DNA from: Bacteroidales bacterium
GTDB taxonomy: Bacteria > Bacteroidota > Bacteroidia > Bacteroidales > P3
Length of the DNA: 64,000 nucleotides
Direction: 5' to 3'
NCBI GenBank assembly: GCA_017522105.1
Contig: JAFXAA010000016.1
Coordinates: 1-64,000, forward strand
In this document: positions 1-64,000 of the stretch, one piece after another
Numbering within the stretch: the first letter of the stretch is position 1
Layout of the letters: the number at the start of each line of letters is the position of its first letter
Translations under genes and position numbers: made by a program
The notes under the pieces: generated by a model
Seen by the model: only the letters and a program-made list of their open reading frames with translations
Told to the model about the DNA's origin: nothing
Databases searched by the model: none

Positions 1-46
1 AAAAGTAATGCTTGTTTTTTTTAGTGTGCTAAATATAAACATTTTG

Positions 47-60
47 CCCCCCCCCCCCCC
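47..60. repeat. poly-C homopolymer tract (14 C)
   Basis: Fourteen consecutive cytosines lie about 150 bases upstream of the lipoprotein gene that starts at 207. Such tracts can slip during replication, or they can be sequencing or assembly artefacts. A terminator hairpin separates the tract from the gene, so a direct promoter effect is doubtful. Confidence 0.9.
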
Positions 61-112
61 ACCCACCATGTTTGGTGTAGAGGAGTAGGCATTGTTGAAC
101 CGGTGGCCGCAG

Positions 113-152
113 GCGGTCGCATCCATCGTGCTGGTGGATGCGACCGCTTTTG
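113..152 (+). terminator. intrinsic terminator
   Basis: The 13-base arms at 113-125 and 135-147 pair perfectly and are followed by a TTTTGTTGT stretch. It most likely ends a gene that lies to the left of the window. Confidence 0.75.
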
Positions 153-206
153 TTGTCAATAAGCAAATCGTAGTCAATACATAATAATCTCATAAACAAC
201 GACACC

Positions 207-926
207 ATGAAAAGAACGGTAAAAATGATCGCCCTTGTGGCCATAGCTGTGGGGCTGGCTTTCGCCTCGTGCCAGAAGGAAAAGATCAACAGCATCATCG
301 AGAACGTCAACAACGGCTTTAATAACGGTGGAACCACCATGGAATGGGTGGACCTTGGTCTGCCGTCAGGCCTGCTGTGGGCCAAGTGCAACCTCGGTGC
401 CGGCAGCCCCGAGCAGAGTGGCGGCTACTACGCTTGGGGCGAGACCACAGCCAAGAGCACATACACCTGGAGCACGTACAAGTACTGCAACGACGACTAT
501 GACCAGTTGACCAAGTACTGCAACAACAGCCGCTATGGCGACAACGGCTTCACCGACGGGCTGACTTCCCTGCAGGCGATGGACGATGCCGCCGCGCAGG
601 CGCTGCTGGGCTATGGCGCCCGTACCCCCACCAAAGCGGAGTGGGAGGAACTCATCAACAACACTACTGCGGTGTGGACCACCATGAACGGCGTCAAAGG
701 CCGCAAGTTCACCGCCTCCAATGGCAAGAGCCTCTTTCTGCCCGCCGCCGGCGGCCGCTGGGGCGGCGGCCTCGACAATGCGGGCACCCTCGGCTACTAT
801 TGGTCCTCGACGCTCGACGCGGACTACCCGAGCGGCGCCTGGGACTTCCGCTTTGGCGCGGACAGCCAAGGTATGGGCAACTACTACCGCCGCTATGCTG
901 GGTTCTCTGTGCGCGCTGTGCGTTAG
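207..926 (+). CDS. lipoprotein with a Fibrobacter-major-paralogous / C-type-lectin-like domain
   Basis: This 239-residue protein starts with a lipoprotein signal (hydrophobic core after MKRTVK, lipobox FASC with Cys22). The rest begins with EWVDLGLPSGLLWAKCN and ends with GYYWSS, a Trp-Asp-Phe pair and GFSVRAVR, the pattern of the fibrobacter succinogenes major paralogous domain common in Bacteroidales surface lipoproteins; that fold is related to formylglycine-generating-enzyme and C-type-lectin folds. It is expected at the cell surface or outer membrane. Its ligand is unknown. It stands alone, with a terminator on each side. No template repeat for it is visible here, so I do not call it a target of the retroelement in the prophage. 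Confidence 0.75.
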   Translation: MKRTVKMIALVAIAVGLAFASCQKEKINSIIENVNNGFNNGGTTMEWVDLGLPSGLLWAKCNLGAGSPEQSGGYYAWGETTAKSTYTWSTYKYCNDDYDQLTKYCNNSRYGDNGFTDGLTSLQAMDDAAAQALLGYGARTPTKAEWEELINNTTAVWTTMNGVKGRKFTASNGKSLFLPAAGGRWGGGLDNAGTLGYYWSSTLDADYPSGAWDFRFGADSQGMGNYYRRYAGFSVRAVR

Positions 927-995
927 AGCTAACCTTGTTCCGTTCCGCCTCGCGGGCAAGGGAGAGAGGTGGCGGACGTGGGGCGAGGTCTATTA

Positions 996-1027
996 AACGG
1001 ATGCTCCTATTGGAGCTTCCGTTTTTT
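996..1027 (+). terminator. intrinsic terminator
   Basis: The inverted arms AACGGATGCTCC and GGAGCTTCCGTT surround a TATT loop and run into TTTTTT. It lies 70 bases after the lipoprotein gene and probably ends its transcript. Confidence 0.75.
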
Positions 1028-1317
1028 CTTGCTGTGTTATGTATTGGACCATTAAGCGGAAGCTCCTACGGGGCATCCACACTGCTGATGTATCGCGCTG
1101 TTCTCTATTATACGGCAACGCCTACGGCGTAATCCACGATGCACTGATGCGCCGTAGGCGCTTTCGTTTAATAGCCTTGCCCCCGCCCACCTGTCAAACC
1201 TGCGCCGTTAGGCGCTTCCGTTCAACTGTCGGAAAAATGCGGATGGTATTGTGTAGCAGAACTGTAGGTTGTAGGTCGCTACTGCTGCACGGTGCTGCCG
1301 TCGGTACGCATCCCCAC

Positions 1318-1429
1318 CGGAGTCCCTACGGCCGTTCTTCAGTAGTTCTTCAGTAGTTCTTCAGTAGTTCTTCAGTGTTTGACTGAAGAACTACTGAAGA
1401 ACTACTGAAGAAATGCCGTAGGGACTCCG
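1318..1429. repeat. palindromic repeat element, copy 1
   Basis: The outer arms (1318-1332 and 1415-1429) pair as a CCGTAGGGACTCC-type stem. Inside are tandem 11-base units TTCTTCAGTAG, four on the left arm and three on the right, around the central heptamer TGTTTGA at 1376-1382. A second copy at 10665-10767 has the same design with the central heptamer reversed (TCAAACA). Two copies within 10 kb suggest a dispersed intergenic repeat family in this genome. Confidence 0.85.
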
Positions 1430-1504
1430 TACCAGGTCGGGTGGGGGAGGGGTGCTTTGCGGTGCATTTTTTATATTTTTTGCGCCCATATTCTTTTTTT
1501 TGTG

Positions 1505-1512
1505 TACATTTG
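1505..1512 (+). promoter_or_regulatory. Bacteroidetes -7 box (TACATTTG)
   Basis: TACATTTG matches the Bacteroidetes TAnnTTTG element and lies 24 bases upstream of the start at 1537. Confidence 0.55.
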
Positions 1513-1536
1513 CATCTTGATTGCATTGGATTGGAG

Positions 1537-2826
1537 ATGATGCAGATGTGTTATAAATGGCTGGTAAAGAGTTTGTTTGTGCTCTTTGCGGCAGTGGTGG
1601 CCGCTGCGGTGGTGCCTTGCGCCGAGGCGCAGACGGGCCTCTATGTGCCCGCAAAGGGGCCTGTGCGCAACATGCAGAAGGCTCTGCACAACCCGGAGGT
1701 GTTCTACCTGCTGCTGTGCTACGACGGCTCGGCGCCGACCTACAGCGTCAGCGACCTCGACCTGCTGGACTCGGCCTACCGCATCGCTTTCGACATCGAC
1801 AACCCGATGTACTACACCATGGCTGTGGAATCCTACGGCAACGCCAACGAGGCGCTCGGCAAGGAGCGCGTGGACGGCGTCTACCGCTACTTCGCCATGC
1901 GCGGCGGTCAGCCTTTCCCTGTGCGCACGGCGCACAACCCCATACATTGCTCGTGCCAGGGCGACACGGTGGAGACCCTACGCTTCGAGGTGCCCACCAC
2001 GACGGCCGTCTACAACGCCGCCGAGCTGCCGGAGAGCCGCCGCATGCTGAACAAGAGCATTCCGTTGCAGAATTGCGTGCTCGTCACCTTCCGCAACAAC
2101 CCTGACGAGTGTGTGGGCGCCGCCCGCGGCTGCTATGTGCCCGCCGAAGACAGCATCGTGCGCGGCTACTACGCCTCGCTGATGATGATGCGCGGCTCGG
2201 TGCGCGCCGTGGACAACACCAAGGACACTTGCCCTTCGGACCTTGAAATCACCATCGAGGACCACCTGGACTACCGCCGCGTGGTGGAACAGTACACCAT
2301 GGTGCCCCACCGCAAACAGATTATAGTGCAGGCCGGCTACATTGTCGTCAAGAGCAACTGGGCGGCGCAGATGGACAGCTGTGCGCTGCCGCAGAAGGAC
2401 AGCATATACATACGCATCCCGGCCACCGAGGAGCAGGTGGCCGCCAAGCTCAAGTTCTTCGCCAAGGTGAAGGGGGCGCGCGGCGTGGAATACAAGCAGC
2501 TGCCCACGCGCAAGAGCCCCGGACGCGCCGAGCTGATGCTGCAGGCGCCCATCAACGTGACGCAGTTCGACACCATCTATGTGGGCAAGCGCATACAGGA
2601 GAACGAACTGGGCAAGTACTTCTATGAGGTGGACGGCCCCACGGAGGCCGCCGCCTTCAAGGTGGGCGAGCGCTACTGGGTGGCCTACAGCGTGGCCAAG
2701 GGTGGCGAATACGAGCTGAAAAAGGCTTTCCGCGCCCTGTTCCGCATTGTGCCCGACCAGGAAGAGGAGGAGCTGCCGGCCAAGGACGAACGCGGCAAGC
2801 TCAGCCCCGACGAGATAATTGAATAG
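1537..2826 (+). CDS. secreted protein of unknown function
   Basis: This 429-residue protein has a clear N-terminal signal sequence (MMQMCYKWLVKS, then a hydrophobic stretch, then CAEAQ), so it is exported to the periplasm or outer membrane. I chose 1537 because it follows a GGAG and a TACATTTG promoter box and puts the signal sequence at the N-terminus; an in-frame start at 1441 would precede the promoter. The mature part has cysteines in pairs (HCSC near 144) and an acidic, lysine-rich tail, but no domain I recognise. It lies 59 bases upstream of panB and may share its transcript. Confidence 0.7.
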   Translation: MMQMCYKWLVKSLFVLFAAVVAAAVVPCAEAQTGLYVPAKGPVRNMQKALHNPEVFYLLLCYDGSAPTYSVSDLDLLDSAYRIAFDIDNPMYYTMAVESYGNANEALGKERVDGVYRYFAMRGGQPFPVRTAHNPIHCSCQGDTVETLRFEVPTTTAVYNAAELPESRRMLNKSIPLQNCVLVTFRNNPDECVGAARGCYVPAEDSIVRGYYASLMMMRGSVRAVDNTKDTCPSDLEITIEDHLDYRRVVEQYTMVPHRKQIIVQAGYIVVKSNWAAQMDSCALPQKDSIYIRIPATEEQVAAKLKFFAKVKGARGVEYKQLPTRKSPGRAELMLQAPINVTQFDTIYVGKRIQENELGKYFYEVDGPTEAAAFKVGERYWVAYSVAKGGEYELKKAFRALFRIVPDQEEEELPAKDERGKLSPDEIIE

Positions 2827-2885
2827 GCGGCGGGCACGGAAAAAACACTTAAAACTCAAGACTCACAGCTTAATACTCCAAGAAT

Positions 2886-3704
2886 ATGGCTTATTTACAG
2901 ACTGACGTGACCAAGGTCACGACGCGTGTGTTGCAGAACATGAAGCTGCACGGCGAGAAGATTGCCATGCTCACAGCCTACGACTACTCTATGGCGTCGC
3001 TGCTCGAAAGCACCAAGATTGACGTGGTGCTGGTGGGCGATTCGGCGGCCAATGTCATGGAAGGCCACAAGACGACCCTCCCCATCACCCTCGACGAGAT
3101 GATAGTCTACGCCACCAGCGTGGTGCGTGCCATCAAGCGCGCCCTGGTGGTGGTGGACATGCCTTTCGGCACCTACCAGGGCAACTCCAAGCAGGCCCTG
3201 GCCAGCGCCATACGCATCATGAAGGAGACCGGCGCCGACGCCATCAAGATGGAGGGCGGCGAGGAAATCCTGGAGAGCATCCAGCGCATCCTTTCGGCCG
3301 GCATCCCCGTGATGGGTCACCTCGGCCTCACGCCGCAGAGCATCAACAAGTTCGGCACATACGCGGTGCGCGCCACCGAGCAGGAGGAGGCCGACCGACT
3401 GAAGAAGGACGCCATGCTGCTGCAGGAGACAGGCTGCTTCGCCATCGTGCTGGAGAAGATTCCGGCCAAGCTGGCCGCCGATGTCACTGCCGAGCTGAAG
3501 ATCCCCACCATAGGCATCGGCGCCGGCGGCGCCACCAACGGGCAGGTGCTCGTGCTGCAGGACATGCTGGGCATAACGCGGCAGTTCCAGCCGCGCTACC
3601 TCCGCACCTACGGCAACATCGGCGAGGACATCGCCAACGCCATACGCCACTACATACAGGACGTCAAGAGCGGCGACTTCCCCAACGAGAAAGAACAGTA
3701 CTGA
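2886..3704 (+). CDS. panB: 3-methyl-2-oxobutanoate hydroxymethyltransferase
   Basis: PanB makes ketopantoate from 2-oxoisovalerate and methylene-tetrahydrofolate, the first committed step of pantothenate and coenzyme A synthesis, in the cytoplasm. The 272-residue length is normal. The family landmarks are present: VLVGDS with the metal-binding Asp, VDMPF with the second metal ligand, [10 protein letters not shown], and the catalytic Glu in IVLEKIPA. The gene begins soon after the secreted protein gene and ends at a hairpin terminator shared with floA on the other strand. Confidence 0.95.
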
Positions 3705-3711
3705 AAAAGAA

Positions 3712-3741
3712 AAGCCCCTGCAACCGCAGGGGCTTGTTGTT
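3712..3741. terminator. bidirectional terminator between panB and floA
   Basis: The arms AAGCCCCTGC and GCAGGGGCTT form a strong hairpin. A T-rich run follows on both strands, so it can end panB rightward and the floA transcript leftward. Confidence 0.75.
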
Positions 3742-3751
3742 TGCCGCCGGT

Positions 3752-4735
3752 TTATTTGCCGTCGGGCTTCGCGGGGGCCTTGGTCGCTACGGGGCCTGCT
3801 ATGGAGGCTCGCATGTCGGTGTCGGCCTGGATGTTCTTCATGCGGTAGTAGTCCATGATGCCGAGGTTGCCGCTGCGGAAGGCTTCGGCCATGGCCAGAG
3901 GTACTTCGGCTTCGGCCTGTATCACCTTGGCACGGGCTTCCTGGGCCTTGGCTTTCATCTCCTGCTCCTGGGCCACAGCCATGGCGCGGCGCTCCTCGGC
4001 CTTGGCCTGTGCTATGTTCTTGTCGGCGTTGGCCTGGTCCATCTGCAGCTGGGCGCCGATGTTCTTGCCCACGTCGATGTCGGCAATGTCGATGGAGAGT
4101 ATCTCGAAGGCGGTGCCGCTGTCGAGGCCTTTGGTGAGGACGAGCTTGGAGATGCTGTCGGGGTTCTCAAGCACCTGCTTGTGGCTGGTGGCGGAACCTA
4201 TGGAGGTCACGATGCCTTCGCCTACACGGGCCAGGATGGTCTCCTCGCCGGCGCCGCCGACGAGCTGCTTGATGTTGGTGCGCACGGTGACGCGGGCCTT
4301 GGCGATCAGCTGTATACCGTCTTTGGCCACTGCGGCCACAGGCGGTGTGTCGATGACCTTCGGGTTGACGGAGGTCTGCACGGCCTTGAGCACGTCGCGG
4401 CCGGCCAGGTCTATGGCCGTGGCGGTCTTGAAGTCGAGGTTCATGTTGGCCTTGTCGGCGCTGATGAGGGCGTTGACGACGCTGCCCACGTGGCCGCCTG
4501 CCAGATAGTGGGCCTCAAGGTCGTTCTGCTTGAGCTTCAGCCCGGCCTTGCTGGCGGAAATCATGTTGCCCACGATGACGGTGGGGGGCACCTTGCGGAA
4601 GCGCATGAAGACGAGCTGCACGAGCGACACATAGACGCCGGACACGAGTGCCTGGAACCATATTCCAACGGGCACGAAATAAAGGAACAGGATCAGCGCG
4701 ACAACGATGATGCCGATGATGATAAAGACGTTCAT
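3752..4735 (-). CDS. floA: flotillin-like membrane scaffold protein FloA
   Basis: FloA is a flotillin/SPFH-family protein that organises functional membrane microdomains. The 327-residue protein begins with a membrane-anchoring hydrophobic segment (residues 3-22), followed by the family block around [23 protein letters not shown], the SPFH core, and an Ala/Glu-rich coiled-coil region near 225-290. It lies just downstream of an NfeD-like gene, the usual partner of SPFH proteins. Confidence 0.9.
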
Positions 4736-4759
4736 AATGATGTTTGTTTGGTTGATTGA

Positions 4760-5245
4760 TTATTGGTTTTCCTTGAAACGGTCGTCGCTGACCTCCACGA
4801 CGTCTATACGGTAGCCTTCAATGGCCACCACCTCGACCGGACGGTCAGGGTCGATGAACTTGTTGACGGCGTGCACTTCCACCTGTTGGCCGTCGATGAG
4901 AGCCTTGCCGGTGGGGGCCAGACGTGAGATGGTGTTGCCGCGGCTGCCTACCTTGACGGCAGTCTCCACCTCGTTGACGCGGCTCGTCACCTCTTCGTTG
5001 AGGCTGAAACGCTGCCATGTGCGCTTGCGAAGGAAGAGGATGAGCGTGAGCACTACCAGGGCCACGGCACACAGCAGCACTATCGTGCCTGTGGTGTTGC
5101 CGAAGAGGGCGTAGGTCTGCCATACGCCAAGGCCTATCAGGATGGCTCCGAAGAAGCCTGCTATGCCGCCGGGAAGCACCACTATCTCAAGGGTGAGAAG
5201 CAGTACGCCGAGCAGCAGGACGATGATGAGGAGGGTTGTATTCAT
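4760..5245 (-). CDS. NfeD-like membrane protein
   Basis: The 161-residue protein has three membrane segments in its first 75 residues and a C-terminal OB-fold-like domain (about 95-155, with GKALIDGQQVEV and a YRIDVVEV ending), the layout of short NfeD proteins. NfeD and SPFH proteins are encoded side by side in many bacteria and are thought to act together in the membrane; the neighbouring floA supports the call. The start at 5245 opens directly into the first membrane segment. Confidence 0.85.
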   Translation of the reverse strand: MNTTLLIIVLLLGVLLLTLEIVVLPGGIAGFFGAILIGLGVWQTYALFGNTTGTIVLLCAVALVVLTLILFLRKRTWQRFSLNEEVTSRVNEVETAVKVGSRGNTISRLAPTGKALIDGQQVEVHAVNKFIDPDRPVEVVAIEGYRIDVVEVSDDRFKENQ

Positions 5246-5247
5246 GG

Positions 5248-5538
5248 CTATTCTTGTATTTCGGAGGTGAGCTGTTTGTCGAGGAGGGCGCTGTGCATGG
5301 GCAGCAGCTCGCTGTAGGAGCCGTGTTTGACGGCGCATTTGCCGTGGCAGTGCACGAGTATGGCGCATTGTTCGGCCTGCTCTTCTGTGTGGCGGCAGAT
5401 GTCTACAAGGGCTTTGATGACGTAGTCGAAGGTGTGCACGTCGTCGTTCCACAGCACCAGTGTGCATCCGCTGTCTTCGAGGGTGTCCACTTCTTCGCTG
5501 GCTTCCGGGCTGACGTATGGCTTCTGTGGCTGCTCCAT
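5248..5538 (-). CDS. clpS: ATP-dependent Clp protease adaptor ClpS
   Basis: ClpS delivers N-end-rule substrates to ClpAP. The 96-residue protein carries the LWNDDVHTFDYVI signature (the Asn-Asp-Asp segment that meets the N-degron), then the conserved helices with a HCHGKC stretch. The first 25 residues form the usual flexible arm. The gene is two bases downstream of ispF on the same strand and two bases from the NfeD-like gene. Confidence 0.9.
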   Translation of the reverse strand: MEQPQKPYVSPEASEEVDTLEDSGCTLVLWNDDVHTFDYVIKALVDICRHTEEQAEQCAILVHCHGKCAVKHGSYSELLPMHSALLDKQLTSEIQE

Positions 5539-5540
5539 GT

Positions 5541-6008
5541 CTATACAAGTAGTGCTATTGCCTGCGCCGAGATGCCTTCTTTGCGGCCCTCGAAGCCGAG
5601 GTGTTCTGTGGTTGTGGCTTTGACCGATACCTGCCCGACGTTGATGCCAAGGGTGTCGGCTATATTCTGGCGCATCTGCGGTATGTAGGGCGCCAGCTTC
5701 GGGCTCTGCGCCGCCACGGTGCTGTCTATGTTGCCAATGCCGTAGCTTTGCTCGCGGAGCAGTGCGCCGACGTGTGCCAGCAGCTTCAGGCTGCTGATAC
5801 CTTTGTACTGTGGGTCGGTGTCGGGGAAATGTTTGCCGATGTCGCCCAGCGCCGCGGCGCCGAGAAGTGCGTCGCAGATAGCGTGCAGCAGCACGTCGGC
5901 GTCGCTGTGGCCCACCAACCCGTGTGTGTGTGGCACAAGCACCCCACCCAGCCACAGGGGCAACCCCTCGGCCAGTTGATGCACGTCATATCCCGTTCCT
6001 ATGCGCAT
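5541..6008 (-). CDS. ispF: 2-C-methyl-D-erythritol 2,4-cyclodiphosphate synthase
   Basis: IspF closes the cyclodiphosphate ring in the non-mevalonate isoprenoid pathway. The 155-residue sequence has the zinc ligands Asp8 and His10 (GYDVH) and His42 in SDADVLLHA, and ends with the family block ISAQAIALL. It lies between porV and clpS in a tightly packed leftward run. Confidence 0.95.
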
Positions 6009-6011
6009 CGT

Positions 6012-7226
6012 TCACTTCTTTTCAGGCATCATCTCCACCATCAAGCCGATGCGGATGGTGTGCGCCAAGGGGTTGGTGGAGATTTTGGTGGTGGGTATGA
6101 GGTAGGAGAGGTCGAACTTGAAGATATTGTAGCGCAGGCCGACGCCGACGGTGGCATACTGGCGTCCGCCTTTGTTCTCGTGCTCGAAGAAGTAGCCGGC
6201 GCGTGCCGCGAAGGTCTCGGCGTACCAGTACTCCACGCCGCCGGAGAGCTGGATCTCCTGCATCTCCTCCCTGAAGCCGCCGGGGGCGTCGGCGAAGCTC
6301 TGGAAGGCACCGGCTATGACGCCGATATTGTTGTATTCCGTCAGGTTGTCGGCGTAGCGTGAGGGGTAGGTGACGTTGTCGCGCGTGTACGGACGCGTAG
6401 GCACCAACAGCTTGTTGGCGTCGATGAGCACGCTGATTTTGTTGTATTCGTCTATGCGGTTGGTGTAGCGCCCGCCGATGCGCAGGTTCGACGGCAGGAA
6501 CTCCTTCTTGGTGTCGTCGTCCTCATAGGAGAGCTTGGCGCCGAGGTTGGATATATGCATACCAAGGGCGAAGTCCTGCGTCTTGTCAATCTCGCCCTGG
6601 TAGTAGAGGCCTATGTCGGCTGCCAGCGAGTTGGCGGCATGCGTCGAAGTATGCTCGCCATCAGTGCCGACGACGGCGCCGTTGGTGAGGTCGCTGCGTA
6701 TGAAGCGTCCGCTGGCACCGAGGGAGAGGTTGTCCGTAATCTTCAGCGCATAGGTGAGGTCAAAGGCGAACTCGTTGGGGTGTATGGTCTGCAGGGTCTG
6801 ACCCTCTTCGTCGGTGTTGTCAATGTCGCCCAGCGTAAAATATGTGAGGCCTGCTGCCGCTGTGCTGCGGCTGTTGATGCGGTAGTACCCGCTGAGGTAG
6901 AAGAGGTTCATGTCGCCCACCTTGAGGTTGCGCAGCCAGGGGGTGTAGGTGAGGCCCACGCCCATGGTGCCGTCCACGAAGGCCAGCTTGGCGTTGTTCC
7001 AGTGGGCGGAGTAGAGGTCGGGCGCCGAAGCCGCGCCCACATCGCCCATGCCGCTGCTCACGGCGTCTGGGGCGATGAGCAGTATGGGCATGCCGGTGGA
7101 AATATAATTCTTGTTATCGGTGTTCTGGCCAGTCCAGTTGGTGGTGGTGCCGCTCTGCGCCGTTGCCGTGGCGGCGAGGGCTGTGAGCAGGGCCAGCAGT
7201 GTTAGTCTTTTCATCCTTTTTGTCAT
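6012..7226 (-). CDS. porV: type IX secretion outer-membrane protein PorV
   Basis: PorV (LptO) is a 14-strand outer-membrane barrel that carries cargo from the type IX translocon to the PorU sortase. The 404-residue protein starts with a signal peptide (MKRLTLLALLTALAATATAQ, alternative start at 7214) and contains the family region MPILLIAPDAVSSGMGDVGAA, with LYSAHWNNAKLAF after it. It sits directly downstream of porU, the conserved order in Bacteroidota. Confidence 0.93.
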   Translation of the reverse strand: MTKRMKRLTLLALLTALAATATAQSGTTTNWTGQNTDNKNYISTGMPILLIAPDAVSSGMGDVGAASAPDLYSAHWNNAKLAFVDGTMGVGLTYTPWLRNLKVGDMNLFYLSGYYRINSRSTAAAGLTYFTLGDIDNTDEEGQTLQTIHPNEFAFDLTYALKITDNLSLGASGRFIRSDLTNGAVVGTDGEHTSTHAANSLAADIGLYYQGEIDKTQDFALGMHISNLGAKLSYEDDDTKKEFLPSNLRIGGRYTNRIDEYNKISVLIDANKLLVPTRPYTRDNVTYPSRYADNLTEYNNIGVIAGAFQSFADAPGGFREEMQEIQLSGGVEYWYAETFAARAGYFFEHENKGGRQYATVGVGLRYNIFKFDLSYLIPTTKISTNPLAHTIRIGLMVEMMPEKK

Positions 7227-7266
7227 TGGTGTGTGCTAATAACGCTTATCGTTTGCTTTTATTGTG

Positions 7267-10200
7267 TCAGCGTACAATAACTTTTGCTGTCGACTGGTGG
7301 GTCTCGCCGTCGTCGGTGGTGACAAGCATCCGCGCCAGATACATGCCGGGGCTGACCTGCGAGAGGTTCCATCGCACAGGCCCCACCACGTAGCTGCCAT
7401 CTGCCACTGTGGGCTTTACGCTGAGCATCAGGCCTCCCTGCGGCGAATATACCTGCAGCAGGGCCGAGGTGACGCGGGCTGTGCTGTTGGTCTCGTAGCG
7501 GAACAGGGCGTAGTCCGAGGCGGGGTTGGGAGCCACGGTGATGTGCATGAACTCCACGGTGTCCGAAGTCTTCACGGTGAAGCTGATGGTCTTGCTGTTG
7601 GAGAACCCCCAGATGTTCCATGCTTTGAGCGTCAGCGTGTGCTTGCCGGGCTTGAGGCCCTCCAGGCGGTAGCGCACGGTGCCGTGCAGCGGGTTCTCAA
7701 TGTCGGCGTCGTAGAAGTCGTTGAGCACCACCAGGCTGCCGCTGTTGTTGTCGATGGTGGCCGTGATGTCGTGCCCCAGGCCCGAGCCGAAGGCGTTGAT
7801 GCCCACGGAGTCGAAGAGGTGCGCCACCAGCAGCGGAGCCTCGTCGGTGAGGCCGCCGTCGCGGAAGCTTTCGTCGCCGAGGTACAGCTCTATCTCTGGC
7901 CGCGTCTCGCGGATGTCCACTGTCTCGTTGAGTCCGCCGAGGTAGAGCCTGTCGTGGCTGCCGGCGGCATGGTCGTAGCCGCTGACGGCGTAGTGGCTCA
8001 GCTTGCAGGGAGCGTAGCTGTATGGCACGTCGCGCGGCACGGTGAATGTGTACTCGAAGCGTCCTCCGCTGACTTCCACGGCTCCGCGGAAGAGCACGTC
8101 TTTCTGCTGCACAAACGACACTTCGGTGCCGGGGTTGTCGTTGGCCAGAGTGCGGCACTCCTTCTCGCGGTCGTAGACTATGGGGAAGAGCGTGCCGTCG
8201 AAGTCCTCCACCAGGAGGCCGTGCTCGTCGTGCACCTCGCCGCGCACAGTGACCTGCGAGAGCACCGTGGCGGTGTCGCAGGAGGCGGAGTCCACCGCGT
8301 GGCCGTCGATGGCGGTCACCGTCACCACGTTGCGTGGCAGGCTGAGGTGCAGCGCCGGGTCGCCGATGAGGCTGATGCAGGGGTTCACGGCGGTGCGGTT
8401 CTTGGCCATGCGCAGGGCGTCGCCGATGGTGTTGGCGGTGTCGAGGGCGTTGAGTATGACGTCAGTGTTGAAGCGTTCCACGTGGCTTATGGGCCGCGAG
8501 GCGCTGATGATGCCTATGGCGCCCCCCTCGGCCAGCATGAAGGCCTCGGCGCCGCATATCTCGTCGATGAGGTCCTGGAAGCCGTAGGAGCAGGTGCTGG
8601 TGACCAGCAGGGGTTGGCGTCCCTTGTTGGTGTAGCCCTCTATGTCCGTCGGCTCGATGTATCGCTCGGTGCCTATGTAGTGCACCGACCCGTGGCCTAT
8701 GTAGTTGAGCAGCAGGCACCCGTTGTCGAGTCTGCGGATCAGGGCGTTCTTCAGTTCGGGGTAGAAAGAGCCTATGGCGTTGTTCTGCTGTTTGTAGGCG
8801 TCGGCGTAGAGGCGGTCCACGTTTATCGTCGGGTTCATGGCCTTTATCTTCCTCGCCGTGACCTCCGAAGAGTGCGCGAAGATGGTGTCGCCCGGGCGGT
8901 TGGGGTCGGCGTCGTCGGCCAGCAGCGCCACCACGTTGCGCCATCCGCCGTGCAAGGCCCTGTCGCCAAGGTCGCGCCGCATCATGTAGCTCTCTATCTT
9001 GTCAACGAGGAACGTGGCCTCGGCCTCGTTTTTGGCCGGCAGGCGCCCCACGCTGACGTCGAGTGTCTGCGAGGGCGAGCCCTCCTCGTTGTCGTCCAGG
9101 TAGCCCATTATGTCGTCGCTGCAGTAGGATACACCGTCGTTGTCGAACGAGAATGCCGTCTCGTAGGTGGCCACCGTTGGCATGTCGTAGCCCGTCAGGT
9201 TGCGCGGGTCGTAGGTGGCCTTGCCGAAAATCAGCATGTAGCGCGGTGCGCGGTCGGGGTGCTGGAGGCGCAGGTGGCGCAGCAGCGAGCGCATGGCCAT
9301 GGGGTCCTGCTTGCCGCCAGAGAACTCGTCGTACACCTGCTGGTCCGTGACCACGAGGGTCTCCAGCCCGTCCACGACGGAGTGCAGCGCCGCCAGGCGC
9401 CGGGCCTGTTCCAGGAAGCGCTGGTGCGAGACCACCACCAGGTCGGCTGCCGCGGCACCGTGCAGGTTCTGGTTGGCCATCTTGGCCACGCCTGCCGGCG
9501 CAAGGTAGCTCCCCTCGCCGAAGGCGATGTACTGGCGCGCCGTCGGCGTGGAATCCGTCCAGCGGCCGCCCTCCAGCGCCATCTCGCGCTCCATGCCGGG
9601 CGTCGTCACCTCCCACACGCGCAGTCCGCTGCCGCCGCCGCTGTAGCAGAAGGCGGCTGTCGACCCCAGGTGGCGGCTGTTGCGCACCATGGTCTGCCCG
9701 TTGCCGAAGGTTATGGGGGCGGTGCCGTTGAGTTCTATGTAGTCCAGATAGCCCTCGCCGGTGCCTTCGCCGGGGGTGAAGGTGATGGTGAAGGTGAGAC
9801 TCTGTGCAGACCCTTCGATGGTCTCGAGCACGGTGGCGTACACCCCGCCGCTTGACACCATGTGGGTGCGGTTGTAGCCTGCCGTGGAGAGCGTGAAGCG
9901 CCCCGTGGCAGCGCTCTTGTTGGCCACGGCAAAGCGCAGCAGCAGGTTGTCGGCCGTCGAAGGCAGCGTCAGCGCCACGCGCCGCGTCGTGGTGCTCAGC
10001 GAGAACTTCTCGCCGAGCCACACCTGCCCGGTTTTGAACAGGTTGATCAGGTCGTTGTTTACGGTGGCCACCACCGTGTGCGTGGCCGTCACCGTGTCGG
10101 CCTCCACCGCCGGTGCCGTGGCTATGCGCAGCGGTGCAGCGGCATCGGTGGTGAGGAAATAGTTGTTGACCGTGGCATAGGCGTGGCGCATCAGCTCCCA

Positions 10201-10575
10201 CCGCCTGTCGGCCTCCACGTAGCGCCACACGTCGGTGCCCTCGCCGAAGAACAGCAGCCAGTCGCCGCTGCCGAAACGTCCGTCGCCGTCGGCGTCGTGC
10301 ACCTCGATGGCCACGGGCTGCAGGTCGCCCGTCGGCGTCTCGCTGTTCTTCATGCTCAGCATCGTGCCGCTGCCGCCGTACAGGCCTATGCGCGCCACGT
10401 CGGCCCCCTGCAGGCCCGGCACCTCGGCCACCGTCAGGCGGTAGACGCCGGTCTCGTGCACCGTCAGCCGCCACCATTCGCCGTCGGCAAGCACCGACGC
10501 CGTCTGCCCGGAGGCCGCCGCCGCAAGGCACAGGGCTGCGGCCACTATGGTCATTATTCTTTTCACGCTTCCCAT
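7267..10575 (-). CDS. porU: type IX secretion sortase PorU
   Basis: PorU is the surface cysteine protease that removes the C-terminal signal of type IX cargo and attaches it to lipopolysaccharide. The 1102-residue protein has a signal peptide (about residues 1-24), a gingipain-type C25 peptidase core with catalytic His628 in YIGHGS and Cys662 in TSTCSYG, and its own C-terminal type IX sorting-like domain from about 1010 (VAPNPASD). Length and motifs match the family. Together with porV it indicates that this organism exports proteins by the type IX route. Confidence 0.94.
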   Translation of the reverse strand: MGSVKRIMTIVAAALCLAAAASGQTASVLADGEWWRLTVHETGVYRLTVAEVPGLQGADVARIGLYGGSGTMLSMKNSETPTGDLQPVAIEVHDADGDGRFGSGDWLLFFGEGTDVWRYVEADRRWELMRHAYATVNNYFLTTDAAAPLRIATAPAVEADTVTATHTVVATVNNDLINLFKTGQVWLGEKFSLSTTTRRVALTLPSTADNLLLRFAVANKSAATGRFTLSTAGYNRTHMVSSGGVYATVLETIEGSAQSLTFTITFTPGEGTGEGYLDYIELNGTAPITFGNGQTMVRNSRHLGSTAAFCYSGGGSGLRVWEVTTPGMEREMALEGGRWTDSTPTARQYIAFGEGSYLAPAGVAKMANQNLHGAAAADLVVVSHQRFLEQARRLAALHSVVDGLETLVVTDQQVYDEFSGGKQDPMAMRSLLRHLRLQHPDRAPRYMLIFGKATYDPRNLTGYDMPTVATYETAFSFDNDGVSYCSDDIMGYLDDNEEGSPSQTLDVSVGRLPAKNEAEATFLVDKIESYMMRRDLGDRALHGGWRNVVALLADDADPNRPGDTIFAHSSEVTARKIKAMNPTINVDRLYADAYKQQNNAIGSFYPELKNALIRRLDNGCLLLNYIGHGSVHYIGTERYIEPTDIEGYTNKGRQPLLVTSTCSYGFQDLIDEICGAEAFMLAEGGAIGIISASRPISHVERFNTDVILNALDTANTIGDALRMAKNRTAVNPCISLIGDPALHLSLPRNVVTVTAIDGHAVDSASCDTATVLSQVTVRGEVHDEHGLLVEDFDGTLFPIVYDREKECRTLANDNPGTEVSFVQQKDVLFRGAVEVSGGRFEYTFTVPRDVPYSYAPCKLSHYAVSGYDHAAGSHDRLYLGGLNETVDIRETRPEIELYLGDESFRDGGLTDEAPLLVAHLFDSVGINAFGSGLGHDITATIDNNSGSLVVLNDFYDADIENPLHGTVRYRLEGLKPGKHTLTLKAWNIWGFSNSKTISFTVKTSDTVEFMHITVAPNPASDYALFRYETNSTARVTSALLQVYSPQGGLMLSVKPTVADGSYVVGPVRWNLSQVSPGMYLARMLVTTDDGETHQSTAKVIVR

Positions 10576-10915
10576 AACGATGCTTTTATTATTTTATTGT
10601 ATATCTCCGCGTCAAATTTTGTGCCGTCAGCCTGCCCCGTGTCATGCCGCCCGACGCATTTTCCACGGAGCCCCTACGGCATTTCTTCAGTAGTTCTTCA
10701 GTAGTTCTTCAGTCAAACACTGAAGAACTACTGAAGAACTACTGAAGAAATGCCGTAGGGGGTCCGTAGAGGATAGGGTGGGTGGGCGGTTGTTTTTAAC
10801 TAAAATTAGCATCCAGCGGTACGCGTAACGTGGTGTGGGGGAGGGGAGGCGGCGTGAAAATTTTTTTTCGCCTCTGCACAATATAAATCGGCTTTTGCAG
10901 TTTTATCTGTGTTTT
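10576..10915. other. gene-free region upstream of tRNA-Arg
   Basis: No gene is seen. The stretch contains the second palindromic repeat (10665-10767) and the region upstream of the tRNA. Confidence 0.6.
10665..10767. repeat. palindromic repeat element, copy 2
   Basis: Same design as the copy at 1318-1429: outer arms around GCCGTAGGG, three 11-base units TTCTTCAGTAG per arm, and a central heptamer TCAAACA (10713-10719). The central heptamer is the reverse complement of that in copy 1, so the two elements lie in opposite orientation. Confidence 0.85.
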
Positions 10916-10989
10916 GGCCCCGTAGTTCAGCTGAATAGAACGTCGGATTCCGGTTCCGAAAGTCGTGGGTTTGAATCCCGCCGGGGTCA
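10916..10989 (+). tRNA. tRNA-Arg (anticodon CCG)
   Basis: The 74-base sequence folds as a cloverleaf: acceptor arms GGCCCCG and CGGGGTC, D stem GTTC/GAAC, anticodon stem TCGGA/TCCGA with loop TTCCGGT (anticodon CCG), and T stem GTGGG/CCCGC with loop TTTGAAT. CCA is not encoded. The 3' part is the prophage attachment site; the phage attP copy restores the gene, so the tRNA is still complete. Confidence 0.95.
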
Positions 10990-10990
10990 C
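10963..10990 (+). other. attL core (28 bp)
   Basis: This 28-base sequence, from TCGTGGGTTT to CGGGGTCAC inside tRNA-Arg, is repeated exactly at 54185-54212. Flanking bases differ on both sides. Confidence 0.93.
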
Positions 10991-11035
10991 AAAGATTGAA
11001 TGTGAGAGAGTTGCAGTGAGAAGTGAGAAAAAACT

Positions 11036-11070
11036 GAAACAAAATCGAAACAAGGTGATTTTTCTGGGTG
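11036..11070 (+). promoter_or_regulatory. probable integrase arm-binding sites of attL
   Basis: Two direct copies of GAAACAA (11036 and 11047) spaced by 11 bases are followed by the 17-mer GGTGATTTTTCTGGGTG at 11054-11070. attR has the same pair with the same spacing (54084 and 54095) and then the inverted 17-mer at 54104-54120 (16 of 17 identical), the layout expected for arm sites of a tyrosine integrase. Confidence 0.6.
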
Positions 11071-11102
11071 AATGAACTGATTTTCATTCGCCAAGAAAAA
11101 AA

Positions 11103-12266
11103 ATGCCTTCAAGTCATCTACACGAAATCCAAACCTGGCTCCCTGCCGTAGTCAAAGACCTGCCCTCCTATGGGGTTGTGGTGGAGTATTATGTGCTTGA
11201 CCCCATAGATGGGAAGATGTTGCGGAAACGTGTCCGGCTCACAAAGCTTGTGAAGCGTATGCCCTCAAAGCGGCAGCGCCTACTCGCGGCCCAACAGGTG
11301 GCAGACAATCTGAATGCGAAGCTTCGCGGCGGCTGGAGTCCGCTTCATGCGACGGAGGATAGCCGGTTGTACACTCCTTTGGCTACCTTGCGCGAGAAGT
11401 TCCTGACGGCCAAGGGCGCGGAAGGATGCAGGGCCACCACACTCACACAGTACGGCAGCATCACCGACATCTGGCTCCGCTGGTGTGAGGATAACGGCCT
11501 TGCCGACCGATACAGCGGCACCTTCCTCCGACCCCAGGCTGTGCGCTACATGGATGACGTGCTGGCCCAGGGCAACCGTCACCGAAGCTATAACAACACT
11601 GTGAAGGTGATGAGGGCTTTCTTCCAATGGGCTGTAGAACACTGCTATGCTAAAGAAAATCCGTTTATCGGAATGAAAACCTTGAAGAAAGAGCCGAAAA
11701 TCCGCACTCTGGTACCAGCGGAAGCGCGGAAGAAAGTAGCGGCTCATTATGCTGCCAAACGTCCGGCCATGAATATTGTCTGCCAGCTCGTCTATTCCTC
11801 GGCCATACGCCCGGCAGAAATACTACAAATCAAGCTCAAACACATTCACCTCGACCAGCACTATATTGTCATTCCGGCCGACAATGCCAAAAACCACAAA
11901 GAGAGGTGTGCCACTTTGACACCCTCTCTTGATGGGCTGCTATCTCCCATTTTGGCAAAATACAAAAACCTTGATTTATACCTATTTGGCAGAAATGAAA
12001 ATTTGGATCCAGACACCGTGCCGGTGACTAAGTCCTATTTTCAGAAATCATGGGAGAGGATGCGCAAGGCCACAGGTTTGCCAAAGGAGATGCAGCTTTA
12101 CAGCCTCCGCGACACAGGCCTCACCGACTTGCTGCATGCCGGCGTGGACCAGCTGTCAGTGCAGCACCACGCCGATCATAGCAGCTTGTCAATCCAAAAC
12201 ATCTATACCGACCACTTCGACCCTGGCCTGAATGACAGAATTTACCACAATGCCCCTGTCTTTTAG
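11103..12266 (+). CDS. phage tyrosine recombinase (integrase)
   Basis: This 387-residue integrase catalyses recombination between attP and the tRNA-Arg attB. The N-terminal part (about 90-185) is the SAM-like core-binding domain. The catalytic domain shows Arg236 (SAIRPAEI), Arg336 in YSLRDTG (with Tyr333 where His is usual), His359 (ADHSS) and the nucleophile Tyr368 (NIYTDHF). It begins 113 bases after the tRNA. Its stop codon overlaps that of the convergent tail gene. Confidence 0.93.
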   Translation: MPSSHLHEIQTWLPAVVKDLPSYGVVVEYYVLDPIDGKMLRKRVRLTKLVKRMPSKRQRLLAAQQVADNLNAKLRGGWSPLHATEDSRLYTPLATLREKFLTAKGAEGCRATTLTQYGSITDIWLRWCEDNGLADRYSGTFLRPQAVRYMDDVLAQGNRHRSYNNTVKVMRAFFQWAVEHCYAKENPFIGMKTLKKEPKIRTLVPAEARKKVAAHYAAKRPAMNIVCQLVYSSAIRPAEILQIKLKHIHLDQHYIVIPADNAKNHKERCATLTPSLDGLLSPILAKYKNLDLYLFGRNENLDPDTVPVTKSYFQKSWERMRKATGLPKEMQLYSLRDTGLTDLLHAGVDQLSVQHHADHSSLSIQNIYTDHFDPGLNDRIYHNAPVF

Positions 12267-14998
12267 TCGTAGTGCTGCCTGGAGCACTCGATGGTCGTCA
12301 GCACATAGTCGCCCTTGCCAAACTCGTATGTGACCTTGGTGGGTAGGTACTTTCTGTGTTTAATCATAATCCACCGCTTCTCATCGCACACGGCGACGTG
12401 CTGGGGCTGTTGGAGGTTATAGATGGCCATAAACATCGAGAGTGGCAGACGTGCCACAAAGCGGAACCGCTCCTGATGGGCTTTGAACTCGTAGAATTTG
12501 CGTAGCCATTTCTCTCCGACAGAATCTTCGCCGGTTGCCGACAAATTGATTAATCCATTGACTTTGTTTCCGTATTCGGAAAGATTTGTCGGGTTGGCCG
12601 TCTGTGCCTTAATCCACATAAAGTTGTTATCTCCTCCGACATTGGAGAAGCCCATCATTCTCTCGGCTACCTGTTGCATGAGAATCATGTCAAACTCCCC
12701 TGTATAGTCATCGTCCATCAGGCGGGAACACCCTTGCGCCGATATGTCGCAAAGGTATTCCTTCTCAATATCACTTGTGCTGTCGGTATCAACGACGCGC
12801 ATATTAGGCACATTTATTTCGGTGGTCAGTTCCTCGACATCGTCGCCGTCGTTTCCGGCTGTTAGGACTTTGTCGTTTCCCGCCGACAGTTCCCATTTGT
12901 ATTTGTTCGTGTTGGAATCTTGGACGGAATGACTGTAGGCGTTTTCGTTCTTTATGAAGATGGAACACTTTTTTTTGCTTCGTGCCGGTGGGAGGTCGGC
13001 GCGTTTTTTGATATCTTCGAGCATGAAGTCTTCGGCGACACCTTTCTTGGCGAGAACGGTGTCAACTCCGACTTTATATAGCTTTGGCTCGTATGTCAGC
13101 CGTTCCATGTCGGTGACATAGTCGGTGATGTCTATGGCACCGGCCTCGAATACATTGTTAACGAATGAAAGCTGTACCTCTTTATGGAACGGATTGACAT
13201 AGAGCGACAGCCCGAAGAATTTGCATATCTTCTTTATATAGTCGGCATTGGTGACGTTTGGAACGTGCTTCTTCCAGCGGAGCATTGTGTCGTACACGTT
13301 TAGGAGTGTGTTTGTGTTTGCTACACTCCTCGTTGCCAATGTTTCTATATACTCTAACCACTCTAATTGTCCTGCATATTCAATATAGATTGGTGCCTGG
13401 ACGCTTCCTCCTGGTCCGTCATTTGTCTGCTGTAGCCATAGAGCCGCGTTTGTTGTCGTTTGTCCATAAATGTAATGTTTAGGCGTTTTGACTCTCATTT
13501 TCACCAGCTCGACCACATATTGTCCACCGCTGTATTGTGCTCTGGTGAAAAAAGCGTTAGCTGTAAAATTCCCTATGATGTCAACGTCCTGTTCTGGGTC
13601 GTTGTAATTTGCACCCGTGTTCTCGTAGCTTGTTGTTAGTTGAATGAAAGCGTAGTTTGGTTCGATTCCATAAAAGAAATCAGCGTCTTGGCAAATGTTC
13701 CCCATCCCATCGACTCCGTAGAATCGGCCATTGTCTTTCATTCTTATAAATGCGCATGTTGTCATCGCATTATTTGTAAACCCCGGATATCCGTTGTCGG
13801 CAGCTGCGTATCCTAGCCTTAACCAGCTTGGCTGTGCTTTCCCATATCTGTAATCCTTGACTGAGGCATTGTGATTTACAACACACCTCAATGCAGGATA
13901 ACTTCCGTCCCAATTTGACGGTCTTACAAAAAGCATGAATACCTCATCATATTTTTGGAAGAAATTGTTATCCGCGTTTGTGTGTTGCAGGGAATCCACA
14001 TCTGCCCTCAGTCTAAAATTAAAAACAGGTGCTATGTTGCCTACCTGGAATCCGTTAAATGTTACTTCATTGATGCCAACGTCTAATGAATTTCTCGTTT
14101 CTGATATTTGGTTTGTTCCGATGGCTCCACCTGTCAAATATAAGTATTCATCTAATCCGAATTGACGTAGGTCGCCGTCCATGGCATTCATGGACTGAAT
14201 GAAAAGCTTTTTGACATTCGCATTGGTGAGGAAGTCGCCGATGATACTATACCCGGCATTGTCGAAAACTTTGCGGGTCAGCCAATCGAGCCTCAGGGCT
14301 GGAGCGAAGCAATAACCATTAAGCTTTTCTGTATTGTTACCCAGTGTATTGAAGAGTTGCAATCCTCTGGTGTCGGTGTCCGGCTGGTTTACAATCTCGT
14401 TGTAATAGTCATTGAAGAAAAGTCGGTTGACGTACCCGCACCAGAATCCCTCTCCTTGTTGCCCTCGGAGCGTCGCCCTGTGGTTTTTGTGATAGCCGTA
14501 GTCCTCGTTATTCTTGTAGAACTTCTCGCAGCAGAATAAGAAGAATTTGTAGATGCTGTTTTCCGACCGGCTTCCTGTCAGGAAGTTAATCCAATTGGCG
14601 CGGTGGCTTTCGAGGTTGTCGGTTGGCTGGGAAATAACCACGTCGGCACCGTAGTCGTTTTCTTTGAGCTTCTTACCTCCGAAGTCTTCTCCCAGGCCAT
14701 CGAGCACCACACCGCACGACACCGTCTTCTCGTTGCTGACACTCTGGATATACAGGCTTCCGTTGGCGATAATTACGCCGTTGAAAAGCACCTCGCAACG
14801 GTATTTCTTGTAGTTCGACACGCTGATATAGTGGGCGCTTTTCAGGGCCACGGCGTTAGGCTTCGCTGGTATGTCGAAAGTCCAAATAATATCAGAGCCG
14901 ATATTGTCAATATCGAAACTGTTATTATTCTGTTCCAGCACGAGCGACGTGTCGGCCGGAATATAGAGGAAGGTGCCGTTTACTTTAATATCTATCAT
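12263..14998 (-). CDS. large phage tail-associated protein
   Basis: This 911-residue protein is the last gene of the leftward tail block. It begins MIDIKVNGTFLYIPADTSLVLE and looks like the tail-hub or baseplate-type proteins of Bacteroides siphoviruses, but I recognise no catalytic motif. Its DNA is a mosaic: around 13600-13980 G+C is about 33-35%, while the start and end of the gene are near 50%, as if a central module had been exchanged. Start and upstream stop overlap by four bases (ATGA), so translation is probably coupled to the amidase-like gene. Confidence 0.6.
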   Translation of the reverse strand: MIDIKVNGTFLYIPADTSLVLEQNNNSFDIDNIGSDIIWTFDIPAKPNAVALKSAHYISVSNYKKYRCEVLFNGVIIANGSLYIQSVSNEKTVSCGVVLDGLGEDFGGKKLKENDYGADVVISQPTDNLESHRANWINFLTGSRSENSIYKFFLFCCEKFYKNNEDYGYHKNHRATLRGQQGEGFWCGYVNRLFFNDYYNEIVNQPDTDTRGLQLFNTLGNNTEKLNGYCFAPALRLDWLTRKVFDNAGYSIIGDFLTNANVKKLFIQSMNAMDGDLRQFGLDEYLYLTGGAIGTNQISETRNSLDVGINEVTFNGFQVGNIAPVFNFRLRADVDSLQHTNADNNFFQKYDEVFMLFVRPSNWDGSYPALRCVVNHNASVKDYRYGKAQPSWLRLGYAAADNGYPGFTNNAMTTCAFIRMKDNGRFYGVDGMGNICQDADFFYGIEPNYAFIQLTTSYENTGANYNDPEQDVDIIGNFTANAFFTRAQYSGGQYVVELVKMRVKTPKHYIYGQTTTNAALWLQQTNDGPGGSVQAPIYIEYAGQLEWLEYIETLATRSVANTNTLLNVYDTMLRWKKHVPNVTNADYIKKICKFFGLSLYVNPFHKEVQLSFVNNVFEAGAIDITDYVTDMERLTYEPKLYKVGVDTVLAKKGVAEDFMLEDIKKRADLPPARSKKKCSIFIKNENAYSHSVQDSNTNKYKWELSAGNDKVLTAGNDGDDVEELTTEINVPNMRVVDTDSTSDIEKEYLCDISAQGCSRLMDDDYTGEFDMILMQQVAERMMGFSNVGGDNNFMWIKAQTANPTNLSEYGNKVNGLINLSATGEDSVGEKWLRKFYEFKAHQERFRFVARLPLSMFMAIYNLQQPQHVAVCDEKRWIMIKHRKYLPTKVTYEFGKGDYVLTTIECSRQHYD

Positions 14999-15531
14999 GA
15001 GGCAAGTGATTTGATGATGTGTAGCAGTTCGTGTTGAGGGTGGATGTCCCAGCGTTTGGGGTTGAAACTGCTGGCGAAATATACACCGCTTTTCCCGGCC
15101 ATGGCGCGAGGCGACACCGCGCCCAGCTGGTTGTCGTAGGGGAATGTTATGCCGCGCTCCTGGAGCGTGTCCTTCAGCAACCGCCTGAGGGCTTCCAGCT
15201 GTGCCGTCGGCATATACTCGTAGAGGGTGCAGCCGTGGTACGGTCTGGCGGTGCAGTATTCGTAGGGCACTTGGGCCTCCGCGCCCGGTATGGCCTCATA
15301 CCGCCCTTGGTGGTTGCACACGGCAGGGATGAAGTCGGCGCCGACTCTCACGAGCGGCCCCGCGTTGATGACGGCGATAGTGTTGCCGTCGGTGTGGTAG
15401 CCGTACACCGTGCCGTCGTGATCGACCACCAGCATTGGGCGGTCTTCCGCGAAGCGCGGCGACTCCACATAGTCGGCCAGGCATTTGATGTAGCCGGTGG
15501 CCACGATGACTATTTGCTGGTCACTTCCCAT
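14995..15531 (-). CDS. N-acetylmuramoyl-L-alanine amidase-like phage protein
   Basis: The 178-residue protein resembles short Bacteroidota amidase-like proteins in its middle and C-terminal parts: an AVCNHQGRYEAIPG block, the helix YMPTAQLEALRRLLKDTLQERGI, and the ending FNPKRWDIHPQHELL. The usual His of the second zinc ligand just before FNP is replaced (VYFASSFNP), so activity is uncertain. Lying in the tail block, it may act on peptidoglycan during DNA entry. The alternative is a structural protein derived from an amidase. Confidence 0.45.
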   Translation of the reverse strand: MGSDQQIVIVATGYIKCLADYVESPRFAEDRPMLVVDHDGTVYGYHTDGNTIAVINAGPLVRVGADFIPAVCNHQGRYEAIPGAEAQVPYEYCTARPYHGCTLYEYMPTAQLEALRRLLKDTLQERGITFPYDNQLGAVSPRAMAGKSGVYFASSFNPKRWDIHPQHELLHIIKSLAS

Positions 15532-16279
15532 TGTTTCTTGATTCCTTGACTTTGTTTTCGAGCTGGAAGAGTACGCTTGGCACCGGCAGGCTTAGATACT
15601 TCTGCTCCTCGTAGAAGTTGTCGCCCATCATCTGACGGATGAGGCCCAGCCAGTCGGTGTTCTGCTTGGTCTGCTTACGGTGGCCGTGGCCGTCGTCTTC
15701 CATAGGCTCGTAGAATAGATGCACATAGTGGTCGGTGAGCCGTTTACGCAGAAGCACATAATTCATCTGAATGGCTCTCATGGTGAGCTTATCCAGCTTT
15801 TGTGTCAGCTCCATGCGCTTCTCGGTGCCGTACTTGGTGAATGGGATTCGGCGGTCGCTCTCGCGGTCCCAATCTGGGCGTTCCGGGCGGTAGAGTACGG
15901 CGGCCATCACCTCCCAGCGTCCGGCGTTGGCGTAGGTGTCTGCGAAAGTCCACTCCTCCCATGTTACGTCCGAAAAGTCGGCGTTGTAGCCGTAGAAGGT
16001 GGTGCCGTCGGGCATCTTCACCTCGTCCATGTAGTTGCGGCGCACCGCCTCGGTGTCCGTCATCCAGTCGAACTCATGCACCAGCACCCACCAGTCGGAG
16101 ATGGTGAGGCTGACGCTGACAACATCGTCCAGCCCCATCAGGCGGCGCACGAAGTCAACATCTATTTTTCCGTCGGCGGCGACGTAGGCCATGAATTGCT
16201 CGGCGGTCACCTCGTCCCACTTTTCCGGCACTGAATACTCGTAGCGTTTCCCGGCTACGACGAAATCAATCTGTTTCAT
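15521..16279 (-). CDS. phage tail-region protein, unknown
   Basis: A 252-residue protein beginning MKQIDFVVAGKRYEYSVPEKWDEVTAEQF. I chose 16279 because the ATG overlaps the end of the upstream gene by 14 bases and removes a 23-residue extension that would lie wholly within that gene. It has a mixed alpha-beta composition with many Trp and Tyr residues and no recognised motif. Its place between connectors and tail proteins suggests an assembly or chaperone role, which is only inference. Confidence 0.6.
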   Translation of the reverse strand: MKQIDFVVAGKRYEYSVPEKWDEVTAEQFMAYVAADGKIDVDFVRRLMGLDDVVSVSLTISDWWVLVHEFDWMTDTEAVRRNYMDEVKMPDGTTFYGYNADFSDVTWEEWTFADTYANAGRWEVMAAVLYRPERPDWDRESDRRIPFTKYGTEKRMELTQKLDKLTMRAIQMNYVLLRKRLTDHYVHLFYEPMEDDGHGHRKQTKQNTDWLGLIRQMMGDNFYEEQKYLSLPVPSVLFQLENKVKESRNNGK

Positions 16280-16760
16280 TGGTGAAAGCGTTGGGTGAGA
16301 AAAAGCAGCTCGGAGTGATACCGCTGAACGAGATACGATAGCCGACATAGCGGTTTGTCGTGTTCTGGAGATATTGCCCTGTGATGCTCTCTATCTCAAC
16401 CTTCTGGAATATGGTCGCGTCCTCGTCCATGATGATGCGCCCCATAATCTGCTCGGCAATCTCCTCGCACCGGCTCATCTTCAGCTGGATTTCGTCGTAG
16501 TCGTCGTGCTGGTCGTAGCTGTCGGCCACGATAAACGATGTATTACGCTTTTTCGTCAGGTTGTGTTCGCTGCCGGAATACTCGTTGTCGCTCCCCTCCA
16601 CCATCAGGCAGGGGAAGCACACCTCGGAGCGAAACTGTTTCCAAAATTCCTCCAGCTCGCCACGGAAGAAATGCTTTTCCGTGGTGGTGTGGTGGAGTTC
16701 TCTGTGCCTCGTGGCCAGCGAGCGCATGTAGGCCGTGTAGTCTATCAAAAAGCTATTCAT
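16266..16760 (-). CDS. phage head-tail region protein, unknown
   Basis: This 164-residue acidic protein follows the 338-residue neighbour with overlapping start and stop. The segment NTSFIVADSYDQHDDYDEIQLKMSRCEEIAEQIMGRI recalls tail-terminator or neck proteins, but the similarity is too weak for a firm name. Confidence 0.55.
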   Translation of the reverse strand: MNSFLIDYTAYMRSLATRHRELHHTTTEKHFFRGELEEFWKQFRSEVCFPCLMVEGSDNEYSGSEHNLTKKRNTSFIVADSYDQHDDYDEIQLKMSRCEEIAEQIMGRIIMDEDATIFQKVEIESITGQYLQNTTNRYVGYRISFSGITPSCFFSPNAFTNETD

Positions 16761-17773
16761 GCGAGAAATGTTTTTTTGCCTCTGTTGTCGCGGCGTAGTG
16801 CCGTTTTCTCATGTTCCGTATCAAGTCCTATCTCGGCGATTTCGGGGTAGGTGTCGGAGTGCTGCTTGCAGTATGTCACGAGCTGGCCGATATACCGCTC
16901 TGCCATGTCGCGGTGCCGTTGCTGGAGTGCCCCGATTTGTTCCGGGCGTGGGGCGTTGGCCACCTCGCCGCTGTTGCTCCCGGTGCTCTCCTCGCTCATC
17001 ACTACAGGGCCTTGGGCTGTCAGTATGACATTCAGGAACGGCACGGCCTCGGCCATGCTCCAATGAGCCACGAAGCCCTGGGCCGAGCGAAGCAGCGTAT
17101 TGATACGCGCTTCCTGCCGGTTGGTGGTCAGTTGGGTTGCCAGCTGCTGCCCCACTCGGAACGGCAGCGTCATCAGTTCGGTCTCGCGGATATACTCGCG
17201 CAGCCGGGCGAAGAGGAAGAAGTCGCCGTTAATCGGCACCACGCTTTCCATCTCCTTCAGTGAGCGGATGGTGCTGCTTTCCATGACGCTGAAATACTCA
17301 GACTGTCGGAATAGCGGCAGTGCCAGGATATGGTCGGAGCAATAGCCCACAATTTGGTTGAGGTAGTTGAAGCCCTGCCGTTGCAGGGATTTCTTCAGCG
17401 CGTTCACCTGGTAGCGGTAGGCGCGGTTATCTCCGTTCTCGTCCCTGATGCCGTTGTCGGCCATTATCACGGAGAGTTGGTCGAAGCTGTCCCAATAGGC
17501 CAGGCGCACGACGGCCATTTGGATCAGGGCGACCAGCTCGTTTTTCACATCGTCGTTTGTGCCGCCATTGGCGTAGTAGGTGGCCGCCTCGGTGAACAAC
17601 GGCGCTCCCAGTATGGGCTTCAGCCGCTGTTGCTCCACGGTGGCGATGGCGGGTGCCAGCGTGGTAAACGACGTGTTGACGTTCACCGGCAGGCATTTCT
17701 TGAACTCTGCCGCGCCGTCGGTGTTATTCTCTTTCTTGAAAAAGCTGGGTTCTGTCAGCATGATATTAAGCAA
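16757..17773 (-). CDS. probable head-tail connector protein
   Basis: A 338-residue, mostly helical protein immediately downstream of the portal gene on the same strand, with the start codon touching the portal stop. It has no enzyme motif. The C-terminal part carries a flexible Ser/Gly-rich linker (near 267-277) and a charged helix. Position after the portal is where Bacteroides phages encode connector or neck proteins. Confidence 0.5.
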   Translation of the reverse strand: MLNIMLTEPSFFKKENNTDGAAEFKKCLPVNVNTSFTTLAPAIATVEQQRLKPILGAPLFTEAATYYANGGTNDDVKNELVALIQMAVVRLAYWDSFDQLSVIMADNGIRDENGDNRAYRYQVNALKKSLQRQGFNYLNQIVGYCSDHILALPLFRQSEYFSVMESSTIRSLKEMESVVPINGDFFLFARLREYIRETELMTLPFRVGQQLATQLTTNRQEARINTLLRSAQGFVAHWSMAEAVPFLNVILTAQGPVVMSEESTGSNSGEVANAPRPEQIGALQQRHRDMAERYIGQLVTYCKQHSDTYPEIAEIGLDTEHEKTALRRDNRGKKTFLA

Positions 17774-19099
17774 TTACGTTTCGATTTCTTCCTTGGCCTG
17801 CCCTGTGTTGAGGGTGGTGAGGATGGTTTCCTTGTATTTCAGCACCAGGTCGTCGCCGTGGCCGTTGAAGCGCAGCATCAGCATGACCGGGTCGAGGACC
17901 TGCTGCTTTTCAATATAGGTAGTGATCACGGACACGAGGAATGATTCCCGAATGTCCGAGCCACTGCCCGCGTTGCCAGCGTAGGCACCGCCCGGCATAC
18001 CGGCACCCAGCACGGAGGGGTTGAGCATCAGCGAGAAGAGTATTTCGCTGTTGGCCGCCGCCGAGGTGGAAAGCCTCTCCTTGGCATCGATTTCGTTCTT
18101 CAGTCGCTCGATTTTCCACTCCTTGGGAACCTTGGCATATTCCTCGATAGAATACTCCGAGAACAATGCTTTGTTGGCGTTCTCCACGCCACAAAGGGAG
18201 TCCTCTATCTCCTGCATGGCCTCTTCGATGGCCTGTTTCCGCTTGTTCTTGTCGGGGTATTCGTTTTCAGGGAAATGGTTTTCCCAATAATCGTCCGGGA
18301 TTTGAATGTGCCACATCAGCGTCATGGCGTTGGCGTAGCTCTTGGCCAGGAACTGCGGAATACGGTGGGCGATGTCAACCCAGCCGCTCTTCCATGCGGC
18401 ATCCCAATCGGGAATGCCGTAGTAGTCGTTATTGGAAAAATAGTTTCTGATGCGAGGGAAAGCGACAGGACGGCCTTTCAGCTTGCCTTGGATGTTCAAC
18501 AGGTCGAGTTCGAGGAAAGGATCGTCCTCGTCGAGCATACGGATAACCTCCGTGTCTTTCTCCGTTGGAAAGCCCTCGTCATAGTTGGGATAGACACACA
18601 GCCACTGCTTATCCTTGCTTATGCGGCAATGGCGGGCGTTACGGAGTATCAGCCGTACTATCTTGGTGCCGTCCTCGTTGAAGTAGAAGATGGGAAAACA
18701 GTTCCCAAACTTGAAGAGGTCGCGGAAAGCGTTGCTCATGTACTGCCGGAACTCGTAGGAGCGGAAGTAAAGCTGGATGTCTTTGTCCTGGCAGGGTGTC
18801 AGCTGCATCTCTCCGTTCTCGGAGTAGCCGCTGACATCCATCGGCACCACGCCCTGGCCGAAGGAAGTCCTCGATTTGAAGCCTATGGCCGTTGACAGTA
18901 CGCCTGTCTTGCCGATGACGCGCACGGCCTCGTCGGGATAGCGGTTGTCAGGCCCCCAGCATACAAATTCCTTTTCCTTGAAAGAAAAGGTTTCCTTCGG
19001 GTCTTCGGCCACCTTGCTTTTGCCCTTGATGGTCGTAGCGAAAATCATGTCGCTCGACATCATCACCGGCAGCCCTTTGTTGTTAAATACTATCTCCAT
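17774..19099 (-). CDS. phage portal protein
   Basis: The portal is the ring at the packaging vertex. The 441-residue sequence starts with a motif typical of Bacteroidota phage portals (WGPDNRYPDEAVRVIGKTGVL, near residues 48-68) and continues with an FKSRTSFGQG strand. A helical region around 300-350 ends with a Ser-Thr-Ser-Ala-Ala-Ala-Asn run. The start overlaps the small membrane gene by 17 bases. Confidence 0.75.
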   Translation of the reverse strand: MEIVFNNKGLPVMMSSDMIFATTIKGKSKVAEDPKETFSFKEKEFVCWGPDNRYPDEAVRVIGKTGVLSTAIGFKSRTSFGQGVVPMDVSGYSENGEMQLTPCQDKDIQLYFRSYEFRQYMSNAFRDLFKFGNCFPIFYFNEDGTKIVRLILRNARHCRISKDKQWLCVYPNYDEGFPTEKDTEVIRMLDEDDPFLELDLLNIQGKLKGRPVAFPRIRNYFSNNDYYGIPDWDAAWKSGWVDIAHRIPQFLAKSYANAMTLMWHIQIPDDYWENHFPENEYPDKNKRKQAIEEAMQEIEDSLCGVENANKALFSEYSIEEYAKVPKEWKIERLKNEIDAKERLSTSAAANSEILFSLMLNPSVLGAGMPGGAYAGNAGSGSDIRESFLVSVITTYIEKQQVLDPVMLMLRFNGHGDDLVLKYKETILTTLNTGQAKEEIET

Positions 19100-19337
19100 T
19101 GTTCGCCTTTCTCTCTTGGTCTATATACTTCTTAATCTTGTAGTTTACATAGCTGTCGAGGCCCAGCAACGAGCCAGCCAGCACAAACATTTCACCGGCA
19201 GCGCCAAGCACTGTGCCGCTGATTTCACCTTTCGGCTCGATGTACATAGCCACAAACAGCATGGCCACGCCGCACAGTGCGATTGTGGCTCCGAGCCAGA
19301 AGCGGCGGGTGTCTATTGATTCTTTTTCTTTTGCCAT
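19083..19337 (-). CDS. small two-helix membrane protein, holin candidate
   Basis: This 84-residue protein has two hydrophobic segments (about 14-30 and 42-58) with charged ends, the size and layout of class II holins. No other holin is seen near the endolysin, which lies 13 kb away, so the role is inferred. It has its own TATCTTTG promoter box at 19356-19363. Confidence 0.5.
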   Translation of the reverse strand: MAKEKESIDTRRFWLGATIALCGVAMLFVAMYIEPKGEISGTVLGAAGEMFVLAGSLLGLDSYVNYKIKKYIDQERKANNGDSI

Positions 19338-19355
19338 AACCTTGTTATTTTTTCA

Positions 19356-19363
19356 CAAAGATA
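19356..19363 (-). promoter_or_regulatory. Bacteroidetes -7 box for the holin-candidate/portal unit
   Basis: TATCTTTG on the minus strand lies 18 bases upstream of the ATG at 19337 in the gap before the tape measure gene's end. Confidence 0.6.
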
Positions 19364-19391
19364 CAATGAGGGGATAATCCGAGAGGGGACA

Positions 19392-22300
19392 CTACAACAT
19401 GGCGTGTTCGCGCAGGAACTTTTCGTTATTCTCAAAGTCTTCCATTGTCTGACGGCTGATGACGGCCTGTCTGTTGCGTGGGTCTTTCTCATACTTCACC
19501 AGCTCGGCCATGAGTTTCACCAGCTCGTGGCTGTCGGTACCTACGGAGGCTGCTGTCGGGTGTTCCCAGACGGCGGCGGCCGACTGCTGAGTCATGCCGT
19601 GGCTTCGGCCTATCTGCCCGGCTGCAGCCGTGGCCGCTGGCATATCGAGCGCCGCCATGGGGATGCTGGATAGGGCGCGACGGTTGCCCCGCTGGTAGGC
19701 TTCGAGTGCTGAGATCATCGGAGCCGCCTGCGGGTCTTTCAAAAGCTGGTTAGAGGCCACCCATTCGGGGCCAGCCTCACCGGCTTTGTAAACCGTTTCG
19801 CGCTCCACATAGCCACCCTTTGCGTATGGCTTTGGCTCGTTATATATGGCGGCGATTTGCAGGGCAGTGTTGGCTGCAACAAGTGCTGTCTCTGCTATAT
19901 GTTGGGCCACGGTTCCCTTGCTCTCCCACACGCGGAGGATAGCCAGGGCGGCCGATATCGTTGCTTCGGATATGGAGTAGGCTTTGTTTCTCTCCCATAT
20001 CTCCGCATTAAGTTCGTCCTCCCTCTTCTTATAGTCCTCATCAAGCTGCTCTTTCTGCTCGTTGTATTCCTCCTCTGAAATCAGCCCCTGCTCCAGCTGG
20101 TCATCCAGCAGCTTAACGCTGTTTTCCTTCTCTTCTTCCAGCTCCTGGATGCGGCTTTGTGCCATGTTGTTAAGCAAGGTGTTGAGGTTGCCCCATATTT
20201 CCATGGCCGCGCTGGAGAACTTTTCAATGCCGACAATCCAGCGGTCGATAGCCTTGCCGAAGGCATCCTTTTTCGCCGCGTCTTGTGCTTCCTTATTGAG
20301 CCGGTCAAGCTCCTCTTTTTCCTTCTTGATGCCTTTGGCATTGGCTTCGTGCTCCTCTATTTGCCTGTCGAGGTCGTTAATCAGTTGCTCGTTATAGTCA
20401 TTCTCGGCATCGGCTGTGTCGATGGCACTGTTTCGTTGCTCTGTCAGTCTTTGAAGCACTTCTGCTTCTGCCTCGCCGCGTTGCCGGATGTCTTGCTCCT
20501 GCTCCTCGTATTTCGCGCTGATGCTTTCGAGGGCGCGGCCATACTGCTCGAAGGCTTTTTCATCGAATAGCCATCCGTAGCCTTTGCCGCGCATTTCCTC
20601 AACCTTGCCCTGTGTCGCTTCGCTCCACTGGCTCTCATCGTTGTAGAGAGGCTTGGATTTCTGCTTCTTTTTGTCGGTGATGCCATGATACACGTTATTG
20701 GAGAACTCGCGGCGCAGCTGCTGGTAGGCTACTATGGTTGCCCGGATGGCGGCGAGATTGTCTTTGTTTTCTTGGATTTCTTTCTTCAGGGCGTTAATGA
20801 CAGCCTCATCCTTGGCCACGGCGAGTTTCTTTTCCAGCCGCTTAATCTCTTCCTCCTCGATATGGCGGGCATCCTCTTCGGCGGCGGCAATACTGTCATC
20901 TATGGCCCTGATTTGTTCCAGCAACTTACGCTCGGCCTCCTCTATCTTGTTGAGGTATTCGTTATCATTGGAGCCTTTGAGCTGCCGTCTCATTTTCTCC
21001 AATTCTTCTCTTTGCTTCTTGATGTACTGTGAAATCTTGGAGCGTTCCATGGCCGCCGCCGCCGCATTCACCTGGTCGATGAGTTTTTGCTTTTGCTCCT
21101 CTGTAGCACCGACAGACTCCTCAATGTCTTTAATCATCTGGTCGCGTTTGTTGCGGATTTCGTCGCGCAGCTTCAGCAACCCGGATTCGGCCTTGGTGTT
21201 GAAGTCCGCAATCATACGCAATGCACGTTCTTTGACGTGTTCCCATTTCTTTACCTCTTTTTCGTCGAAGCCGTCGGGAGTGGTTACAGGTTTTTTTGTT
21301 TTGTTTTTGGGTTCTTTCTTTATGGCTGCCTCTAAAGCAGCTTGGTACCTGTAGAGGTATATTAGGTTTTCTTTCGCGTTCCTTGCGGTCTCCTGAGCGC
21401 TCTCTGTCTGTATGTCCTTGTTATCCTCCCAAAGTTTCTTTTGTAGTTTGATGGTGTTGTTGAGTGACTGCAATTCATGTTGTAATTCTTCCAAGGATTT
21501 TCCGTCAAAATCAAATTCATCTTTTTTTGATGGCTTCAGCGCGGCTTTAAACTCATTGACCGTTCTCTCAGTATTCTTATATTTATTCTCCAATTCCTCT
21601 AGTTCCCTTTCTGGAACCATACCCATATACACACCCTCTCCAGCCTCCGTTGAACTTTGTTGGTAATAATGAAATGTCGCCCCTATATCCTTGAGTCTTT
21701 TATTGATATTCTCCAACGCTTTGTCCGCAGATATAGCCCCATCCGTTATACTCTGTAATTCTTCACCAATAATCTCCTGCGCCCGACCCATTACTGACGA
21801 AGATAGACTTCCTCCGCCTGTTCCTTCAAGACCTTTCATTAAATTTCTCAAAGTGCTTGCCGTCTTCTCACCAAGCTCTCCGTACGCTTCGGCTGTCTTC
21901 TCAGCATACACCCTGTCGAATGCACTCTGTCTGGCTGCTTTCGAGAGGTCTTTGTAGGCGGCCTCAATGTTGCGGATGGCTCCTGTCTCGTCCTCATGCA
22001 GGGCAATAATCTCCGGATATTCCTGCTTCAACTGGTTCAATGCAGAAAGATACTCGGAACTTCCTTCTTTTGCATCCCGCAGTTGGTCCACAAGGACTTT
22101 TACCTTGCCTTCCGCCTCACCGGCGGCACGGCCAGCCTCTTTGATGGACTGACTCAGCTTCCATGCGGAGCTATTCTTTACAATGCTGACCGTTAGGGCA
22201 GCGATTGTGGTCAATGCCGTGATAACAAGGCCCCACGGTGTGGAGGCAAAGGCTGCTTTCTGCGCCTTTACTGCCGCCGTGTGGGCCTCGGTTGCTACGG

Positions 22301-23966
22301 TAGCCTGTTTTGTTTTCAATGTTTCCAGGTCTCTCACCCTCTCCTGTGCAAGCATCTTTCTGGTCAGGCCGTCGTAGTCGTACATCTCCACCTTCATCGT
22401 GGCGGTTTTCTTCTCCTCGGCAAGTTCAGCTTTCAACACCGCCAGACGTTCTTTCTCCTCGGCAGCGGTCTTTTTCAGCATCTTGGCCGTCAGCACGTCT
22501 TCGTGGTGAGCCTTTAGTTTCTTGATGCCGAGCATAGAGGTGAGCGTCTTGATGAGTTTGCCGTCGGCTGCAAGATTCAGCAGCTTCACGCGCGCCCAAT
22601 TCGCCATGAGGGCGATGAGTCCGGGCAGGATGGCCTTATTCTCCTTAACAAGCTGCACGAAGCCAGCCACGCCCTTCATCAGGACGGTGCCGGACTTTTG
22701 TAGGTGGATAAGTACAGGGTAAAGCTCGTTTCCGAGTTCGATGCGTACCTCTTCAAAGCGTTTCTTCGCTTTCTCGGCCTTGGCTTGCATCGTCTCGTTC
22801 TTTGTGTTAAACTCGTTGATAACGCTGTTTCCGGTGGTCAGTTCCCGGTTGGCGATAGCTTGTGCCTCGGACACTTTGTCGAGGCTGCTGGCCATGGAAG
22901 AGATAGCTGCTGCCGCGCGTTGGCCGTCGAGGCCCATATCCTTGAACACCGGCACGAGGGCGGTGTAACCGCCCATCTCGTTGAAGCCTTCCAGCACTTT
23001 CTTGATGGCGGCGTTCATATCCGTTTCCATGAGCTGCTTAAACTCTTCCAGCGGCATCTTCGCGGCGCGGACAAACTCCTGAGGCTTCTTAATCATCTGG
23101 CCGATGAGGCGTTGGAAAGCCGTAGCCGACATTTCGAGCTTCTGCATATCCTGATCTAACGCGGAAGCGTAGCCCAGGATTTGGTCGGCTGACAGTCCGG
23201 CTTGTGTCGCCACGCCGCCGAGTCGGCCGAGGAACTCCACCAGGTAGTTCTCGTTAGCCGTGGAGGACTGTCCCAGCATGTTGATAGCCGAGCCAATGGC
23301 CAGCATCTGCTTCTCGATGTCGCCGCTGTTCTCTGCCAGCTGGTGTGTGCTTTTAGCGTACACCTCCGACAGCTTGCCAATGGTCACCATAGCGCCGTCG
23401 CCCAGCACGTCGCCCAGGGCGATATTGATTTTGTCGGCTGCCGACACGAAGCCCGCCACGGCCTCCTCGCTGTTGATACCGAGCTTACCAGCCTCGTATG
23501 CCAGCTTATTCAGTTCCTCGCGGCTGGTCCTGGTATCTATCTTTTTGAAAGCCTCGTTGAGCTTTTCCACTTGCTCATGGGTGAGGCCGGTGGTCTTCAT
23601 CACGTCGGCATAGATATCATCGAGGGCGGCGGCATCCTTGGCGAGGTCTTTCACCTTGCCAATGCCGAGGTCAATCATCTGTAAGGCAGACTGAAAGCCC
23701 ATCAGGACGTTGGCGGCCTCGGCGACGCGCTCCGTCGTGCTCTTCCACTCCTGGTTGAGGCTGTGAGTCGCCGCCCGCTGCTGATGGATGATATTCTCGA
23801 TTTCGCGGATTTTCAACCCTGTCTGCACATATTCCTCCGTGCCGATAGTCAACTGTTTCTGTTGATTTTTCAACTTTTTCAGTTCAGCTTCGAGGCTGGC
23901 GAGGGTGCTTTTTATCTCCGTGCCGTTGATATAGACGGTAACTTTTCGGTTGAGGTTTTTAGCCAT
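19392..23966 (-). CDS. phage tail tape measure protein
   Basis: At 1524 residues this is the longest phage gene; its length sets tail length. The N-terminal part (about 85-350) is a TP901-type tape measure core, with blocks such as DDIYADVMKTTGLTHEQVE and LAYEAGKLGINSEEAVAGF. Hydrophobic stretches follow near 430-455 and 580-600. Long Lys/Glu-rich coiled coils fill about 740-1330. The DNA around 21300-21900 is unusually A+T-rich, which hints at exchange of an internal segment. Confidence 0.9.
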   Translation of the reverse strand: MAKNLNRKVTVYINGTEIKSTLASLEAELKKLKNQQKQLTIGTEEYVQTGLKIREIENIIHQQRAATHSLNQEWKSTTERVAEAANVLMGFQSALQMIDLGIGKVKDLAKDAAALDDIYADVMKTTGLTHEQVEKLNEAFKKIDTRTSREELNKLAYEAGKLGINSEEAVAGFVSAADKINIALGDVLGDGAMVTIGKLSEVYAKSTHQLAENSGDIEKQMLAIGSAINMLGQSSTANENYLVEFLGRLGGVATQAGLSADQILGYASALDQDMQKLEMSATAFQRLIGQMIKKPQEFVRAAKMPLEEFKQLMETDMNAAIKKVLEGFNEMGGYTALVPVFKDMGLDGQRAAAAISSMASSLDKVSEAQAIANRELTTGNSVINEFNTKNETMQAKAEKAKKRFEEVRIELGNELYPVLIHLQKSGTVLMKGVAGFVQLVKENKAILPGLIALMANWARVKLLNLAADGKLIKTLTSMLGIKKLKAHHEDVLTAKMLKKTAAEEKERLAVLKAELAEEKKTATMKVEMYDYDGLTRKMLAQERVRDLETLKTKQATVATEAHTAAVKAQKAAFASTPWGLVITALTTIAALTVSIVKNSSAWKLSQSIKEAGRAAGEAEGKVKVLVDQLRDAKEGSSEYLSALNQLKQEYPEIIALHEDETGAIRNIEAAYKDLSKAARQSAFDRVYAEKTAEAYGELGEKTASTLRNLMKGLEGTGGGSLSSSVMGRAQEIIGEELQSITDGAISADKALENINKRLKDIGATFHYYQQSSTEAGEGVYMGMVPERELEELENKYKNTERTVNEFKAALKPSKKDEFDFDGKSLEELQHELQSLNNTIKLQKKLWEDNKDIQTESAQETARNAKENLIYLYRYQAALEAAIKKEPKNKTKKPVTTPDGFDEKEVKKWEHVKERALRMIADFNTKAESGLLKLRDEIRNKRDQMIKDIEESVGATEEQKQKLIDQVNAAAAAMERSKISQYIKKQREELEKMRRQLKGSNDNEYLNKIEEAERKLLEQIRAIDDSIAAAEEDARHIEEEEIKRLEKKLAVAKDEAVINALKKEIQENKDNLAAIRATIVAYQQLRREFSNNVYHGITDKKKQKSKPLYNDESQWSEATQGKVEEMRGKGYGWLFDEKAFEQYGRALESISAKYEEQEQDIRQRGEAEAEVLQRLTEQRNSAIDTADAENDYNEQLINDLDRQIEEHEANAKGIKKEKEELDRLNKEAQDAAKKDAFGKAIDRWIVGIEKFSSAAMEIWGNLNTLLNNMAQSRIQELEEEKENSVKLLDDQLEQGLISEEEYNEQKEQLDEDYKKREDELNAEIWERNKAYSISEATISAALAILRVWESKGTVAQHIAETALVAANTALQIAAIYNEPKPYAKGGYVERETVYKAGEAGPEWVASNQLLKDPQAAPMISALEAYQRGNRRALSSIPMAALDMPAATAAAGQIGRSHGMTQQSAAAVWEHPTAASVGTDSHELVKLMAELVKYEKDPRNRQAVISRQTMEDFENNEKFLREHAML

Positions 23967-23984
23967 AATTCATTATATTTACTG

Positions 23985-23992
23985 CAAAGATA
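23985..23992 (-). promoter_or_regulatory. Bacteroidetes -7 box for the tape measure gene
   Basis: TATCTTTG on the minus strand lies 18 bases before the ATG at 23966. Confidence 0.6.
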
Positions 23993-24043
23993 CCATCAAT
24001 GCCCCCACCCCATGGGGACACAAAAATTGAAAAAAATTAAATC

Positions 24044-24078
24044 AAATTTGGTGTATTCAATTTTTTTTCGTATCTTTG
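24044..24078 (+). promoter_or_regulatory. promoter with operator half-site for the pentapeptide gene
   Basis: The sequence AAATTTGGTGTAT (24044-24056) followed 14 bases later by TATCTTTG (24071-24078) repeats the right half of the palindrome and the -7 box at 33601-33642 with identical spacing. The left half (ATACACC there) is degenerate here. The -7 box ends only eight bases before the ATG, so the leader is very short. Confidence 0.65.
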
Positions 24079-24086
24079 CAGTCGAA

Positions 24087-24428
24087 ATGATAGAGATAAG
24101 AAACATACACGGCCAGCTGCTACACCGCCTCGACGGCGCGGACAGTCTGGCGTGTGTCTATCTCGATAGCTTGGACTTGCGAGGTGCCTCTTTGGCAGGG
24201 GCAGACCTCTCCGAAGCTTACCTTGGCTTCTGTGACCTCTCCGGGGCTGATTTCCGGGGTGCTGATTTAAGCTCTGCGAGGATAGAGGGCTGTGTGGTGA
24301 GTGGCACCGATTTCTCCGGCGCTGACCTCTCTGGAGCCGACATAGACAGTACGACAGACATAGCCACGGATGCCGTCACCGATGACGAAACGCTGCTGCC
24401 GTCGGCTCATCGTCCGGCATACATGTAA
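24087..24428 (+). CDS. pentapeptide-repeat protein
   Basis: This 113-residue protein has about 14 consecutive A(D/N)LXX-type pentapeptides between residues 15 and 85 (for example LRGASLAGADLSEAYL), which form a quadrilateral beta helix. Such proteins can mimic DNA and protect gyrase, but the target here is unknown. It runs against the surrounding leftward phage genes, has its own promoter and terminator, and is therefore a typical moron (accessory cargo expressed in the lysogen). The start at 24087 follows directly on the promoter. Confidence 0.8.
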   Translation: MIEIRNIHGQLLHRLDGADSLACVYLDSLDLRGASLAGADLSEAYLGFCDLSGADFRGADLSSARIEGCVVSGTDFSGADLSGADIDSTTDIATDAVTDDETLLPSAHRPAYM

Positions 24429-24430
24429 GA

Positions 24431-24466
24431 GAGAAGGCCGCCCATCAGGACGGCCCTCTCGTTTTT
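24431..24466 (+). terminator. terminator of the pentapeptide gene
   Basis: Arms GAGAAGGCCG and CGGCCCTCTC form a hairpin followed by GTTTTT, just after the stop codon. Confidence 0.75.
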
Positions 24467-24840
24467 CAACGCTTAAACTTCGTCTTTTTGTACGTCTGGA
24501 ACAGGCGGCGGTCATCGTCTGTTATCTCTGCCGACGGAGGGAACAGACGGAAGCCGATAAACGCGCCGCCGTAGGGGACGCATTTCATGACAGCCCGGAA
24601 GGGGAACTTGCCGCGCATACTCCCCACCTGGTCGATGATTTTCTTCGAGCTGGTGAGGAAAGCGGACTCCGTTCCGTCGGGCATTGTCACGGCGATAAGC
24701 TGGCGGCTTCCGTTGCTGGTCTGCCTCTCTTCCATGCCTTTGTAGATGACAACACTATTCACCACGTCGTCGATGGAGCAAAACTCCACGTCGAACATGT
24801 CTTTTGTAGTGTTGTCATCCGCAAAGTCGTACATGGTCAT
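24466..24840 (-). CDS. phage protein, unknown
   Basis: A 124-residue protein with no recognised domain; the middle has alternating beta-type hydrophobics. Its start overlaps the stop of the 143-residue gene upstream (ATGA), so the two are translated together, downstream of the retroelement reverse transcriptase and upstream of the tape measure gene. That position is where tail assembly chaperones are often encoded. Confidence 0.55.
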   Translation of the reverse strand: MTMYDFADDNTTKDMFDVEFCSIDDVVNSVVIYKGMEERQTSNGSRQLIAVTMPDGTESAFLTSSKKIIDQVGSMRGKFPFRAVMKCVPYGGAFIGFRLFPPSAEITDDDRRLFQTYKKTKFKR

Positions 24841-25268
24841 AGTGTGTTGGGGATTCCGTATTCGGCGCAGTCGCGTTCCACCATAGCCTTGATGGCCATG
24901 CGGTCGGCGAGGAAGGCGAGGTAGCCTTCCTTGGCCGATGCCGGCAGCAGCTCCTCGTTGGCGGCGTTGTAGTCGTTGACCAGCTTTTGCTCCACGTCGG
25001 TGGGGTACTTGTGCGTCAGCAATGTCTCGATGATGTGATTCTGCGTCTTCGGCGCGGTCATCACCAGCGAGTTGTGGCGGTACTTGGTCACCGTAGCGGT
25101 GTGGGGTTCCTCTTCCTCTTCGGCGGGGTCCACAGTCACCTCTTCGGTGAAGGACTCCGTGCCGTAGTTGTAGATGAAACCGCCCTTGCCGTCGTTGAGG
25201 TCGGCAATGGTCTCGGGCATGGTGTCGGACACCAGCCCTTCATGCAGATTGATGATGTTTTTTTCCAT
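24837..25268 (-). CDS. phage protein, unknown, downstream of the reverse transcriptase
   Basis: A 143-residue protein with an acidic stretch (DPAEEEEE near 47-54). It overlaps the end of the reverse transcriptase gene by 29 bases. It does not look like the small basic helical accessory protein (Avd) of diversity-generating retroelements. It may instead belong to the tail block. Confidence 0.5.
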   Translation of the reverse strand: MEKNIINLHEGLVSDTMPETIADLNDGKGGFIYNYGTESFTEEVTVDPAEEEEEPHTATVTKYRHNSLVMTAPKTQNHIIETLLTHKYPTDVEQKLVNDYNAANEELLPASAKEGYLAFLADRMAIKAMVERDCAEYGIPNTL

Positions 25269-26325
25269 TGTTTAATAAGATTTTGTTAATGATTGATTCC
25301 TTGTGTTGTGGGCTGCAATGAGTCAGCCAGCCGTACTCCGAAGGGTAGGCGTGTTTGATGTCGGCTTCACACTGCAGGTCGTACATCTTGCGAGTACGTT
25401 TCAGCTTCTCGTAGAAGCGGTAGAGTATGGTCTTGCGCAGCCTTATGTCGTGCGGGGAGATACGGAAGCCGACGTGGTCGAGGTCGCGGGCGGCGAGGGG
25501 GAACACTTGCCAATTGGGGTTTATCTCCAAGTGATCATGTGTTGCCAGGTGCAACGCCGCCCTGGTGAAAATCTCATGCAGCCGGGCTTTGTCGTTACCC
25601 AGAATGACGATGTTGTCCATATAGACATAGAGATAATGGACGTGCAGCATCTCCAACAGGAAATGCTCGAAGTCGGTGAGGTTGAAATTGCCGTACATCT
25701 GGCTTGTGTAGCGGCCTATCGGCACACCCACCGGCAGGCCGTTACAGTCGACAATCAAGTCCATTATGCGCAGCATTTTCGGGTCGCCGATTTTCCGGCG
25801 ATACTTCCATTTCAGCCTGTCGTGGTCAACATTGTCATAATACTTATGGATATCCATTATAAGGGCGTAGCGAGTCCCTTCCGGGTCGCGCTGGATGGCG
25901 GCCACGATGTCATTCATGCAGCCGTGGATGCCGCGCCCTTTGATGCAGGAATAGGTATGGGCTATAAACGTCTGCATCAAGATAGGCTCCACAACGCTCA
26001 CCACGCAATGGTCAATGATACGGTCGGGGTCGTATGGCGGTATCTGCAATATACGCTCCTTCGGCTCAAAGATTCTGCGCTTGCGCAGTGGCCCAGGCAC
26101 ATACTTCTCATCATGCAGCAACCAATAGAGCCGGTCGACATTCTCCGAAAAATTCTCGTTGAACTTGATGACGGCCTTATTGCGGTGCTTGCGCTGCTGT
26201 GAGCGGTGTATGCAATGCAGAAGATTGTCCTGGTCGTACAGGTACTGATAGATATGGCGCACCCTCTTCGTCTTCTCGTAGAAGAAGCCGCAATCTTCAA
26301 AGTCACTGTACATATAATTGGCCAT
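25240..26325 (-). CDS. diversity-generating retroelement reverse transcriptase
   Basis: The 361-residue enzyme is a DGR-type reverse transcriptase. It copies the template RNA into cDNA while misincorporating opposite adenines. Visible motifs are RILQIPPYDPDRIIDHCVV (finger region), motif A MDIHKYYDNVDH with catalytic Asp158, the DGR-type GVPIGRYTSQMYGN, and motif C at 235-238, which reads YMDN instead of YxDD: Asp237 is kept but the second Asp is Asn238. The gene starts 128 bases after the template repeat in the order variable protein, template, reverse transcriptase. It could not be a group II intron protein: no maturase or endonuclease domain is present. Confidence 0.93.
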   Translation of the reverse strand: MANYMYSDFEDCGFFYEKTKRVRHIYQYLYDQDNLLHCIHRSQQRKHRNKAVIKFNENFSENVDRLYWLLHDEKYVPGPLRKRRIFEPKERILQIPPYDPDRIIDHCVVSVVEPILMQTFIAHTYSCIKGRGIHGCMNDIVAAIQRDPEGTRYALIMDIHKYYDNVDHDRLKWKYRRKIGDPKMLRIMDLIVDCNGLPVGVPIGRYTSQMYGNFNLTDFEHFLLEMLHVHYLYVYMDNIVILGNDKARLHEIFTRAALHLATHDHLEINPNWQVFPLAARDLDHVGFRISPHDIRLRKTILYRFYEKLKRTRKMYDLQCEADIKHAYPSEYGWLTHCSPQHKESIINKILLNNGKKHHQSA

Positions 26326-26453
26326 ACTCTGTTTTTGTGCCGAATATTTTTTGAGGTGCCTTGCCTATAGCTACTACAACTCTTTATATTCTATTTTATC
26401 TGTTTCACCAAGGGGTGAGGTTGCACCCACATAAATATTTATTTCACATCTTA

Positions 26454-26577
26454 TCGGTATAGGCGGGCCCCGATGTTCGCATTCGAATTCGCGGGACGGT
26501 TATTCGCATTCAGATAGCCGAAGCCCGCATTCGCTCCGTTATTCGCATTACCACCGAGCAAAGCAGCGAACCAGCCC
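26454..26577 (-). repeat. DGR template repeat (TR)
   Basis: This 124-base segment, read on the minus strand, matches the 3' end of the variable protein gene (26696-26819). There are 21 differences; 20 fall on template adenines (11 A to G, 5 A to C, 4 A to T) out of 26 adenines in the template. The single other change (26562 against 26804) is a silent T to C near the 5' edge. The template is rich in AAY codons, which allow the widest amino acid range when mutated. Confidence 0.95.
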
Positions 26578-26640
26578 CTTGTGGGTGTAACCTTTGTTTT
26601 CATTTTTCGTTCTACTTTGATTCTCGAAAGCGGAAGGGTG

Positions 26641-26657
26641 GCGGCGCCGCGCGCCGC
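26641..26657 (-). other. GC-rich hairpin between variable and template repeats
   Basis: Arms GCGGCGC and GCGCCGC surround CGC. The hairpin lies about 40 bases downstream of the end of the variable repeat on the minus strand. Some retroelements of this class need a hairpin or cruciform just after the variable repeat for efficient homing; whether this one serves so is inferred. Confidence 0.5.
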
Positions 26658-26689
26658 GCACCGCATTCCGCATAGCTTCGCCTCGTGTC

Positions 26690-28321
26690 TTAATTTCGGC
26701 ACAGGCGGGCCCCGACGGGCGCATCCGAATACGCGGGACGGCGACGCGCACCCAGAAAGCCGAAGCCCGCATTCGCTCCGCCAGACGCAACACCACCGAG
26801 CAAGGCAGCGAACCAGCCCGTAGAGGAGCCGTGGTAGTAGTAGTCACCGACACCGGCGGTGGCACCTACGCCAGCTCCGCCCTGCACCATCGGCAGCGAC
26901 AGGCCATTTTCGGCCATGCTTTCGCGGGCCAGGTAGCCGTCGGTCATCGGCATGGTGGCGATAAGGGTGTAGCCGTGGCTTGCGCCGTTACTCTCCGCGT
27001 CGGTGTCGCCTGGCGTGAAGTAGTTGGCGGGGTTGTCGCACCAGTAGGCCTTGAAGGACACGCCGTCATTGTAGGCCAGGAGGTCGTCGCAGTTGGCCCA
27101 GATGTAGCCGATAGGCAGCTCCACGCCGAACACGCAGCCGCACTTGATGGTCTTTTCGGTGCCGTTGGCCATCTCCAGCTTGTAGGTCACATAGCCGGTG
27201 TTGTCGCCGAGCGGTGCCGTCACGCCGTTGGGGATGAAAGGCTCGTAAGCGACGGCACCCCAATTCTGCCACTCGGACGAGGTCAGCTTCTCTGTGCTGC
27301 CCTCACCGAAGGCGGTGACGTTCTGAATGTCGTAGTTGAGGTACTTGCAGCGGGCACCCCAAGCCAGCTCATTCAGCACATGGAAGGAGCCGATGTGGAG
27401 TCTTTCGTCGCTTGCGGTGATGCTGTGGGCGGTGTTCACGGCGTTACAGGCTGTGCGGAACTCCGTCCGTGTCATGCCTGTGCGGCACATGCCGAGTTCC
27501 GAGTGGAAGGTCTCATCGTCCGTGCTGCCGGTGACGTTGCCGCCACGGCAAGCCTCGGCGAGGGTGTGCCAGTCAGCGTCAGCCACAAGGCCCTCGTTAC
27601 CCTCCAACGAGCTGTCGAAGGCACCGAAGTAGGGAGTGCTGTAGTTGATGGTACCGGCGGCGTTCTGCACGACGTGGCGCAGGATGGGCGACTCGTCGCC
27701 GCTGCTGGTCTGCATGTATGCCATGTCAGCCCATTTCAGCAGGCAGTTCGACACCATGCCGTTCTGCACCAGCGCACTGTTGGCGACCGTCGTGCCGGTG
27801 TACTTGGAGGCCATGAACTTCGAGATCACCATGCGGGGGATGAGCGTGAAGCCCGGAAGCTCGAAGTCCGAGTAGAGGCGGTAGCGGTCTCCGTCCTGGT
27901 ACTCGATACGGAGGTAGTGTTCGGGAATCTCCACCATGACGTTGCCGTCCTTGCCGGTGAGGTCTGCCGGTACCGTGCCGCCCTCTTTGTAGCGGCTGTC
28001 GTTTTTGTCAAGGTAATACTTGACGGAGCCGTCGGGATTCTCCACAAAGGAGCGGATGCGCTCCCACCACGGCTGGGCGGTGGGTGTCATCAGTTCGGGG
28101 TTGACGGCTTCGAGTTCCTGACTGATGGAGCTGCGCCAATTCTTCTGGCAGATGCCATAGAACGGCTTGCTGGTCATCAAGAACGCCTGGAGGATGACAT
28201 CCGACTGGTCCACCAGCACCGTTTGGCCATTGTCCTTTCGGACAGCCACGACTTTCACATTGCCAGCGTCGCCGGTATACAACGGCAGAAGCTTGGCTCT
28301 TTTTACGTTAAACTGTGTCAT
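26690..28321 (-). CDS. DGR variable protein, tail-tip / receptor-binding candidate
   Basis: This 543-residue phage protein ends in a C-type-lectin-like domain whose last 42 residues (from WFAALLGG to RLCR) are the variable repeat product. Residues that differ from the template translation are mostly at template Asn codons: N becomes V, S, G, G, R, R, Y, D or P, Y becomes F or C, and I becomes V. The N-terminal part (MTQFNVKRAKLLPLYTG) is probably the virion anchor; the middle carries GADTDAESNGASHGYT-like lectin-fold segments. It sits in the tail block beside a coiled-coil fibre gene, so diversification most likely changes which surface molecule the phage binds. Confidence 0.9.
   Translation of the reverse strand: MTQFNVKRAKLLPLYTGDAGNVKVVAVRKDNGQTVLVDQSDVILQAFLMTSKPFYGICQKNWRSSISQELEAVNPELMTPTAQPWWERIRSFVENPDGSVKYYLDKNDSRYKEGGTVPADLTGKDGNVMVEIPEHYLRIEYQDGDRYRLYSDFELPGFTLIPRMVISKFMASKYTGTTVANSALVQNGMVSNCLLKWADMAYMQTSSGDESPILRHVVQNAAGTINYSTPYFGAFDSSLEGNEGLVADADWHTLAEACRGGNVTGSTDDETFHSELGMCRTGMTRTEFRTACNAVNTAHSITASDERLHIGSFHVLNELAWGARCKYLNYDIQNVTAFGEGSTEKLTSSEWQNWGAVAYEPFIPNGVTAPLGDNTGYVTYKLEMANGTEKTIKCGCVFGVELPIGYIWANCDDLLAYNDGVSFKAYWCDNPANYFTPGDTDAESNGASHGYTLIATMPMTDGYLARESMAENGLSLPMVQGGAGVGATAGVGDYYYHGSSTGWFAALLGGVASGGANAGFGFLGARRRPAYSDAPVGARLCRN
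26696..26819 (-). repeat. DGR variable repeat (VR)
   Basis: Homologous to the template at 26454-26577 and forming the 3' end of the variable protein gene; the stop codon at 26690-26692 follows after one more codon. A GC-rich common block (TCGGGGCCCGCCT on the minus strand) near its 3' end is the likely start region for mutagenic homing. Confidence 0.95.
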
Positions 28322-28339
28322 AAGCTTTAAAATTTGAAT

Positions 28340-29017
28340 TTAAAAAACATCGATTTCTAAAGGCAAATCGTTCTCGTCGGTCAGCACCACGCCGTTTTCG
28401 TCTGCCAGCAGCCATGCAATGCGGAACATCTCCACGCCGTAGGTCTCATCGTCCGGCGACCATCCGGCGAACATGACGCGTGGCAGGGGGCAGTCGTATT
28501 CGAAAGTCATCGTCGCGCCGTTCTGGTCGGTCACGGCTTTGCCGCTGGTGGCTTCCGTGCCGTCGGCGAGTGTCGCGCCCCGGTCGATGTCGCCCAGGAG
28601 GTGCCAAACTCCGTTGCTGAGTTGTGCCAGCATGACAAACTCCAGGTTGGCGGCGATAGCGAGGAAGCCCAGCATCTTACGGCGAAAGCCGGGGTGGTGT
28701 ACTTCTAATGTGACGTGGAAGGAGCGGTTTCCTGCCGCGCTGCCCTGCACGGCATATTTCAGTTCGCCGAGGTCGCGCTGGGCGTATATCTCGCCGAACT
28801 CCGCACCGCTTTTGAGCGTGATGGCGCGTTGAGTCATTGCCGAGTTGCCGACGATGACGAAGTCTTCCATCTCGTTAGGCTGTGCCGCGATGACGGCATT
28901 GATAGCCTCGATGTCGTTTTTCGGCACAAAAAGCAGGCGACGGACTCCGCTGGTGACGTTCTCGCAGAATTCGGGCAGCGAGAGTTCCGATATTGACAGA
29001 TTACATACTGTTGACAT
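28340..29017 (-). CDS. phage structural protein, paralogue of the protein at 40795-41400
   Basis: The 225-residue protein is clearly homologous to the 201-residue product at 40795-41400 over almost its whole length, sharing DLGELKYAVQG and EATSGKAVTDQNGAT. It adds a C-terminal extension (about 195-225). The fold family is not certain, but abundance-type virion proteins such as tail tube subunits fit. It is transcribed directly upstream of the retroelement variable protein and may be its virion partner. Confidence 0.6.
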   Translation of the reverse strand: MSTVCNLSISELSLPEFCENVTSGVRRLLFVPKNDIEAINAVIAAQPNEMEDFVIVGNSAMTQRAITLKSGAEFGEIYAQRDLGELKYAVQGSAAGNRSFHVTLEVHHPGFRRKMLGFLAIAANLEFVMLAQLSNGVWHLLGDIDRGATLADGTEATSGKAVTDQNGATMTFEYDCPLPRVMFAGWSPDDETYGVEMFRIAWLLADENGVVLTDENDLPLEIDVF

Positions 29018-29037
29018 ATACCTATTATATTATATTG

Positions 29038-29817
29038 TTAATCAAATACCAGAGTGGCGACAGCATCGAGGCCTTTGCCTTCCTTGATGTTCTGGATAAT
29101 ATCGTTAGTCTTTTCGCGTGTCTGCTCGAGGTGTTTCTTCATGCCTGAGCTGTTATTACCCACCTCTGTCTCTAGTGTATTCACCTTTTGCACGAGGCCG
29201 GAATCTTTGCCGCCGACCGTTGTCTTGAGGTTTTGTACGTCGCTGCTGAGTGAGGAGCATTGAGAAGCCGCGTTGGTGGCTGTCGATGCAGCCGTTTGAG
29301 CCTGTCCCACTTTTTCCTGCATGGAGTCGATGAGTCCCAGCCTCTCGCTGGTGTCGGCCACGCGGCCTTGCTCCAGCGACTCGACGCGGGCTTTATAGGG
29401 TGTCAGTCCGTCGATGAGGGCACGGTCTTCCGTGCGATGGCCTTCCAGTGTTTCGACGCGGGCCTTATAGGGTGTCAGGCCGTCGATAAGCTCGCGGTCT
29501 TCCGTGCGATGGCCTTCCAGCACCACGATGCGAGGGCCGTGTGCCTCGCAGCCGTTCACGCGCTGGGAGAATTGAGCAATGGCATCCAGCGTTTCGCTGT
29601 CCAGCGACAGCTCCAGGTCAGACTGTGACAGGGAGCCTTCCAGCACATGGAGGTTGATCCTGGGGCGGTTGATGATTTTGTTATAGTCAATCTTGCCGTC
29701 CGTGATGCAGTTGTCGAGGGCACCTGTGCGCTCGTTGAAAGCGACAATCAGATTATTGATTATCTCCACCATCTGCCCGAAAGTCATTCCCTGTTGTATT
29801 GTCGGTATAGCACTCAT
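29038..29817 (-). CDS. coiled-coil tail-fibre-like protein with tandem repeats
   Basis: A 259-residue protein with a globular N-terminus (about 1-60), two consecutive 24-residue repeats (LEGHRTEDR followed by LIDGLTPYKARVE) at residues 100-147, and heptad-like coiled coil to residue 245. This is the architecture of a trimeric fibre shaft. It ends upstream of the structural paralogue and of the retroelement variable protein. Start and upstream stop overlap by four bases. Confidence 0.65.
   Translation of the reverse strand: MSAIPTIQQGMTFGQMVEIINNLIVAFNERTGALDNCITDGKIDYNKIINRPRINLHVLEGSLSQSDLELSLDSETLDAIAQFSQRVNGCEAHGPRIVVLEGHRTEDRELIDGLTPYKARVETLEGHRTEDRALIDGLTPYKARVESLEQGRVADTSERLGLIDSMQEKVGQAQTAASTATNAASQCSSLSSDVQNLKTTVGGKDSGLVQKVNTLETEVGNNSSGMKKHLEQTREKTNDIIQNIKEGKGLDAVATLVFD
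29377..29520 (-). repeat. 72-base tandem repeat inside the fibre gene
   Basis: Two in-frame 72-base units (29449-29520 and 29377-29448) encode the 24-residue repeat of the fibre-like protein. Confidence 0.85.
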
Positions 29818-31439
29818 GTCAATAGGTTGTTAATTGTTGGTGTAGTGCGTATTTCATCGTCGACGATTACCTCCCAATCTTCTATCACATCTGTAACCGA
29901 GACGACGCGGCTGGTGTCGCCGTCGGAGATATTTTCTTGCTGATTCTCCACGAAGCGGAAAGAAAACTCCACCGACACCAAGCCGTTAGCGTCGTCGCGT
30001 GTGACGAAGGAACCGGCTTCCACCGTCACGCGCACCCAGCGGCCGTTAGACTTGATATAGTGGTACTCGTTGCTGACGCACTGGCCTATGAGCCTGGCTT
30101 CCGCGTGTGAAAGCGTATTGAGGACGGCAGTATAGACCTCACCCTTCTCTGTGAAGTCGAGGTAACGTCTGCCGTCCTTTTTCAGCACGTCGGCCTCTGT
30201 CTGTGACTCCTTGCGCAGCTCTCCGCATACCACGGACTTCAGGAAGCCGTATTTGTTCTGTAGAAGGAACTGGTTTTGCTCGAAGAAATCGGGCAGGACG
30301 ACATAGGTCCGATACCATGTGCCGCCCGTGGAGGACACTTCAACGGTGTAGTGCAGCACTTCCACGTTGAAGCGCGAAGGGCTGACATCTATGCGGTACA
30401 CCTGGCCGTTGACCTGGTTGTATGTGTCCGTTACTGTCACCGTGGAGCCGTCGCTTTTGGTGCCTCTCAGCGTCACCGTAACCCTTCTGCTGTTGCTCAC
30501 GGCCACGCCCATGCTGGTAAACCTGTCATAGAAGAGGCCATAGACATATTCGCACTGTGAGCGGCGCACCTTCAAGGTCTTGCCTGTGTCCTCACCAATC
30601 ACCCAGAAGAGGTCACTCGACTCTGTTATCTGGTAAGACTGGCCGCTTTTCCAGTCCGGCAGATTGAGGGCGGCGTAACGCTCCACCTCTTCGCCGCACA
30701 GCGCGTAATACCATCCGTCGTTTGTCGGTGTCGTGGCCCAATTCTGTATTCTGGGGCTTCCGTTGCCCCAGGTCTCGCCGTAGCTGACGCGGTACTTCAT
30801 CAGGGCGTTAGTCAGCAGCTGGAAAACGGAGCTTCCCCCGGTGGGGATATCGGGCTGTGGGATAAAGTCCTTCAGCACGGCGAGGTCTATAGCCACGTCG
30901 CCGTTATCGTCTGGGTTGAACACCAGGCCGTCGCATACATGGTTGACCAGCACGTTATTGTTATTCACGACTGCCGACACCTTGGCCACCACGGCATAGT
31001 TGGGTTTTTTTGTTCTGTCGCTTCCCTCGTCGTAAATGTCGGGTGTCAGTGTGCTGGTCCTCACGCCGTTGTTGTCGGTGAAATAAATCTCCGCGACGTG
31101 GTGGCCGACATCCAGCCCTGTCAGTTCTATTGTCGTGGAGGTGCGTGTCGCGGTGAAGAGCTGCTTGACGTAGTAGTTCCTTTGCATCTTCAAAGTCAGC
31201 GTCGAGCGGCTTGTGGCCGAGTATTCATCGTCGGCGCTGCTGATGTTGTACACCAGCAGGAAGCCGTCGATGCTCAACACCACCGTCCCGGAAGAGCCGA
31301 GGTAGGAGTTTGGAAACGTCCATTTGAAATGACAGGCAGAGCCAGCCGACAGCTGGATGCTGTTGCTGTGCAACTTCAGGCGGTTTCTGTTTTTCACCCA
31401 CCCGAGCAGGAAAGGCTCTTCTTGAACTGTTAGCGGCAT
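29814..31439 (-). CDS. phage tail or baseplate structural protein
   Basis: This 541-residue protein is mostly beta-type, with immunoglobulin-like stretches (for example the TLTLKMQRNYYVKQLF and TTIELTGLDVGHHVAEIYF strands in the N-terminal third). No catalytic motif is seen. It is the first gene of a leftward unit that goes on with the fibre and the retroelement, and it has its own TACTTTTG promoter box. Confidence 0.55.
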   Translation of the reverse strand: MPLTVQEEPFLLGWVKNRNRLKLHSNSIQLSAGSACHFKWTFPNSYLGSSGTVVLSIDGFLLVYNISSADDEYSATSRSTLTLKMQRNYYVKQLFTATRTSTTIELTGLDVGHHVAEIYFTDNNGVRTSTLTPDIYDEGSDRTKKPNYAVVAKVSAVVNNNNVLVNHVCDGLVFNPDDNGDVAIDLAVLKDFIPQPDIPTGGSSVFQLLTNALMKYRVSYGETWGNGSPRIQNWATTPTNDGWYYALCGEEVERYAALNLPDWKSGQSYQITESSDLFWVIGEDTGKTLKVRRSQCEYVYGLFYDRFTSMGVAVSNSRRVTVTLRGTKSDGSTVTVTDTYNQVNGQVYRIDVSPSRFNVEVLHYTVEVSSTGGTWYRTYVVLPDFFEQNQFLLQNKYGFLKSVVCGELRKESQTEADVLKKDGRRYLDFTEKGEVYTAVLNTLSHAEARLIGQCVSNEYHYIKSNGRWVRVTVEAGSFVTRDDANGLVSVEFSFRFVENQQENISDGDTSRVVSVTDVIEDWEVIVDDEIRTTPTINNLLT

Positions 31440-31455
31440 ACTCTATTCTTTACTG

Positions 31456-31463
31456 CAAAAGTA
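31456..31463 (-). promoter_or_regulatory. Bacteroidetes -7 box for the tail-tip / DGR unit
   Basis: TACTTTTG on the minus strand lies 16 bases upstream of the ATG at 31439. It could drive the whole 31439-25240 unit, including the variable protein, template and reverse transcriptase, since I see no terminator in between. Confidence 0.55.
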
Positions 31464-31493
31464 CCTCATACCTTATTATCTATAGGGGACACC

Positions 31494-31955
31494 CTATTTC
31501 ACTACGCCGCCGAATAGCCGCACCACCTTTCCGGCCTGTTGGTCGGCCACAATGTCGAGCAGTCGAGACTCCTGGCGTTGTAGCGTCCCACTGAGCCAGT
31601 CGCTCATCGAGCGGGAGGTGTGGCCCACGAGGGCGCGGGGAGTACCGCGTCCCACGCCGTACTCGCGGAAGATGCCGTGTACCGGGAATTGGAAAGCCAC
31701 CCCTGCCACCTCACCGGCATTTGTTTTCAGCTGGTATTGGATGTGGTTGCGAAGGATGGTCTCTGTGGTGCCTTTCTTCGGGCCACTCTTGTAGGTGTGG
31801 CTTTTCTTCTTACCCTTTTGGAACGCCGTAGCCTGGAGTTTGGCCATCTTCTGCACCGTCTCACTCCAGAGCTGCATCTGATGGTTATACTCCGTATCGG
31901 TCAGCACGTCGCGCCGCCCGCTGTACACGTCGCGGATATTCAGCTTTTTCGCCAT
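31494..31955 (-). CDS. HK97-gp10-like neck / tail-completion protein
   Basis: The 153-residue basic protein has the HGIFREYGVGRGTPRALVGHTSRSM segment (about 96-121) seen in gp10-type head-tail joining proteins, and a helical C-terminus. Its start overlaps the end of the spanin-like gene by 16 bases. Confidence 0.55.
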   Translation of the reverse strand: MAKKLNIRDVYSGRRDVLTDTEYNHQMQLWSETVQKMAKLQATAFQKGKKKSHTYKSGPKKGTTETILRNHIQYQLKTNAGEVAGVAFQFPVHGIFREYGVGRGTPRALVGHTSRSMSDWLSGTLQRQESRLLDIVADQQAGKVVRLFGGVVK

Positions 31956-32566
31956 AACTTGAACACTACAAATGCTATCAAGGCGATCACGGCGGCGATA
32001 GCCAGCCAGCCCGCCTTGATGAGGAACTTCTGGCCGCCGGTGAGTTGTGCCGGCACTTCCACATATACCGTGTCGGACTTCTCGTTGCTATGGTATTCCT
32101 CGTGTGTCGTTTCCGTCACAGGAACGGCGACATCCACAGGCGTTTGGATAGTCTGTGCCTTGTTATCCAGCGTGTGGTGAAGGAAGCCGAGGCTGTCGAT
32201 GAACGCTGTGCTGACGGCCATGCTGGTCTCGAGGTTGGATGTGTCTTTGTCCGGCAGCACGTTGACGATACGCTCCACAGGAATTTCCACCGGCACCATG
32301 ACCATGACCGTGTCGATACGCACCACCACCGACTCGCGGATGCTGTCCTGTTGGTTGGTGTGTGACACCGAGGGGGGTGCCGCCGTCTTACGGCAGCACC
32401 CGGTCAGTGCCAGCAACAATATTAATCCTAAAACTATAGCCGTCAGAATGGCTTTCCAGCCTATGGAGCTGGGAGCTGCCATTTCCCGCAGGGTGCTTTC
32501 GGGCTGCCAATGGTAGCCCTCGTTTCCGGCAGTGGGGAAAGGTTTGGGATAGGGTGATTTGCTCAT
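31940..32566 (-). CDS. putative unimolecular spanin
   Basis: The protein (208 residues, or 180 from an internal Met at 32482) has an N-terminal hydrophobic stretch ending in the lipobox LALTGC and a C-terminal membrane helix (about 182-203) followed by LWRKS. An outer-membrane lipid anchor plus an inner-membrane helix on one chain is the layout of unimolecular spanins, which fuse the two membranes at lysis. It lies three bases downstream of the endolysin gene. The internal start gives a more normal signal length. No sequence homology is claimed; the call rests on topology and position. Confidence 0.6.
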   Translation of the reverse strand: MSKSPYPKPFPTAGNEGYHWQPESTLREMAAPSSIGWKAILTAIVLGLILLLALTGCCRKTAAPPSVSHTNQQDSIRESVVVRIDTVMVMVPVEIPVERIVNVLPDKDTSNLETSMAVSTAFIDSLGFLHHTLDNKAQTIQTPVDVAVPVTETTHEEYHSNEKSDTVYVEVPAQLTGGQKFLIKAGWLAIAAVIALIAFVVFKLWRKS

Positions 32567-32568
32567 AA

Positions 32569-33135
32569 CTATCTGTCTGAAAATTTGATGATTTTTCCGT
32601 TATTCATCACTAGCTTACCCCACTTGATGCTGTCGAGGCGGCGCAGCCACCCTTTGAGGAATTTCTTTTGTGTAGGCTTGGCTTCCACGATGCGACGGAA
32701 GAACGCCTCGCGTTCTTTCTTGATCTCGTTGAAGAAAGCCTGGTGGTCTGTGGCGTTGAGTGCCGCGAGGGTCTTGGGACCTACCACGCCATCGGCAGTC
32801 ACGCCGAGCATCCGCTGGGGGATGACGATGCCGTGTTTTCCGCTGCCCCATACCCAATCCACGAGGATGTTGGCCAGCGACTGACTCTCAATCTGGTCAG
32901 CCTTCCAGCGGTTCCAATAGTGGGGACGGAGCACCGCGTCCACGGCCTCCGCGTCGGAGATAAGCTTCAGGTCGGAAACGTCTATGTCGCCGTCGCCGTC
33001 CTTGTCATAGCCCACCTTACGCCAGGTGGCGAGAGTAACCCCTTTGTTTGTGGCACCGCCCGCGTCGTCGGGGTCATTCACGAAGCCTCCCTCGAAGGAG
33101 AGGATAAAAGGTGCCAATTTCATCACGTCTGCCAT
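32569..33135 (-). CDS. phage endolysin, glycoside hydrolase family 108
   Basis: This 188-residue enzyme cleaves the glycan strands of peptidoglycan at lysis. The family signature [21 protein letters not shown] begins at residue 14 with the catalytic Glu15. A C-terminal peptidoglycan-binding part ([17 protein letters not shown], near 109-125) follows. An insert, [15 protein letters not shown], resembles a calcium-binding dockerin or EF-hand loop. It has no signal peptide, so a holin is needed for export. Confidence 0.9.
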
Positions 33136-33422
33136 TACAAAACAACTTTTAGACCGTTAAACATTCTGATATTGTCGATGCTCACCGGCACGACGTGGCC
33201 GATTTTGTTGCCGCTGGCATCGCACTGTTGGACTCCCCTGAGGCGGTTGCTCTTCATATCGGCCCTGAGGCCGCAGGTGTAGGCGTGGCTCATCGTCACC
33301 ACTTCCCCCTCCTTGTTGTAAAACTGGATGGAGAAGAGCACCCTGTGGCCGTATTGGTCTTCTCTCACCTCCATCTGGCGCAGAGCGTCCACCCTTCGGA
33401 TAGTCTTATATTCCTTTTCCAT
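33135..33422 (-). CDS. small phage protein upstream of the endolysin
   Basis: A 95-residue protein beginning [19 protein letters not shown], mostly beta by pattern, with no recognised family. The start at 33422 was chosen because a TATCTTTG promoter box ends four bases before it; the longer frame would begin before the promoter. Its stop overlaps the endolysin start by one base (TAATG), so it heads the lysis unit. Confidence 0.55.
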
Positions 33423-33426
33423 AATG

Positions 33427-33434
33427 CAAAGATA
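33427..33434 (-). promoter_or_regulatory. Bacteroidetes -7 box for the lysis unit, leaderless
   Basis: TATCTTTG on the minus strand is separated from the ATG at 33422 by only four bases (CATT). Transcription would begin at or next to the start codon. Confidence 0.6.
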
Positions 33435-33579
33435 GAATGTACCGAACAATCCCGCAGGGACATAGCAAATAGGCCGGAGGCCGTCAAACGAGTGACCGCA
33501 GGGAACACCGCAGTCCTTTTTTTCGCAAGCAAAGCGCAGCGAAAAAAAATTTTTGAGACCAAATTTTAACATTATTTAA

Positions 33580-33642
33580 CACCATTTTTGGTGTATTTTT
33601 ATACACCAAATTTGGTGTATTCAAATATTTTTCGTATCTTTG
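33580..33642 (+). promoter_or_regulatory. operator pair and promoter of the ArdC island
   Basis: Two ACACC-N6-GGTGT palindromes lie in tandem: 33580-33595 and, within a perfect 20-base palindrome, 33601-33620. The -7 box TATCTTTG follows at 33635-33642. A related palindrome overlaps the promoter of the Xre gene at 35146-35161, which suggests that the Xre protein binds here. Confidence 0.7.
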
Positions 33643-33753
33643 TATTATAGAAATGAGGGAGTTAGATGTGTAAGTGACTGAAAGACAGCAGCACAGCCAA
33701 ATCAAAGAAATTAGGTAGTTAGAAATTTATAAACATCAAAAAATTAGGTAATT

Positions 33754-33909
33754 ATGAGTAAGTTAGTCAAAATGTACATCGCCGAAATGGTAAGGAGTGC
33801 AAAAGTCATCAACAAGCAGTTAAAGCGGGAGCGGAGCGAAGAGAGCCGTGCCGAAATGCAGCGGGAGCTGGACAGCATCATCGCCGACATCGCGCTTTAT
33901 TTAATGTAG
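33754..33909 (+). CDS. small helical protein, first gene of the ArdC island
   Basis: A 51-residue frame (MSKLVKMYIAEMVRSAK, ending IIADIALYLM) starts about 105 bases after the promoter and ends 26 bases before the ArdC-like gene. It is highly charged and amphipathic. I recognise no family, and existence as a protein rests on position and its consistent codon use. Confidence 0.5.
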   Translation: MSKLVKMYIAEMVRSAKVINKQLKRERSEESRAEMQRELDSIIADIALYLM

Positions 33910-33935
33910 TGTGTAACATCTAAAACTCTCAAACA

Positions 33936-34829
33936 ATGGAAAAAAGAAATCTTTATCAAGAGGTAACGGACAGAGTTCTCAACGAGTTAAAGAATGGTGT
34001 CATTCCCTGGGCGAAGCCTTGGCGGGGTGGTGTCGCCGTCAGCCATACCACCGGCGGGGCATACACCTTTCTCAATCAAATGCTCATCAGTTTCAGCTCC
34101 ACCGCTTCGGTAGTGGGAGGTGAATATCTCACCTTCAAGCAAGTAAAGAAAGAAGGCGGCAATGTTCGCAAGGGTGAGAAGTCCGCGCTCATCATGTTCT
34201 ACTGCAAAGACTACAGCACCAAGGAGAAAGACGAGGACGGCGAGGAAATGACAGTCATACATGAGTACGACCGCCCCATCTTGAAAGCCTATCATGTTTT
34301 CGAGGTCAGCCAATGCGAAGGTATCGAGCGGCGGCACACGGCCAAGGCCCTCGCCGAGGGTGGCGAGGTTTTGGAGGTGTCGGACCGAGCCGAAGCTGCC
34401 GCCATGGCCTATCTTGATGGTGCCGGCATCCCCTTATTGCAGCGTATCGGCGACACGGCAGCCTACAGCTGCAGCGAGGACAAAATCGTCATGCCGAGCC
34501 GGGAGCAGTTCGACAGCGTGGCGCGTTATTATTCCACGTTATTCCATGAGATGACGCACAGCACAGGAGCCGAGAAGCGTTTGAAGCGTGACATGTCAGG
34601 CCGTTTCGGGTCGAAAAAGTATGCCCGCGAGGAGTTAGTCGCCGAGATGGGAGCCGCCTATCTGTCGGCCATCCTCGGCACTGCCGATGACGACAGCCTG
34701 AAAGCTTCGGCCAGCTACATCGAGAATTGGAGCAAGGCGCTCACGGAGGACAATGCGCTGGTGGTCTATGCTGCCAGCAGGGCGCAGAGAGCCGCCGAGT
34801 ACATCATGAGTTACAGCGAAAGCAAATAG
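33936..34829 (+). CDS. ArdC-like antirestriction protein (ssDNA-binding plus zincin domain)
   Basis: The 297-residue protein has an N-terminal ArdC-type domain (LYQEVTDRVLNELKNGVIPWAKPW, then LTFKQVKKEGGNVRKGEKS) and a C-terminal metallopeptidase domain with H204-E205-M206-T207-H208. ArdC proteins protect incoming single-stranded DNA from host restriction. It is on the strand opposite to most phage genes, in the accessory island governed by the palindromic operator. Confidence 0.85.
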   Translation: MEKRNLYQEVTDRVLNELKNGVIPWAKPWRGGVAVSHTTGGAYTFLNQMLISFSSTASVVGGEYLTFKQVKKEGGNVRKGEKSALIMFYCKDYSTKEKDEDGEEMTVIHEYDRPILKAYHVFEVSQCEGIERRHTAKALAEGGEVLEVSDRAEAAAMAYLDGAGIPLLQRIGDTAAYSCSEDKIVMPSREQFDSVARYYSTLFHEMTHSTGAEKRLKRDMSGRFGSKKYAREELVAEMGAAYLSAILGTADDDSLKASASYIENWSKALTEDNALVVYAASRAQRAAEYIMSYSESK

Positions 34830-34881
34830 TTAAAAATCCGTGGCGGTGGTGAGAGCTGCCGCCACACAAAACCGAAAAGCC

Positions 34882-35142
34882 ATGTATCAAGACATAGACA
34901 TAACAAACAACATCAGAGAGAAATACGGTGACGATGTGGTCGTATTCATCAAAAAGGAGTTATCAGACGACAGTGATTGGGTCGTAGTCGGCGACTGTGT
35001 GAAGCAGGTGGCCAATGCCATCAGTGGCAAGCTTGGGAAGGTTGCCGAGTTGTTTTCCTCCTCGTTGGAATTTCCAGCCGACAACCTCGACCAGGTGACC
35101 AAAGACTGCATAAAAGCGGGTTATCGGTGTTGTTTTGTTTGA
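34882..35142 (+). CDS. small accessory protein, unknown
   Basis: An 86-residue protein starting MYQDIDITNNIREKYGDD, acidic and helical. The start at 34882 was preferred to 34840 because the longer frame adds a low-complexity Ala/Arg stretch with no ribosome-site support. It lies between the ArdC-like and Xre genes and is probably co-transcribed with the former. Confidence 0.55.
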   Translation: MYQDIDITNNIREKYGDDVVVFIKKELSDDSDWVVVGDCVKQVANAISGKLGKVAELFSSSLEFPADNLDQVTKDCIKAGYRCCFV

Positions 35143-35145
35143 AAA

Positions 35146-35168
35146 ACACCAAAAAAGGTGTATCTTTG
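35146..35168 (+). promoter_or_regulatory. operator overlapping the Xre promoter
   Basis: The palindrome ACACC-AAAAAA-GGTGT (35146-35161) abuts and shares one base with the -7 box TATCTTTG (35161-35168). Binding there would block the Xre gene's own promoter, so autoregulation is likely. Confidence 0.65.
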
Positions 35169-35189
35169 CAAAAACAAAGAAATAACACC

Positions 35190-35447
35190 ATGAGAGAAAC
35201 ACAAAAGAAAATCAAGGCGTTGCGGGTTTCTGCTGGTATGAGCCAGCAGGAACTTGCAGCCGCCACAGGCATGCAGCAGCAGAACATTGGCCGTATCGAG
35301 GCGGCGAAAGTCGGAGTCAATCTTGACATTTTCGAGCGTATTCTGGGAGCCTTGCACCACCACATCGAAATTGTACCCGACGCAACCGCAATAGACGCGC
35401 AACATCCCGAAACGACCGACAAAAAAGCTGACGCTACGCGGTCATAG
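35190..35447 (+). CDS. Xre-family helix-turn-helix regulator
   Basis: This 85-residue protein is a single HTH_3 domain (about residues 5-58; MSQQELAAATGMQQQNIGRIE is the recognition part) with a polar tail. I chose 35190 because the promoter box lies at 35161. The operator at its own promoter is shared in type with the ArdC island and, as a half-site, with the pentapeptide gene, so it is the best candidate for their common regulator. Confidence 0.8.
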   Translation: MRETQKKIKALRVSAGMSQQELAAATGMQQQNIGRIEAAKVGVNLDIFERILGALHHHIEIVPDATAIDAQHPETTDKKADATRS

Positions 35448-35534
35448 ACACGTTGCTCCCGGGGCTCGCCCTACCCGACGGCGTGCGCACGAGAAAAAAA
35501 CTTTTACCGATATGTGAGGGGCTGCCGCTGATGG

Positions 35535-35570
35535 GCGGCGTGGCGATGGTCGCCGCGCCGCTTTCGTTTT
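35535..35570 (+). terminator. terminator of the Xre unit
   Basis: Twelve-base arms (GCGGCGTGGCGA and TCGCCGCGCCGC) with a TGG loop are followed by TTTCGTTTT. Confidence 0.75.
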
Positions 35571-35630
35571 AGTGTCAGCCGCTGCCGTTCTGCCGCCGCC
35601 ATAGCCGACACCGCCGCCAGCGGCGGCTTT

Positions 35631-36268
35631 GCGCTCGTCGTAACCTTGGCTGCCGCAGGCTTGTCAAGGGTGCGACGAATAGCGCAACACTCATACCGCT
35701 TTCAGAAGCTCTGCCACACCGAGCGGAATTAGTGTAGGCGTAACCGCCATGCCGACATGCAATATCGGCGAGGCTGTGTAGCCGGAACGCTTCCCCTCGG
35801 TGTGGCAGTGCTTCCCCCCGTCCGAAATTGTGTGCCGCTGCCGGGAGGGGTCTATGGTCCTGGCTTGCCGGATCCAGAGTTCACGACCAAAGCGGCACTC
35901 TATTTCGGACACAATCATACAATATCACTCCCGCAGGGCGAGTAATAGCACAGTGAAGCGTAGCGTAGCCGTGCCATACGCAGCCCCAGGGAGTGATTTT
36001 GTATGCTGCTTCGTGGCATGGTAGCCCTACTGTCGGCAGACACTTGGGCCACGATGCCACACCTTTTAAAGCCAGCCTCTGCCGAAGCCCTGGCGAGGCT
36101 GTGGCTGGCGCAGCTGCCGCCCTCTGTGGCAATAACAGGCGTGTCTCGACAGAGCACCCCTGCTTTTGCCACAATGGGCTGCAGCCCCCGCGTTAGGGAT
36201 TGGAAGGGCGCGAAGCGGTCGCCTGGCGACGGAACCCCTGCAAAGCCCGACGGCTTGCCGGAACGCCC
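35631..36268. ncRNA. candidate large structured RNA (tandem long hairpins)
   Basis: Seven long helices follow one another with 5-20 unpaired bases between them. Arms are 35631-35640/35673-35685, 35706-35723/35796-35813 (17 of 18 paired), 35820-35839/35891-35910 (18 of 20), 35916-35932/35989-36005 (16 of 17), 36013-36027/36046-36060 (13 of 15), 36070-36079/36095-36106 and 36125-36143/36155-36173 (16 of 19). A closing helix 36206-36210/36264-36268 encloses two small hairpins. The second helix encloses three short hairpins, like a multibranch loop. The strand cannot be told from pairing alone, and no promoter is clear. Large structured RNAs of other phages (such as ROOL and GOLLD classes) are a precedent, but I do not see identity with them. 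A DNA-level role (packaging or replication) is possible. Confidence 0.45.
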
Positions 36269-36278
36269 AAAAGAAAAA

Positions 36279-38111
36279 TCAGAAACTTCTACCGCCGACT
36301 CGTAAGATACCGCCCCCTTTGCTTTTCTTACCCAGCAATTTACCGTACTTAATCCACATGATTTTATCGGCAGCATCAGAAAAATGGGTAGCCTCTTCAG
36401 GAAGCACACCAGACCCCGGACGTTCCGAGGACTTATCCTTTTCGAGATTATTCTTCACCTGTTTAACCTTGGCATTATTCATAGAGATAAGAGTATAGTG
36501 GCATTTATCCCCATTGATACGGAAGCGCGGATAATTATCGTCCTGCTCATTCAGAATAATACCCCACATCACATACTTATCAGACTGAGGAGGCTCTGTA
36601 CCCTTATGCTCCTTAATAGCCACACTCCACCCATGCTTACGGAGCACATCCAAAGCCATCTCATTATAAGTCTTACTATTCAGCACATTAGGATTTCTAT
36701 GGTCGCCATACTTGTCCTTAAAAAACACCACTTCCTTACAGACATGATGCTCATAGTATTTACAGAACTGCCCCAGCAAATCGTCAATCAGCACGTTATC
36801 GTTACCGTCCGGCTTACTGTAGAACTCGTTAATCATCGTTTGGCAAATCTGTTCCGAGGCGCAGCCGTTCACAAAATCCCAATGCCGAGGCTGAGACACT
36901 TGCATCACACAAATCTTGCTACCCCAATCGAAAGACAGTTCCAGGGGGTCGGATGGCTCGCAGTCCTTATCAAAAACGGAAGACCGAAAGTCGGCATTGA
37001 CGAAGTCGAAGCCGACCTGTGAGGCGAAGCCTCGCAGTCGGTCTTCGTCATAGAAATTGTAATAGACGTGCTTTCGCTCCTGGAGCGAATAGAAGCAATC
37101 CTCCACCTTATCATAATACATATTCATGATTTCCACCATAAATATGAGTGCTGGGAGTTGCTTTTGGTTTTTCAGGAGGTAATCCCAAGTGAGCATTTCA
37201 AGGTTATCGAAAGCGTTAGAGAGGGTAAACAACACGCCCGACCTTGACACGAAGGGAGCTATCTGTTTTTTGAGACGTTGGATTTCATTCCATTGGCGAC
37301 GGAACTCTGCAATCAATTCCGCTTTCCTGCCCCCCGATGCCGCCGTACCCTGGGCAGCGGCGACAGCCGCCGGTGTGGTCGGGCAGGGAACGGCGGCATC
37401 TTGGGGGGCATCAAGCTGTTTGTATTCATCCACCACCTTCAGGATATCCACCTGCATCATCACGACGCGGTTCCATATATCGAAGATACGGACACCGCGC
37501 TCCTTGTAGTAGTAGTCGGCGTATTCCAGCACCCAGCGCCCCTCCTTGGTCACCGGCATGGAGGTAGAGTATTTGAAGCCGTGGTGCATAGGTATCGGGT
37601 GGCCGCTTTTCTTGCCAAAGAATTCATTGTTTCCCCTGTTGGTAGGGCTGACCTCGTTATTGTATTGTTCGCGGTCGATAGTCAGGGCCTCATCGACTAT
37701 CTCATAGTCGGCGTTGGCACCACGACCGCTGCCCGGCTCCGACTGTGATATCATCACAAATCGGGTGCCGTTCCGAAACGATATGACATTGTCGAACTTA
37801 CTCAATGCCTCGTAGGAAGAGAGAAACCCTGCCGGCGGTTTGCGCCCGATGACATAGTCGAAATCCTTTTGGTGTCCTATCTGGTTTAGCAGTTTGAGCG
37901 ATGATGGAAGGGTGCGAGTCAGCAGCTGGCCGAAAGTCTTGCCGGTGATGGTGCAGATGCCGCGAGGAAGGTAGCGGATCACTGCATCCATCTTGAAGCC
38001 TATATCGAAAGACTTGCCTGTGCCGCGCCCTTCGACAGACACCTCGCAGGGTGCCTGTAGCAGCAGCTTCGGGAGCTGGGCGCGGTTGCCATACACGAAC
38101 ACATCAGCCAT
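36279..38111 (-). CDS. terminase large subunit
   Basis: The packaging motor ATPase/nuclease, 610 residues. Walker A is GRGTGKS at residues 28-34, the Walker B-type segment is YEIVDEA near 137-143, and the C-terminal nuclease part includes ELSFDWGSKICVMQ and an ATHFSDAADKIMW block. It follows the two putative small-subunit genes and ends next to the hairpin-rich region. Confidence 0.88.
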   Translation of the reverse strand: MADVFVYGNRAQLPKLLLQAPCEVSVEGRGTGKSFDIGFKMDAVIRYLPRGICTITGKTFGQLLTRTLPSSLKLLNQIGHQKDFDYVIGRKPPAGFLSSYEALSKFDNVISFRNGTRFVMISQSEPGSGRGANADYEIVDEALTIDREQYNNEVSPTNRGNNEFFGKKSGHPIPMHHGFKYSTSMPVTKEGRWVLEYADYYYKERGVRIFDIWNRVVMMQVDILKVVDEYKQLDAPQDAAVPCPTTPAAVAAAQGTAASGGRKAELIAEFRRQWNEIQRLKKQIAPFVSRSGVLFTLSNAFDNLEMLTWDYLLKNQKQLPALIFMVEIMNMYYDKVEDCFYSLQERKHVYYNFYDEDRLRGFASQVGFDFVNADFRSSVFDKDCEPSDPLELSFDWGSKICVMQVSQPRHWDFVNGCASEQICQTMINEFYSKPDGNDNVLIDDLLGQFCKYYEHHVCKEVVFFKDKYGDHRNPNVLNSKTYNEMALDVLRKHGWSVAIKEHKGTEPPQSDKYVMWGIILNEQDDNYPRFRINGDKCHYTLISMNNAKVKQVKNNLEKDKSSERPGSGVLPEEATHFSDAADKIMWIKYGKLLGKKSKGGGILRVGGRSF

Positions 38112-38117
38112 AGCACA

Positions 38118-38696
38118 TCAGTTTTCAAGAATAGCCTCGGCACCCTTATCGTCTACGGTGTCATCGATGGCACCGAGAATCTGCTGGCGTATCTCCAGCG
38201 GCAGGGCGGCCAGGGCCTTCTCTGGTAGGTTGAACGTCTTATTGTTGAGATTGACCTGGATATATACATTGTTAGCCTCGGTGAGGTGTGGGTCAATAGT
38301 TGTGTCCGGCATACTCTCGAGGTATTTCTGTAGCGTGGCGAGGTTTTTAGCGCGTACATTCTCCGAGGCGTTGGGTTTTGCTATCTCGTACATTATCCGC
38401 TCGAGGAAGAATGTTTGCAGGAACTCACGCTTATAACTCAGGTAGTCGCCCCAAGTCTGCCGGGTGAAATCCACAAAGCGGGCAGCCGTGCTATACGGCA
38501 GATTCATCAATGCCATCAGTTTGCGTATGCAGACGTTGCGCTGTGGGTAGTCACGCAGCAGACCATAACAGCGTAGGCAGATATCGAGCATACGCTGATG
38601 GTCCTCGTCGATGCCCTTGGAGGAGCCTGTGTTGATATACTCCTGTAGAACGGAGAAATCTATGTCGGTAATCTTTTCCAGAGCCATATATCTCAT
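38118..38696 (-). CDS. DNA-packaging region protein
   Basis: A 192-residue helical protein directly upstream of the large terminase gene. The central part (SYKREFLQTFFLERIMYEIAKP) and its position suggest a packaging accessory or a second small-subunit-like protein. An alternative start lies at 38687 (third codon after the first). Confidence 0.5.
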   Translation of the reverse strand: MRYMALEKITDIDFSVLQEYINTGSSKGIDEDHQRMLDICLRCYGLLRDYPQRNVCIRKLMALMNLPYSTAARFVDFTRQTWGDYLSYKREFLQTFFLERIMYEIAKPNASENVRAKNLATLQKYLESMPDTTIDPHLTEANNVYIQVNLNNKTFNLPEKALAALPLEIRQQILGAIDDTVDDKGAEAILEN

Positions 38697-38698
38697 AA

Positions 38699-38995
38699 TC
38701 AGTAAATCAATTTATTGTGTTCCTCGTCTGTACGCTGGAGGATAGTGTTAATCTGTGTGAGCATTGGTGAGGAGCCATCTTTGGCTTGTTTGAGTATGGC
38801 ATTTCTCAAATCAAGTTCCGTCTGTAGCCGTCCCTTCATCCATGCCATATATAAGTCTCCCCGCTGTTTCTCAAATTCCTCTCTTACGTCCATCTCCGGC
38901 ACAGACAGGATGATAGCCAGCTCCTTGTAAGAGAAGCCCACCTTGCCACAGTTCTCTATGTTGGCCAGCTCGGCCTCTGTCAGTTGTCTCATCAT
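38699..38995 (-). CDS. terminase small-subunit-like protein
   Basis: A 98-residue protein with an N-terminal helix-turn-helix (SYKELAIILSVPEMDVREEFE, about 22-42) and a helical tail (LQTELDLRNAILKQAKDGSSPML), the composition typical of small terminase subunits of Bacteroidota phages. It probably recognises the packaging site. Confidence 0.65.
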   Translation of the reverse strand: MMRQLTEAELANIENCGKVGFSYKELAIILSVPEMDVREEFEKQRGDLYMAWMKGRLQTELDLRNAILKQAKDGSSPMLTQINTILQRTDEEHNKLIY

Positions 38996-39621
38996 ACAAA
39001 GCTTTTGATACCGTCGAAATACTCTTTATAAAACATACACAGGCCTTTGTCGATTGTGATGCTGCCTTGTTCCGTGCGCGGGTTGGTGTTTATGTTCGCG
39101 CTGCACTCAATCGCAAAGTGGAACTTGTCACCCCAACCGGCATAAATCTTTGAGTGGTTGCGAAACACGGCGACACGTCCGCACTTGGTACGCTCCACCA
39201 TCTCGTTAAGCATACGCCACTCCACGCGGTATTGGTTGGGGAAAATCTCGCCGACGTAGCAATCCAGTTTCTCAATAACACCCTGGTCCAACCACTCGCC
39301 GAACTGTAGGATATCCTCGGCGGCCATGCACCAGGTAGAGAATAGTATGTAGTGGAGTTTAGGCTGATGGAGAAGCACCACCTTCAGGAACGACAGCGAG
39401 TCCACGTCGCCGGCGGTGATGAAATGCCAGCATTGGCCCGGAAGCAACGGCTCGAGGCGCATAGCCTCCAGCAGCCGGGCTTCCGAGAAGCCGCGACGGT
39501 AGAGGTATTGCTTTGAGAACGTGGTGCAGGCGGTAGTCCGGCGGTGTGAGCCTTCACGCTTGACACTCTTTTTCTCTTCCTCGTTAGTAGTAGGTTCCTG
39601 TGTCTCAAAATTCAAATCCAT
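38992..39621 (-). CDS. phospholipase-D-like domain phage protein
   Basis: The 209-residue protein contains NHSKIYAG (an H-x-K half-motif, about 163-170) followed by ECSANINTNPRTEQ, the HKD-type pattern of phospholipase-D-like nucleases. One half-motif is present, as in small dimeric members. It lies at the head of the packaging genes and may process DNA, though it could be non-enzymatic. Confidence 0.6.
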   Translation of the reverse strand: MDLNFETQEPTTNEEEKKSVKREGSHRRTTACTTFSKQYLYRRGFSEARLLEAMRLEPLLPGQCWHFITAGDVDSLSFLKVVLLHQPKLHYILFSTWCMAAEDILQFGEWLDQGVIEKLDCYVGEIFPNQYRVEWRMLNEMVERTKCGRVAVFRNHSKIYAGWGDKFHFAIECSANINTNPRTEQGSITIDKGLCMFYKEYFDGIKSFV

Positions 39622-40361
39622 CAGCTACGTTTTTTCAGTTCCTCTTCCAGCACCTTCAGCTCTGCTTCCTTGGCTGCCAGCTTCTTTTCTATTTTCTTTC
39701 GCCTGGGGCAGTCGGGCATAGGGTTGTCGGCCTTGGCGGCGGTGTCCTGCTGGTAGCGCAGTTGATTTTTGCAGCGAGTGATGTACTGTTTGGCGGCCTT
39801 GGCCCGGTTAAACAGTTTGAGGTCGGAGAGAGAGCGGAGCGGAGTTTCTTTCTTGGGTGGTGCTGGATGCAGGACTGCCTCGACGGTCTTGCCGTCGACG
39901 ACCTCCTGAAGCTGCGCCTCGGTGAGCTTTCCGGCGAAGTAGGCCTCCTTGGCCTCATAGACTGAGTTATACCGCTCGATGTAAGGTTCCCGCTCATCGA
40001 GCAGCAGACGACGAGCTGCAATCTCGACATCGCTGTTTCCCTCGCCGACATTGAAGAGGTCGTTGAGGAACTTCGACAGCTTGACCCAGCAGTCGTGTAC
40101 GAGCTGCTTGGCAGCCTCGACGACCTGGGCCACCTTGGGTGCTGGAGCCGAGGTGGTGAGCGGTGCGGTGGTATGATCTGCGGCGGCTGATGACAGAAGC
40201 CGTTGCAGTTCTGCCACGAGGTCGGGCATGGCGAAGCGTGGGGCGCGGTGTGCGAACACGCGCACCTGGTGGCTGTTGGAGCCGAAGCGTTCCAGCAGCC
40301 TCACGCCCTCGGCGTAGTCGCGGTTAGGGTTTTCAACCCAGGCTTTTATTGCTTTTTCCAT
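39621..40361 (-). CDS. phage protein with coiled-coil C-terminus, unknown
   Basis: A 246-residue protein starting MEKAIKAWVENPNRDYAEG, with a helical, Lys/Glu-rich end (about 205-245). The start at 40361 lies four bases after a TATCTTTG box, which rules out the longer frame. It heads the packaging operon and lies beside the GTAGT motif cluster. Confidence 0.6.
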   Translation of the reverse strand: MEKAIKAWVENPNRDYAEGVRLLERFGSNSHQVRVFAHRAPRFAMPDLVAELQRLLSSAAADHTTAPLTTSAPAPKVAQVVEAAKQLVHDCWVKLSKFLNDLFNVGEGNSDVEIAARRLLLDEREPYIERYNSVYEAKEAYFAGKLTEAQLQEVVDGKTVEAVLHPAPPKKETPLRSLSDLKLFNRAKAAKQYITRCKNQLRYQQDTAAKADNPMPDCPRRKKIEKKLAAKEAELKVLEEELKKRS

Positions 40362-40365
40362 GTTG

Positions 40366-40373
40366 CAAAGATA
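40366..40373 (-). promoter_or_regulatory. Bacteroidetes -7 box for the packaging operon, leaderless
   Basis: TATCTTTG on the minus strand is followed by CAAC and then the ATG at 40361, the same four-base gap as at 33422. Confidence 0.6.
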
Positions 40374-40435
40374 ATATAGAACGTGCGCACGGGTAAGGAC
40401 AAAGTGAAAAAAGTCTTTCAAAGCGAAAAAACGTG

Positions 40436-40689
40436 ACTACACTTACTACGTTAATTTTTTTAACATTTGGCAACCCGAACGCCATTTTTCCGAAAGCGGG
40501 GTTACTACAGCCACTACATTGCCCCCTGCCTTACTACATATATATTCTTCTTTTATAAAAAAATATATAGAATGTAGTAAGGTAGTAGGCGTAGTAACCT
40601 AAATTTGGACTTGGTAAAAATTTGGTCAAAAATGGCGTAGTAGGGCGTAGTTTTGTGTAGTCACCTCTTCACTACAGCGGCTCTGTAGT
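40436..40689. repeat. cluster of 13 ACTAC/GTAGT motifs
   Basis: In about 255 gene-free bases there are six ACTAC (starting at 40436, 40445, 40504, 40513, 40533, 40671) and seven GTAGT (40574, 40582, 40591, 40637, 40647, 40657, 40685). Roughly one would be expected on both strands by chance. An A+T-rich centre (40536-40570) is flanked by CCTTACTACAT and ATGTAGTAAGG in inverted orientation. The layout recalls iterons of an origin or binding sites for a small terminase. Confidence 0.65.
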
Positions 40690-40721
40690 AACCCACTATT
40701 CTTAAAAAGTCTTAAAAAAGA

Positions 40722-40747
40722 AGCCCCCGGCATTGTTGCCGAGGGCC
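40722..40747 (-). terminator. terminator of the capsid operon
   Basis: Read on the minus strand, a GGCCCTCGGCA / TGCCGGGGGC hairpin with ACAA loop is followed by TTCTTTTTT. It lies 48 bases after the stop codon of the 40795-41400 gene. Confidence 0.75.
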
Positions 40748-40794
40748 TTGCCACACTATCGGTACATGATAGGGGTTCCTTGCCGGGTTGTCTG

Positions 40795-41400
40795 CTATGC
40801 AGCGGCCGCCATGAGCGGGAGTCCGTTGGTGGAGTCTTCGGGGTTCCAGTCCTCGTAGAAGATTTGAGGCATGGGGGTGTCCCACTCGAACTGGAGGGTG
40901 GCTCCGTTCTGGTCGGTCACGGCCTTGCCGCTGGTTGCCTCCACGCCGTCGGCGATCTGAGCACCGCGCTCGAGGTCACCGAGGAGGTGCTTGTCGCCGT
41001 TGTTGAGCACGGCCACGATAATCAACTCCTGGTTAATCATGGTGCCGAGGAAGCCGAGAATCTTGCGCTTGAAGTTGGGGTGGAACACCTCGAGGGTGGC
41101 CTTCATGGAGCGGCTACCCACGCCGGCACCCTGGACGGCATATTTCAGCTCGCCGAGGTCCTTCGTGCAGTAGAGCTTGGCGAAGCCCTTGCCGGTGGCG
41201 CAGGTGAAGGCCTTGCCTTCCATGGCCGAGCTGCCAATCTCGACATAGTCCGTGAAGGTCGTCTTGGTGGTGGCCAGCACGGCGTTGATGGCGTTGACAT
41301 CCTTTTTCGGGATGAAATACATAGTCTTCACACCCGACATGTTGTTCTGGCAGAACTCATCGTTTGCCAGCGACTCGATAGAAAGACTGCAATTACTCAT
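40795..41400 (-). CDS. phage structural protein (tail-tube-like), paralogue of 28340-29017
   Basis: The 201-residue product follows the capsid gene and shares almost its entire length with the 225-residue protein at 28340-29017 (for example DLGELKYAVQG and EATSGKAVTDQNGAT). A weaker similarity in the SGVKTMYFIPKKDV segment exists with the product at 43750-44199. The composition and place after the capsid suggest an abundant virion protein such as the tail tube, or a head decoration protein. Confidence 0.6.
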   Translation of the reverse strand: MSNCSLSIESLANDEFCQNNMSGVKTMYFIPKKDVNAINAVLATTKTTFTDYVEIGSSAMEGKAFTCATGKGFAKLYCTKDLGELKYAVQGAGVGSRSMKATLEVFHPNFKRKILGFLGTMINQELIIVAVLNNGDKHLLGDLERGAQIADGVEATSGKAVTDQNGATLQFEWDTPMPQIFYEDWNPEDSTNGLPLMAAAA

Positions 41401-41433
41401 TGTTGATTCTCCTATTCTTTAATGGTTAATGAA

Positions 41434-42465
41434 TTAACCTTCGCCGCCGTTGTCACCAGCGTTGGCACTGCTGGAAGCGAGAGCCGTGCCCGCTTTGTTC
41501 CAGCCCACGGTGTTGGTGGAGGCAAAGACGAGGTTGTTATCGATGAAGCCGAGGCCTTCCCACCAGTCGCACATGATATCCACGTCGCGGTGCAGCTCCT
41601 GGACCTTGAAGTTGCGCTTGCTGCGCTTGGTGAGGTGCAGGATGTTCTCGGGCAGGGTGCACCAGATATCGGTCGTGCCGGTCATGCAGGGCAGTCCTTT
41701 GATTTCGTGGTTGGTCTTGTCGACCTTGTCGCTGAGGCCGCTGGCGCTGCTGACATCGTAGAAGCCGAGGTCGCGGAGCTTACGGAAGTAAGCCGTGGCC
41801 ATTTCGGGGGCCATGAAGATGTACATGCGCTTTTTCTTGAGCATGCCGGGAATGGCATCCTCGAAGGATTCGACCTGGTCGAAGATTTCCGTCTTGTTGA
41901 GTTCGCCGATTTCGGGCACCTTGTTGATGGGGTAGGGGTGGGAAGCGGCGGCGGCATCGGTCATGATTTTCTTGAAGCCGTCCATGCAGTTCACGGCATC
42001 GCCGGCAGTACCCGAAACGGGTTCCTGGTACACGCCGGAATAGACGAGGCGCATTTCGCGGTCTTCGTCAATCTTGCCAGCGACAATCTGCTCCATGACG
42101 TAGCGCACGATGGGCCAATCCTTGGGGTGGAGGTTGTCGCTGGAGAGGAAGCCCAGCCAATTGTCCCAAACGACATCCGGCTCGATGCGGCGGTCAACCT
42201 TCATCGGACGGAGGTAGATGGTGTTGGGGTGGAAAGTGGTGTCGCCTTTGGGCGTGAAGTCGTGCTGGTAGCCCTGCAGGACTTCGGTGCTTTCGACGTT
42301 GGACGACTGATAGACCGTTTCGGTCGAATTGATGTGACGGATGCCGGGGAGATTGAGCGATTCGCTCTCCTGCATCAGTTTCTTCACCAGTCGGCTCATG
42401 TTGTTCTGACCTTTGAGATAGTAGCTGCCATAGGCGCTGACAATCTCGGAAACAATATCTGCCAT
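41434..42465 (-). CDS. major capsid protein
   Basis: A 343-residue protein directly downstream of the protease-scaffold gene, where HK97-type capsid genes lie. It starts MADIVSEIVSAYGSYYLKGQN and ends in a disordered Ala/Gly-rich tail (about 322-343). Segments such as RMYIFMAPEMATAYFRKLRDLGF and LPCMTGTTDIWCTLPENILH fit the HK97-like P and A domains of Bacteroides phages. No other gene in the window is a better capsid candidate. Confidence 0.75.
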   Translation of the reverse strand: MADIVSEIVSAYGSYYLKGQNNMSRLVKKLMQESESLNLPGIRHINSTETVYQSSNVESTEVLQGYQHDFTPKGDTTFHPNTIYLRPMKVDRRIEPDVVWDNWLGFLSSDNLHPKDWPIVRYVMEQIVAGKIDEDREMRLVYSGVYQEPVSGTAGDAVNCMDGFKKIMTDAAAASHPYPINKVPEIGELNKTEIFDQVESFEDAIPGMLKKKRMYIFMAPEMATAYFRKLRDLGFYDVSSASGLSDKVDKTNHEIKGLPCMTGTTDIWCTLPENILHLTKRSKRNFKVQELHRDVDIMCDWWEGLGFIDNNLVFASTNTVGWNKAGTALASSSANAGDNGGEG

Positions 42466-42497
42466 TTTTTTGCTGATTTAATTGGTTAATACTCCGT

Positions 42498-43532
42498 TTA
42501 CTCTTCCACGCCGAGTTCGTGGCAGGCCTCCTTGTAGGTTTCGGAGTTCTTCCAGCTCTCGTCGTTGTTCTCGACCTTGGTGTCCGGGCCTTGCACCGAA
42601 GTCGGCGCGGCGGGGATTTTGTCGATAAAAGATTTCAGCTCCTGGGCGCGTTCCTCGGCCTTGGTCTTGGCGGCTTCGGCCTCGGCCTTGGCTGTCTCGG
42701 CAGTACGCTTTGCCTCCTCGGCCTGTTGCTTGGCGGTCTCGGCGGCTTCCTTCTGCTGTTTGAGGGTGTCAATCTCGGACTGCTTTGCCTCGAGAGCGTT
42801 GTTAATCTTTTTGAGGGTTTCGTCGTCCATCAGGACGGCACCCTCCTTGGTGGCATCCAGTTCCTGGATTGCCAGCAGCGCGGCGAGGGCCGCGAAAGTC
42901 ATGATGCTTTTCTTCATGGGTCTGTTATTTAAGTGAAACATATTTTGGATTTTGCTTTTCAGGTAGTCGCTGTCGGCGGTGGTGGCCGTTATCTCCTCTG
43001 TTGCGAAGCCGTACTGCATACACTCTTCGACGGTGAGCCATGCGCCGTCGCCGTTGTTGCGTTCCATCAGTGCCTCTATGTCCTCCAGCTTTGAGCCTGT
43101 GCGGTCGGTGTAGATGGCAGCCAGTCGGCCGTTGATGGCGCGTTGCTCCTCCAGTACCTCTTCCAGCACGTTTTCGTTGCCGACAACGCCGCTCCAGCAT
43201 TTGTGTATGAGGAAGAGAGCGTAACGGCTCATCTTCCTCTTGTCGCCGCTCATGGCGATGATCGTGGCCGCCGAGGCGCAACGTCCGTAGCACTCGGTGG
43301 TCACGCGGTCGCCCATTGCCACCAGCAGCTCGTAGATGGCCAGTGCCTCGTCCACGTCGCCGCCCAGGGAGTTGATTTTTACGATGACGTTCTTTTTGGT
43401 GGCTGCGATGTTACCCAGCTGACGCTTCACGCTGTCGAGGGTTACGCCCTCTCCCCACCAGCTGCCGCCGATTTCGCCCTGTATCTCCACAGTCACGTCG
43501 GCGGGGTTTTCTATGATATTAAATACTTTCAT
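42498..43532 (-). CDS. ClpP-like prohead protease fused to a scaffold domain
   Basis: The first about 190 residues are a ClpP/S14-type serine protease: Ser87 in GRCASAAT and His110 in LFLIHKCW are the expected nucleophile and base. From about 225 to 310 a Lys/Glu/Ala coiled coil (EAKQSEIDTLKQQKEAAETA and so on) is typical of an internal scaffold. Such fusions build and then clear the procapsid. It is the first gene of the capsid operon, with a TAACTTTG box upstream. Confidence 0.88.
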   Translation of the reverse strand: MKVFNIIENPADVTVEIQGEIGGSWWGEGVTLDSVKRQLGNIAATKKNVIVKINSLGGDVDEALAIYELLVAMGDRVTTECYGRCASAATIIAMSGDKRKMSRYALFLIHKCWSGVVGNENVLEEVLEEQRAINGRLAAIYTDRTGSKLEDIEALMERNNGDGAWLTVEECMQYGFATEEITATTADSDYLKSKIQNMFHLNNRPMKKSIMTFAALAALLAIQELDATKEGAVLMDDETLKKINNALEAKQSEIDTLKQQKEAAETAKQQAEEAKRTAETAKAEAEAAKTKAEERAQELKSFIDKIPAAPTSVQGPDTKVENNDESWKNSETYKEACHELGVEE

Positions 43533-43548
43533 TCCTATTATTTTGCTG

Positions 43549-43556
43549 CAAAGTTA
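43549..43556 (-). promoter_or_regulatory. Bacteroidetes -7 box for the capsid operon
   Basis: TAACTTTG on the minus strand lies 16 bases upstream of the ATG at 43532. Confidence 0.6.
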
Positions 43557-43600
43557 GCAACACATAGGATGAGTGTTGTGGTCATTTGGCCGCGTCAGCA

Positions 43601-43679
43601 GCAGCCCTGACGCTCCGCGTCCGAGGCAGCCACACAGTGGCCGGTTTGGTCGGGTCGGATCGCGGAGCGTAAGGGCTGC
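43601..43679. other. long imperfect hairpin in the gap before the capsid operon
   Basis: The 19-base arms 43601-43619 and 43661-43679 match in 18 positions, and the stem continues inward with TCCGA / TCGGA. It resembles in style the hairpins at 35631-36268. Confidence 0.6.
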
Positions 43680-43690
43680 ATACATATATA

Positions 43691-43723
43691 ATAATAGGTG
43701 GGGCTGCCAGCGGCCTCCCCACC
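43691..43723 (-). terminator. hairpin after the gene at 43750
   Basis: Arms GGTGGGG (43697-43703) and CCCCACC (43717-43723) surround a GC-rich loop; a TATTATTATAT stretch follows on the minus strand. Confidence 0.6.
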
Positions 43724-43749
43724 TACCTTAAAAAGATGCACATGGGTTT

Positions 43750-44199
43750 CTACATGTTCTTCATCTGGGGCCACATTGACAGCCCGGAGAATGTCAGCCG
43801 GTAGGCTGTCTCACCTTCGGCGGTGCCCTCGTTGACATCCTCGAAGGCGAAACGCAGTCCCTCTTCTGTGTCGCCAATCAGCCAGCTCACGCCGTTGTTG
43901 TCGGTAGCCTTCACGATGTAGCGGCCATAGCAAAGTTCCATGAGGTCGCGCGCCGACACCTTGCCCTTGCCAGGCACTGTGGCGTTGACGGTGTGGCTGA
44001 AAGCGTCGCCTTCGGGAACTGTGTTGCAGGATGCCTCGCTGAAAAGCACTTTTGACCATGCCGCGCCTTGCGCCAGGGTGATGCTCATGCCCTCTCCCGA
44101 CGGCATAAATGCCGCAACTTTTTTAATGTCAACGTAATGCAGTGTCTTGATTCCTGCCATTGCACTGCAAAATGGATTTTTTTCGATGTTTGTATTCAT
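43750..44199 (-). CDS. phage structural protein related to the tail-tube-like pair
   Basis: A 149-residue protein beginning MNTNIEKNPFCSAMAGIKTLHYVDIKKVAAF. The SAMAGIKTLHYV start resembles the N-terminal block of the two larger paralogues, and the beta-rich remainder with GDTEEGLRFAFEDVNEGTAEGE fits a tail-tube or head-decoration fold. It is a single-gene unit with a terminator after it. Confidence 0.5.
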   Translation of the reverse strand: MNTNIEKNPFCSAMAGIKTLHYVDIKKVAAFMPSGEGMSITLAQGAAWSKVLFSEASCNTVPEGDAFSHTVNATVPGKGKVSARDLMELCYGRYIVKATDNNGVSWLIGDTEEGLRFAFEDVNEGTAEGETAYRLTFSGLSMWPQMKNM

Positions 44200-44223
44200 A
44201 AAATTTTGATTAGGGACAATTCG

Positions 44224-44239
44224 CACAAAAATTTTTGTG
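44224..44239. promoter_or_regulatory. 16-bp perfect palindrome, possible operator
   Basis: CACAAAAATTTTTGTG is a perfect palindrome 25 bases upstream of the ATG at 44199, in the gap between the early operon and the first structural gene. Confidence 0.45.
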
Positions 44240-44256
44240 TGCGTTTTGTGTCTGTT

Positions 44257-44751
44257 TTATTCGTTTAACTGCTTGATGTCCTGCAAATAATCATCCTCTT
44301 TGTGTCGGAACTTCCTTTGATAGTATTTCTTCAGGGCCTCGAAGCTCAATTCGTCCTCCTCGATGCCGTGTTTATCCAAAAAATGGCGCATGACCTTGTT
44401 ACGTTCTATGCCTGTTGCAACATGGAACACGGCTATCTGGTAGCACAGCCGTTCTCTCTCCTTTCGATAGATTACTCTGCTGATGTTGGCTTGCTTCGTC
44501 AGCCTGATGAAGCGTCCGTAGCGTATGAAGTCATCGTAGTAGATATAGACCTTGCCGTCCACCAGCCCTTTCGGGCGGCGGCGCAGCTCTCCGGCGGTGA
44601 TGATGTGTTTACGTTCCAGCCCTTGCACGATGACGGAGTACAGCCAGCCGTGGCCGACATCGACGGCGGTGCCGTCGTAGCTGTATTGCTCCCGGAGCAC
44701 CTTCCACGCCAGCGGATGCAGGGCGATATCTACTGTTATCTTCTCGGCCAT
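44257..44751 (-). CDS. phage protein, unknown; possible regulator
   Basis: A 164-residue basic protein (MAEKITVDIALHPLAWKVLREQY), with an Arg/Lys-rich second half. The start at 44751 is preferred because it overlaps the upstream stop region and the longer frame reads through the neighbour. As the last early gene before the structural genes it is a candidate late activator, but no motif proves that. Confidence 0.5.
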   Translation of the reverse strand: MAEKITVDIALHPLAWKVLREQYSYDGTAVDVGHGWLYSVIVQGLERKHIITAGELRRRPKGLVDGKVYIYYDDFIRYGRFIRLTKQANISRVIYRKERERLCYQIAVFHVATGIERNKVMRHFLDKHGIEEDELSFEALKKYYQRKFRHKEDDYLQDIKQLNE

Positions 44752-44753
44752 GG

Positions 44754-45152
44754 TTAGAATAGTGTCGGTTGTTTCGCTTGAACTTGCTTTATCTCGTGCC
44801 GTCTCTCGGCGGCGTGTTCCTCGTCGTATTTGGCCAGCCATTTGTCGACCATCTTCTCGGCCTCGTGGGCGGCGTACATGAAGCCGCTGCCGCCTCCCTG
44901 CTTCATCCATTCGTGCTGTTTCTTCATCATATCGACCACGACGGCAAAGAATTCCTCGCGCTTGTTTTTGAAGTTCTGCCCTTGGGAGCGGTTGGCCATG
45001 CCTATCTTGATGGTGGGCCACAGAAGCTGCTCCTGTTCGCGCATGAGCATCTTGGCCTTCTCTCTGTCTGGGTCATCCTTCCGGCAGCGGAAGAAACGCT
45101 TTTGTCGGCGGCGCAGTTCGCGCACGGCCTCTTCAAATTCCTGGGGTGTCAT
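44754..45152 (-). CDS. phage protein, unknown
   Basis: A 132-residue helical, charged protein (MTPQEFEEAVRELRRRQKRFFRCRKDD) in the early operon, overlapping the start of its upstream neighbour's end by 20 bases. The end QAKQPTLF resembles beta-clamp-binding peptides (QxxLF type), which could tether it to the replisome. Confidence 0.5.
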   Translation of the reverse strand: MTPQEFEEAVRELRRRQKRFFRCRKDDPDREKAKMLMREQEQLLWPTIKIGMANRSQGQNFKNKREEFFAVVVDMMKKQHEWMKQGGGSGFMYAAHEAEKMVDKWLAKYDEEHAAERRHEIKQVQAKQPTLF

Positions 45153-45696
45153 CTTGGAATAGTTTTAGTTGGTTTGGGTCCACCAGCTCGGGAGCGTCGG
45201 CTGGCTTGATGATATCATATATAGCGGCGAGGTGGCCGGTGGCCCAACGCAGCTCTTTGTGTAGAAGCCTTACATGCTCGGCAAGTTGCTCCTGCCCGGT
45301 AACAAGTTCAATCTTCTTCCTGGCTTTTTCTGTTAATTGTCCTCTCCATTCTATGTGGCTGAAAAATTGGTAGAAATTGTCAACCAGGCCGAAGCCCAGC
45401 TCAAAAGCGTTGTTCATTTCCAGACGTGCTCCTCGGCTATCCATCCAGCCCGGCAGCACATGGATATAGTCGCACTCCATGAGTTTTGTGATGCACTTTC
45501 TCATGGCCTGGCTCCATGGCTCCCCGCGCTGGCAGAAGTCAAACGGATTTACCACTTCCACCGCTTCGCCGTACAGTCGTTTTATTTCGTATGCCGCCGC
45601 GTCGAACTGTGCTTTTGCCTCGTCATAGTCCCTGTCTGTTACAGGGCCGCAGATGTAAACGTATTTTGCCATATCTTTAATGTTTGGTTTGCTCAT
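45133..45696 (-). CDS. DUF4406-type (nucleoside 2-deoxyribosyltransferase-like) protein
   Basis: About 187 residues. The first half contains KYVYICGPVTDRDYDEAKAQFDAA and the DYIHVLPGWMDSRGARLEMNNAFELG block of the DUF4406/deoxyribosyltransferase-like fold. The second half is helical and unknown, and ends QLKLFQDD, another possible clamp-binding motif. The start may be 45696 (overlapping the VapE-like stop) or 45672. Confidence 0.7.
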   Translation of the reverse strand: MSKPNIKDMAKYVYICGPVTDRDYDEAKAQFDAAAYEIKRLYGEAVEVVNPFDFCQRGEPWSQAMRKCITKLMECDYIHVLPGWMDSRGARLEMNNAFELGFGLVDNFYQFFSHIEWRGQLTEKARKKIELVTGQEQLAEHVRLLHKELRWATGHLAAIYDIIKPADAPELVDPNQLKLFQDDTPGI

Positions 45697-47114
45697 CAGA
45701 ACGGACAGCCGTCTTGCTCTTGGGTCGCTCCTTCTACGTCCTTCCACTCTGCCGGATAGCGGAAATCTTTGCAGGCTTGCATGAGAACGTCTTTGTAGAT
45801 GCTGCCCTGTGCTATCTTCACGGTGTAGAGTTGCAGCGGCATCATGCCGCGCTCCGGGCGGCGCATGCTCAACTTTTGGTATTTGTACTTTCGCATGGCC
45901 GTCTGAAGGTTGTAGCTCTTCAGGCCGTTGTTGCCGCCCACCTTTTTCAGCACACTCAATATCTCGGTGAACTGCATGTAGTAGTTCCATTGTGCCTTGC
46001 CGTCTGTCGGCTCAAAGCAATTCTTCAGCAGCTCGTTCTCTTCCACCGGCGCGATGAAGTTGTCATCCATGAGGTCGATGATGCGGAAATCGTCCTGAGT
46101 GAAGATGTATTTGCTTGGTGCCGCGTCGCACAGTTCCTTCACCTCGGCCCAGACGGAATCAATATCGACCTCCGAATAGCTGACATCTATGTCCTCGATG
46201 GCGAAGCATAGATAGCGGCGGTTGTTGGAGTCTCGCAGGAAACCCGCCTCGTTCACCGAGCCGCAGAAATTGGCTATGCGCGTCTGCTGGATGCTGTGCT
46301 TGGCATATAGCAGACGGCGGGAAACCTTGTCCTGTGAGATAATCGACTTCATGCTGTTGTAGTCCTTGCCGAAAATGTTTTCCATCTGGTCATCTACGTT
46401 AATCCAGATTTTCTCCACCAGGTAAGAGGCGGTGAGGTAGTTGTTAAGTGTCGGCTCGATGTGGCCGGTGTGGCGGTAGTCGTCGAGTCCTCGAGGACAA
46501 AGGAAGTTCAAAAACGAGGTCTTGTGTCGGCCCTGTGCGCCGATCAACAAGAGCATAACGTCGTTGAACTTCTCGCCGGTCATACACTTGTAGCAAGCCA
46601 TCAGCCACTTTACGAAGTAAAGCTCAAACAGTTGGCGGTAGGTCTTGCCTTCTATCTCCCCTTCAATGTTCGGGTCGAGCTTCACGGCATTCATCAGCTT
46701 GCGCAGCTGGCCGAGGCCTCGCAGCTGTAGGCCGTCGGTGTATTCCTTAACAGGGTTGTAGTTATCAATGTGGCTACTGTGTAGGATGGTTGCCAGGTCG
46801 CTCTCCGGCTTCTTATAGCCGAGGGTCTTCAGCCAATAGATGATATCGGCCTCTGACTGGTCGTCGAGTTCCTGCCAATCTTCCGTGCCTACTTCCCGCC
46901 ATTCCATCTTCTGCCTGATACGGTTACGCCGGAACTCGTACCGCTTCGACAGGTTGTTGTGCATCCGGGTAATCTGTGGCGTAATCTCCTTCTCAGGCTT
47001 CTTTCCTTGCTCTTTCTCTTGGCCTTTGTCCTGGCCGTCCGCTTCGGGGGTTGTGGGTGTGGCCATGTTGGGGTTGAGGTCTTCGGGTGCCGGTGTCTGC
47101 TCTCTTACTTTCAT
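45696..47114 (-). CDS. VapE-like (virulence-associated E) P-loop ATPase
   Basis: The 472-residue protein has a disordered acidic N-terminus (about 1-50) and a VapE-type helicase-like core, with a P-loop variant LIGAQGRHKTSFLNFL near 206-221 and KIWINVDDQMENIFGKDYNSMKSIIS. In phages such proteins serve as replication helicase/primase partners. The second Gly of the usual GxGxGKS/T is replaced (GAQGRHKTS), as in part of the family. Confidence 0.82.
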   Translation of the reverse strand: MKVREQTPAPEDLNPNMATPTTPEADGQDKGQEKEQGKKPEKEITPQITRMHNNLSKRYEFRRNRIRQKMEWREVGTEDWQELDDQSEADIIYWLKTLGYKKPESDLATILHSSHIDNYNPVKEYTDGLQLRGLGQLRKLMNAVKLDPNIEGEIEGKTYRQLFELYFVKWLMACYKCMTGEKFNDVMLLLIGAQGRHKTSFLNFLCPRGLDDYRHTGHIEPTLNNYLTASYLVEKIWINVDDQMENIFGKDYNSMKSIISQDKVSRRLLYAKHSIQQTRIANFCGSVNEAGFLRDSNNRRYLCFAIEDIDVSYSEVDIDSVWAEVKELCDAAPSKYIFTQDDFRIIDLMDDNFIAPVEENELLKNCFEPTDGKAQWNYYMQFTEILSVLKKVGGNNGLKSYNLQTAMRKYKYQKLSMRRPERGMMPLQLYTVKIAQGSIYKDVLMQACKDFRYPAEWKDVEGATQEQDGCPF

Positions 47115-47662
47115 TTCTTGACCTCCTTTCCCTCTTCGAGGTCAACCGAGATAGGCACATACTCGCCGCCGAGCACCCAGCATCCGGGACCGGCGTTGGG
47201 ATTGTCTGCCACGAAGCGGCCGTCGCCGAGGTCACACATGCCCCCCTGCCAGTCGTACCCCTCTCTGTGTCCGTTAGGCCACCCTTTCACGTTGCCGACA
47301 CAGGCCACAGGGTTTAAGCCGTCGTCGCGCCACTGCCAGCGTGGCTTCAGCTCGTAATAGACGATGATGCCGACGTACCTGTCGGCCAGGTTGTCTTTCC
47401 GCACAGCCATGATCCTCTCGCTGATGTCTTCGGCGATGAGATTCATGGTGATGTCGTTGGTTATTTCAAGACGGCGCAGAATGCCTTGTAACGCAATGAT
47501 GAACTTCTGCATCTTTCCCGCATTGCCTTTATACCATTTCGACAGATTTTCTTCTGTCTGCAATGGTATTTGGCTCTCGTACCAATCTTTTTGTTCGGTC
47601 AGGTATTTGCAGACTTCCTCGATGTACAGGGCGGCCGTGTCTGGTGTATAGTGAAAAGCCAT
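47111..47662 (-). CDS. phage early protein, unknown
   Basis: A 183-residue protein with helices in the first 90 residues and a Trp/Gly-rich second half. It overlaps the VapE-like start by four bases, so translation is coupled. Confidence 0.5.
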   Translation of the reverse strand: MAFHYTPDTAALYIEEVCKYLTEQKDWYESQIPLQTEENLSKWYKGNAGKMQKFIIALQGILRRLEITNDITMNLIAEDISERIMAVRKDNLADRYVGIIVYYELKPRWQWRDDGLNPVACVGNVKGWPNGHREGYDWQGGMCDLGDGRFVADNPNAGPGCWVLGGEYVPISVDLEEGKEVKK

Positions 47663-47668
47663 AGCTTG

Positions 47669-47929
47669 TTAGTTTTGTCTTGTGTCGATTTCGCCGATGC
47701 GATATTTCTCCATTTCGGAGTTGATTTTGGCCTTTGCTCTCTCCACTTTCCTCTGTCGTGCTGCATGTTCCCGCTTTATGCGAAGCAGCACGTTCTCTAT
47801 AATGATGTTCTCTCTTTTCCCCTTGGCCACCTTGATGACCATTGACAGGGAATAGTTGTAGCCCTCGGCTTTCAGCAGCCCGACGGCTTTGTTACATGCC
47901 CCGTAGGGCAGTCCTTCAATTTTGCTCAT
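47669..47929 (-). CDS. small basic phage protein
   Basis: An 86-residue, Lys/Arg-rich protein (MSKIEGLPYGACNKAVGLLKAEGYNYS). A helix-turn-helix is possible in the first 35 residues. Its ATG overlaps the methyltransferase stop. Confidence 0.5.
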   Translation of the reverse strand: MSKIEGLPYGACNKAVGLLKAEGYNYSLSMVIKVAKGKRENIIIENVLLRIKREHAARQRKVERAKAKINSEMEKYRIGEIDTRQN

Positions 47930-49494
47930 GATGCTATCCTTTCTGCCAGCGCCTCGCAAAGGCGGCGGCTTGTGGTCACCTCTACGGCGTTGCCTATGAA
48001 TTTCTTTTGTTCGCTCTGTGTGCCGACGAGCTTATATCCGCGAGGGAAGCCCATGATGGCCAGCAGCTCCTCAACTTTCAGCATCCGCATCTTGATGTCT
48101 ATGATGCCGTAGGCGGCCATAAACTCCTTGATGGTGCGTGTCATGGGGCTGTCATCCTCGTACACCTCAATGCCGACTCCCTCGGTGGTTTGCACCAGGT
48201 AGGGCGGCATCTTATCCATGCGGGCAATGAGGGTGAAGCAGGGACTATCCACGGAGCCACCGGCAGAACTATACTGTGGATTCATCAGGAAGCAGCTCAC
48301 AAGTGAGTGCTTCGGCTTGGTGGTCAGTGTCCCCGCTGGCGCTTCTACCGAGGTAGGCTTGCCGCTCTTGTATTGAGCGTCGAGGAAACGCACCTGTACC
48401 TTGGCCACCCGGTCGTGGGTGGTGACAGTGGGCGCGGGGCTGTCAACGGATGCCATGCGGCCATTGCCGTAGTAGGTAATAATGGCGTGGTGGTCTTTGG
48501 TGGTAATGGCCCCGGCTGGCTCGTCCACGCTGATGTTCTTGCTGGCATCGTGGCCGCTGAACTGCTTGGATAGGAAATGGCATGTTGCCATTCCGAGACG
48601 GTTCTGCGTCGCCACGGTGGGGCACGGCTCGTCAATCGACGGCGGCGTGTGTACGCCAGTCTTGCCGTTTACGCTGTTGTATTTCAGCAGCAGGTGACAT
48701 TCATGGCCACCGGCCACGAACTTCACCAGGCCGGCATAGATGCGGCGTAGTGTGGCCTCCACCAGCGGCTTCTTCCGTCCAAAGATACTTTCGCCCTCAT
48801 CGTCGAAGTCCAGCACCTCGCGCACAGGCCGCCATGGCTTCATGTCGAATAGGCCGCCGCCCTGCTTGGAGTGTGTCGGGGTGGGGAAGGCTCCCGCCAG
48901 CCCCACGCGGACGAACTGGCCGAAGAAACGCTTGCGGCTGGTGTAGGCCCCGAAGTCGGCCGAGTTAAGCAGTCGCCAGTCGAATGTGTAGCCGTAGCCC
49001 TTCACCTTCTCGCACCAGCGCACATAGTCGCGCCCGGCATCCTTGCTGATGGGCTTGCCGTTCTCGTTGAGCGCACCCCACGACATGAATTCTTCCACGT
49101 TCTCAATCTGTATGTAATCGGGGCGCAGTGCCTCGATGTAGCGGAAGAGGTGTTCGGCGAGTGTCCTGCTGTCCGCGTCGCGGGGAAGGCCACCCTTGGC
49201 GCGGCTGAAATTGGTACACTCGAGCGAAGCCCACACCACCAGCCGAGCCGTCGGGTGCTGCCGCCGTGCTTCGTCGGCGATCTGCACCAGCGGCGACAGT
49301 TCCAGTGTGCGGATGTCCTCGGTGAAGTGCTTGGCTTCGGGATGGTTGGCGAGGTGTGAAGCGATGGCGTGAGCGTCGTGGTTGACACAGGCGATAACCT
49401 TGGCGCACTTCTCGCCGTGGAGCGTGGCCAGCTCTACACCTGTCGAGGTGCCACCGGCACCACAGAAGAGGTCGATGTAAAGCAACCGTATCAT
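47926..49494 (-). CDS. DNA cytosine-5 methyltransferase, variant catalytic motif
   Basis: The 522-residue enzyme has motif I DLFCGAGGTSTG (residues 8-19), motif VI QIENVEEF (Glu131-Asn132-Val133) and motif VIII RKRFFG. The catalytic Cys93 lies in LECTNFSRAKGG, where most family members have PCQ; an ECTN-type motif IV is known in a phage and Bacteroidetes branch. A repetitive target-recognition region (about 275-400) follows, with recurring blocks of the type VDSPAPTVTTHDR. No restriction gene is adjacent, so it likely protects phage DNA. Confidence 0.87.
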   Translation of the reverse strand: MIRLLYIDLFCGAGGTSTGVELATLHGEKCAKVIACVNHDAHAIASHLANHPEAKHFTEDIRTLELSPLVQIADEARRQHPTARLVVWASLECTNFSRAKGGLPRDADSRTLAEHLFRYIEALRPDYIQIENVEEFMSWGALNENGKPISKDAGRDYVRWCEKVKGYGYTFDWRLLNSADFGAYTSRKRFFGQFVRVGLAGAFPTPTHSKQGGGLFDMKPWRPVREVLDFDDEGESIFGRKKPLVEATLRRIYAGLVKFVAGGHECHLLLKYNSVNGKTGVHTPPSIDEPCPTVATQNRLGMATCHFLSKQFSGHDASKNISVDEPAGAITTKDHHAIITYYGNGRMASVDSPAPTVTTHDRVAKVQVRFLDAQYKSGKPTSVEAPAGTLTTKPKHSLVSCFLMNPQYSSAGGSVDSPCFTLIARMDKMPPYLVQTTEGVGIEVYEDDSPMTRTIKEFMAAYGIIDIKMRMLKVEELLAIMGFPRGYKLVGTQSEQKKFIGNAVEVTTSRRLCEALAERIAS

Positions 49495-49691
49495 TGCTGC
49501 CTCTCCCTTCTTTGCTTCAGCGCCTTGCGCAGTTCCTTACACTTCTCGCGGCTCACCGAGCGGCAATCCTCCCAATAGGGAGCCGTGTCCGGCATTTGCT
49601 GGTTGCATTGTGCGAATGGTTTGCACCCTTTCTCTGTCGTGGCTGTCACCAGGCGCGGACAGCCTATAAGTTTGCAATATCCTATCTTCAT
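49491..49691 (-). CDS. small cysteine-rich phage protein
   Basis: 66 residues with six cysteines in pairs in the first two thirds (YCKLIGC, then a GC, QC and DC pair). It is probably a zinc-binding fold. It overlaps the methyltransferase start (ATGA). Confidence 0.55.
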   Translation of the reverse strand: MKIGYCKLIGCPRLVTATTEKGCKPFAQCNQQMPDTAPYWEDCRSVSREKCKELRKALKQRRERQQ

Positions 49692-49703
49692 TGTGCTTGC
49701 TTT

Positions 49704-49991
49704 TTATTGGTTCCAGAATGCACCGCTGTAGTCGTACTGTCGCACCGGCTTGTCGTAAGGGCCGAGGCCCGAAGACACGCTCATCGTGCGCGGCAGCCTC
49801 ACGTTGTGCTTGCGGACTTTCAGCTGGTCGCCGCCGCGATGGTTCCCGACGGCGCAATAAAGCTTTATCAGGAAGCTTTTGTCGGTCTCGCCGAGTACCT
49901 TTACTTTGACCTCTTCGCGGTAGAAGTTGCCCTGAAAGTCGGGTCTCCTTCTGACGTAGGTGCCTTCTACAGGCGTTGCATACATTTCCAT
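49704..49991 (-). CDS. small phage protein, unknown
   Basis: A 95-residue basic, beta-rich protein (MEMYATPVEGTYVRRRPDF) in the early operon; no recognised family. Confidence 0.5.
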   Translation of the reverse strand: MEMYATPVEGTYVRRRPDFQGNFYREEVKVKVLGETDKSFLIKLYCAVGNHRGGDQLKVRKHNVRLPRTMSVSSGLGPYDKPVRQYDYSGAFWNQ

Positions 49992-49995
49992 TGTT

Positions 49996-50220
49996 TTATA
50001 GATTTAGCATGTACTTTACTAATGTTTCATCGGACACCGTGTTTACAAATCTCCTTATTTCATCAGCTCTTCTTTCTATGCTTTCTTTGCCTACTCTGTT
50101 TTCGCAGAAATCCATTCCGAGGTGGATTCCTTTATCCATATTGCACTGTAACATGGTGCCGTTTCCTGTCCTGATGATTTTAGCTCTCAGGCAGCTTTCG
50201 CATCTTCTTTGTGCGCTCAT
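49996..50220 (-). CDS. small zinc-ribbon-like phage protein
   Basis: 74 residues with CESC, a later QCNMDKG and FCEN, so four cysteines in a treble-clef-like order. I took the Met at 50220 because it overlaps the upstream stop (ATGA). Confidence 0.55.
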   Translation of the reverse strand: MSAQRRCESCLRAKIIRTGNGTMLQCNMDKGIHLGMDFCENRVGKESIERRADEIRRFVNTVSDETLVKYMLNL

Positions 50221-50534
50221 TTTCTTTTCCTCCTTACTTTCTTTAGTCTGATGATAAACACTGGATAATTGGGCGCACCCCATTCAGGGCGGCCTTTTCC
50301 GACGTAGATTTCTTCAACGTCACGTAACATTGTGGTGTTGGTATAGCCACGGTGAAAGCATATCTGCTTTACGTCTGTAGGCACTGTTATGCCGTTGGCG
50401 TAAATCATCATGTGGCACTTGCTTATTACTTTTTCCCAGGTCGATATGTCCCGGTACTCTTCCAACTTTTCTCCCCGCTCTATCATGTCGTACCACTGAT
50501 AGCTGTTGACCAAGTGAAGGATGCCGTCTGTCAT
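50217..50534 (-). CDS. ASCH-domain-like protein
   Basis: The 105-residue protein has the ASCH/PUA-like signature WYDMIERGEKLEEYRDISTWEKV near residues 14-36. Such domains bind nucleic acids or modified nucleosides. Its role in the phage is unknown. Confidence 0.65.
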   Translation of the reverse strand: MTDGILHLVNSYQWYDMIERGEKLEEYRDISTWEKVISKCHMMIYANGITVPTDVKQICFHRGYTNTTMLRDVEEIYVGKGRPEWGAPNYPVFIIRLKKVRRKRK

Positions 50535-51061
50535 TCCGCACCTCCTTCCAGCAATCCTTCGGCCTCTTTTCGGGTTATCTCTATGATATCCTTAAACTTT
50601 TTTTCAAGGTCGTATCGGTCGGACATATAGACAACGATTGCTCCATTGTCGCATATTTCAACGTATGGGTACGCAAATCTACCGCTCATTTCGCACTCCA
50701 GTATCTCAAACACTCGGATTATCGACGAATGAGGCATGTTGTTCAGCTTTTCCCTTATCTCTCGCCCGGCTTTCGTCCGCTTGTTTGGGACATACACGCC
50801 ATCCTTACCAAACTCCTTATGTAGCACCCATGTTTTAGGCGGCAAGTTTTCGGGATGATTGAACTTGAAGCCATTGAATTGTGTACAACGCTCGAAGTTC
50901 TGCTGACCGTTATGGCCAACAAACTCATTCCAATCATCACCCACTATCTCCTTCACGAGCTTTCTGTTATTCTCTTCGATTTCCAGCTCTTTCTTACGGA
51001 GTTCGTGCAGCTTCTTATACAGGTCGCCTTTTTTGTTGGTTATTTTATAATACATTCTCAC
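50531..51061 (-). CDS. phage early protein, unknown
   Basis: 176 residues, with a basic helical start (KKGDLYKKLHELRKKELEIEENNRK) and a mixed middle. It overlaps its neighbours at both ends. Confidence 0.5.
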   Translation of the reverse strand: MRMYYKITNKKGDLYKKLHELRKKELEIEENNRKLVKEIVGDDWNEFVGHNGQQNFERCTQFNGFKFNHPENLPPKTWVLHKEFGKDGVYVPNKRTKAGREIREKLNNMPHSSIIRVFEILECEMSGRFAYPYVEICDNGAIVVYMSDRYDLEKKFKDIIEITRKEAEGLLEGGAE

Positions 51062-51314
51062 CTCCTTCCTGGTAGTCTCCGCCCTCTTCCTGGATGCGGC
51101 GGTAGTTCTTAATCTCGTCGATGATGCGCTGAATTTTCACACTGCACTCATCGATGTTGCTGTAGGCAACCTGCTTTCTGCCATCGTCGATGCTGTACCA
51201 GATAGATATTCGGCTTGTGCTTGCCACGGTGCTTATCTCGATGCCGTATTCTGCGGCCGCTTTCATTACCGTGGTGAACTTGCTGCTGTCGGTCAGTTTA
51301 TATTGTTTATTCAT
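51045..51314 (-). CDS. small phage protein, unknown
   Basis: An 89-residue protein beginning MNKQYKLTDSSKF, probably a small alpha-beta fold; no recognised family. Confidence 0.45.
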   Translation of the reverse strand: MNKQYKLTDSSKFTTVMKAAAEYGIEISTVASTSRISIWYSIDDGRKQVAYSNIDECSVKIQRIIDEIKNYRRIQEEGGDYQEGGENVL

Positions 51315-51621
51315 TGTTTACCTCCTTTATTGCTTTACCCAAATTCGACATGGCATTAAGAATTTCGGAGGCGGTTAGTCCAAGCCGTGTTTTGCCTATT
51401 TCCTTCTTTAGTCCCTGGGTGGCGTTGTGAAGCTCGCTGAACTTATATTTGATGGTGTCCTTCTCTGTCTTCTGCCTCTTCTTGAACTTGAAAGACAGGT
51501 GCATATTCAGCCATCCGGCCACGATGGCGAAGCTGCTCTCCGTGGGGATGAGCATGATATCGGGTACCAGGTGTACCATTAGCCCCTTGCTGGGGGTCAT
51601 CCATACAAAGCGCACTTTCAT
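51307..51621 (-). CDS. small phage protein, unknown
   Basis: 104 residues from the Met at 51621 (MKVRFVWMTPSKGLMVHLVPD); the C-terminal half is helical (GLTASEILNAMSNLGKAIKEV). The longer frame would overlap the zinc-cluster gene. Confidence 0.45.
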   Translation of the reverse strand: MKVRFVWMTPSKGLMVHLVPDIMLIPTESSFAIVAGWLNMHLSFKFKKRQKTEKDTIKYKFSELHNATQGLKKEIGKTRLGLTASEILNAMSNLGKAIKEVNNE

Positions 51622-51791
51622 TTTCTCACCTCCTTTCTGTACTGCACGGCCACATGGTGCTCTAGCTCCGTGGCGTGTCTGTGCTGCTGGCATTCGAGGT
51701 TAAGGTCTGTGGGTCGATTCCACAGGTGGCAGAAGCGCCCATCCAGCGTGTTGTGTTCGCACGATGCGCAGGTGTGGTCTTTGGTTTTCAT
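51618..51791 (-). CDS. tiny cysteine-cluster protein
   Basis: 57 residues with CASCEH, FCHLW and ECQQH, four cysteines plus histidines in a zinc-finger-like order. Start and upstream stop overlap (ATGA). Confidence 0.5.
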   Translation of the reverse strand: MKTKDHTCASCEHNTLDGRFCHLWNRPTDLNLECQQHRHATELEHHVAVQYRKEVRK

Positions 51792-52006
51792 TCCTCGTCC
51801 TCCTTTCTCACCTTGCGGCGCTTCGCCCAGAGGGCGCATGTGTGGCTGTGGGGCGTGTGGCTGTACCCCATCATCTTGCAGCCGCCGGTCAGTGTGTCCT
51901 CGCTGCCGTCGGCTCTCCTCCTCCTGTCGTAATGCTGGCACGTCCGGCATACCATCACCGGCTGCTTCTCTTCCGGCAGATAGGGGTCTTTTTTGGGTGT
52001 TGTCAT
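51788..52006 (-). CDS. small cysteine-cluster protein
   Basis: 72 residues with CRTCQHY, GGCKMMGYSH and TCALW. The CxxCxxY and xCALW features match the neighbour at 51618 (CASCEH, FCHLW), so the two look like relatives. Confidence 0.55.
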   Translation of the reverse strand: MTTPKKDPYLPEEKQPVMVCRTCQHYDRRRRADGSEDTLTGGCKMMGYSHTPHSHTCALWAKRRKVRKEDEE

Positions 52007-52103
52007 ATCAGTTTGCTTTTGGGTTAATATTGTTGCTTGGTGGGGAAGAGGGGTGTTTCTCCCCTAATCCCCCTGCCGGTCTTTCCCGGCTGCCACCAGA
52101 GCC

Positions 52104-52385
52104 TCAGTCGCGTGGACTTTCTTGTTGTATGTCAGGTTTTGGCGAGTCTTCGACAGGTGCCACGACTACCTCCGTCGGCTGGGCGAAACGTCGGCCCTCT
52201 TCGCTTTTCATCCACTCCTTCACGTCCTCCCTCAGTCGCTTGCATTGCTTTTCGGTGACGTTGAACACGTCCAGCACGGCCAGGTCTTTCTTCGTCTGGC
52301 TAACCTGGTACAATATACATACGTCTGTGCCCTGATGCAGTCCGTGGCGCGGGCATTTCCTTTCGATACATTTCTGCGGTGTCAT
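52104..52385 (-). CDS. small phage protein with a CxxxxCPRH start
   Basis: 93 residues; the N-terminus has KCIERKCPRHGLHQGTDVC, a possible zinc-binding knuckle, followed by helical and disordered parts. Confidence 0.5.
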   Translation of the reverse strand: MTPQKCIERKCPRHGLHQGTDVCILYQVSQTKKDLAVLDVFNVTEKQCKRLREDVKEWMKSEEGRRFAQPTEVVVAPVEDSPKPDIQQESPRD

Positions 52386-52396
52386 ATTCTTTATTT

Positions 52397-52666
52397 TTAT
52401 TTATTGATTGTGTCTGTTGTGCCTACTACTCCCCATTCTCTGTTTGTTTTTTGCCCGTATAGCTCCCTGGGGCAATACATCTCGGCAATCTTCTTTATTT
52501 TAGCTTCCGACAGTTGTGGCGCGTAGTGGTCGCGGAAGAGGAAAGCATCGCCTTGAAGGTAGAACTTCATCAGCGGCACCCATTGGTGGTGTCCTACATT
52601 ATTAAATATGTCGGTGTACACCTCCAGAAGGTAGCCGTCCGGCTCGTTCTTAATCTGAAACATCAT
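52397..52666 (-). CDS. small phage protein, unknown
   Basis: 89 residues from the Met at 52666, whose ATG overlaps the upstream TGA. It starts MMFQIKNEPDGYLLEVYTDIF; no recognised family. Confidence 0.45.
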   Translation of the reverse strand: MMFQIKNEPDGYLLEVYTDIFNNVGHHQWVPLMKFYLQGDAFLFRDHYAPQLSEAKIKKIAEMYCPRELYGQKTNREWGVVGTTDTINK

Positions 52667-53013
52667 GCTGCGTCCTCCTTCCGTTCGCCCTTGGGACATG
52701 TCTGGCGGCTGTTGCAGCTTTCTTCGTCGCATTTGCAGCATGGAATACCCTTGCTGCAGTTCGGATAATTCATCAGGGTGCAGTCCGGGCAGAATGCCTT
52801 TTCCTCGCGCTGTTCCTTCGGCGATGCTTCGGCGGTGTCTGTCACCTCCTTCATCAGCTTCCCGCCCAGCTCCTGGGCGCGGCGGCGTATCTGCTCGGCG
52901 GTGTAGCCGCCGGTGAGGAAGTTGAGAGCGTTATAGACGGTCTTCTCGCTCACAGGAAACTCCTTCATCAACTCTACCCGAATTTCCGGGTTAATCTTAA
53001 TCAGCTGTTCCAT
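52663..53013 (-). CDS. helix-turn-helix plus cysteine-cluster protein, first early gene
   Basis: 116 residues: an N-terminal HTH (FPVSEKTVYNALNFLTGGYTAEQIRRRA, about 19-46) and a C-terminal cluster of ten cysteines (CPDC, CCKCDEESC and so on). It is transcribed away from the repressor gene and is the first gene of the leftward early operon, the position of Cro-like regulators. Confidence 0.65.
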   Translation of the reverse strand: MEQLIKINPEIRVELMKEFPVSEKTVYNALNFLTGGYTAEQIRRRAQELGGKLMKEVTDTAEASPKEQREEKAFCPDCTLMNYPNCSKGIPCCKCDEESCNSRQTCPKGERKEDAA

Positions 53014-53031
53014 TCAATTTTTAAATTTATT

Positions 53032-53123
53032 TTTCCGTTTCGGAAATAATTACTATCTTTGCATTTGATTTCGGCTGCAAAATTAGTAATTTTTGCCGAA
53101 TTGGCAAAATTTATTTGCCAATT
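53032..53123. promoter_or_regulatory. lysogeny switch: divergent promoters and operators
   Basis: Rightward -7 box TATCTTTG is at 53054-53061 and leftward TAATTTTG at 53078-53085 (minus strand). Operator palindromes are TTTCCG-N3-CGGAAA (53032-53046), TTTTGCC-GAATT-GGCAAAA (53091-53109) and, overlapping it, AATTGGCAAA-N5-TTTGCCAATT (53099-53123). The half-site GGCAAA occurs three times and lies over the -33 region of the leftward promoter. Confidence 0.7.
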
Positions 53124-53156
53124 TTGACGAATTTAACATTTGATAACATCCGAGAG

Positions 53157-53534
53157 ATGAAAGAGAGAATACAACAACTGATTGATTTTTACAAGCTAAA
53201 CCCCTATGCGTTTAGCAAAAAAATTTCCGTGTCCGAAGGTACTATTCGGAAGTTTTTGGCTGGTCAAATTGGCCTCAAAGCGGACACTTTGACGAAAATT
53301 TTGGCCACTTTTGACGAAATTAGTCCCGATTGGCTAATACTCGGAAAGGGCGAAATGCTCCGTTCCGAGGCTCCAAAATCGGCAATTTCTCCGACTGAGT
53401 CGGACAAAATTTGGAAGGAAATCCTCGCCGACAAAGACCGCCGCATCGAGGAATTGATAATTGAAAATTATCAAATTCGCGAGCAAGTCGCTCATATTCA
53501 GGCAATTACCCCCCCCCATCACGCAATGGGTTGA
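53157..53534 (+). CDS. CI-like phage repressor
   Basis: 125 residues from the Met at 53157, which follows the operators. An N-terminal HTH (FYKLNPYAFSKKISVSEGTIRKFLAGQ, about 10-36) with the LGKGEM segment typical of Bacteroides phage and element repressors is followed by a coiled coil (about 85-110). It faces the early operon across the palindromes and is the probable lysogeny repressor. Confidence 0.8.
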   Translation: MKERIQQLIDFYKLNPYAFSKKISVSEGTIRKFLAGQIGLKADTLTKILATFDEISPDWLILGKGEMLRSEAPKSAISPTESDKIWKEILADKDRRIEELIIENYQIREQVAHIQAITPPHHAMG

Positions 53535-53607
53535 TAAAGAAGGACTTACGTATTGGCACTTCTGACACATCCGAACTTGGTAATGACAACTCAAAAATAT
53601 AATCACC

Positions 53608-54057
53608 ATGAAACGAGTTGTCATTATCACCGCTTTGCTGTGTCTCGCCCTCTCTGCCTCCGCGCAGCTTCCCTGGCTCAAAGGGAAGACACCTGTCCCA
53701 TACCAAAAGAAGCCTGTCGATACTACCAAGGTTGCCGCGCCTGTTCTGCCGGCACCCGACACGCTGCTTGCCACTGTCACCCTCACCCTCGACACCTCGC
53801 TCCTCTCGCCTTCCTACTATCTCCGCAGCTCTGCCAATGCACAGTCGCGGGTGTTCTGGTTTGGCGTTGTCGCTGGTGGCTTCGGTGGCCTTGCCGCCGT
53901 CTCCGAGGACGCGCGGGGCATCTGTGTCATCGGCGCGGGTGTCTTCGGCCTACTCTCCCTCATCAACCACTTTCAGGCCATCAGCGACCTAAAGAAAGCC
54001 TCCAAGTCCCTCTCCCGCGTCCATCTCTCCGCCGGTGGTGTCACCATCGACCTGTAG
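53608..54057 (+). CDS. exported or membrane protein, lysogenic-conversion candidate
   Basis: 149 residues with a signal sequence (MKRVVIITALLCLALSASAQ) and two later hydrophobic stretches (about 83-97 and 105-117). It lies between the repressor and attR on the same strand as the repressor, so it is probably expressed in the lysogen. Membrane proteins in this position often block superinfection; the function here is not shown. Confidence 0.55.
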   Translation: MKRVVIITALLCLALSASAQLPWLKGKTPVPYQKKPVDTTKVAAPVLPAPDTLLATVTLTLDTSLLSPSYYLRSSANAQSRVFWFGVVAGGFGGLAAVSEDARGICVIGAGVFGLLSLINHFQAISDLKKASKSLSRVHLSAGGVTIDL

Positions 54058-54083
54058 CACATATATATAATGAATAGGAAACC

Positions 54084-54120
54084 GAAACAAATTTGAAACA
54101 AAACACCCGGAAAAATCACC
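54084..54120 (+). promoter_or_regulatory. probable integrase arm-binding sites of attR
   Basis: Direct GAAACAA copies at 54084 and 54095 precede CACCCGGAAAAATCACC (54104-54120), the inverse of the attL 17-mer. Confidence 0.6.
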
Positions 54121-54184
54121 GCCTATGTTCCTGCAACCCTCTGTCAGTCAACTCATGTCTAACCCCGCCCCCTGCGTCCGTCGC

Positions 54185-54212
54185 TCGTGGGTTTGAATCC
54201 CGCCGGGGTCAC
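54185..54212 (+). other. attR core (28 bp, displaced tRNA 3' end)
   Basis: Exact copy of 10963-10990. It is the original 3' end of the chromosomal tRNA-Arg, now cut off from its 5' part by the prophage. Confidence 0.93.
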
Positions 54213-54217
54213 CGATC

Positions 54218-55096
54218 ATGAAGAAAAGCACACATCCGCTGATGTACCTGCTGTGCATGCTGGCCCTGATGCTGGCGATGTCCCTTCTCTCCTCCCTGAT
54301 ATATCTCCTGCTTGAGTCCTGCGGCGTCGACGTGGCGCAGGGTGTCGGCCTTTCGCTGTGGCAGGCGCTGTCGCAGCTGCTGGTGTTCCTGCTGCCTGTG
54401 GTGCTGACGGCGTGCATCTACTACCGCGGTCGTGAGGGGGGCTTCCTCGGGCTCGACTTCTCGGGGCGCGCGTGGGGCAGGGCAGTGGCCGGCGTGGTGA
54501 CGCTGCTCTTGATGGTGCCTGCCATCGACTGGCTCACGGCTTGGAACGACGGCTGGCAGCTCGGCACGTTGGGCGAGTACATGCGCAAGGTGCAGGAGAA
54601 GTCGGAGGCCACCATGGCCGTGCTTCTCGGCGGCACTTCGGGGGCCGACCTGGCCCTCAACCTTGTGGCGGTGGCCCTTGTGCCGGCGCTCTGCGAAGAG
54701 GTGTTCTTCCGCGCCGGCGTGCAGAACCTGCTGCGGCGCTGGTGGGGACCGCGGGCGGGCACGCACCTGGCCGTTGTGGCAACGGCGGCGCTCTTCAGCC
54801 TTGTGCACCTCGAAATCTACGCCTTCGTGCCGCGCTTCGTCCACGGCCTCCTGCTCGGCTACCTCTACTTCTACGGCGGCTCGCTGGTGGTCAATGTGGC
54901 GGCCCACTTCGTCAACAACGCCGTCATCGTGCTGCTCTACTGGCTCCACGCCAACGGCCTTTCGGCGGTGGACCCCGTGCAGCCCTTCGCCGTGCCCTGG
55001 CTCGTCACCCTTTGCTGCACGCTGGCGGCACTGACACTCTTCTACACCTCTTTCCTCATGTCGCGCCCCCGCGACGGCATGAAAAAAGGCGAATAA
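54218..55096 (+). CDS. CPBP-family intramembrane metalloprotease
   Basis: The 292-residue protein has about eight membrane segments and the CPBP/Rce1-type motifs CEEVFFRAG (Glu160-Glu161), FSLVH and HFVNN. Members are membrane-embedded proteases; the substrate is unknown. The ATG lies only five bases after the tRNA 3' end, so before integration it was read straight out of the tRNA transcript; an in-frame Met at 54242 would leave more room for a ribosome site. The prophage now separates it from that transcript. Confidence 0.82.
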   Translation: MKKSTHPLMYLLCMLALMLAMSLLSSLIYLLLESCGVDVAQGVGLSLWQALSQLLVFLLPVVLTACIYYRGREGGFLGLDFSGRAWGRAVAGVVTLLLMVPAIDWLTAWNDGWQLGTLGEYMRKVQEKSEATMAVLLGGTSGADLALNLVAVALVPALCEEVFFRAGVQNLLRRWWGPRAGTHLAVVATAALFSLVHLEIYAFVPRFVHGLLLGYLYFYGGSLVVNVAAHFVNNAVIVLLYWLHANGLSAVDPVQPFAVPWLVTLCCTLAALTLFYTSFLMSRPRDGMKKGE

Positions 55097-55275
55097 AAGA
55101 CTAAAAATTAGCCTTTAGCCCCCCTGTCTGCAGCATCTTTTAGCCCCATGGCACGATGTTAACACTAAAAAGTTGCTTTGCTGTATATTGTTTGTTTGCA
55201 GAGTTTTGGCTTTGTGCGAAATGTTAAAAAACAGAAAAAGAGAAAATATTTGGGCTGCATGTCAAAAAAAAGTAT

Positions 55276-55283
55276 TATTTTTG
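55276..55283 (+). promoter_or_regulatory. Bacteroidetes -7 box for the HU-like gene
   Basis: TATTTTTG lies 56 bases upstream of the ATG at 55340; TTTG at 55249-55252 is a possible -33 element, slightly far (23 bases). Confidence 0.5.
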
Positions 55284-55339
55284 CAGTCCAATTTTGGTGA
55301 AAAACAAATTATTAATAACAACAAAAATCATAAAGAAAA

Positions 55340-55624
55340 ATGACAAAGGCAGAAATCGTAGCTGAAATAGCTCAGAAAACCGGTATCGAGAAAGTCGCCA
55401 TCCAGGCCACCGTCGAGGAGTTCATGACTGTCATCAAAGAGAGTCTGTCCGAGGGCGAGAACGTCTACCTGCGTGGTTTCGGCAGCTTCATCGTGAAGAA
55501 ACGCGCCGAGAAGACTGGCCGCAACATCAGCAAGAATACCACCATCATCATCCCGGCCCACAACATCCCCGCTTTCAAGCCCGCCAAGACTTTCATGCAG
55601 GATGTGAAAAAGAAAGTGAAATAA
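55340..55624 (+). CDS. HU/IHF-family DNA-binding protein
   Basis: 94 residues with the whole family pattern: TKAEIVAEIAQKTG N-terminal helices, the GENVYLRGFGSF strand and arm motif, and PAFKPAKTFMQDVKK at the end. It bends DNA in the nucleoid. Its own promoter box lies upstream. Confidence 0.92.
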   Translation: MTKAEIVAEIAQKTGIEKVAIQATVEEFMTVIKESLSEGENVYLRGFGSFIVKKRAEKTGRNISKNTTIIIPAHNIPAFKPAKTFMQDVKKKVK

Positions 55625-55641
55625 GTAAATAGTTTATAGCA

Positions 55642-55731
55642 ATGCCCAACGGAAAAAAACATAAACGCCACAAGATGTCTACGCACAAGCGTAAAAAACG
55701 CCTGCGCAAGAACAGACATAAGAAGAAATAA
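55642..55731 (+). CDS. 29-residue basic protein, small-ribosomal-subunit (bS22/mS38-like) candidate
   Basis: MPNGKKHKRHKMSTHKRKK and a following RLRKNRHKKK tail make a 29-residue protein that is two thirds Lys, Arg and His. The HKM-x2-HKRKKRLRK pattern resembles the AURKAIP1/COX24 (mS38, bS22) ribosomal family, and an almost identical short protein is widespread in Bacteroidota. It lies between the HU-like and RNase G genes. Confidence 0.65.
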   Translation: MPNGKKHKRHKMSTHKRKKRLRKNRHKKK

Positions 55732-55747
55732 GGTCTGAAGGCCGTCG

Positions 55748-55853
55748 GCGTCCCGGACGGGACGCAGGTGACGAGACCGGGATTTCTTCCCACAACAAGA
55801 CTAAAACAAATTACACTCCACCCGTCAGCGGGTTGGTCTGTAATTTGTTTTAT
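55748..55853 (+). promoter_or_regulatory. two hairpins in the leader of the RNase G gene
   Basis: A perfect GCGTCCCG-GA-CGGGACGC hairpin is at 55748-55765. A longer one at 55803-55853 has outer arms AAACAAATTACA and TGTAATTTGTTT around an inner CCACCCG / CGGGTTGG stem and is followed by TTTTAT, so it could act as a terminator or attenuator. Confidence 0.55.
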
Positions 55854-55887
55854 GTTTACTCCTATCCACTTTTAAAGACACATTATA

Positions 55888-57441
55888 TTGGAAAAAGACC
55901 TGATAGTATCGCGCACGCCGGAGGGGGTGCAGATAGCCCTGCTTGAGGACAAGCGCCTCGTCGAGCTGCACCGCGAGCAACCCGGCGGCCAGTATGCGGT
56001 GGGCGACATCTGTTTCGGCAAAGTGCGCAAGATCATGCAGGGCCTCAACGCCGCCTTCATCGATGTGGGGGGCGACAAGGAGGGCTTCATGCACTACCTT
56101 GACCTCGGCCCCGACTACAACTCCGTCGACAAGTACCTGCGTCTGGCCATGAACGGCGACAAGAACGCGGCTACCCTTGCCGACTTCAAGATAGAGCCCG
56201 TCCTGGGCAAGGTGGGCAACTTCGACAACATACTCAAAGTGGGGCAGCCCATCCTGGTGCAGGTCACCAAGGAGCCGATCTCCACCAAGGGACCCAAGAT
56301 GTCGGGCGACATAAGTATCGCCGGGCACTACCTTGTGCTCACGCCATTCTCCAACAAGATCTCCATATCGCAGAAGATTAAAGGCGCCGAGGAGCGCAAC
56401 CGCCTGCGCCGCCTCATGCAGAGCATCAAGCCGCAGAACTTTGGCATCATCGTGCGCACGGTGGCCGAGGGCAAGAGTGTGGCCGAGCTTGACAGCGACC
56501 TGCGGCAGCTCATGGAGAGCTGGCGCCAGATGACGGAGAAACTCAAACACGTCAGCGCCCCCTGCAAGGTGCACGCCGAACTCGACACCACCACGGCGCT
56601 GTTGCGCGACGTGCTCACCGACGATTTCAACTCGGTGCAGGTGGACGACCCGGACCTCTACAACGAGGTGCGCAAGTTCGTGGGCGTCATGTCGCCCGGC
56701 AAGGAGGACATCGTCAAGCTCTACAAGCTGGAGACCCCCATCTTCGAGCAGTTCGGCGTGCAGCGCGACATAAGGCGCGCCTTCGGCCGCATAGTGACCA
56801 TCCGCTCCGGAGTCTACCTCTATGTGGAGCACACGGAGGCCATGCACGTCATCGACGTGAACAGCGGCAACCACATCAAGGCCGGCAGCGGCCAGGAGGA
56901 TACGGCCCTGCAGGTGAATATAGAGAGCGGCCTCGAGATTGCCCGCCAGATGCGCCTGCGCGACATGGGTGGCATCATCATCGTCGACTTCATCGACATG
57001 GACAAGGCCGAGAACCGCAAGAAACTTTTCGACGTGATGACCGAGGCCATGAAGGCCGACAAGGCCCGCCACACCATATTGCCGTTGAGCAAGTTCGGCC
57101 TGATGCAGATTACGCGTCAGCGCGTGCGCCCGGCAGTGGAGGTGGACGTGCAGGAGAAGTGCCCCATGTGCGACGGCACGGGCCACATAAAGCAGAGCCT
57201 CGTGGTGGTGGACGAGATTGAGTCGAACCTCAAGTATATCTCCACCTCGCAGAACGAGCATCGCTACACCATAGTCACGCATCCGTACATCTGCGCCTAC
57301 CTCACGCGCGGCGGCATCGGCAGCCTGCGCATGAAATGGATGCGCCGCCACAAGGTGTGGCTCAGCATCAAGCAGTCGGAAAGCTACGGTCTGCTGGAGT
57401 ACCACTTCTTCAACGCTCAGGGCGATGAGATACAGATGTAG
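55888..57441 (+). CDS. rng: ribonuclease G/E family endoribonuclease
   Basis: The 517-residue enzyme has an S1-like RNA-binding start (ICFGKVRKIMQGLNAAFIDVGGDKEGFMH), the catalytic Asp segments HVIDVNSGN and GGIIIVDFIDM, and the zinc-link CPMCDGTG. No long C-terminal scaffold is present, so it is of the RNase G type. The start codon is TTG; no in-frame ATG precedes it closely. It matures and degrades RNA in the cytoplasm. Confidence 0.92.
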   Translation: MEKDLIVSRTPEGVQIALLEDKRLVELHREQPGGQYAVGDICFGKVRKIMQGLNAAFIDVGGDKEGFMHYLDLGPDYNSVDKYLRLAMNGDKNAATLADFKIEPVLGKVGNFDNILKVGQPILVQVTKEPISTKGPKMSGDISIAGHYLVLTPFSNKISISQKIKGAEERNRLRRLMQSIKPQNFGIIVRTVAEGKSVAELDSDLRQLMESWRQMTEKLKHVSAPCKVHAELDTTTALLRDVLTDDFNSVQVDDPDLYNEVRKFVGVMSPGKEDIVKLYKLETPIFEQFGVQRDIRRAFGRIVTIRSGVYLYVEHTEAMHVIDVNSGNHIKAGSGQEDTALQVNIESGLEIARQMRLRDMGGIIIVDFIDMDKAENRKKLFDVMTEAMKADKARHTILPLSKFGLMQITRQRVRPAVEVDVQEKCPMCDGTGHIKQSLVVVDEIESNLKYISTSQNEHRYTIVTHPYICAYLTRGGIGSLRMKWMRRHKVWLSIKQSESYGLLEYHFFNAQGDEIQM

Positions 57442-58177
57442 GAAAGCACGGTGTGGAGAGCGGGCGCCATGGAGAGCGGCGGGCTTTTGTCTCGCGGTGC
57501 TCCTTGTGCTCCACACCCCGTTCTCCATGCTTTCCGCCTATGGGCAGACGCGCACCAGAGGCATAGATGTGTCGAAGTTCCAGGGCAATATCAACTGGAA
57601 GAAGGTGGCCAAGGATTCGACGATACGCTTCGTGTATGTGCGCAGCACCGAGGGCACCTCGATACAGGACCCCTATTACCGTGCCAACATCAAGAATGCC
57701 CGCAAGGCGGGGCTGTTGGTGGGCAGCTATCACGTCTACAGCAGCAAGACCACGGCCTACCAGCAGATGGGCAACATACGCAAGATGGTGAAAAAGGCAG
57801 ATCAGGACCTGGTGCCTGTGCTTGACATAGAGGGCCATCACTCGGGGCGCCTCAACATGGAGCGTGTGGACAAGCTGCTGGAACTCATGCAAAACGAATA
57901 CGGGGTCAGGCCGGTCATCTACACCAGCGAGAGGGTGTACAAGCTGCATTTCTCCGGCAAGAAATACTCGAAGTACCACATCTTCATAGCCAACTACAGG
58001 GGCTACCCCACCACTCGGTTCACCCTGTGGCAGTACACCGAAACAGGACATTGCGCCGGCATCAAGGGCTATGTGGACTTTATACGCATACACCGCAAGC
58101 ATTCGTTGAGCGACATCAAAATGCCCAGGCCGAAGAAGAAAGCCGCCGCCAAGGCAGATACTGTGGCGAGGGGTTAG
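57425..58177 (+). CDS. GH25-family lysozyme, membrane-anchored or secreted
   Basis: 250 residues: a basic N-terminus and a hydrophobic signal or anchor (about 19-40), then a GH25 muramidase barrel with RGIDVSKFQG (Asp in the first strand), LVGSYHVY, and the acidic pair in VPVLDIEGHH. It ends with a basic Lys-rich tail. It overlaps the end of rng by 17 bases and is probably co-transcribed. Confidence 0.87.
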   Translation: MRYRCRKARCGERAPWRAAGFCLAVLLVLHTPFSMLSAYGQTRTRGIDVSKFQGNINWKKVAKDSTIRFVYVRSTEGTSIQDPYYRANIKNARKAGLLVGSYHVYSSKTTAYQQMGNIRKMVKKADQDLVPVLDIEGHHSGRLNMERVDKLLELMQNEYGVRPVIYTSERVYKLHFSGKKYSKYHIFIANYRGYPTTRFTLWQYTETGHCAGIKGYVDFIRIHRKHSLSDIKMPRPKKKAAAKADTVARG

Positions 58178-58218
58178 CGGGTGGCTCTATATGCCGCAAT
58201 GACAGATAGATGGATTGC

Positions 58219-58258
58219 GACCGATGCCGATTGTCGGCATCGGTCGTTTGTCTTGTTT
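58219..58258 (+). terminator. terminator after the GH25 gene
   Basis: Perfect 12-base arms GACCGATGCCGA and TCGGCATCGGTC with a TTG loop, followed by GTTTGTCTTGTTT. Confidence 0.8.
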
Positions 58259-58314
58259 CGGGCAACGGGAGGCATCCGCGATAAAATAAATTTTACTATG
58301 TAAAAAAAAAGTCG

Positions 58315-58322
58315 TATCTTTG
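58315..58322 (+). promoter_or_regulatory. Bacteroidetes -7 box for the kam operon
   Basis: TATCTTTG lies 48 bases upstream of the kamD ATG, after the terminator. Confidence 0.65.
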
Positions 58323-58370
58323 CAGTTCAAAACATAGAGTGAAAACGATAAACCAAACAATATACAGACA

Positions 58371-59927
58371 ATGCAGAAAAGTAAAGTAGGTCTTGATTTT
58401 AACGAGGTTGAACACGCGCGTTCGGTGGCGAGAAACATCGCCGGACAGGTTCAGGATTTCGTCGAGGACTACACCACAGTGGCCGTGGAGCGCACCCTCT
58501 GCCGTTTTCTCGGTATCGACGGGGTGGACGAAAACGATGTGCCCATGCCCAACGTTGTGGTGGATGAATTGAAGAGCAAAGGCGTGCTCGGACAGGGTGT
58601 CATGTTCTATGTGGGCAACGCCATGGCCGAGACCGGCAAGAGTCCGCAGGAGATTGCCGAGGCCATCAGCGCCGGCAAGCTTGACATCACACAGCTTCCG
58701 GTGCACAGCAAGGCGGATATCGACAAGGCCTTGGAGCCCGTCATCAACCAGACGGTGGAGAAAGTGCGCGGCAACCGCCTGCGCCGCGAGAAATACATCG
58801 CCACCATCGGCGAAGGCAGCAAGCCCTACCTCTACATCATCGTTGCCACGGGCAATATCTACGAGGACGTCGTGCAGGCCCAGGCCGGTGCCCGTCAAGG
58901 TGCCGACATCATAGCCGTCATCCGCACCACGGGTCAGAGCCTGTTGGACTATGTGCCTTACGGCGCTACCACAGAAGGCTTCGGCGGCACCTTCGCCACC
59001 CAGGAGAACTTCCGCATCATGCGCAAGGCGCTCGACGAAGTGGGCGAAGAGGTGGGCCGCTACATCCGCCTCTGTAACTACTGCTCGGGTCTCTGCATGC
59101 CGGAGATTGCCGCCATGGGCGCCCTGGAAGGCCTTGACGTGATGCTCAACGACGCTCTCTACGGTATTCTTTTCCGCGACATCAACATGCAGCGCACGCT
59201 GATTGACCAGTACTTCAGCCGCATCATCAACGGCTTCGCAGGTGTCATCATCAACACCGGCGAGGACAACTACCTGACTACCGCCGACGCCTACGAGGAG
59301 GCGCATACCGTGCTGGCCTCCGACTTCATCAACGAGCAGTTGGCCTTCATGGCAGGCCTGCCCAGTGAGCAGCAGGGTCTCGGCCACGCCTTTGAGATGG
59401 ACCCCATGCTGGAGAACGGCTTCCTCTACGAGCTGGCACAGGCGCAGATGCTGCGTGAGATATTCCCCAACGCCCCGCTGAAGTACATGCCCCCAACGAA
59501 GTTCATGACAGGCAATATCTTCCGCGGCCATATACAGGATGCTCTGTTCAACATTATAGGCCAGTGGACGCACCAGGGCCTGCAGTTGCTGGGTATGCCC
59601 ACCGAGGCAATACATACCCCCTTCATGAGCGACCGCTACCTCAGCATCGAGAACGCCAAGTATATATTCAACAACATGAAGGATATCGGCGAAGAGGTGG
59701 AGTTCAAGGAGGGCGGCATCATACGCCAGCGTGCACAGAAGGTGCTGCACGATGCCACCAAGCTTCTGGAGACCATGGAAAGCGAGGGCCTCTTCACCGC
59801 CTTGGAGAAGGGTATCTTCGCCAACGTGAAGCGCCCGAAGAACGGCGGCAAGGGCCTGGACGGCGTCACGCTGAAGGGCGAGCATTATTTTAACCCGTTT
59901 GTTGAACTTATGAAAGGAAAGAAATAA
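58371..59927 (+). CDS. kamD: lysine 5,6-aminomutase alpha subunit
   Basis: KamD with KamE shifts the terminal amino group of D-lysine or beta-lysine to the neighbouring carbon, using adenosylcobalamin and PLP, in fermentative lysine degradation. The 518 residues match the family in length and contain the conserved blocks AIIAVIRTTGQSLLDYVPYGATTEG and LCMPEIAAMGALEG. The start follows its own promoter, and kamE begins one base after the stop. Confidence 0.93.
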   Translation: MQKSKVGLDFNEVEHARSVARNIAGQVQDFVEDYTTVAVERTLCRFLGIDGVDENDVPMPNVVVDELKSKGVLGQGVMFYVGNAMAETGKSPQEIAEAISAGKLDITQLPVHSKADIDKALEPVINQTVEKVRGNRLRREKYIATIGEGSKPYLYIIVATGNIYEDVVQAQAGARQGADIIAVIRTTGQSLLDYVPYGATTEGFGGTFATQENFRIMRKALDEVGEEVGRYIRLCNYCSGLCMPEIAAMGALEGLDVMLNDALYGILFRDINMQRTLIDQYFSRIINGFAGVIINTGEDNYLTTADAYEEAHTVLASDFINEQLAFMAGLPSEQQGLGHAFEMDPMLENGFLYELAQAQMLREIFPNAPLKYMPPTKFMTGNIFRGHIQDALFNIIGQWTHQGLQLLGMPTEAIHTPFMSDRYLSIENAKYIFNNMKDIGEEVEFKEGGIIRQRAQKVLHDATKLLETMESEGLFTALEKGIFANVKRPKNGGKGLDGVTLKGEHYFNPFVELMKGKK

Positions 59928-59928
59928 G

Positions 59929-60717
59929 ATGAGCGAAGGATTGTATTCGATGGAGGCAAAGGATTACGACAAAACCCTTGACCTCACCAAGATAAAGCCT
60001 TACGGCGACACGATGAACGACGGCAAGGTGCAGCTGAGCTTCACGCTGCCCGTGCCCGCAGGTGCCGAGGCCGAGGAGGCCGCCAAGCAGCTGCTGAAGA
60101 AGATGGGCTTCGAGAACCCCCTGGTGGTGTACCAGAAGGAGCTGACGGAGGGCTTCTGCTTTATGAACTGCTACGGAAGCCTGACCCACACAGTGGACTA
60201 CACCAACATCCATGTGCCCAAGGTGGAGAGCACCACGATGGAGATGAAGGAGTGCGACGAGTATATCCGCGAGCATATCGGACGCAAGATAGTCTGTGTT
60301 GGTGCCTCGACGGGAACGGACGCCCACACCGTGGGCATCGACGCCATCATGAACATGAAGGGCTACGCCGGCCACTACGGCCTGGAACGCTACGACATGA
60401 TAGACGCCTACAACCTTGGTAGCCAGGTGCCCAACGAGGAGTTCATCGCCAAAGGCATAGAGCTGCACGCCGACGCCTTGCTGGTAAGCCAGACGGTGAC
60501 CCAGAAGGACGTGCACATCAAGAACCTCACCGAGCTGGTGGAGATGCTGGAGGCCGAGGGCCTGCGCGACAAGGTGATACTTATCTGCGGCGGTCCGCGT
60601 ATCAGCCACGAGCTGGCCAAAGAGCTTGGCTACGACGCCGGCTTCGGCGCCAACACCTATGCCGACGACGTTGCCTCGTTCGTGGCACAGGAGATGGTGG
60701 CCAGAGGATGGAAGTAA
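59929..60717 (+). CDS. kamE: lysine 5,6-aminomutase beta subunit
   Basis: The 262-residue cobalamin-binding subunit has the base-off B12 motif D131-x-H133-x2-G136 (GTDAHTVG), and the later GS and GG cofactor loops (YNLGSQ, LICGGPR). The N-terminal domain (about 1-100) carries the PLP-binding lysine region. It is translated right after kamD. Confidence 0.93.
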   Translation: MSEGLYSMEAKDYDKTLDLTKIKPYGDTMNDGKVQLSFTLPVPAGAEAEEAAKQLLKKMGFENPLVVYQKELTEGFCFMNCYGSLTHTVDYTNIHVPKVESTTMEMKECDEYIREHIGRKIVCVGASTGTDAHTVGIDAIMNMKGYAGHYGLERYDMIDAYNLGSQVPNEEFIAKGIELHADALLVSQTVTQKDVHIKNLTELVEMLEAEGLRDKVILICGGPRISHELAKELGYDAGFGANTYADDVASFVAQEMVARGWK

Positions 60718-60741
60718 CAAACAAAAAAACATATAACAGCT

Positions 60742-61401
60742 ATGAACAAAGAAGACATTAAACCCTTTATCGCCAAGCGTGCCGCCAAGGAGCTGCACGA
60801 CGGCGATGTCGTCAACCTTGGTATCGGTCTGCCGACCCTTATCCCCAACTACCTGCCTGAGGGCGTCAACGTCATTCTCCAGAGCGAGAACGGCATGATC
60901 GGCATGGGCCCCACCCCCGAAGAAGGTAAGGAAGACCCCTGGTTCATCAACGCCGGCGGTGGATTCGTGACTCCTGTCAAGGGTGCCTGCACCTTCGACA
61001 GCGCCACGTCTTTCGGCATCATCCGTGGCGGCCATGTGGACGTCAGTGTTCTTGGTGCCATGCAGGTGGATGAGGAAGGCGACTTGGCCAACTGGATGAT
61101 TCCCGGCAAGAAGACACCCGGTATGGGTGGCGCCATGGATCTCCTGGTAGGCGCCAAGAAGGTTATCCTCGCCATGGAGCATACCGCCAAGGGCAATCCC
61201 AAGATACTGAAGAAGTGCACCCTGCCGCTCACTGCCAAGGGCCAGGTGAACATGATTATCACAGAGATGGGTGTCATGGAGATTACTCCCAAGGGCATCG
61301 TCCTGACGGAGATTAACCCCGAGTTCACCGTCGAGCAGGTTCAGGCTGCCACCGAGGCCACTCTCATTGTGAGCCCCGACCTCAAGCCGATGAATGAATA
61401 A
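60742..61401 (+). CDS. 3-oxoacid / butyrate-acetoacetate CoA-transferase, beta subunit
   Basis: 219 residues with LGIGLPTLIPNYLPEG near the start and the catalytic Glu in QSENGMIGMG. The GGFVTP and GAMQVDEEGDLANW blocks match subunit B of acetoacetate-type CoA transferases. It lies 24 bases after kamE and would work in the lower part of lysine fermentation. Its alpha partner is not in the window. Confidence 0.9.
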   Translation: MNKEDIKPFIAKRAAKELHDGDVVNLGIGLPTLIPNYLPEGVNVILQSENGMIGMGPTPEEGKEDPWFINAGGGFVTPVKGACTFDSATSFGIIRGGHVDVSVLGAMQVDEEGDLANWMIPGKKTPGMGGAMDLLVGAKKVILAMEHTAKGNPKILKKCTLPLTAKGQVNMIITEMGVMEITPKGIVLTEINPEFTVEQVQAATEATLIVSPDLKPMNE

Positions 61402-61410
61402 ACGACAACC

Positions 61411-62007
61411 ATGAAAAGAATATCTCTTGTCGCCGTAGCGCTGCTGTGCCTTTGTGGCACAGCAGCCGCCCAGCGGCATATAGAACACAAGTGGCGTGGC
61501 TTCTATGCTGTCGTTGACGGCAGCTATGTCATGAACCTCAACAAGGCTCCCGGTGTCAGCGGCGATGCCGATACGCTCTCGGGCTTCGGCTTTGGCATTT
61601 CCGGAGGCTTCCATTTCCGCAAGGAGGCCGCCGTAGGTGTGGGCATCACCTATCTGCACGACCCGACGGGGGCGTTCACGCAGATGCCCGTCTATGCCGA
61701 GTTGCGCAGCCATATCATGCGCTCGCGCCTCACCCCTTACGGGGTCCTGCAGGTGGGCTACTCGCTGCCCCTCGGTGCGTCGAGCCCAACGAAGAAGATT
61801 GAAAAGGGCGGTCTGTATTTCGGAGCGCAGTTGGGCGGCCGTTTTGCCATAGACCGTGGTTTTGCCGTTGGCGTCCATGTGGGCTACAAGCTTTTAAGCA
61901 TGACGGAAGTGACGCGCTATGAGCTCGTCGGCAACAAACTGCAATACCGCATGGCCGACCCGACGATGCTGCACGTCCTCGACGCCGGCATTAGTCTCTA
62001 CTTTTAG
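61411..62007 (+). CDS. outer-membrane beta-barrel protein
   Basis: 198 residues with a signal peptide (MKRISLVAVALLCLCGTAAAQ) and alternating hydrophobic strands (GFGFGISGGFHF, AAVGVGITYL, GLYFGAQLGGRF) ending in LDAGISLYF with a terminal Phe, as barrel proteins do. The small size suggests an OmpA/OmpX-like eight-strand barrel of unknown function. Confidence 0.8.
   Translation: MKRISLVAVALLCLCGTAAAQRHIEHKWRGFYAVVDGSYVMNLNKAPGVSGDADTLSGFGFGISGGFHFRKEAAVGVGITYLHDPTGAFTQMPVYAELRSHIMRSRLTPYGVLQVGYSLPLGASSPTKKIEKGGLYFGAQLGGRFAIDRGFAVGVHVGYKLLSMTEVTRYELVGNKLQYRMADPTMLHVLDAGISLYF

Positions 62008-64000
<1,993 letters not shown>

Follow-up and report, generated by a model that had tools for sequence, protein, structure and literature searches.

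A diversity-generating retroelement in a Bacteroidales tRNA-Arg prophage and P4, a candidate accessory protein of its reverse transcriptase

The window analyzed here, a stretch of 64,000 nucleotides from a Bacteroidales bacterium (contig JAFXAA010000016.1), carries a prophage of about 43 kb inside a tRNA-Arg gene (10963–54212). The prophage is bounded by attachment repeats at 10963–10990 and 54185–54212, a 28-bp exact direct repeat of the tRNA-Arg 3′ end, and its integrase gene (11103–12266, plus strand; PF00589, E 9.6e-19; phrog_1) adjoins the tRNA-Arg. Tape measure, head protease and endolysin genes are present within it, and PorV of the type IX system is found among the adjoining host genes, in agreement with the first-pass annotation of this DNA, which had proposed a prophage in a Bacteroidales host. 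A diversity-generating retroelement (DGR) module precedes the tape measure gene, with all of its parts on the minus strand. It begins with the DGR target, a 543-aa tail protein (26690–28321; phrog_5302 ‘tail protein’, E 8.4e-61) that was aligned with eight relatives and carries the variable repeat at its C-terminus, as had been claimed. That annotation further proposed a lectin-like tip and re-targeting of the phage's receptor. The variable domain has no sequence match in Pfam or PDB, and the tail protein may have a receptor role.

The template repeat (TR, 26454–26577) and variable repeat (VR, 26696–26819) are each 124 bp long and differ at 21 sites, and the VR stops 6 nt short of the target reading frame's end, stop codon included. 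On the minus (coding) strand, 20 of the 21 differences fall at the 26 template adenines and the remaining one is T>C (Fisher p 7.6e-17); the diversified adenines of this strand are T positions on the plus strand. A direct-repeat search returned the same pair, and the earlier coordinates, length and difference counts are reproduced. A BLAST search of the organism’s own genome with the TR gave this TR, this VR and one 15-bp match elsewhere, and no remote VRs were found with this query. The 3′ end of the VR (26696–26703), a putative IMH, reads TGTGCCG as opposed to TATACCG in the TR (26454–26461). This VR ending is the same in all 13 loci compared, where the TR has TATACCG or TTTACCG, suggesting that the adenine changes at 26458/26700 and 26460/26702 are probably not random products. 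They resemble a constant IMH/IMH* difference, and without them 18 adenines are diversified. The first-pass claim of adenine changes, which named no strand, therefore holds on the minus strand with 20 of 26 adenines changed, though two of the 20 are probably fixed. An in-frame ATG in the window’s TR raised the idea of a translated TR peptide, but this was dropped because the start is not conserved: none of the start codons looked for turned up in L050 or L052.

Downstream of the repeats lies the reverse transcriptase (RT) gene (25240–26325), in the position and of the DGR type that had been described. The 361-aa product matches PF00078 and phrog_1423, contains the RT motif [I/L/V]GxxxSQ as IGRYTSQ, and has as its best match among solved structures the BPP-1 DGR RT (8ub7, E 6.6e-30); together with the adenine differences between the repeats, this supports the assignment as a DGR, an established class to which the element adds a new member. 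The RT does not have the YxDD catalytic box and instead has YMDN, in which the second Asp is replaced by Asn. Asn is found at this position in 14 of 139 distinct RTs in our set, making it a minority state, and YMDN is common to a six-member clade. Our literature search found no report pairing YMDN with a DGR.

Comparison of related genomes had been suggested as a check, and among the relatives the TR is constant while the VR differs at adenines. Bacteroides phage Versailles and a B. acidifaciens prophage are identical in the RT (1188/1188 nt), in the target upstream of the VR (1200/1200 nt) and in the TR (115/115), but their VRs have 19 differences, all 19 at template adenines. Within the YMDN clade, two members (L051 and L053) share 1079 of 1086 RT nucleotides and identical TRs, and their VRs differ at 15 sites, every one an adenine. 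Over the eight closest pairs, template adenines account for 133 of 135 changes. The VR divergence beside constant TRs indicates recent use in relatives of this DGR, and from it we infer that the DGR of this prophage is active as well. As TR and VR are adjacent repeats, they could also be seen as products of plain gene duplication followed by drift or by gene conversion, but the concentration of changes at adenines refutes it, as do identical TRs lying next to VRs that differ at adenines only, and we give it practically no weight. It could also be argued from the minority Asn in the YxDD box that the RT is impaired and that the VR dates from an activity since lost. We consider this very unlikely, given the adenine-only VR differences beside identical TRs within the YMDN clade itself and RT reading frames that are intact in all six of its members. 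Since clade members diversify at adenines, we do not take YMDN as excluding a DGR, and this natural variant box offers a test of the catalytic residues required for adenine mutagenesis.

The TR is bracketed by a helix, whose 5′ strand (26580–26592) pairs with its 3′ strand (26419–26431). Covariation supports this pairing, with 59 cells changed on both sides compared to 19.0 in shuffles. A small hairpin directly after the helix (26405–26418) has weaker support, with changes on both sides in one of its five pairs. The bracketing helix is a specific RNA element that could be targeted by mutation.

Two small genes follow the RT on the same strand. P3 (24837–25268), a 143-aa protein matching phrog_11557, has a start that overlaps the end of the RT gene and was first suspected to be a DGR accessory from its position after the RT and its co-occurrence with RTs. 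It was rejected in this role because 8 of 80 P3 loci have no RT in their flanks and have P3 directly after the tail protein, as is also seen in Porphyromonas phage005a, and we regard it as a companion of the target tail protein. Separately, P3 reads in frame with the RT in some loci (L066, L068, L166, L167 and L169). The second gene (24466–24840) encodes P4, an unannotated 124-aa protein that is a candidate DGR accessory based on its linkage and fusion to RTs.

Because RT-adjacent proteins were used to build the P4 profile, its matches are not a random sample. Of 162 loci with P4 relatives (99 distinct sequences), 160 have them next to an RT gene or within one, and the remaining two are one cut contig. 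A P4-seeded search of the order and phylum sets gave 11 matches besides the window’s own, all adjoining or inside an RT gene, one of which (L125) is a locus already in the profile (L065). Viral contigs gave 41 P4 loci, of which 40 have an RT. An RT scan had not returned 31 of these loci, and all of the 31 have an RT except one, which is cut. P4 could be an ordinary tail or lysis-region gene that sits next to the DGR by chance, since it lies among structural genes in the window and its neighbor P3 does behave this way. Several observations make this rather unlikely. Among P3-seeded loci, P4 occurs in 65 of 71 with an RT as opposed to none of the eight without one (4-kb flanks), and in six loci P4 lies beside an RT with no detectable P3 or target homologue (L069–L072, L074, L075). 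In 23 loci P4 precedes the RT, and in eight, including hankyphage p00, the two are fused in one reading frame. Hankyphages jmh42, jmh43, jmh47 and jmh51 carry the same P4 domain at 100% identity, and PMC12135933 describes DGR activity in these four.

P4 belongs to no named family, and searches of Pfam, NCBIfam and PDB sequences gave nothing convincing, the best E of its profile against PDB sequences being 0.16. Its structural model (pLDDT 85.4) has the element order b-b-b-a-b-b-a, and we call P4 OB-like from the strand order in this model. A literature search on OB-fold and DGR gave papers apparently on other subjects. The P4 family occurs alongside DGR RTs in much of the RT tree. In the pooled set, no P4 was detected in 48 loci with an RT, and these include all crAss-like loci checked (L047, L250–L256), where stop codons interrupt some of the RTs and so lower the sensitivity for P4. 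The RT tails of crAss LMMB and cr55_1 were considered as divergent P4 and rejected at this sensitivity, as their scores (2.9 and 4.3 bits) do not reach the maximum that 200 shuffles gave for each (4.7 and 8.7).

The element had been called complete, a term to be qualified since Avd was not found in the cassette, and neither P4 nor the helix flanking the TR was part of that annotation. PMC10053308 describes Avd as indispensable for retrohoming and states that most DGRs encode it. P4 did not match the Avd models (bAvd, PF22296 / NF033474) in Pfam (32 P4 members) or NCBIfam, and P3 did not match Avd models either; the control in the NCBIfam search, a Vibrio phage Avd, scored 106 bits. The HRDC domain PF00570 had no match in P3 or P4 and was matched in five loci of the same host genus. 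An Avd-like four-helix protein from elsewhere in the host genome might act in trans, with P4 doing something else. A host-genome search with PF05635 for S23-type proteins found three over the cut-off (contigs C7, C26 and C27) and a fourth below it (C14), but none on the prophage’s contig. S23-type proteins are common outside DGRs, and the P4–RT fusions favor P4 as the RT partner, so we consider action in trans unlikely.

Compared to the BPP-1 DGR (bRT, 8ub7), the window’s element shares the RT family and IGxxxSQ motif, and also adenine-specific TR/VR mismatches, a tail gene whose 3′ end carries the VR and an IMH/IMH* type difference. It differs in that no Avd was found in its cassette, which has P4 instead, and in YMDN for YMDD. 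Hankyphage p00 of Bacteroides has an RT with a P4 domain (E 2.4e-27) that is 30.9% identical to the window RT over 88%, but P4 is a C-terminal domain of the RT there and separate here. Published descriptions also give it a Bacteroidales host and tail target in common with our prophage, a Mu-like transposase as a difference (PMC6199706), and an Avd or Avd-like gene, named in both papers (PMC6199706, PMC12135933). Phage Versailles (ON453897) has the same order of target, VR, TR, RT, P3 and P4 and an RT that is 44% identical, but with YMDD, and its module lies after the tape measure and before the lysis genes. The HRDC-type DGRs of the same host genus (L026, L029, L031–L033) also have DGR-type RTs, with adenine-biased TR/VR pairs in four of five and no pair found in L026, but have an HRDC accessory and no detectable P4.

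The sequence comparisons establish the anatomy of the element, its adenine bias, the recent VR divergence of its relatives, the covarying helix, and the linkage and fusion of P4 to RTs. Our main reading, to which we assign a probability of roughly 80%, is a DGR in a tRNA-Arg prophage whose helix-looped TR is copied into the VR, with P4 as an accessory subunit of the RT complex. Weighing against it are the RT-bearing loci in which P4 was not detected, the Avd or Avd-like gene named for hankyphage, and the host's S23-type proteins, which could act in trans. The helix formed by its two flanks would hold the TR RNA as a loop, and the RT would copy this RNA and misread adenines. At the 3′ end of the tail-protein gene, the resulting cDNA would replace the VR; the TR would stay donor and the VR recipient owing to the fixed IMH/IMH* difference. 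P4 is probably an alternative accessory subunit, taking the place in the RT complex held by Avd or HRDC proteins in other DGRs, and probably binds the RT and the TR RNA or cDNA. A broader proposal, for which we see the balance as even, is that P4 adds a further accessory class to Avd, HRDC and MSL. It would be an OB-fold subunit, either free or RT-fused, that handles helix-bracketed TR RNA and on which adenine mutagenesis depends in a large group of DGRs from Bacteroidota phages, hankyphage among them; in the window’s clade it would work with a YMDN RT, perhaps with altered metal use or fidelity.

By itself, the window’s DGR is ordinary. P4 does not account for every Avd-less system, as none was detected in the crAss-like loci checked. 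Elsewhere it would give systems of this kind a partner and a direct test, and it may prove to be the helper that many DGRs seemed to lack.

The DGR lies in a prophage of ~43 kb, delimited by a tRNA-Arg at one side (10916-10990), the integrase adjoining it (11103-12266) and 28-bp attachment repeats at 10963-10990 and 54185-54212, both exact copies of the tRNA-Arg 3′ end. The tape measure gene (19392-23966), endolysin (32569-33135) and head maturation protease (42498-43532) are inside these limits, and genes beyond them include a C25 peptidase and PorV. The prophage also carries an ArdC-type anti-restriction gene (33936-34829, plus strand) and an ORF (29038-29817) with weak fibritin matches and two tandem 72-bp units, 88% alike, at 29372-29515. 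Three PF05635 (S23-type) proteins scored over the cut-off on contigs C7, C26 and C27 of the same genome (G000), away from the prophage.

On the minus strand, the cassette opens with the target tail gene (28321 to 26690), which has the VR at its end, followed by the TR, the RT (26325 to 25240), P3 (25268 to 24837) and P4 (24840 to 24466), with overlaps of 29 nt between RT and P3 and 4 nt between P3 and P4. The first-pass annotation had read a DGR here, with an adenine-biased TR at 26454-26577 and VR at 26696-26819; we recovered the same coordinates, with 20 of the 21 minus-strand mismatches at template adenines, and the DGR is real. Two of these 20 belong to a constant pair of 3′ ends, TGTGCCG in the VR vs TATACCG or TTTACCG in the TR (13/13 loci printed), leaving 18 diversified adenines; this pair is consistent with the difference between IMH and IMH*, the 3′ ends of VR and TR. 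We infer that the window's DGR is itself active. As a member of its class it is ordinary, and its unexpected features are P4, a helix bracketing the TR and the YMDN box of the RT.

Among loci from related genomes or phages, a first scan of 20 gave a candidate TR/VR pair in 16, adenine-biased in every case, and 55 of the 79 loci in a wider scan had such a biased pair. Repeat extension in both scans was scored to favour adenine mismatches, which biases the pair ends that way. In the 8 closest pairs, 133 of 135 changes were adenines. No pair was found in the other 24 loci of the wider scan, some of which sit on short contigs. TR/VR pairs were sought in these two scans only, and the "DGR" label of loci collected later therefore rests on the RT. 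Comparisons of VRs between loci are less affected by the extension score. The template had been expected to stay constant among relatives, and between the Bacteroides phage Versailles and a B. acidifaciens DSM 15896 prophage the TR, the RT (1188 nt) and 1200 nt of the target are identical while the VR differs at 19 sites, all of them adenines. L051 and L053, from the window's YMDN clade, likewise share identical TRs and have VRs differing at 15 sites (15/15 adenines). Other VR differences fell at adenines in 15 of 16 cases for L060/L091, and divided as adenine/other 14/2 for L055/L056, 16/2 for L059/L060, 16/1 for L059/L091, 20/7 for L061/L063 and 16/6 for L104/L105, a classification that leaves out L099/L100. 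Three yak MAGs with differing titles, one Opitutales (L078, L079, L080), share a single DGR among themselves on 23.0-23.3-kb contigs, perhaps one phage binned three times.

P4 was found in 5 of 120 genus genomes, the same five with the closest RTs, and an RT match in 14 of the 120. P4-seeded searches hit 8/393 order and 5/395 phylum genomes, two hit genomes being common to both sets, and all 11 non-window matches adjoin or sit inside an RT gene, four as fusions. Ten of these 11 linked RTs show the GxxxSQ motif. On viral contigs the RT adjoins P4 in 40 of 41 loci, and the exception (L135) is a cut contig; ten of the 41 had previously been found via the RT, and by the pattern applied GxxxSQ is absent from the L170 and L171 RTs of this viral set. 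A P3-seeded search, with 80 of 88 loci kept, found the RT in 71 and P4 in 65 of those; in the other six (L198, L208, L229, L233, L243, L249) the contig breaks off within the module or next to it, at the place P4 might occupy. P4 was found in none of the 8 P3 loci lacking RT in their flanks, some of which may be near-copies, and the one remaining locus is the cut contig of the viral set again. In the pooled loci, many of which repeat a contig (99 distinct P4 sequences), P4 lies downstream of the RT in 129 loci and upstream of it in 23, shares a reading frame with it in 8 and has no RT beside it in 2, the latter being one cut contig counted twice; 21 of the 23 upstream copies come after the target match, the usual place of avd. 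P4 was not detectable in 48 RT-bearing pooled loci. P3 shares one reading frame with the RT in L066, L068, L166, L167 and L169.

Searching Pfam with 32 aligned P4 members returned 12 families, each matching a single member (best E 0.0043), while NCBIfam matched none of four members tried and PDB sequences gave nothing below E 0.16. PHROGs matches were mainly to two families of unknown function, and no earlier report of P4 was found within the open-licence literature searched. An AlphaFold2 model from 32 sequences (pLDDT 85.4, pTM 0.76) predicts strands at 30-41, 44-52 and 58-63, a helix at 66-74, strands at 81-90 and 94-100 and a helix at 108-122, an order we take to be that of OB folds.

In 17 chosen sequences the TR flanks pair over 13 positions, with a small hairpin next. 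Helix and hairpin together had 84.9% of cells paired, compared with 66.7% for shuffled controls and no more than 49.8% for slid ones; the paired percentage is flattered by picking the columns by eye from the same 17 sequences. Cells changed on both sides numbered 59 vs 19.0 in shuffles, and 11 of the 13 long-helix pairs had both-side changes. When flank duplex energies of 55 loci were compared with 200 shuffles, 29 loci had p ≤ 0.05, the window among them (p = 0.005), and 26 fell short, including L061-L063, L073 and L108.

The window's RT has YMDN where the BPP-1 RT has YMDD. Asn occupies that position in 14 of the 139 distinct RTs gathered and needs at least four changes on a quick tree. That tree has SH-aLRT as its sole support measure and several long branches, and it may include non-DGR RTs in a few distant rows. 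The window's six-member YMDN clade has 100% support and its YMDD neighbour L054 92%. A YIDN box occurs in a separate RT group (L101, L102, L103, L106); adenine-biased TR/VR were found for L101 and L106, and no pair for L102 and L103.

Of 13 phage loci scanned (L047, L250-L261), only the Bacteroides hankyphage p00 (L257) had P4, as a C-terminal domain of its RT (E 2.4e-27). This domain matches 31 phage records, with jmh42, jmh43, jmh47 and jmh51 at 100%; PMC12135933 describes VR diversity at template adenines above background for jmh42, jmh47 and jmh51, with the same seen in jmh43 capsid DNA, and a figure legend there marks an Avd. PMC6199706 takes a small ORF near the RT to be Avd-like, judging by size and charge. 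The p00 ORF directly 3′ of the RT (L257:4799-5284) matched DUF4376 at 26.1 bits (cut-off 25) and gave no Avd match; the published size-based label may need checking, and its ORF may be a different one. Elsewhere, ORF 23 of B. uniformis phages is labelled Avd (PMC8143477), and AVD genes are given for only two of the zeta crAss-like phages of PMC12386605. Upstream-type P4 as query matched no phage record, so reading ORF 23 as P4 is unsupported. By word count, "accessory" and "avd" are both absent from the main text of PMC8144416. The accessory proteins named for DGRs in PMC10053308 are Avd, HRDC and MSL, and we found HRDC proteins in five P4-less genus loci (L026, L029, L031-L033). Since HRDC-type DGRs also occur there, two accessory types meet in the window's host genus.
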